A DNA stretch of 34,048 nt from a virus. Positions within the stretch are counted from its first letter, which is position 1. Each line of letters starts with the position of its first letter. Below the pieces are notes generated by a model, which was given only the letters and a program-made list of their open reading frames with translations, had not been told where the DNA came from and ran no database searches. The position numbers and the translations under genes are program-made. Shown one piece after another: positions 1 to 34,048 of the stretch. The stretch spans positions 1 to 34,048 of IMG/VR virus record IMGVR_UViG_3300025154_000279; one strand, given 5' to 3'.

Positions 1-115
1 GGCAAACGCAGGGGCAACTGGAACGCTTGGGGAAATTAGAGTAGTGGCAGATGCGATCTACGTTTGCACGGCTACAAATACTTGGGTTAAGGCAGCATTA
101 GCAACTTGGTCATAA
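1..115 (+). CDS. Tail fibre protein, C-terminal end (continues from 34048)
   Basis: Open in frame from base 2 to the TAA at 113-115, with no start codon. It reads ...GTLGEIRVVADAIYVCTA... and ends in TWS, the usual C-terminal signature of phage fibre/appendage proteins (GEIR, YVCTATNTW). The gene starting at 32553 leaves the right edge two bases into a codon; adding base 1 completes an Ala codon and continues in exactly this frame. This is therefore the last 37 codons of that gene on a circular molecule. The alternative, two unrelated fibre fragments, is unlikely given the matching frame and sequence sense. Confidence 0.9.
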   Translation, partial: ANAGATGTLGEIRVVADAIYVCTATNTWVKAALATWS

Positions 116-132
116 TTTAAAAGGAGACAACA

Positions 133-438
133 ATGGCAATTATAACACAAACACAATACAAGGGAATAGACCTCCCACAGGCGTATATCAAGGTACATCC
201 TTTCATAAGTATCGAGATTTACATGGACGAGGACTCACGTAAAAGCGGAACTGCACTTGACTATAAGGTAATCGAGCTTTCAGACGATGCCAAGAAAGCG
301 ATCTATGAAACCGTGTTGAAAGACCTGTTTCCCAATGCAGAAGCACAGTTAAAGCCACTGGAGCCAGTTGTTGAGATCAACAAAACGATTGACGAGGTGG
401 TTTTGGAATCTATTAGAGAAGAAGAGCCAATGGCTTAA
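133..438 (+). CDS. Hypothetical protein, 101 aa, downstream of tail fibre
   Basis: I do not recognise the family. The start is set by AAGGAGA about 7 bases before ATG. The protein is soluble and acidic (C-terminal half rich in Glu/Asp, ending REEEPMA), with no membrane segment and no Cys. It lies 17 bp after the fibre stop and 12 bp before a small membrane protein, on the late strand. By position it could be a fibre accessory or assembly protein, but nothing in the sequence proves this. Confidence 0.7.
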   Translation: MAIITQTQYKGIDLPQAYIKVHPFISIEIYMDEDSRKSGTALDYKVIELSDDAKKAIYETVLKDLFPNAEAQLKPLEPVVEINKTIDEVVLESIREEEPMA

Positions 439-450
439 AGGGGAATATGG

Positions 451-750
451 GTGTCGGAATGGAAAGAAATTGCCGTAGGTATAGGTCTTATAATAGGTGG
501 AATAGTAACAGGTTTTGTGCGAGGAAAGAAGAATGTTAGAGATGACAATGGAGAGACGAAGGTTAATACGAGATCATATCCATCCGACAGTTGCCCCATA
601 CATGGCGAAAGAATTGCGACTCTTGAAGGCGAATGTCTATCTCTTGGCAGAAGCATTGACCAACTCAGAGAACAGCAGCGTACAGTTGCAAGCGAATTGT
701 CAGCCATGAATAGAACGCTTGGTGAAGTATTGGGTAAGATTAGTAGATGA
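451..750 (+). CDS. Small membrane-anchored coiled-coil protein (holin- or spanin-like candidate)
   Basis: The best start is GTG at 451, with AAAGGGG about 7 bases upstream; the nearby ATGs are out of frame. Residues about 6-23 form one hydrophobic, Gly-rich membrane segment followed by RGKK. Residues about 50-99 are heptad-rich (ERIATLEGE, IDQLREQQ), with a single CPIH around residue 48. An N-terminal membrane segment plus a coiled coil is the layout of phage lysis accessory proteins (i-spanins, Mu gp25-like). The neighbouring DUF1353 and DUF5675 genes fit a lysis or late accessory block. The role is inferred from topology and position only. Confidence 0.7.
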   Translation: MSEWKEIAVGIGLIIGGIVTGFVRGKKNVRDDNGETKVNTRSYPSDSCPIHGERIATLEGECLSLGRSIDQLREQQRTVASELSAMNRTLGEVLGKISR

Positions 751-779
751 TGAATAGCATTGTAAAAGAGGAATTTATC

Positions 780-1253
780 ATGGAAGTGGAAAGTAATAAA
801 CCGATGTTCAGTCTTGTAGATGGTAAAGAACAAATGGTTCTTAATGTTGACCTTCCATTTCACTATCAAGGTAAGGAATACGTTATACCTGCCGGATTCG
901 TCTTTGACGGTGCCAGTATTCCTCGGTTTGCGTGGTCATTCATCGGCCACCCTTTCGACGAACACTTAAGAATAGGTGCTTGCATACACGATTGGATTTT
1001 TACAACACACTGCCTTGGCTTTACAAATGCAAATCATATTTTTATGAGACGCATACGTGCTGATGGCGAGCGCTGCATTAATGTAAAGCTTATATTTGCC
1101 GCTGTGGCTGGATTTGGTTATCCGGCCTATAAGCAACTAACTATCGAAAAGGAAGATCGTCTGGCTCTTATTCGCAACATACTCAAAAACAGAGAAGATA
1201 AAGAACACATAGAGATGCAGATAAAAATTAAATATTATGCGAGGTTAAAATGA
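780..1253 (+). CDS. DUF1353 family protein
   Basis: The DUF1353 signature is visible: VIPAGFVFDGASIPRFAW, followed by an (A)CIHDWIF-type motif. This is a common phage/prophage family of about 100-160 aa with no proven function, often found near lysis genes. An in-frame ATG at 747 overlaps the previous stop, but AGAGGAA at 768-773 places the likely start at 780 (157 aa). The C-terminus after about residue 115 is a basic helical extension. The stop overlaps the next start (ATGA at 1250-1253), so the two genes are translationally coupled. Confidence 0.85.
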   Translation: MEVESNKPMFSLVDGKEQMVLNVDLPFHYQGKEYVIPAGFVFDGASIPRFAWSFIGHPFDEHLRIGACIHDWIFTTHCLGFTNANHIFMRRIRADGERCINVKLIFAAVAGFGYPAYKQLTIEKEDRLALIRNILKNREDKEHIEMQIKIKYYARLK

Positions 1254-1690
1254 GCGATCCGTTTTTCAGACTCACCAGGATTAAATATTTAAAAGACCGA
1301 ACCATAGGCAAGCAGGAGTTTATTGACGAGCAATCAGTAAAAACAAAGATTTGCAGCACCCTTGAAGATACCGTCAGGCCCGATGGAATAAAGGTTTACG
1401 GAGAGACGGCAATTCCTGCAGGACGCTATAAAATAAAGATTACCCATAGCACAAGATGGAATAAGCCGATGCCGGAAATATATCCGGTTCCTTGTTTTAG
1501 TGGCATAAGAGAGCACGGGGGCGGCGACCCTAAGCATACCCTTGGGTGTGTGCTTTGTGGCATTGAAGCCAGCGGCGGAACCATTTGGAATTGCGAGCCC
1601 GCCATTGAAGCTATAATGAATATTCTGAAAAAATATCCAGGCGGGATAGATATTGAAATAATTAATCAACCATATAACGATACTAAATAG
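1250..1690 (+). CDS. DUF5675 family protein
   Basis: It carries the family pattern: CSTLEDTVRP, then ETAIPAGRYKIKI, a short S/T-rich strand, VPCFSGIREHGGGDP, and TLGCVLCG. DUF5675 proteins are small beta-rich phage and bacterial proteins of unknown activity, often near lysis or tail genes. His104 and Cys114 of the HGGGDP...GCVLCG segment lie where a hydrolase or transpeptidase-like active site would be, but catalysis has not been shown. The start overlaps the DUF1353 stop. No recognisable lysozyme, amidase or CHAP endolysin occurs in the genome, so this is one candidate for a cell-wall role (inference). Confidence 0.8.
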   Translation: MSDPFFRLTRIKYLKDRTIGKQEFIDEQSVKTKICSTLEDTVRPDGIKVYGETAIPAGRYKIKITHSTRWNKPMPEIYPVPCFSGIREHGGGDPKHTLGCVLCGIEASGGTIWNCEPAIEAIMNILKKYPGGIDIEIINQPYNDTK

Positions 1691-1699
1691 GAGGAAGCA

Positions 1700-2203
1700 A
1701 TGGCTTTTAATGATGAAATGAGCGACGCGCCAAAAGCAATAGACCACGTTCACGCACAAATACACTCAGGAGACACATACAAGGTAAGCGCATCCAATTC
1801 AGCTCTTGCCGACAATGGTACTTTGGTGTTTCACCTTACTAATGGAGCTACTAAAAACATGCACATGATATTTAATGGTGCTTGTGGTGGCGAGGCTTTA
1901 GTAAATCTATATAAAACACCGCTAAGCGCAACATCTGGGACGGCGGTAACTCCGGCAAATAAAAACCAAGCTTCGTCAAATACAAGCCTGGTAACAGTTT
2001 TGCAAGACCCTACAATAGGAACGGCAGGCACGCTTATTGACACTATTGCCGTTGGTGCGGGCTCTATTCCTAAAGCAGAAAGAAATGAGTGGGTTCTTCC
2101 GGTCAGCGGCGTATATGCTGTTGAGCTTGTTAATCTCGGTGGTGGTGCCAAAGCGGCCAGTATTGGTGTTGAATGGTATGAAGCGGCGGATAAGAGCGTT
2201 TAA
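1700..2203 (+). CDS. Putative virion structural/decoration protein, 167 aa
   Basis: GGAGGAAGCA stands just before the ATG. The protein is beta-rich and Ala/Gly/Thr-rich without Cys in a metal pattern; it contains GGEALVNLYKTP, AVTPANKNQ, TSLVTVLQDPT and a final EWVLPVSGVYAVELVNLG strand. Proteins of this kind are widespread in tailed phages near the end of the structural operon and are usually found in virions. The exact position in the particle is unknown. It is the last late gene; its stop overlaps the tail of a convergent leftward gene by 4 bp, and no strong terminator hairpin is visible between them. Confidence 0.7.
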   Translation: MAFNDEMSDAPKAIDHVHAQIHSGDTYKVSASNSALADNGTLVFHLTNGATKNMHMIFNGACGGEALVNLYKTPLSATSGTAVTPANKNQASSNTSLVTVLQDPTIGTAGTLIDTIAVGAGSIPKAERNEWVLPVSGVYAVELVNLGGGAKAASIGVEWYEAADKSV

Positions 2204-2493
2204 TAACCACGCTCTTTGTCGAGAGAGTCGATAATCCTATGATCACGTTCTTTCGTGAGGATGACAATCGAATCGTCCTCTTCTTCTTTGACTGACTTGT
2301 GTCCGTATCCAACCTCTGCATGAAGCTGATCGCTCCAGAATTTAGCGCATCCCAATTCTTGTTTTATTGCGTCAGCTTCTTTATTCAAAACATCAAGAGC
2401 TTCATTCACGCCCTTGATGAACTTTTTTTGCGCACTAATCATAAACACAACAATCGTTGCTGTAATTATAATCATTGAAATAGCAAAGATCAT
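2200..2493 (-). CDS. Small membrane protein with coiled coil, 97 aa
   Basis: Residues 2-18 are a strong hydrophobic segment (MIFAISMIIITATIVVFMI), then a basic QKKF and a long helical region with heptads (residues about 25-55), and a charged C-terminus. No family is recognised. The layout is like an i-spanin, but it sits at the end of the leftward early arm rather than with the late genes. It overlaps the upstream gene by ATGA (2490-2493) and is the most promoter-distal leftward gene. Confidence 0.65.
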   Translation of the reverse strand: MIFAISMIIITATIVVFMISAQKKFIKGVNEALDVLNKEADAIKQELGCAKFWSDQLHAEVGYGHKSVKEEEDDSIVILTKERDHRIIDSLDKERGY

Positions 2494-2669
2494 AGTTTCC
2501 TCATTTTTGAAAGTTCGTTGTAGGTAAAAGAAATATCGCCAACAACATTTTTAGTTTGAGGGTTAATTATTTTGCAATTAACCCCCATATGACAAACATC
2601 ATCTACATGATAATTGTACTCGTCATCTGTGAATACCTGCCCGGCAGAGGTGTTGAATTGATTTATCAT
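2490..2669 (-). CDS. Hypothetical protein, 59 aa
   Basis: This short ORF is bounded on both sides by four-base ATGA overlaps: its ATG (2667-2669) overlaps the stop of the gene upstream, and its TGA overlaps the ATG at 2493. Such double coupling is strong evidence that it is translated. The product starts MINQFNTSAG, contains two Cys/His-type residues (DDVCHMGVNC) and ends SKMRKL. No family is recognised. Confidence 0.65.
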   Translation of the reverse strand: MINQFNTSAGQVFTDDEYNYHVDDVCHMGVNCKIINPQTKNVVGDISFTYNELSKMRKL

Positions 2670-2938
2670 GGCTCGATTATTTTATAGAGCTGGTCTTGAA
2701 CAGTAATAAAAAAGCTTGATTTCGGAATCTGGGCGGAGATCAAGGATAGTTGATCCAATTCAAATTCCATATCGTCTGAGATAGATATTGCCCTGATAAG
2801 CTCAGCACGCTCTTTCACTTTCTTTTTGTCCAACCCTTGTTCCGGCAGGTTGAGTAAATCAACGAAGCACTCGCCTACGGTTTTATTAATATCTTTTTGC
2901 TCTATGTCCACCAGTTTTTTGTTTAGATTAATTAGCAT
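2666..2938 (-). CDS. Hypothetical protein, 90 aa
   Basis: A strong ribosome site (AAGGAGGTGG) lies just before the ATG at 2938, inside the end of the upstream gene. The product is helical and charged, with no Cys and no membrane segment. The pattern NLNKKLVDIE...INKTVGECFVDLLN is reminiscent of small phage proteins of unknown function. It is coupled at both ends (TAATG upstream, ATGA downstream). Confidence 0.65.
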   Translation of the reverse strand: MLINLNKKLVDIEQKDINKTVGECFVDLLNLPEQGLDKKKVKERAELIRAISISDDMEFELDQLSLISAQIPKSSFFITVQDQLYKIIEP

Positions 2939-3093
2939 TATGCCACCTCCTTTTTTTCACGTTTTACTTTTTTAATAATTCTTCTCAGCGTCTTTCCTGA
3001 TTTAATTCCAAATTCTTGCATGAATTGATTTTTGACTCTACGCTTTTCGCTTACCAATTCTTCGACAAATATCTTTCTTTGCCTACTTTTCAT
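2938..3093 (-). CDS. Small highly basic protein, 51 aa
   Basis: ATG at 3093 is preceded by AAGGGGTTGAT. The product is very rich in Lys/Arg (MKSRQRKIFVEELV... GIKSGKTLRRIIKKVKREKK), which suggests nucleic-acid binding; a short helix-turn-helix around residues 14-40 is possible but unproven. Its TAA shares one base with the next ATG (TAATG). The last codons also carry the next gene's ribosome-binding site. Confidence 0.6.
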   Translation of the reverse strand: MKSRQRKIFVEELVSEKRRVKNQFMQEFGIKSGKTLRRIIKKVKREKKEVA

Positions 3094-3094
3094 A

Positions 3095-3454
3095 TCAACC
3101 CCTTATTCCGGTTTTGTCTGTTCTAAACCAGTGCCACCTAGGGCCACCCTGCATTAATATCGGAGGTCGCCCCTGTAGAATGGCGTGAGCCGTCTCCAAC
3201 CCATTGTAATAATCAACCTTACCCAAACTCTTAGCCGTATCTTTTGCTGTCCGTATAGCGTTTAATTTGGCTTCCGGTGTGCTGATGTAGGTCTTTCGCT
3301 TTGATGTGAAGGCAGGTTTTGCAGCGTATTTTATAGCATCAGCCATGTGAGTCGTTTTGTTGACATCAACATTACCAGAGATTCCTATCCTATCCAGCAT
3401 TTCCATCGGTGATTCAAGCCTAGTTGTAGGGTCAATTAATTTTTCATTTATCAT
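3095..3454 (-). CDS. Hypothetical phage protein, 119 aa
   Basis: AAAGGAGAAAGTCC precedes the ATG. The C-terminal part contains YYNGLETAHAILQGRPPIL, resembling a recurring YYNG.E.A...LEGR.P motif that I associate with small phage proteins of unknown function. The middle part is basic (KYAAKPAFTSKRKTYIS). No catalytic motif is visible. Immediately upstream is a 10-bp inverted repeat (3478-3536), so expression may differ from the genes further upstream. Confidence 0.65.
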   Translation of the reverse strand: MINEKLIDPTTRLESPMEMLDRIGISGNVDVNKTTHMADAIKYAAKPAFTSKRKTYISTPEAKLNAIRTAKDTAKSLGKVDYYNGLETAHAILQGRPPILMQGGPRWHWFRTDKTGIRG

Positions 3455-3477
3455 GGACTTTCTCCTTTGTTTAAGAT

Positions 3478-3536
3478 GCCAGCCCTGTCACATTTTGAAT
3501 AGTATGACACACAACAAAGGAGTGAGCAGGGCTGGC
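3478..3536. repeat. Perfect 10-bp inverted repeat enclosing a copy of the early-operon leader
   Basis: GCCAGCCCTG (3478-3487) and CAGGGCTGGC (3527-3536) are perfect inverted partners. Between them, 3499-3521 matches 22 of 23 bases, in opposite orientation, of the leader in front of the first leftward gene (14195-14217), including TATGACACACAACAAAGGA. A further GTGTGTCAT at 3554-3562 is inverted to the ATGACACAC inside. The 154-bp gap 3455-3607 holds no ORF I can support. It may be a remnant insertion, a regulatory hairpin or a repressor-binding cluster. Confidence 0.7.
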
Positions 3537-3607
3537 AAATATTAAACTTGAGTCGTGTGTCATGGTGTTAATATAATCATTTTTGTTGTAGCTAGGGTAA
3601 AATAATT

Positions 3608-3877
3608 TCATAAAGTTAACTCCAACTGTTGCGGGTCTTTAAATACGGTTTCCGGTTCGCAATATTTCGAATCCAACTCTAAATCATCCCACTCCATCGC
3701 CACGCTGTAAAAATCATCATCAGGGCTATCAGCGAACTCAAAGGGATGTTCTATTACTCCGGTAACAGTAAGCACTCCACGGCCCGCAGCTGCCATTGTT
3801 AGTGGTATCCGCTCCGGCTCGACAAGATATAATTCCCGTAGCCATACTAAAACTTTTTCTTGATTTTCACTCAGCAT
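3608..3877 (-). CDS. Hypothetical acidic protein, 89 aa
   Basis: ATG at 3877 follows AGAGGGGG by 5 bases; an upstream in-frame TTG at 3880 is less likely. The product is acidic, with repeated Asp/Glu clusters (ADSPDDDFYSVAMEWDDLELD), and has no Cys pair or membrane segment. The family is not recognised; small acidic phage proteins of this kind include DNA mimics, but nothing specific supports that here. It has its own likely promoter (3939-3966), and its ribosome site lies in a hairpin (3883-3909). Confidence 0.65.
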   Translation of the reverse strand: MLSENQEKVLVWLRELYLVEPERIPLTMAAAGRGVLTVTGVIEHPFEFADSPDDDFYSVAMEWDDLELDSKYCEPETVFKDPQQLELTL

Positions 3878-3882
3878 CAAAA

Positions 3883-3909
3883 CCCCCTCTTACATCGTTT
3901 CAGAGGGGG
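3883..3909 (-). promoter_or_regulatory. Hairpin sequestering the ribosome-binding site of the 3608-3877 gene
   Basis: On the + strand CCCCCTCT (3883-3890) and AGAGGGGG (3902-3909) are perfect 8-bp inverted partners with an 11-base loop. In the leftward transcript the 3' arm of the hairpin is the AGAGGGGG that would serve as Shine-Dalgarno sequence, 5 bases before ATG. An RNA fold would therefore hide the ribosome site, giving scope for translational control (protein, antisense or temperature). Confidence 0.6.
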
Positions 3910-3938
3910 AAAGCCGTTAAGGTTTTGTGTACTATTTA

Positions 3939-3966
3939 AATATATATAAATATTCATAGTTTGCAA
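3939..3966 (-). promoter_or_regulatory. Candidate leftward sigma70-type promoter
   Basis: Reading leftward: TTGCAA (3961-3966), a 16-base spacer, TATATT (3939-3944). Transcription would start near 3932 and give a leader of about 55 bases that includes the 3883-3909 hairpin. The region is AT-rich, so a chance match is possible. Confidence 0.45.
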
Positions 3967-3980
3967 AATTCCTTAAATAA

Positions 3981-4301
3981 TTACCTCTTAATAAATAAAT
4001 CAGCATTGTACCTGCTGCAACTGTAACATTCATCTGTATAAACATTTTTGTCAAAATCGTAGTGCTTGCATCCAGCACATTTCGCTAAATCTTTGTTGGG
4101 CGTCAGTGATTTTTCATTTGGTAAGAATTTTACATACTCCGCATCAAAATATGTATACTCCCCATCTTCAAACTCTACCAAGGCGCATGGATTTAACCCT
4201 TCGTCTATCATCCCTGATTGGTAGAACCCATGAAAAACACACTTCTTCCCACTATGTATTCCTCTGATAATTTCAACTCTTCTCGTTTCCTGTATATTCA
4301 T
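3981..4301 (-). CDS. Hypothetical protein with SH3/KOW-like N-domain and C-terminal Cys4 zinc site
   Basis: AAAAGGAGA fits ATG at 4301 (spacing about 8) better than the in-frame ATGs at 4307 and 4325. Residues about 8-60 look like a small beta-barrel (VEIIRGIHSGKKCVFHGFY... ALVEFEDGEYTYFDAEYVKFL). Residues about 74-96 contain CAGCKHY...DECYSCSRY, a probable CxxC...CxxC zinc site. The 5' region starts at an attC-like core (GTTAGGC on the coding strand at 4335), about 34 bases before the ATG, as in the neighbouring cassettes. No attC-like site follows the gene, so it may be the last, truncated cassette or the original flanking gene. Confidence 0.65.
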   Translation of the reverse strand: MNIQETRRVEIIRGIHSGKKCVFHGFYQSGMIDEGLNPCALVEFEDGEYTYFDAEYVKFLPNEKSLTPNKDLAKCAGCKHYDFDKNVYTDECYSCSRYNADLFIKR

Positions 4302-4328
4302 TTTCATTCTCCTTTTAAAAATCATTAC

Positions 4329-4381
4329 GCCTAACGTGATGCCATTAGGCGCAGTTCTTGCGCTTAGTGGCTGTTGTAAGC
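4329..4381 (-). other. attC-like recombination site 1
   Basis: On the + strand GCCTAAC (4329-4335), spacer GTGAT, arm GCCATTAGGCGC (4341-4352), loop, arm GCGCTTAGTGGC (4360-4371), T, then GTTGTAAGC (4373-4381). The arms pair over 12 positions with two G-T wobbles. The core facing the 4396-4716 cassette is perfectly inverse to the core at 4756-4764. The ATG-rich start of the next leftward gene lies just beyond GTTAGGC. Confidence 0.65.
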
Positions 4382-4395
4382 TGTAGATTTAACAA

Positions 4396-4716
4396 TTAAA
4401 TTTTATGTTCACCTTCAACCTGTCTTTTATCTCTATCAGATGTGCGCTTGTTAAGCCAGAGCAACGCCTCTTCGAGCTTTGTTATTGCAATCGCATTTTC
4501 TCGGCATTTGAATTTTGAATTTTGATAAAATTCAATCCTTTGTCTGGCAGCATCAATTACAGTTTCAACAAAAGCACCATTAGGTTCTTTTCGTTCGCTT
4601 CCCCTGCCGAGTGGGCCGTCTTGCCACTCAATTTTTAAACCCGTGCCAATAACAAAGCCACCAGTGGGATTCTCGTTTTCATCTGATGTGTTTTCTGATT
4701 TGTATTCTGCTAACAT
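4396..4716 (-). CDS. Probable Acb2/Tad1-family cyclic-nucleotide sponge (anti-CBASS/anti-Thoeris)
   Basis: The protein has a short beta-rich N-half (FVIGTGLKIEWQDGPLGRG, residues 21-39; EPNGAFV, 44-50) and a C-terminal helical hairpin (residues about 50-98) ending RQVEGEHKI. The pattern ENA..I..LEEAL..L..RT..R..R.VEG.H is what I associate with Tad1/Acb2 proteins. N74, R91 and R95 keep the N-x16-R-x3-R spacing that I recall for ligand contacts of Tad1. Family members bind and hide cyclic signals of Thoeris (gcADPR) or CBASS (cyclic di/trinucleotides). AAAAGGAGAAAT precedes the ATG. The gene lies inside one attC-bounded cassette. The assignment is from memory; which ligand is bound cannot be predicted. 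Confidence 0.72.
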   Translation of the reverse strand: MLAEYKSENTSDENENPTGGFVIGTGLKIEWQDGPLGRGSERKEPNGAFVETVIDAARQRIEFYQNSKFKCRENAIAITKLEEALLWLNKRTSDRDKRQVEGEHKI

Positions 4717-4755
4717 ATTTCTCCTTTTTTAATTGTTTGTTAGTTTAAATTTATT

Positions 4756-4813
4756 GCTTACAACGTTATGCCGCTTTGCGAAGTTTTAATTTTGTAAAGC
4801 GGCTGTTGGATGA
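4756..4813 (-). other. attC-like recombination site 2
   Basis: On the + strand GCTTACAAC (4756-4764), spacer GTTAT, arm GCCGCTTT (4770-4777), loop of 18, arm AAAGCGGC (4796-4803), T, GTTGGATGA (4805-4813). The arms pair perfectly over 8 bp. GCTTACAAC is the exact inverse of the core at 4373-4381 across the Acb2/Tad1-like cassette, whereas GTTGGATGA is the inverse of the core in site 3 across the next cassette. Confidence 0.7.
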
Positions 4814-4830
4814 TGTAAAAAGTGACATTA

Positions 4831-5109
4831 TCAATATAAATCCTCTGAATATAAAGTGCTGCCACGAGTTTGGGATAGGTCTTTTATTTGCCCACATTCT
4901 TTTGCTATGATAAAAGCCTGTTCCCTATCAACAAACTCTCCATCTCCAGTAACAAAGCCTTGTATTTTTTCGAGTTTTGCTATTTGTTGTCTATTCAGAT
5001 TAAAACTTAACTGACTATTTAAAGAATTAAAACATTGGTCATGCCTATGGCCATAAAATACTTGGTCGGTTTCCATTATTTTAATTGCAGCACAGATAAT
5101 TCGTTTCAT
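4831..5109 (-). CDS. Hypothetical protein of the 'SEDLY' phage/prophage type, 92 aa
   Basis: The frame is open to 5208, but those first 33 codons lie across the attC-like site 3. TGAGAGAAC before the ATG at 5109 gives the natural start. Visible motifs are AAIKI at the N-terminus, YGHRHDQCF, QGFVTGDGEFVDREQAF, IAKECGQI and a final LYSEDLY. I associate this pattern (RH..CF, GF.T....FVDR.EA, A..AGQ, SEDLY/W) with a widespread small family in phages and prophages of unknown function. It is the only gene of a cassette of about 335 bp, and the attC-like site 2 begins about 20 bases after its stop. Confidence 0.75.
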   Translation of the reverse strand: MKRIICAAIKIMETDQVFYGHRHDQCFNSLNSQLSFNLNRQQIAKLEKIQGFVTGDGEFVDREQAFIIAKECGQIKDLSQTRGSTLYSEDLY

Positions 5110-5133
5110 ATTCGTTCTCTCACTTTTTATTTC

Positions 5134-5192
5134 ATCCAACGTTATGCGAAACGTACGAAGCGCATCAGCATTTTGTACTTTCGCTGTTGGAC
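5134..5192 (-). other. attC-like recombination site 3
   Basis: On the + strand ATCCAAC (5134-5140), spacer GTTAT, arm GCGAAACGTAC (5146-5156), loop, arm GTACTTTCGC (5175-5184), T, GTTGGAC (5186-5192). The arms pair as 6 bp, one unpaired C, then 4 bp. A single extrahelical base in the stem is a feature of genuine attC sites. Both ends match RYYYAAC/GTTRRRY exactly. Confidence 0.72.
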
Positions 5193-5530
5193 ATAGTATT
5201 GTATTCATAATAAAAAACTATCGGATTGCTTAAAATTTTTATCTGATTGAACCGCAAAGCTCTATCAAACTGGGCATTATTTTTTAGCATAGCAACCTGC
5301 CTATTTAGCTCATATCGCCACATATCTATACTCATGCCACCCTTATGGATATTACATTTTCGGCATGAAGGCATTAAGTTTTCAATCCTATCGTTATCTA
5401 AAACGCATTTTTTGGTTGCTAGATGTTTTGGGTATATGTGATCAACCTGCATCTGTTTAAATGATATATCACATCCGCAATATGAGCATTTGCCATTAGT
5501 TTTTTCATACACTTTTTTTCTATCAATCAT
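5165..5530 (-). CDS. HNH endonuclease, 121 aa (cassette gene)
   Basis: A classical HNH/zinc site is present: C15xxC18, VDHIYP with D30-H31, N51 in ENLMPSC, C56xxC59 and H62. Such proteins make double-strand cuts or nicks; free-standing HNH genes in phages may be packaging-associated, homing or defence-related. The start at 5530 is 28 bases after the cassette boundary and has only a weak ribosome site. The last codons run into attC-like site 3, as is common for cassette genes. The C-terminal 50 residues are unlike any domain I know. Confidence 0.85.
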   Translation of the reverse strand: MIDRKKVYEKTNGKCSYCGCDISFKQMQVDHIYPKHLATKKCVLDNDRIENLMPSCRKCNIHKGGMSIDMWRYELNRQVAMLKNNAQFDRALRFNQIKILSNPIVFYYEYNTMSNSESTKC

Positions 5531-5551
5531 AAATTACCAATACAATATTTT

Positions 5552-5632
5552 GTCTAACGTTATGCCAGTAGGCGAAGAAAACCATACCGAGGACTTGCTC
5601 GATATGGTGGTTTCGCTTAGTGGCTGTTAGTG
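5552..5632 (-). other. attC-like recombination site 4 (long hairpin)
   Basis: On the + strand GTCTAAC (5552-5558), spacer GTTAT, arm GCCAGTAGGCGAA, an inner stem ACCATA (5581-5586)/TATGGT with CGAG/CTCG above it, arm TTCGCTTAGTGGC, T, GTTAGTG (5626-5632). It is the largest of the four sites (about 81 bp). The GTTAGTGGA start is exactly inverse to the core at 5879-5887 across the 5617-5853 cassette. Confidence 0.7.
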
Positions 5633-5853
5633 GATGTAAGTTTTTCTATTAATAATTTCAATTCGTTGCGTTCGGCTATAAACTTAACCAGTTCGTAACG
5701 AACAGCATTGTCCGACAATGTATTGACATATCTTAAAATATCACAATGCTCTTTTAATTCCATATACCCGTCATAGTATTCTGCATCTAGTGTGGCCTTG
5801 AATTGGTAGTTTCTCGGAACTTCTAATTTTGTGAAATTATCAAATTCTGGCAT
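5617..5853 (-). CDS. Hypothetical protein, 78 aa (cassette gene)
   Basis: AAGGAGATAATTAA precedes the ATG, 34 bases after the cassette boundary. The product is soluble and helical, with Glu/Tyr-rich stretches (DAEYYDGYMELKEHCD) and a C-terminal helix (FIAERNELKLLIEKL). No family is recognised. The last seven codons and the stop lie inside attC-like site 4. It is the most promoter-proximal gene of the array. Confidence 0.65.
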   Translation of the reverse strand: MPEFDNFTKLEVPRNYQFKATLDAEYYDGYMELKEHCDILRYVNTLSDNAVRYELVKFIAERNELKLLIEKLTSTNSH

Positions 5854-5878
5854 TTAATTATCTCCTTAAAAACTTATT

Positions 5879-5925
5879 TCCACTAACTTCTATTGTGCGA
5901 ACTTTTATTGCGCCTAATCACTCAA
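5879..5925 (-). other. Degenerate attC-like or attI-like boundary of the array
   Basis: TCCACTAAC (5879-5887) is a good core and the exact inverse of GTTAGTGGA at 5626-5634. Beyond it a short imperfect palindrome follows (GTGCG ... GCGC, about 5894-5911), but the expected GTT core on the far side is missing (CCTAATCAC instead). It could be a decayed attC or the proximal site at which the array entered the phage operon. Confidence 0.45.
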
Positions 5926-6160
5926 AACTCATTATACAATAACCTTCTTCAATTCCATATTGGCCACCATGTAAGATATATGTCACCATCCTATCACACA
6001 TCTTTCCGGTAAATCTTTGATTAATAGGATCCCATTCTTTCAACCTCAAAACATCCCCAATATGATAGTCTCTGTCGTTTTTTCTAATCTCAAAAGTTTT
6101 CCTTTCTGAAATTAGATCTCGGAAAAATTCAGGTAATATTTTTAGTTCGTGTCTAACCAT
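5918..6160 (-). CDS. DUF3850 (ASCH/PUA-like) protein, 80 aa
   Basis: HELKILPEFFRDLISERKTFEIRKNDR, then YHIGDVLRLKEWD, FTGK and a final EGYCIM strand match DUF3850, a small beta-barrel family of the ASCH/PUA fold thought to bind RNA or modified nucleotides. GAGGTGAAGTA precedes the ATG. A paralogue lies at 7070-7339 with the same order of motifs (roughly half of the residues alike by eye). The stop lies next to the degenerate boundary of the cassette array. The role in the phage is unknown. Confidence 0.8.
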   Translation of the reverse strand: MVRHELKILPEFFRDLISERKTFEIRKNDRDYHIGDVLRLKEWDPINQRFTGKMCDRMVTYILHGGQYGIEEGYCIMSFE

Positions 6161-6173
6161 TACTTCACCTCTG

Positions 6174-6382
6174 TCATTTTTTTTTATCTACTATTATAAT
6201 GATTGATTCTAAAAACATTCTTTGACCAGCGGGCTCTTTGTGATGATTTAATCCAGCAATATACAACATGTCATTATATACTCTATACCACTCGACTCTA
6301 ATAAAATCCTTTTTATACTGATAACTCCCTCTTATTTTGGTTTTGCCAATAATTATTTTTTTGCCAACTCTTCCTCAGTCAT
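6174..6382 (-). CDS. Probable -1 frameshifted hypothetical gene
   Basis: ATG at 6382 overlaps the previous stop (ATGA). The zero frame ends after nine codons (…GAG TTG GCA AAA AAA TAA). A -1 slip on the A7 run (6356-6362), a legal A_AAA_AAA slippery heptamer, continues in an open frame to TGA at 6174. The downstream part reads IIIGKTKIRGSYQYKKD, then VEWYRVYNDMLYIAGLNHH, and looks coding. The product would be about 68 aa. Programmed frameshifting, a recent mutation and a homopolymer sequencing error all fit the data. Confidence 0.45.
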
Positions 6383-6555
6383 ACTTCCTCGTTTGTTTCA
6401 AGTGGACATTTTTTTGGAAACTTGCGCATTGTTGTTTTTTGTCCACATCTCCGTTGATGTGTATCTGGGCAATCACAACCCCAGAAAAAAGGATTGTGGC
6501 GGAACACTCTGTATGGGCACAAATCTGGCCTGTTGACTACGATTAATTTTTGCAT
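6379..6555 (-). CDS. Small Cys-rich protein, 58 aa (zinc-binding candidate)
   Basis: ATG at 6555 is preceded by AAAGGATAGGA. The product has five Cys and two His (C13, C27, C29, C37, C50), including WGCDCPDTHQRRCGQK, so it is probably a small zinc-binding protein. Its TGA overlaps the ATG of the frameshifted gene downstream. No family is recognised. Confidence 0.6.
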   Translation of the reverse strand: MQKLIVVNRPDLCPYRVFRHNPFFWGCDCPDTHQRRCGQKTTMRKFPKKCPLETNEEV

Positions 6556-6559
6556 ATTC

Positions 6560-6928
6560 CTATCCTTTAATTATTGATTCTTTTTTATGATATGTTTTTT
6601 CAAAAAACATTCCTCTCTCTATGCCTCGCACATTTACATCGCCGTTTAAATATTGTATTGCTAAAAACTGACCGCGCACTAAACATTTTTGATCATATAG
6701 CGCCATGTCATATTGTTTTTGGGTTATTTCAACCCTAGTGCTACCATTATAATTAGTGATATAATATTTATTACCATAACAAGGATGTTCTTTAGGCGGA
6801 TAAAACGAATCGCATTTAATAATTTTATCATGATATGAGTGTTTAATACAACGAATCAAATACAAGCAAGGGAGACACTCATCACTGATCCTATTTTTAT
6901 TAATTTTAATTAATTGATGCTCATTCAC
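6560..6928 (-). CDS. Hypothetical Cys-containing protein, 122 aa
   Basis: AAAGGATAATATTGTGA precedes the ATG. The N-terminal half contains CLPCLYLIRC, CDSF and HPCYGN, a spacing that could bind a metal. The C-terminal half is beta-rich (STRVEITQKQYDMALYDQKCLVRGQFLAIQY, shown here only as a description of the strand-rich segment at residues about 63-93). No family is recognised. It lies 4 bp after a tiny membrane-protein gene and is codirectional with it. Confidence 0.6.
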   Translation of the reverse strand: MNEHQLIKINKNRISDECLPCLYLIRCIKHSYHDKIIKCDSFYPPKEHPCYGNKYYITNYNGSTRVEITQKQYDMALYDQKCLVRGQFLAIQYLNGDVNVRGIERGMFFEKTYHKKESIIKG

Positions 6929-6932
6929 AATA

Positions 6933-7073
6933 TTATCCTTTAATTATCCAAAAACAAGTTATGTAGCCGAACAGATACACTGCCGGAACCAAAGGCTTGG
7001 GTAGTTTATGCTCTGCCAGATATATCATTACCGCATACGTTATCAGGGCGGCGGATACGGATAAATCACTCAT
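6933..7073 (-). CDS. Tiny membrane protein, 46 aa
   Basis: ATG at 7073 overlaps the upstream TGA (ATGA at 7070-7073), the usual coupling in this operon. There are two hydrophobic segments, residues about 7-20 (SAALITYAVMIYLA) and 29-45 (VPAVYLFGYITCFWII), separated by a short HKLPKP turn, so it is a small two-helix membrane protein. No family is recognised. A superinfection or lysis-related role is possible but unsupported. Confidence 0.6.
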   Translation of the reverse strand: MSDLSVSAALITYAVMIYLAEHKLPKPLVPAVYLFGYITCFWIIKG

Positions 7074-7339
7074 ACTCTAGTCTCACTTTCACAAGGCGAT
7101 TCAATTCCTAAAACACAGAATCCATCTTCCAGCGCATTGCATTTATCATCAAACAAAATATATACTATAATGCGAGTACATTCTCTTCCGGTGTATTCAA
7201 GCAAGTATGGATCAAATTCTTTTAGGATAATAGTATCTCCGGTTTTAAATCCGCGATCATTATTTCTTATTTCAAAGTTCTTAATTCTCTTTAGAACGTC
7301 ATCAAAAAACTCGGGCCATATTTTTAATTCATGCGTCAT
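7070..7339 (-). CDS. DUF3850 (ASCH/PUA-like) protein, 89 aa (paralogue)
   Basis: THELKIWPEFFDDVLKRIKNFEIRNNDRGF, KTGDTIILKEFDP, YTGRECTRIIVYIL and DGFCVLGIE follow the DUF3850 pattern in order. It is a clear paralogue of 5918-6160. The ATG overlaps the upstream stop, and GGAGATGAG serves as ribosome site. The protein ends with an extra nine charged residues. Family knowledge suggests a nucleic-acid or nucleotide-binding barrel; the function in phages is not established. Confidence 0.8.
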   Translation of the reverse strand: MTHELKIWPEFFDDVLKRIKNFEIRNNDRGFKTGDTIILKEFDPYLLEYTGRECTRIIVYILFDDKCNALEDGFCVLGIESPCESETRV

Positions 7340-7698
7340 CTCATCTCCTCATATTGATAAATGTATTTACAGCAGCACTTGAACAATTCCGCAACCGCCT
7401 TTGTATCTTCTACATCCTGAAATTCAATTTCTATCGCATCGCATACGATATTAAGCTCCAGGAAGGCGTCAAAGAAGCTGGATGGTAGATTACCGCTATC
7501 CATTGCAAGGTTCGATAATCCTTCGCCATCGCCAAGCTCATAGATGTCACGGCCTGACATTACATTAACAGCATCCTGGCATTTGTAATATAGCTTCTGA
7601 GCTAACTTGTCCGGATCGCTCTGCACCAGCTCGCAGGATAGATACGCGATTGCGTTACTTAATTCTATCGCTGCCGATTTATAATAATTTTGTTCCAT
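7336..7698 (-). CDS. Hypothetical protein, 120 aa
   Basis: GGGAGG (7703-7708) fits ATG at 7698 best. ATGs at 7701 and 7710 are also in frame and would add 1 or 4 residues. The stop of the upstream VRR-NUC gene overlaps this start. The product is helical and acidic, with a Cys-rich C-terminus (LFKCCCKYIYQY). No family is recognised. Confidence 0.6.
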   Translation of the reverse strand: MEQNYYKSAAIELSNAIAYLSCELVQSDPDKLAQKLYYKCQDAVNVMSGRDIYELGDGEGLSNLAMDSGNLPSSFFDAFLELNIVCDAIEIEFQDVEDTKAVAELFKCCCKYIYQYEEMR

Positions 7699-8069
7699 CA
7701 TGCCTCCCATTTAATTTTAAAACAATGTTTGCATATAGCTTCAACTGCCTCATCCGATCCTTTACAGATAACTACCGTATAACCGTATGTTTGTAATTTG
7801 TGAATCCAATCTTTCTGTTCGTCAGAAATAATGCTTTTTTTCCTTCTCTTCATTTCAAGAAAAAGGCCGTGCGACGTGTCGGTAGGAACAGGAATAAAGA
7901 GATCGGGAATACCGCTCCGCAGACCCTCGGCTTTAAATTTGCGAGCCTGATTCATACTTTTTGAACTGCCATTAGGGATTGCGAAAATAGGAACGTGATT
8001 CCAATCGCAATATTTTATTACCGCGCACTGCTCCTGATGTTCAGTGGGAATTATTTTCTTAATCGCCAT
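7698..8069 (-). CDS. VRR-NUC domain nuclease, 123 aa
   Basis: The PD-(D/E)XK-type VRR-NUC core is complete: E10/Q12 in the first helix (TEHQEQCAVIKY), G53-IPD56-LFIP, E72-x-K74 (LEMKR), then Q85xxW88 and a closing GYTVVICKGSDEAVEAI helix. These minimal phage VRR-NUC proteins act on branched or flapped DNA and are thought to substitute for Holliday-junction resolvases (RusA/RuvC). It lies in the DNA-metabolism part of the early arm. Its first 19 bases overlap the end of a small upstream gene. Confidence 0.9.
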   Translation of the reverse strand: MAIKKIIPTEHQEQCAVIKYCDWNHVPIFAIPNGSSKSMNQARKFKAEGLRSGIPDLFIPVPTDTSHGLFLEMKRRKKSIISDEQKDWIHKLQTYGYTVVICKGSDEAVEAICKHCFKIKWEA

Positions 8070-8227
8070 CCGTTCCTCTCAATACGAACACGTTTAAGTT
8101 TTCTACACCTTTCACAAACCAATAGTCCTATTATTTTTCCATCAGCACCTAATTCGTTATCCGTAACAACTCTTTCTATTAAATGCCAATTTATGAAGCA
8201 GGTTATTTTATAAAATAGTTTACTCAT
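8051..8227 (-). CDS. Small basic protein with CxxC, 58 aa
   Basis: ATG at 8227 overlaps the upstream TGA (8224-8227) and is preceded by GGGGATAGA. The product contains INWH and LLVCERCRKLKR; the CxxC plus an upstream Cys/His could be a zinc knuckle. The C-terminus is very basic. The gene overlaps the VRR-NUC start by 19 bases in another frame. No family is recognised. Confidence 0.6.
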   Translation of the reverse strand: MSKLFYKITCFINWHLIERVVTDNELGADGKIIGLLVCERCRKLKRVRIERNGWRLRK

Positions 8228-8502
8228 TCTATCCCCTTCAATTCTTTATATTTATTTTCTCCAAAGTTCTTTCTAAAGTGAGCCGGATAATTATGTAACA
8301 AGCTATGGCATACACGGCATAAAGTAACTGTATTAGCATCGTCACACCGTGAGCCGCCAAGACCTTTGCCGCCAATGTGGTGAGCGTCATTCTCCCATTG
8401 CCCATTATCCATGTTCCACCTGCCGCAACCACAAACAGAGCAGGGCTCTGAACGCAAACCGGCTAACCGCTTTTCATCCGTTTTTATAGATTTTTCTTTC
8501 AT
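8224..8502 (-). CDS. HNH-type endonuclease-like protein, 92 aa
   Basis: C21xxC24, H41-H42 in NDAHHIGG, N57, then C62xxC65-H66 (LCRVCHSLLH) form an HNH/treble-clef nuclease core like the small phage recombination-type HNH proteins (DUF968/NinG-like). AAAGGA stands 11 bases before the ATG. It lies between RtcB and VRR-NUC in the DNA/RNA repair group. Substrate unknown; packaging, recombination and homing roles are all possible. Confidence 0.8.
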   Translation of the reverse strand: MKEKSIKTDEKRLAGLRSEPCSVCGCGRWNMDNGQWENDAHHIGGKGLGGSRCDDANTVTLCRVCHSLLHNYPAHFRKNFGENKYKELKGIE

Positions 8503-8511
8503 TGTTCTGAT

Positions 8512-9666
8512 TTATCCTTTTATTACTGCAAGCGGAGTTAATTCTTCAACAATTTCTACAAGATCTCTTTGATTATACATTACTTCATAAATATCCTTAT
8601 AGGCTCCAGCAGCTTCATCAAGATCTGCTACGCTTCTAATGCCATGAATAATTCCCTGGTCGTCAAGAATTTTCTTTTCAGTTTCTAAATCAAGTTCTCT
8701 GGACGCTTGATTTCTACCCATTTTTCTTCCGGCCCCATGGGAACATGACATAAAAGAATCAGGATTTCCCAAGCCTCTTACTATGTAGCTTTTTGTTCCC
8801 TGACTACCTGGAATGATACCTATTTCACCCTGCCTGGCAGAAGTAGCTCCCTTCCGGTGAACAATAACATTCTGTCCAAAGTGATTTTCCCAAGCTGCAT
8901 AGTTATGGTGAATATTGATTGTATCACTAAACTTTATCTCACCCAGTTGGTCTATAAAAACCCATTTAATCATTTCTATCATGTGGTATCTATTTGCTTT
9001 GGCAAACATGAGAGCATAATTCATGGCTTCCATATATTCTTTTGCTTGTAAAGTATCAATAGGTAGAAAGGCTAGTTCTTTATCGGGTAACTGAGAAAAC
9101 CATTTTTCACATAAGTCCAGTGCTTTTTTATGATATGCAGAGGCTATCTTTAGACCGAAATTTCTTGACCCCGAATGAATCATAATCCATACATAACCAT
9201 CCTTATCTTTTTGAATTTCAATAAAGTGATTGCCTCCACCAAGAGTACCTAATTGTTTTTTTGCAGAATTAAGTTGTTCATCAATTACTTTAATATGGTC
9301 TGGCGCATCTTCAAAACCTTCCCATTTTTGATCTTCTTTGTGGTGATTAAATCCAACTGGAACATGAGTCCTTATGATACCCATTATTGTTTTCATGGTT
9401 TCTTTGTCAATATTCTTAATATCTGTTTTTACAGCACACATTCCACAGCCAATGTCTACACCTACAGCATTTGGCACAACCACACCTTTAGTAGATAAAA
9501 CACCCCCAATAGGCATACCATAGCCTTGATGTGAGTCTGGCATTACTGCAAAATGCTTAAAAACAAACGGAAGATTGGCTACATTCTTAGCCTGCGCTAA
9601 GGCTCCATCTTCAATATCATTCAACCACATTTTTATTGGTACTTTCTCGGTAGTAATAATTTTCAT
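8512..9666 (-). CDS. rtcB: RtcB-family RNA ligase
   Basis: All catalytic motifs are present: VDIGCGM with D71 and C74, GGGNHF with H147, IHSGSRN with H164, NIHHN with H253/H254, and SCSHGAGR with H310, the expected guanylated His. At 384 aa it is slightly shorter than E. coli RtcB (408 aa). RtcB joins 2',3'-cyclic phosphate (or 3'-phosphate) and 5'-OH RNA ends using GTP and Mn2+. In a phage it would most plausibly repair tRNAs or other RNAs cut by host toxins or anticodon nucleases (inference). No archease or RtcA gene is nearby. GGGAG precedes the ATG, which overlaps the stop of the preceding gene. Confidence 0.95.
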   Translation of the reverse strand: MKIITTEKVPIKMWLNDIEDGALAQAKNVANLPFVFKHFAVMPDSHQGYGMPIGGVLSTKGVVVPNAVGVDIGCGMCAVKTDIKNIDKETMKTIMGIIRTHVPVGFNHHKEDQKWEGFEDAPDHIKVIDEQLNSAKKQLGTLGGGNHFIEIQKDKDGYVWIMIHSGSRNFGLKIASAYHKKALDLCEKWFSQLPDKELAFLPIDTLQAKEYMEAMNYALMFAKANRYHMIEMIKWVFIDQLGEIKFSDTINIHHNYAAWENHFGQNVIVHRKGATSARQGEIGIIPGSQGTKSYIVRGLGNPDSFMSCSHGAGRKMGRNQASRELDLETEKKILDDQGIIHGIRSVADLDEAAGAYKDIYEVMYNQRDLVEIVEELTPLAVIKG

Positions 9667-9893
9667 TTCTTCGACTCCCAGCGGATAATATTTTCAGCAA
9701 ATTTTTCCATCCACTTGAACGAATATTCACGCCCTTTTTTCTTTTTAAAATTACCGATGTCAGTTGCTTTTATTCCGGTAGCCATAACGGTTGTAGTTAC
9801 CGTATTTGATTTTGCGTATTCGATCAGGCTATCCTGTAGCTCATCTATCGCCATCACAGCATTGATGAGGTTTTTTTGTATCCTAGTTATCAT
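9663..9893 (-). CDS. Small HTH-like protein, 76 aa
   Basis: GAAGGAGAAAAAACT sets the start at ATG 9893 rather than the longer open frame to 9947. The N-terminal half is a helix (ITRIQKNLINAVMAIDELQDSL); the C-terminal half (GIKATDIGNFKKKKGREYSFKWMEKFAENI) has the spacing of a helix-turn-helix. The gene immediately upstream encodes a protein with the same layout, so the pair is a likely diverged tandem duplication. It may be a small DNA-binding regulator, unproven. Its start overlaps the upstream stop and its stop overlaps the rtcB start. Confidence 0.65.
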   Translation of the reverse strand: MITRIQKNLINAVMAIDELQDSLIEYAKSNTVTTTVMATGIKATDIGNFKKKKGREYSFKWMEKFAENIIRWESKK

Positions 9894-10138
9894 AGTTTTT
9901 TCTCCTTCTGCGCTTTGCAAATCTTTTGAGCCAGCCTGACGATCCAATTTAATGATCTTTTCTTGCCATTAATCCACTGCGACAACGCTCTAGGGTTGTA
10001 CCCTGTATTTGCGCTTATCTTGCGTTGCGAGGCGATGCCGTGCTTCTCACGGCCACCTACTGCGCTCCTAGTTTCACTGGCCAGTACGGCCAGCGTTTTC
10101 TGATATTTTTCTAATGCTTTTTGTAATTCCGATTTCAT
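9890..10138 (-). CDS. Small HTH DNA-binding protein, 82 aa
   Basis: The ATG at 10138 is preferred over an upstream TTG at 10156; AGGATTAAC lies before it. Residues about 39-75 (SQRKISANTGYNPRALSQWINGKKRSLNWIVRLAQKI, given here as the span of the motif) resemble a helix-turn-helix of the Cro/C1 or small bacterial type. The N-terminal helix (ELQKALEKYQKTLAVLAS) resembles that of the next gene. It is the best candidate for a phage transcription regulator in this window, for example at the operators noted at 19.9 kb or 14.2 kb, but there is no direct link. Confidence 0.65.
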   Translation of the reverse strand: MKSELQKALEKYQKTLAVLASETRSAVGGREKHGIASQRKISANTGYNPRALSQWINGKKRSLNWIVRLAQKICKAQKEKKL

Positions 10139-10145
10139 GTTAATC

Positions 10146-10964
10146 CTAATACTCAAATTCTTTATAATTGTACACTGATGTTTTCTTCACTTTGCGACAA
10201 TAGGCGCACGCCCCACACTGCGCAGGCTCAGCAATTCCTTTCCACACCTGCTTTACGCGCTCTGCATGGTGCGATATGGTTAATAACTTAGTGGCCATAG
10301 CCTCATGCGGAAATACGATTACAGCCCTGTCCGGCGGCGTTTCCTTGGTGATTACAACCAGTTGCCCATCGTGCGGTTTTTCCGTTCTCTGCTCCGCCAG
10401 CTTAGCATAAATAGATAGCTGGTAAAAATATCCCGACTTCTCTATTTTAGATTGGTAGCAGCCTAAAAAATTATCCCATTCTTTGCCAAAAAGTTCTTTG
10501 ATGTATTTAAGATCAGTGACCAAGCCGTTTTGATAATCATCAATTTTTGCTTTCCAGGTCATCTCGAATAATTCGCCGGTAATAATTTCTTGTTTTCTCC
10601 CAGACAACGCGTCTTTGATTACTGGATCATTACTGATGATTGAATCAATTATTGGGAAAACCTCTTTTTCTGCCTTTTTGAAGGAAGCGTAATACTCGCC
10701 CTTTTGAGTAAATATATCAGAAGAGTTTTTGGCGACAAATTCTGTCAGCTCTCCCGACATGTAGGCATCAACGAAAGAGCCTAAAAGCATAGCTTCTGTT
10801 TGTTCGTCTTTGTGTTCGCCTCTGATAAAAGCCATTCCTTTTGCTTCGCACCCCCCAAAGGCCGGTGCAAGCATTTTGAATAGGCTCCAGCTCATAAACA
10901 TCTTTGATGTTTCTGGATCGTGGTAGTTGTATTTATTTAATATTCCAGTGTGATTATTCAGCAT
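10146..10964 (-). CDS. PD-(D/E)XK exonuclease (DUF3799, Exo8/Cas4-like)
   Basis: The nuclease core is visible: LLGSFVDAYM (residues 60-69, usual motif I region), WKAKIDD with D142, D151-L-K153 in TDLKYI, and the QxxxY-type helix GYFYQLSIYA (Q182). The C-terminus has C250xxC253xxC256, and C39 sits near the N-terminus, the arrangement expected for an AddB/Cas4-type Fe-S cluster. At 272 aa it is of normal length for the RecE/Exo8-like phage family, which resects double-strand ends. It is next to a RecA-like ATPase, forming a recombination module. GAGGTAAAC before the ATG lies in the upstream gene, with an 11-bp overlap. Confidence 0.85.
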   Translation of the reverse strand: MLNNHTGILNKYNYHDPETSKMFMSWSLFKMLAPAFGGCEAKGMAFIRGEHKDEQTEAMLLGSFVDAYMSGELTEFVAKNSSDIFTQKGEYYASFKKAEKEVFPIIDSIISNDPVIKDALSGRKQEIITGELFEMTWKAKIDDYQNGLVTDLKYIKELFGKEWDNFLGCYQSKIEKSGYFYQLSIYAKLAEQRTEKPHDGQLVVITKETPPDRAVIVFPHEAMATKLLTISHHAERVKQVWKGIAEPAQCGACAYCRKVKKTSVYNYKEFEY

Positions 10965-11856
10965 TGTTTACCTCGATTTGCTTTGCAGCAACTTCCAACT
11001 GTTCGACAATTCCGTCCCGTTCGCTTTCTGGTATTTCTGAGCTGTGAGAATAACCGTTATTGCCCAGTATTTTCAAATAGTGTTCTGCACCTAATTTCTC
11101 ATGCAGATTTTTTATTTTTTCACCAAACGAACTGAGCTTTTTTTCCGCAGTTTGTTTTGGCTGTGGTGCCGTGCCGGAATTTAGCCAGTTCAAAAGCTCA
11201 TAACCTATTTCAGGAGTAATCATAAAATCTTTGCCATCAAATAGCCTGGTTCGATCTTTTGTGCAGTTGGCAATGTGATTTTGGTTCAAGCTGAAAACTA
11301 CTGTATTCTCATATTCAAATCCTTCTCTGGTGATTGGTTGCATACCAACTTTTGTAACAGTAGTTTTGCCTTGAGAGTTACGGTCTGTTTCATATCCCAT
11401 TTTGACGCGTACTGTTGATATAATGTGGCATGGACTGTTAAGTATTGCCGAGATAAAATCATTATGGCGTGGAGTTACCTTTCCCCATGCAACGTAAGAG
11501 TTTTTACTCGAGCTTCCCTGGGTTATTCCATCAACCAGTTCAAGGCATCCGCCTTTTCCTGACCATTCATGAGTAATTGAGTCTATGATAATTACCGAGT
11601 AGCCTTCCTTTTCCGCCTCCTTAATTCCGGCTATGTATTTTTCCGGCGTGAACGGCGCTGTTAAATCCATAACATCAAAGTCGAATTTATCGGCATAGAG
11701 AGACGCTGAACGGTTTTCCGTATCCAGTAGCGCTATTTTACCACCAGAGGCCAGTGCGGTTCCTAGAACCAGCGCGGAATAGGTTTTTCCGCTACCTGAA
11801 CCGCCATCCATACAAACCTTTGCTTTAAGCTGTTCTTTTTTTGCCTTGGTAAACAT
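10954..11856 (-). CDS. RecA-like AAA ATPase, Sak4-type single-strand annealing/recombination protein
   Basis: Walker A is GGSGSGKT (residues 18-25) and Walker B VIIIDS (88-93), followed by HEWSGKGG and a sensor-like STVRVKMGY. The protein matches the phage AAA_24/Sak4 ATPases, short RecA relatives that promote single-strand annealing with an SSB and an exonuclease. A flexible linker follows residue about 235 and a helical C-domain ends IEVNNAE. The DUF3799 exonuclease follows directly. No SSB was recognised, so the phage may use the host's. Confidence 0.85.
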   Translation of the reverse strand: MFTKAKKEQLKAKVCMDGGSGSGKTYSALVLGTALASGGKIALLDTENRSASLYADKFDFDVMDLTAPFTPEKYIAGIKEAEKEGYSVIIIDSITHEWSGKGGCLELVDGITQGSSSKNSYVAWGKVTPRHNDFISAILNSPCHIISTVRVKMGYETDRNSQGKTTVTKVGMQPITREGFEYENTVVFSLNQNHIANCTKDRTRLFDGKDFMITPEIGYELLNWLNSGTAPQPKQTAEKKLSSFGEKIKNLHEKLGAEHYLKILGNNGYSHSSEIPESERDGIVEQLEVAAKQIEVNNAE

Positions 11857-12122
11857 TATAAAGCCTCCGGTTTAGGGAATATTGATATATTGTTCATCGT
11901 TTTTACTATATCATCCATTTCTTTAAAAATGCCCATGGGCTTTTCTTCTGGGCCGAAATTATCCTCCCGCAGCACCTGAATTTTTGGTTCGCATGATAAA
12001 TTTTCGTACGCCTTGATCGCTTTATCAGGATCCACTTCTGAGGCGATGTGTTTGCCATCGACATAAATTCTGAACACGATGTCGCCTATAAGATTAGTTT
12101 CCTTTACAAGTCTTTTTTTCAT
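11856..12122 (-). CDS. Hypothetical protein, 88 aa
   Basis: AAAGGAAAAATT precedes the ATG. The N-terminus reads GDIVFRIYVDGKHIA, a short beta hairpin, followed by a charged helix and an acidic C-terminus. No family is recognised. Its TAA shares a base with the ATG of the Sak4-type ATPase (TAATG), so it is coupled to the recombination module and could be an accessory of it. Confidence 0.65.
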   Translation of the reverse strand: MKKRLVKETNLIGDIVFRIYVDGKHIASEVDPDKAIKAYENLSCEPKIQVLREDNFGPEEKPMGIFKEMDDIVKTMNNISIFPKPEAL

Positions 12123-12155
12123 AATTTTTCCTTTGTGTGTTTTTAGATTTTCATT

Positions 12156-12365
12156 TCAACTTTTAATTTTTTCCTGATAAATATGATTTTTCAAAACTGT
12201 TTCGACCCTCTGGTCCAACTCTCTCACGGCTACCGTAACATCCAGAATTAGATTTTTAATGTCAGTCGATACTCCGTATTTCTCGATCACCTGCAAGGCT
12301 GATTTTATTTTATCGCTTGCCTGGTGGAGTAGTGACATGCACTCGCCCGCCGTTTTATCGTTCAT
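12156..12365 (-). CDS. Hypothetical helical protein, 69 aa
   Basis: ATG at 12365 is preceded by GGTGG with normal spacing; a GTG three codons upstream is less likely. The product is all-helical (CMSLLHQASDKIKSALQVIEKYG... VAVRELDQRVETVLKNH, two helices). No family is recognised. It overlaps the end of the small membrane gene upstream by 11 bases. Confidence 0.6.
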   Translation of the reverse strand: MNDKTAGECMSLLHQASDKIKSALQVIEKYGVSTDIKNLILDVTVAVRELDQRVETVLKNHIYQEKIKS

Positions 12366-12483
12366 ATCTACCACCGTAAAAATGTATTTTCGATTTTGTT
12401 TCCTCTCGGTAAACTATACCATGCACCACCACGGAGCCAATTATTATCGCCAGGGAACCAGCGGCCAGTCCGATAAAAATCAT
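12355..12483 (-). CDS. Tiny membrane protein, 42 aa
   Basis: ATG at 12483 overlaps the TGA of the gene upstream (ATGA), with GGAGGG 10 bases before it. Residues 2-24 are one hydrophobic segment (MIFIGLAAGSLAIIIGSVVV), then a basic, soluble tail (REETKSKIHFYGGRYER). It is a single-span membrane protein of unknown role; the coupling argues that it is translated. Confidence 0.6.
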   Translation of the reverse strand: MIFIGLAAGSLAIIIGSVVVHGIVYREETKSKIHFYGGRYER

Positions 12484-12716
12484 ACGTCAGCCCTCCAATA
12501 TTCGGCAAAGCGATCCTGCATTTGAGCCTCATACTCGCGCACCACGTCATCGCGGGCATCATCGAGAGAGTCAAAAGGTCCGTGCTCGTAGGTAATCCCG
12601 TTTTTTCCGTAAAAAAAACCGTCGTGCTTTTGCTCTATTTTATAGTATAGATCCCCGTCGGCTATGTCGTCAGGGTCGGGGCCCCAGTTCATTTCCGCAT
12701 CGTGTGGGTGTGGCAT
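12480..12716 (-). CDS. Hypothetical acidic protein, 78 aa
   Basis: The product is acidic and aromatic: NWGPDPDDIADGDLYYKIE, then GITYEHGPFDSLDDARDDV and a C-terminal helix. The HGPF.S..DA..D segment is a pattern I have seen in small phage proteins of unknown function. It starts with one-base overlap to the previous stop (TAATG) and ends with ATGA overlap to the next. Confidence 0.65.
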   Translation of the reverse strand: MPHPHDAEMNWGPDPDDIADGDLYYKIEQKHDGFFYGKNGITYEHGPFDSLDDARDDVVREYEAQMQDRFAEYWRADV

Positions 12717-13309
12717 TATAATACATCCAATAATTCTAATCCATATTTTATAATTCTTGTTTTCATCGCCGCACTGGCCGCACTGTCTGCCGCACTGGCC
12801 GCACTGTCTGCCGCACTGTATGCCGCACTGGCCGCACTGGCCGCACTGGCCGCACTGGCCGCACTGGCCGCACTGGCCGCACTGTCTGCCGCACTGGCCG
12901 CACTGTCTGCCGCACTGTATGCCGCACTGTATGCCGCACTGTATGCCGCACTGTCCGCACTGTATGCCGCACTGTATGCCGCACTGGCCGCACTGGCCGC
13001 ACTGTCCGCACTGTATGATGGATTATTCAGATAATTTTCCGCCGCCTCTATTGCTAATCGAGGTCTTTTATCGTCAGGATAAATAATTTCAAAATTTTGC
13101 AAAACTGCCCTAGCTGCAAAAATGGAATACCTAATGCAATTTTCTTTCGACAAAAATCTAGTTACAAGCCAATTTGCCCACTCAATTTTATCATCGGCTA
13201 TTAGATTTTCTACTGTTTCGCCCACCGTTTCGCATCCATTTTTTAGATACCACTCGTAACCATCGCTACAAGCGTTTTTTTCCTTAAGCATTTCTTTGGT
13301 TAAGTTCAT
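12716..13309 (-). CDS. Immunity-protein-like (Imm5-like) protein with Ser/Ala minisatellite C-terminus
   Basis: Residues 1-96 contain ACSDGYEWYLKNG, then IFAARAVLQNFEIIYPDDKRPRLAIEAAENYL, matching the N-terminal pattern of 'putative immunity protein' (Imm5-like) entries that are often followed by Ala-rich repeats. Residues about 99-183 are a run of SAA, SAAY and SAAD units encoded by an almost perfect 9/12-bp minisatellite, and a short unique C-terminus (KTRIIKYGLELLDVL) follows. The repeat keeps the frame because all units are multiples of three. Function unknown; repeat-number change would alter helix length (inference). Confidence 0.7.
   Translation of the reverse strand: MNLTKEMLKEKNACSDGYEWYLKNGCETVGETVENLIADDKIEWANWLVTRFLSKENCIRYSIFAARAVLQNFEIIYPDDKRPRLAIEAAENYLNNPSYSADSAASAASAAYSAAYSADSAAYSAAYSAAYSAADSAASAADSAASAASAASAASAASAASAAYSAADSAASAADSAASAAMKTRIIKYGLELLDVL
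12768..13017. repeat. Coding minisatellite of about 24 units of 9 or 12 bp
   Basis: The + strand reads repeated GCCGCACTG, TCTGCCGCACTG and TATGCCGCACTG, with TCCGCACTG variants. All units are multiples of three, so the reading frame survives unit gain or loss. The repeat keeps several frames open on both strands, which creates spurious long ORFs rich in Pro-His or Val-Arg. The base composition is much richer in G and C than the surrounding sequence. Confidence 0.95.
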
Positions 13310-13425
13310 TTTATGCCTGCGATTTGTTTAGCTCTTTTATCAGCTGATTTTTTTGAGTAGCCTGCGCGCAAAAGATTTGCGACCGTTTTTTGATAAATTT
13401 CCAGTTTTAAAGATTCTTCCGTCAT
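13306..13425 (-). CDS. Tiny hypothetical protein, 39 aa
   Basis: ATG at 13425 with GAGGAAC upstream; its TGA overlaps the ATG at 13309. Sequence starts MTEESLKLEIYQKTV and ends KQIAGIK, a basic helical peptide. It lies in a run of four tightly coupled ORFs (13647 to 13306). No family is recognised. Confidence 0.55.
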   Translation of the reverse strand: MTEESLKLEIYQKTVANLLRAGYSKKSADKRAKQIAGIK

Positions 13426-13426
13426 T

Positions 13427-13537
13427 TTAAAGTTCCTCGATTTTTGATAAAGTTAAAAAGTCACTTACCGCGCCAGTGATAAGTCCCAGGCCTTCCACCA
13501 TACTTTTTTCTCTTAAAATTTCTTTGTTTAGTAGCAT
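13427..13537 (-). CDS. Tiny hypothetical protein, 36 aa
   Basis: CGGAGGATATA stands directly before the ATG at 13537, one of the strongest ribosome sites in the early arm. The product begins MLLNKEILREKSMVEG and ends SKIEEL. Its TAA is 1 base before the next ATG. The start shares a base with the upstream stop (TAATG). Confidence 0.55.
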   Translation of the reverse strand: MLLNKEILREKSMVEGLGLITGAVSDFLTLSKIEEL

Positions 13538-13647
13538 TATATCCTCCGATTTATTTTGATTATGTTATACAGTGCCTCGGCCCGCTCTGGATCCATCTGC
13601 CAGAGGCGGGAGGCTATTTTGTAGCGGGTGAAATACTCGCTGATCAT
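13537..13647 (-). CDS. Tiny hypothetical protein, 36 aa
   Basis: ATG at 13647 overlaps the TGA of the first early gene (ATGA at 13644-13647). The product (MISEYFTRYKIASRLWQ..., ending KINRRI) is basic and helical. The last codons carry the ribosome site of the next gene. No family is recognised. Confidence 0.55.
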   Translation of the reverse strand: MISEYFTRYKIASRLWQMDPERAEALYNIIKINRRI

Positions 13648-14186
13648 GCATCAACCCGCTTTGCACAATAGCGAACAGCACCGTAAACAAGATCTAGTTT
13701 ATTACATTTGTTCCATGCGCTTCTGAGGGTTTTAGCGTTACCAACGACAAAGCCTGTTTTGCCGTCAATGATCTGGTAAGCGCACAACGGCACCGGTGCC
13801 AAATCTATTACTGTGTTATTTTTTTTGATCTGAAAAGTTGAAAGGTCGATTAGTGGCTCACAATCACCACCCCAACCGACTATAATTGCACTACCGGTCA
13901 AAATGTTACGGCCCTCTGAAAACTCAGGTCTTACCCTCATATTGGGTAGATAACAACTAACACCAATTTCGTACTTGTTATCACGATAATTATAAGATTT
14001 GCCACCAATCGGCATATACCCATATCTAACCACATCACATCTAGCACCTAACATAGATAGCTGGCAGTCATAACAAGGATAGCTTACATTGGTTAGACGG
14101 TCATAACCGGCACCAAAAATACGGGTTGATAATATACTCTCATGCTGGCAGCTGTACTTGGTGATTTCTTTAATCAATCCGCTCAT
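13644..14186 (-). CDS. First gene of the leftward operon; hypothetical Cys-containing protein, 180 aa
   Basis: CAAAGGAAATTAAA precedes the ATG. There are several Cys (C13, C37/C40 in YPCYDC, C50) and a beta-rich body (GYMPIGGKSYNYRDNKYEIGV, described here as the segment at residues about 56-76), with no transmembrane segment. The protein does not look like a known repressor or antirepressor. As the first gene after the leftward promoter it should be expressed earliest; such genes in phages often counter host defence or take over host functions (inference only). Confidence 0.7.
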   Translation of the reverse strand: MSGLIKEITKYSCQHESILSTRIFGAGYDRLTNVSYPCYDCQLSMLGARCDVVRYGYMPIGGKSYNYRDNKYEIGVSCYLPNMRVRPEFSEGRNILTGSAIIVGWGGDCEPLIDLSTFQIKKNNTVIDLAPVPLCAYQIIDGKTGFVVGNAKTLRSAWNKCNKLDLVYGAVRYCAKRVDA

Positions 14187-14217
14187 TTTAATTTCCTTTG
14201 TTGTGTGTCATATTATA

Positions 14218-14246
14218 AATATACCCAAAAGTTTTAATAAAAACAA
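14218..14246 (-). promoter_or_regulatory. Leftward early promoter (PL-like)
   Basis: Reading leftward: TTGTTT (14241-14246), a 17-base spacer, TATATT (14218-14223). The spacer ends in TTTTGGG directly before the -10, the same as in the rightward promoter. The start would lie near 14211, giving a leader of about 25 bases that contains TGACACACAACAAAGGA. Confidence 0.65.
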
Positions 14247-14313
14247 CAAAAATATATCATTCGGTAAAAATAATCTATCAAACGGTGTATTTTAGCCAAA
14301 ATAAAGAAAATAC

Positions 14314-14342
14314 TTGCAAAAATTAAAGTTTTTGGGTATACA
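14314..14342 (+). promoter_or_regulatory. Rightward promoter (PR-like) of the late/ncRNA unit
   Basis: TTGCAA (14314-14319), a 17-base spacer, TATACA (14337-14342). TTTTTGGGTATA at its -10 is an inverted copy of the leftward promoter's sequence (TATACCCAAAA at 14220-14230). It is placed to transcribe the structured region and then the genes from 14766 on. Confidence 0.65.
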
Positions 14343-14372
14343 AACGCGTTTTCCCGATGTGTATATTATTAA

Positions 14373-14731
14373 TGCCGGTAGTGGAGAAATCCACCTGTTT
14401 TCCCGAAGCAGTCGAGCCGGCACTTTGCTCTAATTCAAATGAGCATATTTAATTCGGGGGCAAAGTAACGCAAGAAATAACGGGAGGCCTAAACTAAATA
14501 CACCAGTACATAAAGAAGTCATAGCAACGATAGCGCTTGCGCTCTATCTGGCCTGCTATGTGATGAGCATGACGGAGCGGGCAAGCATCATGCAGTAGAT
14601 GATTCTACTTAGACGCTAGGGCGGCGGGAGGTTTGACTAACAGCCTTTCTTAATCTCCGGGAGCCCAGATCTGTACCGTAATGGCAAACAGAAGAAAACC
14701 CCTAGCATCGTCTAGGGTGTGATCTACCCGG
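14373..14731 (+). ncRNA. Candidate structured non-coding RNA or leader
   Basis: The 579-bp gap 14187-14765 has no supportable ORF but holds nested perfect inverted repeats. TGCCGG (14373)/CCGGCA (14417) encloses GTGGA-GAAA-TCCAC. ACTTTGC (14422)/GCAAAGT (14460) encloses a second stem. CATAGCA (14520)/TGCTATG (14554) encloses GATAGCGC-TTGC-GCTCTATC. AGTAG (14594)/CTACT (14605) is a simple hairpin. CCGGG (14657)/CCCGG (14727) encloses AGATC/GATCT and CCCTAG/CTAGGG. The base-paired order is what a multi-helix RNA would show. It could be a free ncRNA or a processive-antitermination leader. Known classes (tmRNA, RNase P, group I intron) did not fit. Confidence 0.55.
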
Positions 14732-14765
14732 TCGGCGCCAGAAGAAATTTTAACAAAAGGAAATT

Positions 14766-15173
14766 ATGATTGAAATTTATTGTTGGGGCGGTTGTAAAAC
14801 GCCAATTAACGTACCAGACAGAAAATATAAACTCGTAGCAGGCAATACTAATATGTACTGCGATGAGTGCACTCTAAATATGATGAGCCAGTACCGAATA
14901 CCCATGGAAAGAGTATCTCTGCTGCAAATGCTAATGCGCCAAGAGTCCGAATACCTAACGGCGCTTAAAGTCTACGACCCGGAACTAGCCAAAGACCTAG
15001 CCATCGCCAAAGACAAGCGCATAGCGGTAAGACTACAAACCATACTTAAGGCCGACAAAGAAAACGACACGGAAGCCCAGGACGATATAGCAAAACGCTA
15101 TCACGACTATTGGACAAAAGTAATCCGAGCCGCCCAAGAAAAAGCGTCAAACGTATATAAAAAGGTAGAATAA
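14766..15173 (+). CDS. Hypothetical protein with N-terminal Cys4 site, 135 aa
   Basis: AAAAGGAAATT precedes the ATG. C6-x3-C10 (CWGGC) and C32-x2-C35 (CDEC) suggest a small zinc site; the remaining 100 residues are helical and charged (LLQMLMRQESEYLTALKVYDPELAKDL as two helices). As the first rightward gene after the structured leader and the one before the small-terminase candidate, it may be a late regulator or packaging accessory, unproven. Confidence 0.65.
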   Translation: MIEIYCWGGCKTPINVPDRKYKLVAGNTNMYCDECTLNMMSQYRIPMERVSLLQMLMRQESEYLTALKVYDPELAKDLAIAKDKRIAVRLQTILKADKENDTEAQDDIAKRYHDYWTKVIRAAQEKASNVYKKVE

Positions 15174-15218
15174 ATATATCATTATATGGATGATGATGTT
15201 TCACGTTAAACATTAATG

Positions 15219-15247
15219 TTGCTAAGTAAAAGTAAAAAGGTTATATT
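15219..15247 (+). promoter_or_regulatory. Possible promoter before the small-terminase candidate
   Basis: TTGCTA (15219-15224), a 17-base spacer, TATATT (15242-15247). The start would fall on or very near the ATG at 15254, so a transcript would be leaderless or would use the ATG at 15260. The sequence is AT-rich, so this may be chance. Confidence 0.3.
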
Positions 15248-15253
15248 AAAATT

Positions 15254-15742
15254 ATGGATATGAACCCAGAAAGTTATGCAGACGGCAATACACCGATTGA
15301 TGTACCGGAAGGGCAGAAACCAAACAGGTCTTGGCAAGAAGTGCTACGCCCAGCATGGAAGCCAGGGCAGTCAGGCAACCCAAACGGAAAGAAAAAGGGA
15401 ACTAAGAACATAAAGACCACGCTCCGCGAAATGCTTGAGCTTAAAGCCTCAAAGAAAGATATGGAACGCCTTAAGCGCCAGGGCGTTGATGTACCTCCTG
15501 AGATAGCTCACCTACTAACGCAGCAAGATCTTATAGCTATCAGTATGCTCACAAGCGCAAAGAGAGGCAAGCCCAATGCCACGCAGCAGGTGCTCGATAG
15601 GGTGTGGGGCAAAGTTATGGATAGGCAGCAAGTAAGTATGCCTGACGCAATAGTGATGCGTATGCCTGATGGTACGGAGCTCATGCGCCTGGATAGCACA
15701 CAAAAAGATGATGATGAGGATGATAATGAGTCTGAAATCTAA
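15254..15742 (+). CDS. Putative terminase small subunit, 162 aa
   Basis: WKPGQSGNPNGKKKGTKNIKTTLREML (residues about 35-61) is the DUF5681-type N-terminal signature found in phage small-terminase-like proteins. A helical middle and an acidic C-terminus (KDDDEDDNESEI) follow. Small terminase subunits bind the packaging site and stimulate TerL. It lies 510 bp upstream of TerL with three small genes between. No good ribosome site precedes the ATG; ATG at 15260 is an alternative start. Confidence 0.7.
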   Translation: MDMNPESYADGNTPIDVPEGQKPNRSWQEVLRPAWKPGQSGNPNGKKKGTKNIKTTLREMLELKASKKDMERLKRQGVDVPPEIAHLLTQQDLIAISMLTSAKRGKPNATQQVLDRVWGKVMDRQQVSMPDAIVMRMPDGTELMRLDSTQKDDDEDDNESEI

Positions 15743-16007
15743 TAAACTGGAATTGCAAGATCGTAAAAGTGCCACTAAAACCCGGGTTATGACACCTAAA
15801 ATCCAACCTGCCAACAAAGACATATCAAAATGCAATTGCTCTTACTGCATGTCTCGACGCCACCAGATACCGGAGAGTTGTCGCAATAGGATCGGGCGCA
15901 GGATGTACGGACACACGGTTTACATATGCTCAGACCTCTACGACCCACAGACAGGATTATATGGACGCTGCCAGGGCAAAAGGCCGGCTTACTGTCCACT
16001 GGGATGA
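15726..16007 (+). CDS. Small Cys-rich zinc-binding candidate, 93 aa
   Basis: The ATG at 15726 with GAGGATGATA upstream overlaps the end of the preceding gene; the open frame extends further upstream but without ribosome-site support. Six Cys lie in KCNCSYCMSRR, ESCRN, YICSDL, GRCQGK and AYCPLG, a pattern of one or two zinc sites. The N-terminus is basic. No family is recognised. Confidence 0.55.
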   Translation: MSLKSNKLELQDRKSATKTRVMTPKIQPANKDISKCNCSYCMSRRHQIPESCRNRIGRRMYGHTVYICSDLYDPQTGLYGRCQGKRPAYCPLG

Positions 16008-16008
16008 T

Positions 16009-16104
16009 ATGGACGAAGAACCTAAAAGCGAACTGGGAGCCGTAATTATCTATCTGGTGATATTGTTAGCAGTGCTTAAATATTTACCTAGGTTTTTACA
16101 ATAA
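16009..16104 (+). CDS. Tiny single-span membrane protein, 31 aa
   Basis: ATG at 16009 is 1 base after the previous stop. The product is MDEEPKSELG followed by a hydrophobic segment (AVIIYLVILLAVLKYL) and a short basic end. The ribosome site is weak (GGGATGAT), so coupling to the gene upstream is likely. Its TAA shares a base with the next ATG (TAATG). Confidence 0.5.
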   Translation: MDEEPKSELGAVIIYLVILLAVLKYLPRFLQ

Positions 16105-16259
16105 TGTTCGAGACGTACACGGCTAAAGGTTGTGTTGCTCTTATAACGTTTTGCAATGGCGAATATGCAGACAGCTTCGGACAATGGACAGGGTCGGGGC
16201 CGCCTCTCGCAAATACCAATATATTTTTAAACACTTATACTATGATTTTATATGGTTAG
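16104..16259 (+). CDS. Small hypothetical protein, 51 aa
   Basis: It starts at the TAATG junction and overlaps the TerL start by 8 bp. The product (MFETYTAKGCVALITFCNGE... ending YTMILYG) is aromatic-rich, with two Cys and no clear membrane segment. It has no ribosome site of its own; coupling on both sides is the main support. No family is recognised. Confidence 0.45.
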   Translation: MFETYTAKGCVALITFCNGEYADSFGQWTGSGPPLANTNIFLNTYTMILYG

Positions 16260-17601
16260 GGATATAACACTACATCAGTATCAAGTCAAGGCCATCACCA
16301 GCCAGAAGCCTATTGTGCTCATGCTGGCGGGCAAGCAGGGTGGCAAGACGATGACCGGCTCGCTATGGATGCGCATGAAGACATCTATACACACAGAGCC
16401 AGGCTCCAATTTCATTGTAACTACACCTAATTACAAGATTTTCTCACAGAGTACGCTACCGCGATTTCTGAAAGATATGAACGGCCTGGGTGAGTATCAC
16501 CGCAAGGATGAAATTTTTGAGATGAGTAGGAATAGAAAAGTATTCTTCCGCTCCCTGGTGGATCCGGACTCGATGGAGGGTACTACCGATGTATGCGCTA
16601 TCTGGGGCGACGAGTGCGGCAAGTACAAGCGCAGAGCATGGGAAAATATTATGGGACGCGCAGCCCGCAAGCAAGGGCAGATAATGCTGACCACAACGCC
16701 GTACTCACTCAACTGGGTTAACCGCGACCTATACAAGCCATGGACACTGGGTAAGCGTCCCGATGTAGATATTTTTCAATTCCATTCAACCGAGAACCCC
16801 ACGTTTCCCAAAGCAGAATTTGAGCGTCAGCGTTTACTAATGGATCCACGCGTCTTTGAGATGAGCTATTGTGGCGTCTTTGCCAAGATGTCGGGCCTGG
16901 TGTTTATGGATTTCAGCGAAGCCGCCAATGGCGGTACACTACCGGGAAACATATTTGATTCTAATGTGTGGCGCATATTTGCAGGTGTCGACTGGGGATA
17001 TAGAGACGAGTTCGCAATGGTAATAAGAGCGCTCAACATACGCAATGGCCACGATATACAGATAGATGAGATATACAAAAAGTTTCAAACGCCGTCGCAG
17101 AAGTTATCTATCGCACGCGAGCTGCAACACAAGTGGCGAGGCAGAATAGAATCGTGGTACTGCGACAACGAAGAGCCCGCCACGATAGCAGAATTTCAGA
17201 TGAACGGAGTAACGGCCATACCATGCAAGAAGTACGCCGGAAGCCTTAATGATATGATACAAGCGCATAACGAGCTGATACGCACCGGAATGCACAAGGT
17301 CGTTTTCTCGCAGTGTCCCAATACGATTGATGAGTATGAGATATATCAATATAAAGAAGACAAAGAGGATAAAGACGAGAATCCGAGCAACAATCCAAAA
17401 GATGCATATGACCATCTCATGTCTGCAACTATGTATTGCTCGCAGGGTATGGACCTACTGCGCAAGACGGTAATCGCTAAATCAAATCAGAGTTTCGATC
17501 CTAACTATAAAACAAGAACACAAATACTAAGCCGGGTGCAGAGTGGCGATGGATACGATCCGGAGTATGCTCAATTTGTACCCGGAAGCAATGGGTGGTA
17601 A
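16252..17601 (+). CDS. terL: Terminase large subunit
   Basis: The packaging ATPase/nuclease has Walker A AGKQGGKT (residues 26-33), Walker B VCAIWGDE (114-121), coupling motif LTTTP (146-150), and an RNase-H-like nuclease domain with D247 (GVDWGY), D305 (WYCDNEE) and D384/D387 (NPKDAYDHL). It pumps DNA into the prohead at the portal and cuts at the end of packaging. At 449 aa it is of normal length. The start lacks a clear ribosome site but overlaps the previous gene, so coupling is likely. The portal follows after one small gene. Confidence 0.95.
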   Translation: MVRDITLHQYQVKAITSQKPIVLMLAGKQGGKTMTGSLWMRMKTSIHTEPGSNFIVTTPNYKIFSQSTLPRFLKDMNGLGEYHRKDEIFEMSRNRKVFFRSLVDPDSMEGTTDVCAIWGDECGKYKRRAWENIMGRAARKQGQIMLTTTPYSLNWVNRDLYKPWTLGKRPDVDIFQFHSTENPTFPKAEFERQRLLMDPRVFEMSYCGVFAKMSGLVFMDFSEAANGGTLPGNIFDSNVWRIFAGVDWGYRDEFAMVIRALNIRNGHDIQIDEIYKKFQTPSQKLSIARELQHKWRGRIESWYCDNEEPATIAEFQMNGVTAIPCKKYAGSLNDMIQAHNELIRTGMHKVVFSQCPNTIDEYEIYQYKEDKEDKDENPSNNPKDAYDHLMSATMYCSQGMDLLRKTVIAKSNQSFDPNYKTRTQILSRVQSGDGYDPEYAQFVPGSNGW

Positions 17602-17602
17602 T

Positions 17603-17848
17603 ATGTATATATTAAAAAGAAGTAACCTGGGCGGCTTTCATAAGGCCTTTGGGCGCGTAATTAGAAACTCGCGAGACCTGCAGGACGCTATACGAGAGCA
17701 CAACGACAGGACGGGCGAGAGCATTGTCGAGTGTGGCGATGCGGACATAAAGAGCATGGCAAAAAAGAATTACGACAAGCGATTCAGCTGGGACGACGTG
17801 AGAAAAAAGGCAGCAGAAGAAATAAGTCAAACGGTGGAGGGTGACTAA
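17603..17848 (+). CDS. Hypothetical protein between TerL and portal, 81 aa
   Basis: GGGTGG precedes ATG at 17603; the open frame extends 20 codons upstream into terL but the downstream start is favoured. The product reads ILKRSNLGGFHKAFGRVIRNSRDLQDAIREHNDRTG (described as residues about 3-38), then a charged helical C-terminus. Similar small proteins sit beside the portal gene in other phages, function unknown. Its TAA shares a base with the portal ATG (TAATG). Confidence 0.7.
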   Translation: MYILKRSNLGGFHKAFGRVIRNSRDLQDAIREHNDRTGESIVECGDADIKSMAKKNYDKRFSWDDVRKKAAEEISQTVEGD

Positions 17849-19641
17849 TGGAAAGTTTATCAACAGAAAACAATTACGGCAACGATAGAGGCGACAAAGA
17901 TTTTCAACTCGTTATGAGGTTATTTGATATTGGCAAGGAGCAACAGAAAGATTATCTGGAGACGTGGAAGAAGTGCGCAAAGTATTACCGCGGTGATAAT
18001 AAGTACAACAAGCCCGGCTATAAGAGCGACAAGCGCTATAATATCTGCCGTGGCGTCGTGCAGACCTATCTACCTCTCATGACTGATGGGCAGCCTGGAT
18101 TCAATCTGGTGGGCCAGGAGGCTGATGACTACGAGTTTGGGGCTAAGCTTGGCAAGGTAGCTGACGCGTGGTGGAAGCGCAACGGACTACAAAAGAAAAT
18201 GGTCAAGATAATTCACAATTCACTTGAAAAGGGAAGTGGTCCGCTCAAAGTAGTTTGGGATAATGAGCTGAACAATGGCCAGGGAGATGTCAATTGGGAG
18301 ACGGTACGATGCGAAGATTTGTTCGTGCCAGGCAATATAGAAGACGCCGAGAAGTTGCCATGGGTAATAGAGCGCATGTATAAATCAGCTGCAGAGCTAA
18401 AACGCATGTATCCTGACAAGGCCAAAGAAATAAAGGGCGACAACTCGAAGGACAAGGACGATGACCGCAAGTCAAAAGATCCGAGCGACGCCATAATGAC
18501 AACGCCGACAGACCAGTACAGCAGGGTGCAAGGCCGAGATTCAAGCGGTATGCTCATGGGTGATGATACCGTCGAGGTGTTAATGTGCTGGATAGATCGC
18601 AAGTGTGTTGATGAGTATGACGAGATTGACGGCGAAGAGGGTGAGAAGCAAATGAAAAGCAAGTACCCGAACGGCAAACTAATCGTTATAGCGCCTAACA
18701 TCGGAGTAAAACTATTTGCCGGTGAGAATCCATACGAAGACGCGCAGCATCCGTATGTGAATATTGTTGACACCGTTGTCCCTGGTGAGTTTTGGGGTCA
18801 GGGAGAAGTCGAGATTCTTTTCGACCTGCAGGATGCTTTGAACGACGTCATCAACTCCATCATTGACTACATGAAGCTCACCGGCAATGCCGTTTGGTTT
18901 CTGCCTCGCGCTGCCGACGTAAAAACCGAGAATCTTATTAACACGCAGTCGCTGGCGATAAAATACAGTGGCGACACATCACCAAGAAGAGACTTTCCAC
19001 CATCACTGCCATCGTATTACTTCGACCTGCTAAACACACTGTTGCAGTTTGTAGACAATACAAGCGGTGCTCAGGATGTGACCCAGGGTAAAAAGCCTAT
19101 TGGCATCACGGCGGCGGAGGCGATACAGACTATTCAGGAGGCGGCACAGACGAGGGTAAGACTTAAGGATCGCAATGTAGATGCTGGACTAAATGAGGCT
19201 GCAAAGAAAACAGTATCGCGCTTCATGCAGTTTTACAAGGATTCGAGAGTGGCAAGAATGACGGGAGACCTGAACGGATGGCCGTCGTACTTCGAGTTTT
19301 CTATTGAGGACGCTCAGGACGGTAAAAAGCAAATGAGCTACCAAGAAAGGACTTTCGACCCCAACACCAAGTCATTTAATGAGGCTGCAACCACAGGCAC
19401 CACGCGGCCCAGCAAGGGTATGTTTGACGTCGAAATTGTGGGTGGCACTAGCCTACCGGCTAAAAAGGCGCAGATGACCAATATGGCATTCAAGCTTTTT
19501 GATATGGAATTGATTGGCGCCGACAGACTATTTGAAACTATCGACTGGCCCAAGAGGGAAGAGGACGCAAAGGCTTATAATGATAAAAAGGCTATTGAAG
19601 CTCAGGCTGTGCCGCCGGCTGTCCCTGGGGCGCCTGCGTAG
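17848..19641 (+). CDS. Portal protein, 597 aa
   Basis: GGAGGGTGACTA precedes the ATG. The N-terminal half contains WKKCAKYYRGDN, YNICRGVVQTYLPLMTDGQP and the conserved KVVWDNELNNGQGDV...CEDLFVPG strands typical of phage portals. The segment EFWGQGEVEILFDLQDALNDVINSIIDYMKL (about residues 313-343) and the helix DVTQGKKPIGITAAEAIQTIQEAAQTRV match the portal stem and wing. The C-terminus is Ala/Pro-rich. The dodecameric portal is the DNA entry channel and connects head and tail. Its last 50 bases overlap an antisense gene. Confidence 0.9.
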   Translation: MESLSTENNYGNDRGDKDFQLVMRLFDIGKEQQKDYLETWKKCAKYYRGDNKYNKPGYKSDKRYNICRGVVQTYLPLMTDGQPGFNLVGQEADDYEFGAKLGKVADAWWKRNGLQKKMVKIIHNSLEKGSGPLKVVWDNELNNGQGDVNWETVRCEDLFVPGNIEDAEKLPWVIERMYKSAAELKRMYPDKAKEIKGDNSKDKDDDRKSKDPSDAIMTTPTDQYSRVQGRDSSGMLMGDDTVEVLMCWIDRKCVDEYDEIDGEEGEKQMKSKYPNGKLIVIAPNIGVKLFAGENPYEDAQHPYVNIVDTVVPGEFWGQGEVEILFDLQDALNDVINSIIDYMKLTGNAVWFLPRAADVKTENLINTQSLAIKYSGDTSPRRDFPPSLPSYYFDLLNTLLQFVDNTSGAQDVTQGKKPIGITAAEAIQTIQEAAQTRVRLKDRNVDAGLNEAAKKTVSRFMQFYKDSRVARMTGDLNGWPSYFEFSIEDAQDGKKQMSYQERTFDPNTKSFNEAATTGTTRPSKGMFDVEIVGGTSLPAKKAQMTNMAFKLFDMELIGADRLFETIDWPKREEDAKAYNDKKAIEAQAVPPAVPGAPA

Positions 19642-19876
19642 GACCGACTTTTAAGGCGTCAAGAAACGCCGCTAAGTGTTGCGCCGGACCATCATTACCA
19701 TCGTCACGAAGCTTGAGGGCGAGGACTTGAAGGGTTTTGATGGCTCCGACCACCTGGTTTTCGCCCTCTTCGGGCTTTTCCTGCGACGCTTCTTCGGGTA
19801 ATTCATTCTGACTACCAGGAATACCGTCAACCATTTTCTTAAACTCTTCATCTTTACTAAAATCGTAACCAGCCAT
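19592..19876 (-). CDS. Antisense small acidic protein within the late operon, 94 aa
   Basis: GGAGGGCTTATT stands directly before the ATG, one of the best ribosome sites in the window. The product (MAGYDFSKDEEFKKMVDG..., a Glu/Pro-rich linker, then a helix AIKTLQVLALKLRDDGND, and a Pro/Gln-rich end) resembles small acidic proteins I have seen in phage genomes near portal and scaffold genes; function unknown. It is transcribed against the late operon from its own promoter (19946-19974), with palindromic operators in its leader. Its 3' end overlaps portal codons, so its transcript is antisense to the portal mRNA. Confidence 0.7.
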   Translation of the reverse strand: MAGYDFSKDEEFKKMVDGIPGSQNELPEEASQEKPEEGENQVVGAIKTLQVLALKLRDDGNDGPAQHLAAFLDALKVGPTQAPQGQPAAQPELQ

Positions 19877-19899
19877 AATAAGCCCTCCGTTCTCTTAAT

Positions 19900-19957
19900 C
19901 TACAATATTTCTTGTAGGGCTACAATATTTCTTGTAGATTTAATTACAATAGTGTAA
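19900..19957. promoter_or_regulatory. Tandem palindromic operators (two perfect copies plus one variant)
   Basis: CTACAATATTTCTTGTAG occurs at 19900-19917 and 19920-19937, 20 bp apart; each has perfect 6-bp arms (CTACAA/TTGTAG). A related palindrome, TTACAATAGTGTAA, lies at 19944-19957. Three palindromes on one DNA face, over the -10 region and the leader of the antisense gene, are typical of binding sites for a dimeric repressor. The regulator is not identified. Confidence 0.75.
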
Positions 19958-19974
19958 ATTATTTATAGGGTCAA
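19946..19974 (-). promoter_or_regulatory. Leftward promoter of the antisense gene
   Basis: Reading leftward: TTGACC (19969-19974), a 17-base spacer, TATTGT (19946-19951). The -10 lies inside the third palindrome (19944-19957). Transcription would start near 19939 and run through both perfect operators into the 19592-19876 gene. Confidence 0.65.
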
Positions 19975-20004
19975 GCAACTTTTTATAGACTTGAGGACTT
20001 AAGA

Positions 20005-20904
20005 ATGCCAAATCGTGAAGAATATAGCGTGCCAGATGAAGTGATGAACCAGGGTGATGATGCTGCATGGCAATCGGAACCCGACAGTCAAAGCGCACCT
20101 GCACAACATAGCCAGCCTGACTATCAAGCGGGCGACAATCAGCAAAGCGCGGCGCCTGCACAGCAGCAACCGGAAGCGCAATGGACGGCTGAACAGTGGC
20201 CCATCAAATACAAAGGCCAGACGCATTTCCCTAAAGACAGAGATCATCAGATAGCCCTCATGCAAAAGGGGTTTTCTTACGAAACGGATCAGGAGCATCT
20301 AAACCGCCGAGCGCGGGAGATGGACGACTTGAAACGATCTTATGATCCATACATGCCATTTATCAAGTTCGCCGAAGAGAATCCGGCGTTCATGTCAATG
20401 GCTGATAAGTTGTATAACGACTATCAAACAGGCGCCCTACAGCCTGCCCAAGGCTCTGAAAGCGGTATTAATTTGGCCAATTTGCCGGAGTTCAGAGAGA
20501 CAAGGAAAGAGTTAGAGGATCTCAAGCGCTTCAAGCAAGAAAGCGTACTTCGAGAGGAGCAGCAGCGAATTGACAAGGAGCTAGGCGAATTGCAAACCAA
20601 ATATCCAACCTTCGACTGGAAGAGTGATGATGGTAGTGGCACGCTGGCAACGAAGATTATGAAAGCTGCACTGGAAAGCGAAGTGTACGATTTTGACAAG
20701 GTGTTTAAATATTTAATGTTTGACGAGGTTCAATCGAGATCTCGGTTAAGTGGCAAAAAGGACGCGGTGACTGCGCAGCAGAACGCCAACAGGGCTGGTA
20801 TAGTAAGAACGGGCACGCCCGCTGTTGCTGGCCAAGCTAAATCTTTTGACCCTTCCAAGATGTCGTATTCGGAGCTTACGCAAATGGCTATGAACGATTT
20901 TTAA
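20005..20904 (+). CDS. Capsid scaffold protein, 299 aa
   Basis: The N-terminus is Gln/Pro/Ala-rich and disordered (residues about 20-60). The middle is acidic and coiled-coil (EFRETRKELEDLKRFKQES..., residues about 150-200), and the C-terminus ends in a short basic/helical tail (FDPSKMSYSELTQMAMNDF). This layout, directly before the major capsid gene, is that of a phage scaffold. It would direct prohead assembly and leave or be cleaved before packaging. A ribosome site GAGG lies before the ATG. No protease gene was recognised. Confidence 0.8.
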   Translation: MPNREEYSVPDEVMNQGDDAAWQSEPDSQSAPAQHSQPDYQAGDNQQSAAPAQQQPEAQWTAEQWPIKYKGQTHFPKDRDHQIALMQKGFSYETDQEHLNRRAREMDDLKRSYDPYMPFIKFAEENPAFMSMADKLYNDYQTGALQPAQGSESGINLANLPEFRETRKELEDLKRFKQESVLREEQQRIDKELGELQTKYPTFDWKSDDGSGTLATKIMKAALESEVYDFDKVFKYLMFDEVQSRSRLSGKKDAVTAQQNANRAGIVRTGTPAVAGQAKSFDPSKMSYSELTQMAMNDF

Positions 20905-20916
20905 AGAGGTTTTATT

Positions 20917-21837
20917 ATGGCATTACCATACGATCAGATGAATGCAATCACGATGAAGTATTACATCCCGAAGTTGATTGACAATATCATGAACTCAAAT
21001 TCTATGCTGGTGCGCATTAAAGGCAAACCGGACATGTACAAAAAATACGATGGTGGCATGAGCATTATGCAGCCCATCCTATACGCCAAGGGTGCACATG
21101 GAGGCTGGTTCACTGGCGCCGACACTCTGGATATGACAGACACAGCGCAGATGACATCAGCGGAATGGACAATGAAGCAGCTGCACGAGCCCCTAGTTAT
21201 CACTCGCACCGACGAATTGAATAACAGCGGCAAAGCAAAAGTATTATCTCTCATTGAAAGCAAAATGAAAGCTGCCGAAATGACGATGATGGACAATCTC
21301 GGTTCTGGCCTTTTTAACGCCGGCTCAGCCGCCAAGCAGATTGTGGGCCTTCGCTCCGCAATAAGCTCAAGCAGAACATACGCAGGCATTGACAGCTCTA
21401 CCTATTCATGGTGGGACTCTCAGGTCAGCGCTGCAACTGCTCTTACCTATGCAAGAGTAAGAGGTATGGTTGGCGATGCTACCGTTGACACTAACAAGCC
21501 AACAGTACATTACACCACACAAGACCAGTACGACGTTTTCAGCGCCCTCTTCCAGCCACAGCAACGCTTCACAGATGAAAAGATGTTGGACGCTGGATTT
21601 GTGAATATCAAGTTTGAAGGAGCGCCTGTCATCGTTGACTCGCACGTACCAAGCGGATATTGGTTTGGCGTGAACGAAAAGTTCATTCAGTTGTATGTGC
21701 ACAAGGACGAAGATTTCCGCTTCGAGCCATGGTCAAAAGAATCAAATCAGGCTGTTAAATACGCGCATATCTACTGGGCTGGAGCTCTCGTCTGCCAGAA
21801 TCCACGTATGCAGTTTGTTTTCACCAGCTTAACTTAA
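20917..21837 (+). CDS. Major capsid protein, 306 aa
   Basis: It lies directly after the scaffold, with AAAGAGG before the ATG. MALPYDQMNAITMKYYIPKLIDNI at the N-terminus, an internal GGMSIMQPILYAKG strand, LHEPLVITRTDE and the C-terminal FRFEPW...AHIYWAGALVCQNPRMQFV fit an HK97-fold coat protein (N-arm, E-loop, spine helix AEMTMMDNLGSGLF, P-domain). At 306 aa it is of normal length. The gene order scaffold - coat - decoration supports the call more than any single motif. Confidence 0.85.
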   Translation: MALPYDQMNAITMKYYIPKLIDNIMNSNSMLVRIKGKPDMYKKYDGGMSIMQPILYAKGAHGGWFTGADTLDMTDTAQMTSAEWTMKQLHEPLVITRTDELNNSGKAKVLSLIESKMKAAEMTMMDNLGSGLFNAGSAAKQIVGLRSAISSSRTYAGIDSSTYSWWDSQVSAATALTYARVRGMVGDATVDTNKPTVHYTTQDQYDVFSALFQPQQRFTDEKMLDAGFVNIKFEGAPVIVDSHVPSGYWFGVNEKFIQLYVHKDEDFRFEPWSKESNQAVKYAHIYWAGALVCQNPRMQFVFTSLT

Positions 21838-21850
21838 TGGAGGTTTAAAA

Positions 21851-22306
21851 ATGTACGGATTCACAAATCTATTCACAGATGCAATTTCAGAAGTAGGAAC
21901 GACAGCCAAGGCGGATGTTGGAACCCTGCGTCAATATGCGGGCAATTTATACCGCTATGTTTACAACGGTTCTGCGTCAACGATCGCTGTTGGCAATGGC
22001 GTTATCCTTACCGCTGCCGCCAGTGACTTTACCGTCACCTTGTCGTCAGTCTCCAATGACAGCAAGTGCGTTGGTGTGATTAAACACACGGCACTGCCAA
22101 CCCTAAATTACGGTTGGGCGCTGGTCAATGGTATAGGTACAGTGCTCGCGGGTGACGCAATTTCATTTGCTGCAGGTGCTAATATAGGACTTGGAGCTAA
22201 TGGCGTGTTCGCACCTGTAACGGGAGCAACGGGCGTCGGCGTTGGAACGTCGTTGTCAGCAGCAGCGTCAGGAGCGTCAGCCACAGCTTTTATAGCCTGT
22301 CTCTAA
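21851..22306 (+). CDS. Head decoration protein candidate, 151 aa
   Basis: GGAGGTTTAAAA precedes the ATG. It is a small beta-rich protein dominated by Gly, Ala, Val and Ser, with repeated short strands (ILTAAASDFTVTLSSVS; VIKHTALPTLNYGWALVNG; ALAGD-type turn). Its size and place directly after the major capsid protein are typical of capsid decoration or stabilising proteins. The C-terminal 45 residues are very Ala/Gly-rich. Confidence 0.75.
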   Translation: MYGFTNLFTDAISEVGTTAKADVGTLRQYAGNLYRYVYNGSASTIAVGNGVILTAAASDFTVTLSSVSNDSKCVGVIKHTALPTLNYGWALVNGIGTVLAGDAISFAAGANIGLGANGVFAPVTGATGVGVGTSLSAAASGASATAFIACL

Positions 22307-22307
22307 T

Positions 22308-23504
22308 ATGGAAAATACCGACCAAATCACACCGTTGCAGCAGACTCAAAATCTGTTGCAACGTCTTATTGACAAAAAGTTTTCAGGCGCGTCGTTTTCG
22401 AGCGACCAACTGGAGAAATATGTCGATAGTTTGATCGACCCAGAAACAATATCCCCAGAACGGTGGGATAAGATAGCTGAATTTATGCCATGGCAGTCAA
22501 AAGTAAAAATGATGGGGTTAACCTATCAACCATACTTCGATATGCCACTTACTGAAACGCCAAATATGAAAACGGACCTTTCCTGCCGCGACGACGTCAC
22601 AATAAAAACGTGGTTTGCGCAGTGGAAGAGACAGTTTGAACACAATGCGTTGAAGTATGATATAATGAACAACCTGGCGTCTAATGAGATTGGCAAGCAA
22701 GCACTCAAGCCTGTAATTATTGCAGGCTCAGGGCCATCGCTCGCTAAAAACATTGACGCTTTGCGCGACCATCGTGGCGACATTTGCCTGGTATCGTGTT
22801 TGCATAACTTCGCCTACTTCGAAGACAACGGAGTGAGCGCCGATTATTATGTGAACCTTGACGCCGGAGAGTGTACTGTTGATGAGATGTGTATTGGTGG
22901 CAAGCAAGATAAAGAATATTACTTCGAGCTATCGAAGGATAGGGTTTTAGTTACCCCTCTTGTTGGCCATCCCGGGTTACATGAAAATTGGAAAGGCAAG
23001 GTGTTGTGGTATAATACCGCAGCAGACGAGTCTTTTCACACAGAAACAAAAAAGATACTTAACGTACCTTTATTTTTTCGCATGGGCGGCAACGTCCTTG
23101 GTTCATGCTTCTATTTTGCCAAATGCATACTGGGAGGCAATCCAATAATTTTCATTGGTGCTGACTTCTCATTTGGTTATAATAAAAGGTTTCATTCATA
23201 CGTCACTGACTACGACAGGTCACAAGGCGACATGGCAGCTGTTGATGTTTTTGGAAACAAAGTGTACACGTGGCCATCTTACTATGGTTTCAAGCGATTC
23301 TTTGAATACGAAATCATGGGAGGACGAACGGGCATTGGTGGTATTTACATAAATTGCACAGAAGGCGGACTCTTAGGCGCGTACCCACAAGGAAATATGA
23401 GGCAAATCATTCAACGTGATTTAGCCTCTGTTTTATACGAATACAATCTTTATAAATTATTGCCTGGTTCGTTGAATCCAGACAAACCACAAACAGTATT
23501 ATGA
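22308..23504 (+). CDS. DUF115 / MptE-like enzyme (MAF-type glycosyltransferase-like), 398 aa
   Basis: PVIIAGSGPSLAKNIDALRDH (residues about 143-163) and VSCLHNFAYFEDNGVSADYYVNLDAGE match the DUF115/MptE-like pattern (GSGPSL, D.......P.Y.V). FIGADFSF and FHSYVTDY follow, as in the nucleotide-sugar-binding half. DUF115 proteins include MAF flagellin glycosyltransferases and archaeal 6-hydroxymethylpterin diphosphokinases. In a phage head operon a glycosylation of virion proteins is the most likely role, but this is inference. The ATG is 1 base after the previous stop, without its own ribosome site. The N-terminal 130 residues are unassigned. Confidence 0.8.
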   Translation: MENTDQITPLQQTQNLLQRLIDKKFSGASFSSDQLEKYVDSLIDPETISPERWDKIAEFMPWQSKVKMMGLTYQPYFDMPLTETPNMKTDLSCRDDVTIKTWFAQWKRQFEHNALKYDIMNNLASNEIGKQALKPVIIAGSGPSLAKNIDALRDHRGDICLVSCLHNFAYFEDNGVSADYYVNLDAGECTVDEMCIGGKQDKEYYFELSKDRVLVTPLVGHPGLHENWKGKVLWYNTAADESFHTETKKILNVPLFFRMGGNVLGSCFYFAKCILGGNPIIFIGADFSFGYNKRFHSYVTDYDRSQGDMAAVDVFGNKVYTWPSYYGFKRFFEYEIMGGRTGIGGIYINCTEGGLLGAYPQGNMRQIIQRDLASVLYEYNLYKLLPGSLNPDKPQTVL

Positions 23505-23512
23505 GGTAAATT

Positions 23513-23773
23513 ATGGCAGTAACAGGAACATTCACAGCAGACGTCAGAGTCCCCCAGGGAACCGTAGTTGGCAATCTTAGAATGGTTGTCGGCAGCGTAA
23601 CCATGACCGATGGTCCCGGCGACTTTGCGTTACCACTAACAACGATCATTTATTGCGCACCCATTCCGCAGTCCGACAAGACGCCTGGAGGCATTACGTT
23701 CTCTGGTGGCACTGTGTCGGTAGCAAGTGCGGCAAGTGGTGGTATATTTGGCGTTATCGCTTTTGGTCTTTAA
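23513..23773 (+). CDS. Small structural protein, 86 aa
   Basis: GAGGTAAATT precedes the ATG. The product is a compact beta-rich, Gly/Val/Thr-rich protein (TFTADVRVPQGTVVGNLRMVVG; GGTVSVASAASGGIFGVIAFGL) without charged clusters, consistent with a virion protein. No family is recognised. It lies between the DUF115 enzyme and the head-tail genes. Confidence 0.65.
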   Translation: MAVTGTFTADVRVPQGTVVGNLRMVVGSVTMTDGPGDFALPLTTIIYCAPIPQSDKTPGGITFSGGTVSVASAASGGIFGVIAFGL

Positions 23774-23798
23774 CAATAAATCCTGACTAGGAGGACAA

Positions 23799-24269
23799 AT
23801 GAAAGTAAAAGTATTTAATGACGATACCCGGGAATATAGAGAGACGTTTCGAGGAGACGATATCTGCATTCCTGCCGGTGGATTCATTATGATGGAGCGC
23901 GCCGAAGCACTTGCATTTAAGGGCCAGTGGTGTCCAATCATTGAAGACGGCAACAAAAACAAATTGAATGCAAAGAAAATACGAATTGAAGATCTCCCGA
24001 TTGAATTGCGATACCGTGAAAAAAAGAAATTCGTTTCTAATTTCAATGGTATGCAGTTCGACACCGAAGAAGAGCTTAACGCCCACTACGCAAGCCTTAA
24101 TAACGTTATGGGTAAAAGCGAACCGAAGACCACTACACTGCGCGTGTATGTTTGCGAAAAGTGCGATGCTGAATTTATGGATAAAGCTGAACATAGTGAA
24201 CATGTAAAAGGATGTAGGGGTAAAAATGACGCCAGCAGAAGCGGTGGCGGCGGTAAGGTCTCTAATTGA
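23799..24269 (+). CDS. Hypothetical protein with C-terminal C2H2-type zinc finger, 156 aa
   Basis: GGAGGACAA precedes the ATG. Residues 119-138 read CEKCDAEFMDKAEHSEHVKGC: a CxxC...H...C or C2H2/C2HC finger in one small domain. The N-terminal part is beta-rich (VFNDDTREYRETFRGDDICIPAGGFIMM). The C-terminus ends SGGGGK. It overlaps the next gene by 44 bases. It is placed among head-tail genes, but the finger suggests nucleic-acid contact. Function unknown. Confidence 0.7.
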   Translation: MKVKVFNDDTREYRETFRGDDICIPAGGFIMMERAEALAFKGQWCPIIEDGNKNKLNAKKIRIEDLPIELRYREKKKFVSNFNGMQFDTEEELNAHYASLNNVMGKSEPKTTTLRVYVCEKCDAEFMDKAEHSEHVKGCRGKNDASRSGGGGKVSN

Positions 24270-24876
24270 TGAGCCTGACGCAGCTAACTGGTCAGATGAT
24301 GAAATAAGAACGTATTTATGGTTTGGCGAGCGCCTCGTCATAGATAAAATAGGATGCTACAGCGGCACAAACGCCGCTACGTCAACCGTATCTGGTACAC
24401 AGGAATATGCAAAGCCGACTGATTCGTTTCGGGTTTCAAAAGTCACGTGGGATGGCGTTAAGCTTAAAAAGATTGACCAGGCCGACTATGACGCGTTGTC
24501 ATCTATTAGTTATGGAGGTAGCCTGGCAACGGGTAGCCCTTGTTATTACTATGAGTTCGGGTCCAACATTGGACTATACCCAGTTCCCGATAGTGCAAAA
24601 ACGCTTAAGTTCTGGTATGTAAAAGAGCCTGCTAATTTAACATCAGTATCGGCATCTTTTAGCGTGCCAAGCTTAGCGCAAAACGCCATTGTCGACTATG
24701 CTACATATAGAGCGCTACTCAAAGACAAAGATAAATTAGCAGATATGTTTTATAGCCTGTGGGAAAAAGGGTTGAGCGACGCTATTGAGTCGTATTCTAA
24801 AATGCAAGATGACGACATGCACATACGCTTTAAGATTGAAGAGCAAACCAATTTTACGGATCTCGGAACTATATGA
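24226..24876 (+). CDS. Head-tail adaptor / connector protein, 216 aa
   Basis: AGGGGTAAAA lies before the ATG. The N-terminus reads MTPAEAVAAVRSLIDEPDAANWSDDEIRTYLWFGERLV, the helical N-domain pattern of phage head-tail connector proteins (gp6-like/DUF6682 type). A beta-rich middle follows (YYEFGSNIGLYPVPDSAKTLKFWYVKEP), and a C-terminal helix. It would bind under the portal to close the head and attach the tail. It precedes the large tail protein by a 4-bp ATGA overlap. Confidence 0.75.
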   Translation: MTPAEAVAAVRSLIDEPDAANWSDDEIRTYLWFGERLVIDKIGCYSGTNAATSTVSGTQEYAKPTDSFRVSKVTWDGVKLKKIDQADYDALSSISYGGSLATGSPCYYYEFGSNIGLYPVPDSAKTLKFWYVKEPANLTSVSASFSVPSLAQNAIVDYATYRALLKDKDKLADMFYSLWEKGLSDAIESYSKMQDDDMHIRFKIEEQTNFTDLGTI

Positions 24877-26780
24877 GCATTGGTCCATACCAAAACCTAA
24901 CTCTTTTCCCGATTGCTAAATTCGACGGCGGCTTGAATACTAAAAACAATCCGACAACGCTGCCATTGAATCAAAGCCCTGACCTACTTAATGTAGATTT
25001 TGACGACTATGGAGCCGTAGCCTCATGCAATGGCTATGGTAAACTTAATACAGCCGCCATCGGTTCGGCAGCCATAGATGGCCTTGCAAACTTTTCGCGC
25101 AACGACGCGTCGGGCTACTTGGTCGCCATTTGTTCAGCATCGGCTTATTATTACAGTGCACCCTCATTTGAGAAAATATCGGCATCGTCCGGCGTATTCA
25201 CAAAAGGGACGCCGGTTGACACTGTATCGTTTAGAAATAATCTTTTCATGAGCGACGGCGTTAATCAGCCTTACAAGTGGAATGGAGCGCAGTTTACTAA
25301 AATGGGAGTCAGCGCACCATCAGGAGCATTAACGGCAGTAAGTACGGCGACTGGTGTATTGACGGGTACGTATCAATATGTTTATACCGGGGTAAATAGC
25401 AACCTCGCGGAGAGTGATTTTGGCATTGCGAGCACGGCGGTAACGGCAGCGAGTGCGTCTATGCTTGTATCATCAATACCAACAGCGCCCGCACTTGATG
25501 GGATTGACAGATGGAATATTTATAGAAACACAGCCGCGGCGGGCGGAGTGTATTACTTAGTTACTTCTGTAACAAATGGAACGTCGTCATTAACTGACAA
25601 TGTAGCCGATACGGAATTAGGAGCTGAGGCTCCAATAGATAATGCAAACCCGCGCAGATTCAAATACATGATTTCTCACCAAGGAAGACTATTCTGCGCT
25701 GGCGAAAGCGCGAACAGAAGTTACTTATGGTACTCTGAACTTAATCAACCCGAAGTATTCCCAACTACAAATTTTCTGCGCATAGGCGAAGGGGATGGCC
25801 AGCTAATAACCGGCATTGCTATACATTATAATTCGGTCGTGATCTCAAAGTCAGATGCGAGGGGCAATACAAGTACGTGGATACTTTTAACGCAAGACGA
25901 CGTTGGTGCGCTAACTCCTGATCTATGGTACTTAGTCAAAAGCCCAAGCCCCTGGGGCTCCGAAAGTCACAAGGCTTTAGTTAATTTTGATAACTACCTC
26001 ATGATGATGAATAAGGACGGCTTTTTTGCTTTCCAGAACAACGAGACAATAAAAGGCGTTTCCCAGACAACAACGGGCGGCATATTCACAGACTCTCAGA
26101 GCAATGATATAGAGCCTGATGTGTTGAGCTTTAAAACATCGTTACTCTCTGGCGTTGCGGGTATAAACTGGAAGAATAAGATTTGGTACGCCGTACCTAG
26201 TACGTCGGCGACTAAAAATGATGTCGTCTATAAGTTTGATTACCTGCGCGCCTCGGGTGACAGCAAGTTAGGTGCCTGGTCAAAAGCTAACATGGCAATA
26301 TCAAGGTTTTGCGTGTTTGATAATAAATTGTATGGCGGCTCAAGTGCTGAAAATGGATTTATCTATGAGTTAGATACGGGCCATAATTATGATGGCGCGA
26401 CGATAGATTCATATTACGTAACATCGGCTATATCCGGCAAAGAAGAGCATAAGGATTATTACAAGAAATGGCGTTACGTTTATATTCTTTTTGAAACTGT
26501 CGGCGTGTGGAATATGCAATTATCATATTTTAATGATTTTGACACGGGCTCGGGCGACGCCGTAAATGTAGATTTAGATCCGGGTGGCTCTTTGTGGGGC
26601 GCCGCTATCTGGGGTATAGATAAGTGGGGCGGCAATAATCAACGCAAAAAAATAAGAGTCCCCTTAAAAAATTCAACCAGTAGGTATTTGCAGTTGAAAT
26701 TTAGCACCAATGCGATAGACAAATATTTTAAAGTTCATGAACTTGGCGTAGCATACACGCTGCGCGGACGGAGATCATAA
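24873..26780 (+). CDS. Tail hub / nozzle-type protein, 635 aa
   Basis: The protein is almost entirely beta-rich with repeated short strands, including FDGGLNTKNNPTTLPLNQSPDLLNVDFDDYGAV near the N-terminus and a central CAGESANRSYLWYSELNQPE segment. The N-terminal KFDGGLNT....L...QSP...N pattern is what I associate with podovirus-type tail nozzle or stabilising proteins that follow the connector. It probably forms the beta-propeller-like tail tip below the portal. Start by ATGA overlap; stop by TAATG overlap. Confidence 0.75.
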   Translation: MSIGPYQNLTLFPIAKFDGGLNTKNNPTTLPLNQSPDLLNVDFDDYGAVASCNGYGKLNTAAIGSAAIDGLANFSRNDASGYLVAICSASAYYYSAPSFEKISASSGVFTKGTPVDTVSFRNNLFMSDGVNQPYKWNGAQFTKMGVSAPSGALTAVSTATGVLTGTYQYVYTGVNSNLAESDFGIASTAVTAASASMLVSSIPTAPALDGIDRWNIYRNTAAAGGVYYLVTSVTNGTSSLTDNVADTELGAEAPIDNANPRRFKYMISHQGRLFCAGESANRSYLWYSELNQPEVFPTTNFLRIGEGDGQLITGIAIHYNSVVISKSDARGNTSTWILLTQDDVGALTPDLWYLVKSPSPWGSESHKALVNFDNYLMMMNKDGFFAFQNNETIKGVSQTTTGGIFTDSQSNDIEPDVLSFKTSLLSGVAGINWKNKIWYAVPSTSATKNDVVYKFDYLRASGDSKLGAWSKANMAISRFCVFDNKLYGGSSAENGFIYELDTGHNYDGATIDSYYVTSAISGKEEHKDYYKKWRYVYILFETVGVWNMQLSYFNDFDTGSGDAVNVDLDPGGSLWGAAIWGIDKWGGNNQRKKIRVPLKNSTSRYLQLKFSTNAIDKYFKVHELGVAYTLRGRRS

Positions 26781-29149
26781 TGGCAATAAGAGAAGCAATA
26801 GAAAGTAGGCTTGGCATTCAGAAAAATAGATTTCAGCAAGCCAAAGAGCAGGCGGTGGGCGAAGAGGAAAATCTTTTACAGCGCAAACAACAAGCGTTAA
26901 AGGATAGATTGCAATCGCAGAACATAACCGATTCTGGCATAGCACTCAAACAACAGCAGATGCAAGAAAGTGAAGCGATTAAAGCCGTTGCCGCCCGTCG
27001 TGGACAAATTGATGTAGAGCAGCAGAGACAACAGGAGTCCTTAGAGGAAGCGGAAAGACAACGCCAATACCTCACCGGCGAGCGCGAGGCTACACAGTCG
27101 TATCAGTCCGGAGAAAACACGGCACAGCGTACCTATGGAACGCAGGAAAGAGTGGGAACGCAGGATTATCAGGCGCAGCAGAATGAGCTTGCCCGCCAGG
27201 CGCAAATTGCGGAAGCCGAAAAGGGGCGCACCTACGGATCGTCAGAAAGCCAGAAGCAGATAGAAGCTAATTTGCAGAGTCAGATAATGGGCATTAACGC
27301 TCAAAAGGACTTGAGCGCCATCGAAAAGGAAAATCAGATAGCCATTGCAAACGCGAACGCGGCCAATGATATGAAGAAGCTCGAGTCACAGCAATCATTT
27401 GCGACACAGGAGAGAACGGGAAGCGAGGCGTTCCAATCTTCGCAGAAAAAAGCCGAACTCGATGCTCAAGCCGCAGAAGCAGAAAAGGAAAGATTATTTA
27501 CAGGTGGACAGGCGGAGCAGGAGAGAAATATTCAGCAGTCACAATTCACCGCTTCATTAAGTCAAGCTAAAGAATTAGCCACTAAAGGCTATTCGATTGA
27601 AGAGAGCAAGGTAGAACTGCAGAAGTCGGGCTTAGACCAATCTCAAGCGCAGTTCGTTGCATCCCAGGCCCAAGCCAAAGAGTTGGCGGGCAGGGGCTTA
27701 GACCTTCAATCCATCGAGCTCAACCTCAAGGAGCAGGGCTTAGACAATGAGCAGGCTAGATTTGTTTCGTCACAAGCACAGGCGCTCACGTTAGCGGAAA
27801 GAGGGCTCTCGCTTGAGGATTCGAAGATCGCACTACAGAAGGCCGGCATGGACCAAGACCAGGCGCAGTTTTACTCTTCGCAAGCTCAGGCGATGACAAT
27901 TTTCGGGGCCACCAACGACAATGAAAAAACAAAGCTTGAACTGCAAAAGCAGGGATTGGACGAGCAGTCGGCACAGTTTTACGCATCCATGGCTCAGGAC
28001 AAGGCTTTAAAGGAAGCGGGCTTAAGCATTGACGAAAGGCGGCAAGCACTGGCGGAAAAGACGGGCGACAATGAACAGGCAAATTTTGTCTTACAGTTGA
28101 ATGAGCAGGTAGCGTCGCGCATGGGTACCACCGAGCTGGAGCGTGAAAAATTAGCTCAGGAAAAAACGATTGAAACTGGTCGCCTGGCGGACGCAGACAA
28201 GGGAAGGGCAACGCAAATGGCCATTACCGATGCGCAAATAAAAGCCGAATCAGATCGTCAGATAGCTGATATTCAAGCCCAAAAGGATTTAAGCGCAAGC
28301 GAAAAAGATAATGAGATAGCAAAAATAAACGCACAAGCAGCAGCTCAAATGAAACAGCTCGAAACGCAAATATCGGCGGATAAAAATAGTCAAACAGCTT
28401 CAATTGCAGCCGATTTAGATAAATTAAAAGTAAGCGGAGAATTGCAAAACGAACTACAGAACAATTCGGCGATGCTTAAGTCGCAGGAAATGACGTTACA
28501 AAACTATTTTGACACCTTGGGCGAAGAAGCAAAAAGAAAGGGAGACCTGCAGGCTTTATATTTGGCTGACAAGGTTTCTGGCGTAAAAACCGATAGCAAG
28601 ACATTTCAGGACCAGATAGACGCTATTTACACAGAGATGGGCGTTGACATCTCAAGCATGGTTGCTGATAATGCAGGATTTGATGAGGCCGCTTATCTGG
28701 CTAACAATCCCGATGTGGCAGCAGAGGTTAAAAAAGGCGGATTCAAGTCGGGCTATGACCATTATTTACAATACGGAAAAAGTGAAGGCCGTGAAGCTGG
28801 AACTAAGTCCACGGCAGCACCGGAATTTAAAGCGGCGCCAATGCTTGGCGCACCTGCCGCTACACCAGCGCCAGCACCAAAAACATTGTCACCAGCAGAA
28901 CTAACGGCTCAATTGGCAGCGCAGAGGGCGGGGGCAGCTTCTGCACAAACCTCTACAGGCGTGGCACAAGCGCCAGTAAGTAGTACAGTCTCAGCTACCG
29001 CACGGGCAAAGCTGGTACAAGAATTATCGCTTAACGCGTTTAATGGTGTTACCATAGACAGAAAAACGTTTGACACATTAACTCCGCAAGAACAGGAAGC
29101 CGTAAGAGGCGCCGGCGTTGCTGGAGCACGTAAAAGGGCAGGTATATAA
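26780..29149 (+). CDS. Large coiled-coil virion protein (ejection-type), 789 aa, with 36-aa repeats
   Basis: Residues 1-250 are Gln/Glu-rich coiled coil. Residues 256-435 contain five 36-residue repeats (F-x3-Q-A-Q-A..., L-S-L-E-D-S-K-I-x-L-Q-K, G-x-D-x-x-Q-A). A related segment, AQKDLSAxEKxNxIAxxNA, occurs twice around residues 173-200 and 495-520. Around residues 633-670, AAYLANNPDVAAEV...HYLQYGKSEGREAG matches a motif common in secreted and phage proteins. An Ala/Pro/Thr-rich linker and a helical C-terminus follow. Size, composition and place suggest an internal virion/ejection or tail-associated protein (inference). Confidence 0.75.
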   Translation: MAIREAIESRLGIQKNRFQQAKEQAVGEEENLLQRKQQALKDRLQSQNITDSGIALKQQQMQESEAIKAVAARRGQIDVEQQRQQESLEEAERQRQYLTGEREATQSYQSGENTAQRTYGTQERVGTQDYQAQQNELARQAQIAEAEKGRTYGSSESQKQIEANLQSQIMGINAQKDLSAIEKENQIAIANANAANDMKKLESQQSFATQERTGSEAFQSSQKKAELDAQAAEAEKERLFTGGQAEQERNIQQSQFTASLSQAKELATKGYSIEESKVELQKSGLDQSQAQFVASQAQAKELAGRGLDLQSIELNLKEQGLDNEQARFVSSQAQALTLAERGLSLEDSKIALQKAGMDQDQAQFYSSQAQAMTIFGATNDNEKTKLELQKQGLDEQSAQFYASMAQDKALKEAGLSIDERRQALAEKTGDNEQANFVLQLNEQVASRMGTTELEREKLAQEKTIETGRLADADKGRATQMAITDAQIKAESDRQIADIQAQKDLSASEKDNEIAKINAQAAAQMKQLETQISADKNSQTASIAADLDKLKVSGELQNELQNNSAMLKSQEMTLQNYFDTLGEEAKRKGDLQALYLADKVSGVKTDSKTFQDQIDAIYTEMGVDISSMVADNAGFDEAAYLANNPDVAAEVKKGGFKSGYDHYLQYGKSEGREAGTKSTAAPEFKAAPMLGAPAATPAPAPKTLSPAELTAQLAAQRAGAASAQTSTGVAQAPVSSTVSATARAKLVQELSLNAFNGVTIDRKTFDTLTPQEQEAVRGAGVAGARKRAGI
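27545..28084 (+). repeat. Five tandem 108-bp coding repeats
   Basis: The repeats encode residues 256-435 of the 789-aa protein. Copies begin FTASLSQAKEL, FVASQAQAKEL, FVSSQAQALTL, FYSSQAQAMTI and FYASMAQDKAL and each is 36 residues long. They are diverged at the DNA level, so they are old repeats rather than a recent slippage product. Confidence 0.8.
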
Positions 29150-29658
29150 TGAGCTTAAATTCGTTAATGAGGAAGGCTGGAAATATAGGTAAAGACTACG
29201 CTTTGCCGGCAATAGGTGGGGTAATCGGCGCGGCGCCTGGAGTGCTTACAGGAAATCCAGCTCTTGCCGTTGCTGGCGCTGGTTGGGGCGCTAAGCAGGG
29301 AGCATCAATCCAGGGTGACGTAGCGCAAGGCAGAGCTAAAGACCGCTATGAAGATAGGTCTGACAAGGCGAACAAGGCGTATGAGAGAGAGCAACGCAGG
29401 CAAGTTATTTTGAATATGCTCGGAACAAAAGCTATTCCCAGGCAGATAGAAAAACCCGAATATAACGCTCCGAACATGACCGGATATAATACTATTCAAG
29501 GGCTTGGCGAACTTGCTTTTACGCTTGGAAGTAGTAGCATGGCGGATGGTATGTTTGGCAAAACGAAGGCACCTACCTATGGAGCTGATTCAGCGAAGGC
29601 CGGATACGAAGCAAATATGGCAAACTCGAAATTCTTAACAAGAGCCGCGAGGTACTAA
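29149..29658 (+). CDS. Small virion-associated protein with glycine-rich hydrophobic N-terminus, 169 aa
   Basis: Residues about 18-52 form a Gly/Ala-rich hydrophobic stretch (LPAIGGVIGAAPGVLTGNPALAVAGAGWGAKQG, as a description of the segment), followed by a charged coiled region (KDRYEDRSDKANKAYEREQRRQV) and a soluble C-terminus. Such Gly-rich, weakly amphipathic segments occur in phage ejection or internal proteins that meet the host membrane. The start shares a base with the upstream stop (TAATG). No family is recognised. Confidence 0.65.
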   Translation: MSLNSLMRKAGNIGKDYALPAIGGVIGAAPGVLTGNPALAVAGAGWGAKQGASIQGDVAQGRAKDRYEDRSDKANKAYEREQRRQVILNMLGTKAIPRQIEKPEYNAPNMTGYNTIQGLGELAFTLGSSSMADGMFGKTKAPTYGADSAKAGYEANMANSKFLTRAARY

Positions 29659-29659
29659 G

Positions 29660-30712
29660 ATGGCAGATGATGGACAGAGATTCAGAAACATATTACCCTA
29701 CCTTGCAGTTGCAGAGACAATAGCAACCAGAGGCAAGTCTCCGGGCACAACGGCACTACAGGGAGAGCAAATTTTCCGAGACGCCGAAGAGCGCAAGAGA
29801 AAAGCGGACGAAGATCGCAAAGCAGCAGCAGCACGCGAACTGCAAATGAGGCTTGGTGAATTTCAGTTTAGTGAGGCTAAAAAAGATTCTTCGCGCAAGG
29901 ATGCTGCACGGCGTGCAATTGAGTCTTATATAAATACCGGAAACGTAAATGGCGAAAGCTTACCGCCTGAAATGATTGCTGCAGGCGCGCAGCCTGAATT
30001 TGGCTCAAAGCTTGTTGAAAGAGTTTTAGCACCAGCATCAAAACAGGAGACTCCGGCAGAGAAAAGGCAGGCCGAACAGGCAAATAGGGTCGAGATAGAA
30101 AAGCTACGACTGCAGGACAAATCCGATTCGAGACTCGAAAAGCAAACAGAAAAAGAGCAAAGAGAAGCCGAAAAGAGAGCTGAAAAAGAGCAAAGAGAAG
30201 CCGAAACTAAAAACATGCGCATCTTGGACATAGAATCAAAAATTTCAATGATTGACGATGTAAAAAATGATCCAGGACTTTCTTCGGCAACTGGATATGG
30301 GGGAACGGCTTTATTTGGTTCAGGAAGAATAGCTCTCACAAAGATTGATCAACTAAAGGATTTATTGACATTCGATTATATACAGAAACTGCAATCACAA
30401 TCTAAAACAGGAGCTACCGGCCTTGGCCCGGTATCAGAAGCCGAGTTTAAAGTGTTGAAAAGTGCTTCAAGTAGATTGCAGGACAGAATGGTTGATGATG
30501 AAGATTATGTTGACGCATTGCAAGAGGCTCAGGAGGCATTATACAATATTAAGGCGATCACAGAAAATCCAATGATAAAAAACAATGAACTTCCATTCCC
30601 AAGGAGCTATAAGCCTATGGGTAATTCATCAAGCGGTGGTCAATTATCATCAAGTAGCGGAAGAGCACCCGAAGCAAGGAAAATAGGTAGATTTGTTGTG
30701 GAGGTGGAATAA
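29660..30712 (+). CDS. Internal virion/ejection-type coiled-coil protein, 350 aa
   Basis: Residues about 40-70 and 130-185 are charged coiled coils, the second with repeated EKEQREAEKRAEKEQREAE (18 residues shown). The C-terminal third is more globular (SATGYGGTALFGSGRIALTKIDQLKDLLTFDYIQKLQSQSKTGATGLGPVSEAEFKVLKS, described as residues about 205-265). The pair SKTGATG....SEAEF...K is common in phage proteins that follow ejection genes. The order small Gly-rich protein - coiled coil - large Ala-rich protein looks like an ejection module. Its stop shares a base with the next start. Confidence 0.7.
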   Translation: MADDGQRFRNILPYLAVAETIATRGKSPGTTALQGEQIFRDAEERKRKADEDRKAAAARELQMRLGEFQFSEAKKDSSRKDAARRAIESYINTGNVNGESLPPEMIAAGAQPEFGSKLVERVLAPASKQETPAEKRQAEQANRVEIEKLRLQDKSDSRLEKQTEKEQREAEKRAEKEQREAETKNMRILDIESKISMIDDVKNDPGLSSATGYGGTALFGSGRIALTKIDQLKDLLTFDYIQKLQSQSKTGATGLGPVSEAEFKVLKSASSRLQDRMVDDEDYVDALQEAQEALYNIKAITENPMIKNNELPFPRSYKPMGNSSSGGQLSSSSGRAPEARKIGRFVVEVE

Positions 30713-32550
30713 TGCCTACATACAAAATCACATCGCCAGACGGGCGTATTTTCAGAGTAAAGGGCGACAGTCCACCCACTGAAAACGAGCTCAACGATAT
30801 TTACAGTGGCATGGCGGATAAAACGCCTTCCAGCAATGCCTCCACATCAAGTAGCATGGGAGAGCAACAGGCACCACAGCAAGAACAGCGACCCTCACGA
30901 CTGCGTGACGACGTTACTTTTCTTGGTTCTGAGCGCCTAGGAAGGCCGGCAAGCGCACTTTTCCCACGCACCGCTAAAATGGCAGCCGAAGGCAGGTCAA
31001 GTGGCCTACAGGAGTCGCTAGGGGCTGGAGCGGACGTTATGACATTGCCTTTTAGAGCCGCAGCCTCCACAATAGACCCAAAAGAAAGAGGTTTGGAAAG
31101 CGTTGCTGACATAACAGGCGAAGGAAAGGGATTTTTACAGCAACTCATAAGACCAGTTGAAACGGCTGCAAGTGTTTACACGCTACCCTTAAGTGCACCA
31201 TTGGCGGGCGCAAGGGGTGTGGCGATGCTTGGCCCTAAGATTATGGGTGCAGCGTCAAAAGCAGCTCCGTTTATCGAAAAAGTAGCTCCGGCATTGACGG
31301 CAAAAAAAACAATGGCGCTTGGTGATTTGATAGGAAGAATGGCTCCGGGAGTATCGGCAGGTGCATTAGAAGGAGTTACGGCAGGCGTTGCCCGTGAGGG
31401 TGAAGAGTACGCGGCCGGAAGAGGCGTAAGCGGTGGCAGGCTTGCTTCAAACATTGGTATTGGGGCGGCTATACCCGTTGCAGCACCAGCAATATTAAAG
31501 CCTATAAACAAGGCATTGGGAAGTGTTGCGGGCGAATTGTCCGGCGTAGGAGAGAAGACTCTGAGAAAGTGGGGTTTCGGGCTTGGCAAGGGAGCAAAAG
31601 AGATTCAAGAAGCGCAGACAGGCGCAGAGGTTAGATCTTCAATTAAAGGTTTGACTAAAAATATTGGAGAAACAATCACTGAGAAAAAAGTAGTTGATGA
31701 AGCTCTCAAAAAAACGCCAAAGCTAAGCGTTCTTCCGGCAATTCAAGAACTGCAGGCGGCAAAAAAGTCACTGATTGAAGGTAAAGAAAACCTGAGTCCT
31801 TATCGCGAGGCTATAAATAAAGATCTTGATGATGCTATTAACGAACTGAAAGACCGTGTTCCAGGAGCAAAGCAAAACAAGTTTTTTAAGCAGAACTATT
31901 CAGCTACAGCATTTAAAGATATGCGCGAGGATTTGGATAAGCGCGCTATTTTTGACATGGAAGTTTCCGGCGACGTAAAGAAGTATGTTAATGATGCAAT
32001 TATGAGAGCGCGCACCAAAATGAAACAGCAGCTCATTAATGCGGCTCCAGCAGAATATAAATCAGCAATGCAGGAATGGTCCCGCAAACTACAACTAAAG
32101 GACGACCTCAGCGAAATTATACGTTCAAACGATTTTGAAAACGACGTGGCATTGAGAAATAGAATATCGAGAAGCACGGAGGCACAAAAAGCGATTAAAG
32201 ATCTTGGTGATTTATATGGCGAAGATTTGCTTGGCAAAATTGAGTTATCGAAAATGGCCGAAGAGCTGGGCCCCGGCAGAAGGCCAACGGTATTACCAAG
32301 ACAATCAACCGGAAGATCAACGCTGGGTGTACAAACAGCAGCAGCAGTCCCAGGAGCAGCAGCAACAATCGGAACTAGCGCACTACTTGGACTACCGGCG
32401 GCAACTGTACCACTAGCCTTATCAAGCCCAATGGCGGCTTCAAAAGTATTGAGCCTGGCTGATTTGATTGAAAAAGTTGGCGTTGGAGCTGGTCGTAAGG
32501 GCAGAATACCAATAGGAATAGGAATTAGATCTCAAAATGGAGGGGGTTAA
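30712..32550 (+). CDS. Large internal/ejection-type protein, 612 aa
   Basis: The N-terminus (YKITSPDGRIFRVKGDSPPTENELNDIYS) is a short domain often fused to large phage ejection proteins. Residues about 50-250 are Ala/Gly/Pro-rich with several hydrophobic stretches, residues about 290-500 are helical with charged coiled coils (FKDMREDLDKRAIFDMEVSGDVKKYVN), and the C-terminus is again Ala/Leu-rich. No lytic transglycosylase motif was seen. It is the last gene before the tail fibre, fitting a DNA-ejection role (inference). Confidence 0.7.
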   Translation: MPTYKITSPDGRIFRVKGDSPPTENELNDIYSGMADKTPSSNASTSSSMGEQQAPQQEQRPSRLRDDVTFLGSERLGRPASALFPRTAKMAAEGRSSGLQESLGAGADVMTLPFRAAASTIDPKERGLESVADITGEGKGFLQQLIRPVETAASVYTLPLSAPLAGARGVAMLGPKIMGAASKAAPFIEKVAPALTAKKTMALGDLIGRMAPGVSAGALEGVTAGVAREGEEYAAGRGVSGGRLASNIGIGAAIPVAAPAILKPINKALGSVAGELSGVGEKTLRKWGFGLGKGAKEIQEAQTGAEVRSSIKGLTKNIGETITEKKVVDEALKKTPKLSVLPAIQELQAAKKSLIEGKENLSPYREAINKDLDDAINELKDRVPGAKQNKFFKQNYSATAFKDMREDLDKRAIFDMEVSGDVKKYVNDAIMRARTKMKQQLINAAPAEYKSAMQEWSRKLQLKDDLSEIIRSNDFENDVALRNRISRSTEAQKAIKDLGDLYGEDLLGKIELSKMAEELGPGRRPTVLPRQSTGRSTLGVQTAAAVPGAAATIGTSALLGLPAATVPLALSSPMAASKVLSLADLIEKVGVGAGRKGRIPIGIGIRSQNGGG

Positions 32551-32552
32551 TA

Positions 32553-34048
32553 ATGGCGTACGCAAGCGTTACATGGTCACTATCAAACGGCACAGTTACA
32601 GACGCAACGAAAGTTAATACAAATTTTACTGACATTGTGAACGGACTTTCAGACGGTTCAAAAAGCTTAAACATGGATTCGGCAGTTTTTGCCGGAACTT
32701 TAGCCGTAGCCGGTAATTTTACGTTAAACACGAATAAGTTTTCAGTTGTAGCTGCGAGCGGAAATACCGCCATTGCTGGCACGCTGGGCGTTACTGGAGC
32801 CGCAACGCTTTCAAGCACATTAGCGCTTACCGGTGATTTAGCGATAAATACGAACAAGTTCAGCGTGGCCGCTGCAAGTGGTAACACGCTTATCGCTGGA
32901 ACCCTGGGAGTCACCGGAGCAATAACAGGTAATTTGACCGGCAATGTTACTGGAGATGTGACGGGTAATGTGACTGGGTCATCCGGATCGTGTACTGGCC
33001 TTGCGGCAACGGCAACGGCTTTAGCGACTGCAAGAACGATAGGAGGCGTGTCCTTTGATGGTACGGCAAATATTACCGTAGCAACGGCAACAGGAGGCTT
33101 TACGGTCTCAGGTGGTAACTTAGCACTAACGACAAATAGCATTACCCTGACAGGCTCTATTGGGTCTACAGGGGCAAGGGTAGCGGCAGGCTGGTTTACA
33201 GACATTACCTGTACTAATAACATAGCAGCTAACCTTACTGGCAACGTAACAGGTAATTGTTCAGGCACAGCAGCAACTGTTACAGGTGCAGCACAGGCAG
33301 CAATAACATCAGTAGGCACACTGTCTACACTCACAGTCAGTGGAGCCATCACCGGAGCAACGGCCACAAACACCATAAACGGTGTTATAATTAATAGCGG
33401 TGCTGTTAGTGGGGTTACAACACTGGCTACAACATCTCATGCAAGCATTGGTAATTCTACTTTTCAGACTTGGGAGTCTAGTTATACATCATTAAAAGTA
33501 GGTTCAAATGCTGTTCTATACGGGTTATCTAATAATGCTGCAACATCAGTTTTATTAGGTAATAATGTTTTTATAAATGCAGCTGGTACGAACAAAAGAA
33601 TAGGGTCTGGATTTGCAACTAGACTATGGTTTAAAGGAGCCGATGGGGATATTGCTTTTCAAACAGCAACGAGTTCGGGAGCCGATACAGATATAACATT
33701 CATAACGCCACTACTTTTATCAAACACTGGTCTAGCCACCTTCGCAGGCCGTATTACAACCACAGACACCACCGAGGCCACTACTACCAGTAACGGTAGT
33801 ATTGCTGGTGCAGGGCTTAGTCTGACTAAAGCTATCTATGCAGGTGGTGATCTCACAGTGCTTGGTAGTAACGTGACACTTGCACCTGGTGGCGTTACGT
33901 TTAAATGTGATGAAGCTGGAACTGAGCCTGGTAGCCAATTTATTTTTCGTGTGGACAATGCGACTAGATTATCAATGGGCTCGGGTGCTGCTACATTTAC
34001 GATACCTGTAATAACAACGCAGTATAAATTATCAGCACTTAACACGGC
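32553..34048 (+). CDS. Tail fibre/appendage protein, N-terminal 498 codons (continues at 1)
   Basis: GGAGGGGGTTAATA precedes the ATG. The N-terminus reads MAYASVTWSLSNGTVTDATKVNTNFTDIV, the common start of phage fibre proteins that attach to the tail. A repeated module (TNKFSVxAASGNT.IAGTLGVTGA) occurs twice, followed by Gly/Asn/Thr-rich triple-helix-type repeats (GNLTGNVTGDVTGNVTG). The frame has no stop and reaches base 34048 two bases into a codon; with base 1 it continues to the TAA at 113-115. The whole protein is 536 aa. It would bind the host surface. Confidence 0.9.
   Translation, partial: MAYASVTWSLSNGTVTDATKVNTNFTDIVNGLSDGSKSLNMDSAVFAGTLAVAGNFTLNTNKFSVVAASGNTAIAGTLGVTGAATLSSTLALTGDLAINTNKFSVAAASGNTLIAGTLGVTGAITGNLTGNVTGDVTGNVTGSSGSCTGLAATATALATARTIGGVSFDGTANITVATATGGFTVSGGNLALTTNSITLTGSIGSTGARVAAGWFTDITCTNNIAANLTGNVTGNCSGTAATVTGAAQAAITSVGTLSTLTVSGAITGATATNTINGVIINSGAVSGVTTLATTSHASIGNSTFQTWESSYTSLKVGSNAVLYGLSNNAATSVLLGNNVFINAAGTNKRIGSGFATRLWFKGADGDIAFQTATSSGADTDITFITPLLLSNTGLATFAGRITTTDTTEATTTSNGSIAGAGLSLTKAIYAGGDLTVLGSNVTLAPGGVTFKCDEAGTEPGSQFIFRVDNATRLSMGSGAATFTIPVITTQYKLSALNT

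Follow-up and report, generated by a model that had tools for sequence, protein, structure and literature searches.

Cassette arrays that carry attC sites in the absence of an integrase, termed CALINs, have been published for the phages TJE1, P12002L and PH101 (Qi et al. 2023, PMC9892861). Five of six phage attC sites tested in that work recombined with attI1 through IntI1; the P12002L sites were among those assayed with IntI1, and one of them recombined (PMC9892861). A DNA methyltransferase was noted among the cargo and was proposed to counter host defence (PMC9892861). Phage CALINs have hitherto been few, and the recombination of their cassettes is known from the laboratory. Phages also disarm the signalling arm of host immunity: the Tad1 protein of SBSphiJ7 is a validated anti-Thoeris factor and Tad1 also binds CBASS nucleotides (review PMC12043709), while RyR-domain proteins of phages are reported to break down or bind away the signals of Thoeris (2026 preprint, PMC13232231).

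We analysed a virus record of 34,048 bases, here called the window, which encodes a terminase, a P22/SU10-like portal and a major head protein on its right arm and represents a podovirus-like phage that encodes no integrase. A run of genes at about 2.2-14 kb points leftward, and inside this run we find four head-to-tail units on the minus strand (5887-4336). Each starts with G|TT; the R'' box at its 3' end is the reverse complement of the unit's own first nine bases, and the hairpin of attC type that comes after this box abuts the G|TT of the following unit. The core pairs, read on the minus strand, are GTTAGTGGA at 5887 with TCCACTAAC at 5634-5626 (unit 1, 9/9), GTTAGACAA at 5558 with ATGTCCAAC at 5194-5186 (unit 2, 7/9), GTTGGATGA at 5140 with TCATCCAAC at 4813-4805 (unit 3, 9/9) and GTTGTAAGC at 4764 with GCTTACAAC at 4381-4373 (unit 4, 9/9). 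All four had been picked out, at these same positions, by an earlier sequence-only reading, which assigned the sites to no strand. A G|TT start joined to an R'' box complementary to that start defines a gene cassette, and all four units have both; four attC sites within 1.3 kb of a phage genome, together with the lack of an integrase, make the array a CALIN under the usual definition of two or more nearby attC sites. A complete integron would also include an intI gene, and the record has none. As is usual for cassettes, attC sites and genes share one strand, and each unit can be described as an apparently promoterless short gene followed by its 3' attC.

The strength of this arrangement was gauged with a full grammar test, which scores a chain by own-end complementarity, by the hairpin, and by the presence of the next GTT exactly at the start of the next unit. 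The minus-strand chain of four in the window scores 34.1, as against a best value of 17.5 in 200 dinucleotide-preserving shuffles of the window and of 20.2 in 144 other viral loci (1.14 Mb). Phage P12002L, our positive control, was recovered with a score of 26.8. The published CALIN of TJE1 failed the test (13.2), so the full grammar is not a general attC detector. The grammar is also strand-symmetric; the orientation that we assign to the array rests on spacer asymmetry and on folding. A separate pattern, AACAGCN{25,54}GCATAACGTTR, has two matches in the window where 0.01 are expected. Two earlier tests, an attC scorer and a looser search for chains in which the hairpin played no part, were dropped, single sites not being significant and shuffles yielding chains of three to four; the full grammar test and a covariance model took their place.

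Cassette 1 (5559..5887, minus strand) starts G|TTAGTGGA at 5887 and ends in its own attC at 5558, with a 9/9 own-end match. Its ORF (5617-5853, 78 aa) has no Pfam or PADLOC match and only a marginal match to a PHROG of unknown function (E 0.029). The attC of this cassette (5550..5634, minus strand) runs from R'' TCCACTAAC to R' GTTAGACAA and folds at -18.5 kcal/mol on the plus strand (z -5.5) and at -13.5 on the gene strand. Cassette 2 (5141..5558, minus strand; own-end match 7/9) encodes an HNH endonuclease in ORF 5165-5530 (Pfam HNH, 7.1e-8; phrog_2118, 6.8e-32), and its attC (5132..5194, minus strand) folds at -13.5 kcal/mol on the plus strand and -10.3 on the gene strand. Cassette 3 (4765..5140, minus strand; own-end match 9/9) holds an ORF that ends at 4831 and likely starts with the ATG at 5109, which would give 92 aa. 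Its protein resembles phrog_839 (1.6e-19), a family with no assigned function, and has a 30% identical relative in another array-bearing phage, L003; a structure prediction for it was set aside (pLDDT 48.7). The attC of cassette 3 (4756..4813, minus strand) folds at -12.1 kcal/mol on the plus strand and -7.8 on the gene strand. Single-protein scans with cassettes 1 and 3 as probes returned no relatives.

Another key observation concerns the cargo of cassette 4 (4336..4764, minus strand; own-end match 9/9), whose ORF (4396-4716) encodes 106 aa. The protein scores 27.2 bits against the Pfam family Acb2_Tad1_hairpin, just over the cut-off of 27, and phmmer aligns its C-terminal helical region with solved Tad1 sequences (1.1e-13). 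All 20 PDB matches with E<=0.001 in a fold search are Tad1, and relatives of the protein are annotated as Tad1 in the Bacillus phages SPG24 and SBSphiJ7. By sequence and fold, cassette 4 thus encodes a Tad1-like anti-Thoeris/anti-CBASS sponge, which would be expected to bind the second messengers of both systems and so to serve as an anti-defence protein. It is like the Tad1 of SBSphiJ7 and the CmTad1 and CbTad1 structures in its helical C-terminus and its fold; it differs from the solved chains, which span 123-138 aa, in being shorter and in being housed in a cassette. Most of its 66 relatives in viral contigs are ordinary phage genes that lack an attC. The attC of cassette 4, the last in the array (4327..4381, minus strand), folds at -10.9 kcal/mol on the plus strand and -8.6 on the gene strand, and it overlaps a terminator-like match at 4326-4353.

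That match is a palindrome on the minus strand which overlaps both the last attC and the GTTAGGCG that follows, and which may end transcription of the array. The chain of units stops at 4335, and the ORF directly beyond the last attC (3981..4325, minus strand) has neither an attC of its own nor a family match in Pfam and PHROG searches; it is either a resident phage gene at the array end or a cassette that has lost its former site. At the other end, the flank ahead of cassette 1 (5888..5960, minus strand, reading ...GCACAATAGAA|GTTAGTGGA) is the probable original insertion point of the array; no attI was recognised there by eye, attI sequences being diverse. Two paralogous genes with DUF3850/ASCH domains lie near the array (5918-6160 and 7070-7339), and an RtcB RNA ligase gene (8512-9666; PF01139, 1.6e-114) lies within the leftward run. 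A repetitive ORF rich in Ala, Ser and Tyr (12716-13309) has an Imm5-like match (PF21805, 2.2e-6), and its repeat opens long antisense ORFs as well; among the virion genes, 22308-23504 encodes a protein with an MptE-like domain (PF01973, 8.9e-20). An Rfam search of the window gave no family. A portal probe found no close relative of the phage in viral contigs, only a weak match to a Vibrio phage, and megablast with the first 25 kb of the window gave no phage match.

With DNA energy parameters, the plus strand, opposite to the genes, is more stable than the gene strand at all four window sites (z -3.2 to -5.5), and none of 200 shuffles folds as well as that strand; across the phage sites that we compared, the bottom strand folds better at 17 of 24. 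We then built a covariance model, R1, from 16 sites in four unrelated phage lineages (L001/L002, L003, L016 and L043), with the window left out. All ten pairs of its inner stem are changed on both sides, and the covariation score falls by half or more when the partners are shifted by one to three columns. The sequence-only reading had named a covariance model as the appropriate check, and R1, scanned over the window with filters off, ranks three of the four attC sites first: 4758-4811 in the site of cassette 3 (33.1 bits, E 1.3e-5), 5134-5192 in that of cassette 2 (33.0 bits, E 1.4e-5) and 4329-4379 in that of cassette 4 (17.2 bits, E 0.058), these E-values being rough owing to a short calibration. 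The two sites at 33 bits equal the training sites in score. R1 misses the attC at 5550-5634; the training sites had been trimmed centrally, and the longer loop of this site is the probable reason.

When run at E<=1 on some 1.3 Mb of further loci from phages and bacteria, R1 returned its training sites, copies of these and a few weak extras, namely one of 19.1 bits in the L003 phage and a pair in L120 (19.4 and 18.4 bits) that flank a methyltransferase gene. It found none of the class 1, P12002L and TJE1 sites, and we therefore take R1 to describe one attC subtype. A further mark of this subtype is a CTTC/CTGC box 17-22 nt before R', present at all four window sites and at 5.3% of all GTT in the window. 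Pattern scans of viral contigs with the window-type attC gave chance matches inside genes, and single attC sites used as blast queries gave nothing useful from either plasmids or phages.

Relatives of the cassette 4 protein recur in or beside arrays of this subtype. In L001 and L002 the full grammar test shows the relative to be a complete cassette; in L003 it belongs to an array, its own site there being degenerate; in L016 it stands just past an array of six chained units; and in L043 it is near two sites. These contigs are themselves phage, with a head protease and tape measure gene in L001 and portal genes in L003 and L016. Beyond this relative, the window phage has no protein in common with L001, L002 or L016, and with L003 it shares only the cassette-3-like protein mentioned above. 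At 3265-4100 of L003, consecutive cassettes encode an RyR-domain protein (PF02026, 2.2e-11) and a Lar-like restriction alleviation protein (below the Pfam cut-off; phrog_599, 2.1e-7), followed by two unknown genes and then Tad1. In L016 (4014-4482), ORF 4079-4414 matches Tad4, an inhibitor of type I Thoeris (PF25186, 3.9e-9), and begins at a cassette boundary; the 3' R'' box of this unit matches its start at 8/9 and its hairpin is weak. The same attC subtype is thus present in unrelated phages, where it carries genes for Tad1, RyR-domain, Lar-like and DNA methyltransferase proteins, with Tad4 at a cassette boundary. Bearing in mind that the related arrays were chosen for carrying Tad1 or a methyltransferase, an enrichment of counter-defence genes in arrays of this subtype is only suggested.

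Evidence for the movement of a single cassette was derived from L001 and L002, two near-identical phages that come from different metagenome records. When positions 5415-6196 are removed from L002, the sequence equals that of L001 exactly over positions 5001-9530 (4.5 kb). The 782 bp in question make up a whole unit, which includes an attC of its own and is joined at G|TT on either side; no more than about 7 bp (AACGTTG) around G|TT are common to the two junctions. The unit encodes a DNA methyltransferase (phrog_757, 3.5e-67), and it is a 64% identical methyltransferase that the same attC subtype flanks in another phage, L120. This is a natural gain or loss of one cassette, in either direction, in two phages other than the window phage. 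Phages with further relatives of the L002 methyltransferase have two-unit chains with different attC sequences (L129, 900-2700; L132/L133, 3341-4634); the L129 sites resemble those of P12002L.

We conclude that the locus is very probably a phage-borne CALIN, an array of counter-defence cassettes that an integrase of the host would move in trans and whose sites are predicted to be active. The computed support consists of the cassette grammar, the attC architecture, the shared subtype, the homology and fold of Tad1, and the one single-cassette difference seen elsewhere. The sequence-only reading had described an integron-like array lacking an integrase in a phage genome, and this description is supported. 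None of the three outcomes that it had named as refuting was observed: R1 matches the sites, two near-identical phages of the same attC subtype (L001 and L002) differ by one whole unit, and the palindromes are not consistently terminator-like. In searches for a recombinase, TIGR02249 had no match in the whole record and was positive in 14 of 14 control genomes, and no tyrosine recombinase was found at a stricter limit in the related phage contigs. From the lack of a tyrosine recombinase match in the record and in these contigs we infer that the integrase is supplied in trans by an integron of the host. We hypothesize that the phage infects a host with a chromosomal integron that expresses IntI; that the plus (bottom) strand of each attC would fold into an IntI substrate during infection; and that cassettes would leave or enter at G|TT, with exchange either among the sites of the phage or between its array and that of the host. 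Small, swappable genes, here a Tad1-like sponge, would thereby come to the phage and would presumably be expressed from its leftward promoter. As to a bacterial integron with this attC subtype, R1 returned nothing from 299 Pseudomonadota, 80 genomes of the G005 phylum and 119 of the G002 phylum, in a scan that scored few candidates per genome and had no positive control, and the window-type attC pattern gave two isolated matches that look like chance in 398 Pseudomonadota.

Several other explanations deserve consideration. The array could be a relic that a single event of illegitimate recombination brought in from a bacterial integron and that is now immobile, its hairpins functionless; the phage does lack an integrase, the last attC (GGCATCACGTT, 17.2 bits) is atypical, and the ends of unit 2 match at only 7/9. 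We nevertheless consider this unlikely, given that 9/9 ends persist in three of four units and the hairpin at all four sites, that window sites at 33 bits reach scores as high as those of the training set, and that phages with the same subtype have recently gained or lost a cassette exactly. That same cassette difference bears on the proposal that units pass between phages by homologous or phage-encoded recombination, which we hold to be quite improbable: the window phage does encode recombination genes (an AAA_24/Sak4-like protein and an exonuclease) and no phage examined has an IntI, but the L002 junctions offer only some 7 bp of shared sequence, and homologous recombination needs no conserved attC architecture with covarying pairs.

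The sequence-only reading had itself named conserved RNA terminators among the findings that would undo it, and the palindromes could indeed be transcription terminators or RNA processing sites in a leftward operon, the core repeats having arisen by chance or under other constraints. Terminator-like matches overlap two of the sites (5581-5608 and 4326-4353), three being found where 1.7 are expected, and attC sites themselves are thought to hold weak terminators (PMC9892861). On the other hand, two of the four sites have no such match, the better fold is on the plus strand and not on the transcribed-sense strand, the sites are not consistently terminator-like, and the palindromes differ in sequence while keeping their architecture and covarying pairs. 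Terminators would also leave unaccounted for the own-end complementarity that changes from unit to unit and the 782-bp cassette difference, and we regard this explanation as highly improbable. The chance that bacterial integron DNA was joined to phage DNA in metagenome assembly seems so slight as to be nearly negligible: the record has no named isolate and the array is more AT-rich than the remaining phage DNA (35.5% GC against 41-44%), but phage genes flank it on both sides in a single operon direction, its cargo is of phage type, and similar arrays lie on other phage contigs, one of which (L003) carries a 43-bp end repeat.

The reading of the locus as a phage-borne CALIN leads us to a broader proposition, to which we give somewhat less than an even chance: that genes against host defence (Tad1, Tad4, RyR-domain hydrolases or sponges, Lar-like anti-restriction proteins and DNA methyltransferases) form a pool which circulates among otherwise unrelated phages in cassettes that share one attC subtype and that integrases of the hosts move. 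If this were true, phages would assemble anti-immunity arrays with the gene-capture machinery of their hosts, in a mirror image of the chromosomal integrons that stock defence genes. Confirmation would establish that phages exchange counter-defence genes by a site-specific route, and it would open the way to attC-guided discovery of such genes, for which cassettes 1 and 3 of the window and several cassettes in L003 and L016 are candidates.

When set beside the cassettes of class 1 and class 2 mobile integrons (plasmid arrays L086-L093), the window array has the same head-to-tail succession of gene and attC, the same G|TTRRRY starts, R''/R' boxes and hairpins. It differs from them in having no intI or recognised attI and in carrying phage-type genes instead of resistance genes, and its inner stem and spacers (1 and 5 nt, with the CTTC box 17-22 nt before R') depart from those of the class 1/2 sites compared. 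With the phage CALINs of Qi et al., it has in common that attC cassettes reside in a phage genome devoid of an integrase. The sequence-only reading had presented such an array as an unusual vehicle in itself; the array is real, but phage CALINs had already been published (PMC9892861), so that the array alone is not new. The more interesting part, which that reading missed, is the Tad1-like cargo together with the shared attC subtype. No report pairing Tad1 with an integron was found in the literature searched, and as far as that search extends, three features set the present arrays apart from those of Qi et al.: a Tad1-like sponge carried as a phage cassette, an attC subtype common to unrelated phages, to which the window sites belong, unlike those of TJE1 and P12002L, which R1 does not match, and a single-cassette difference that arose in nature.
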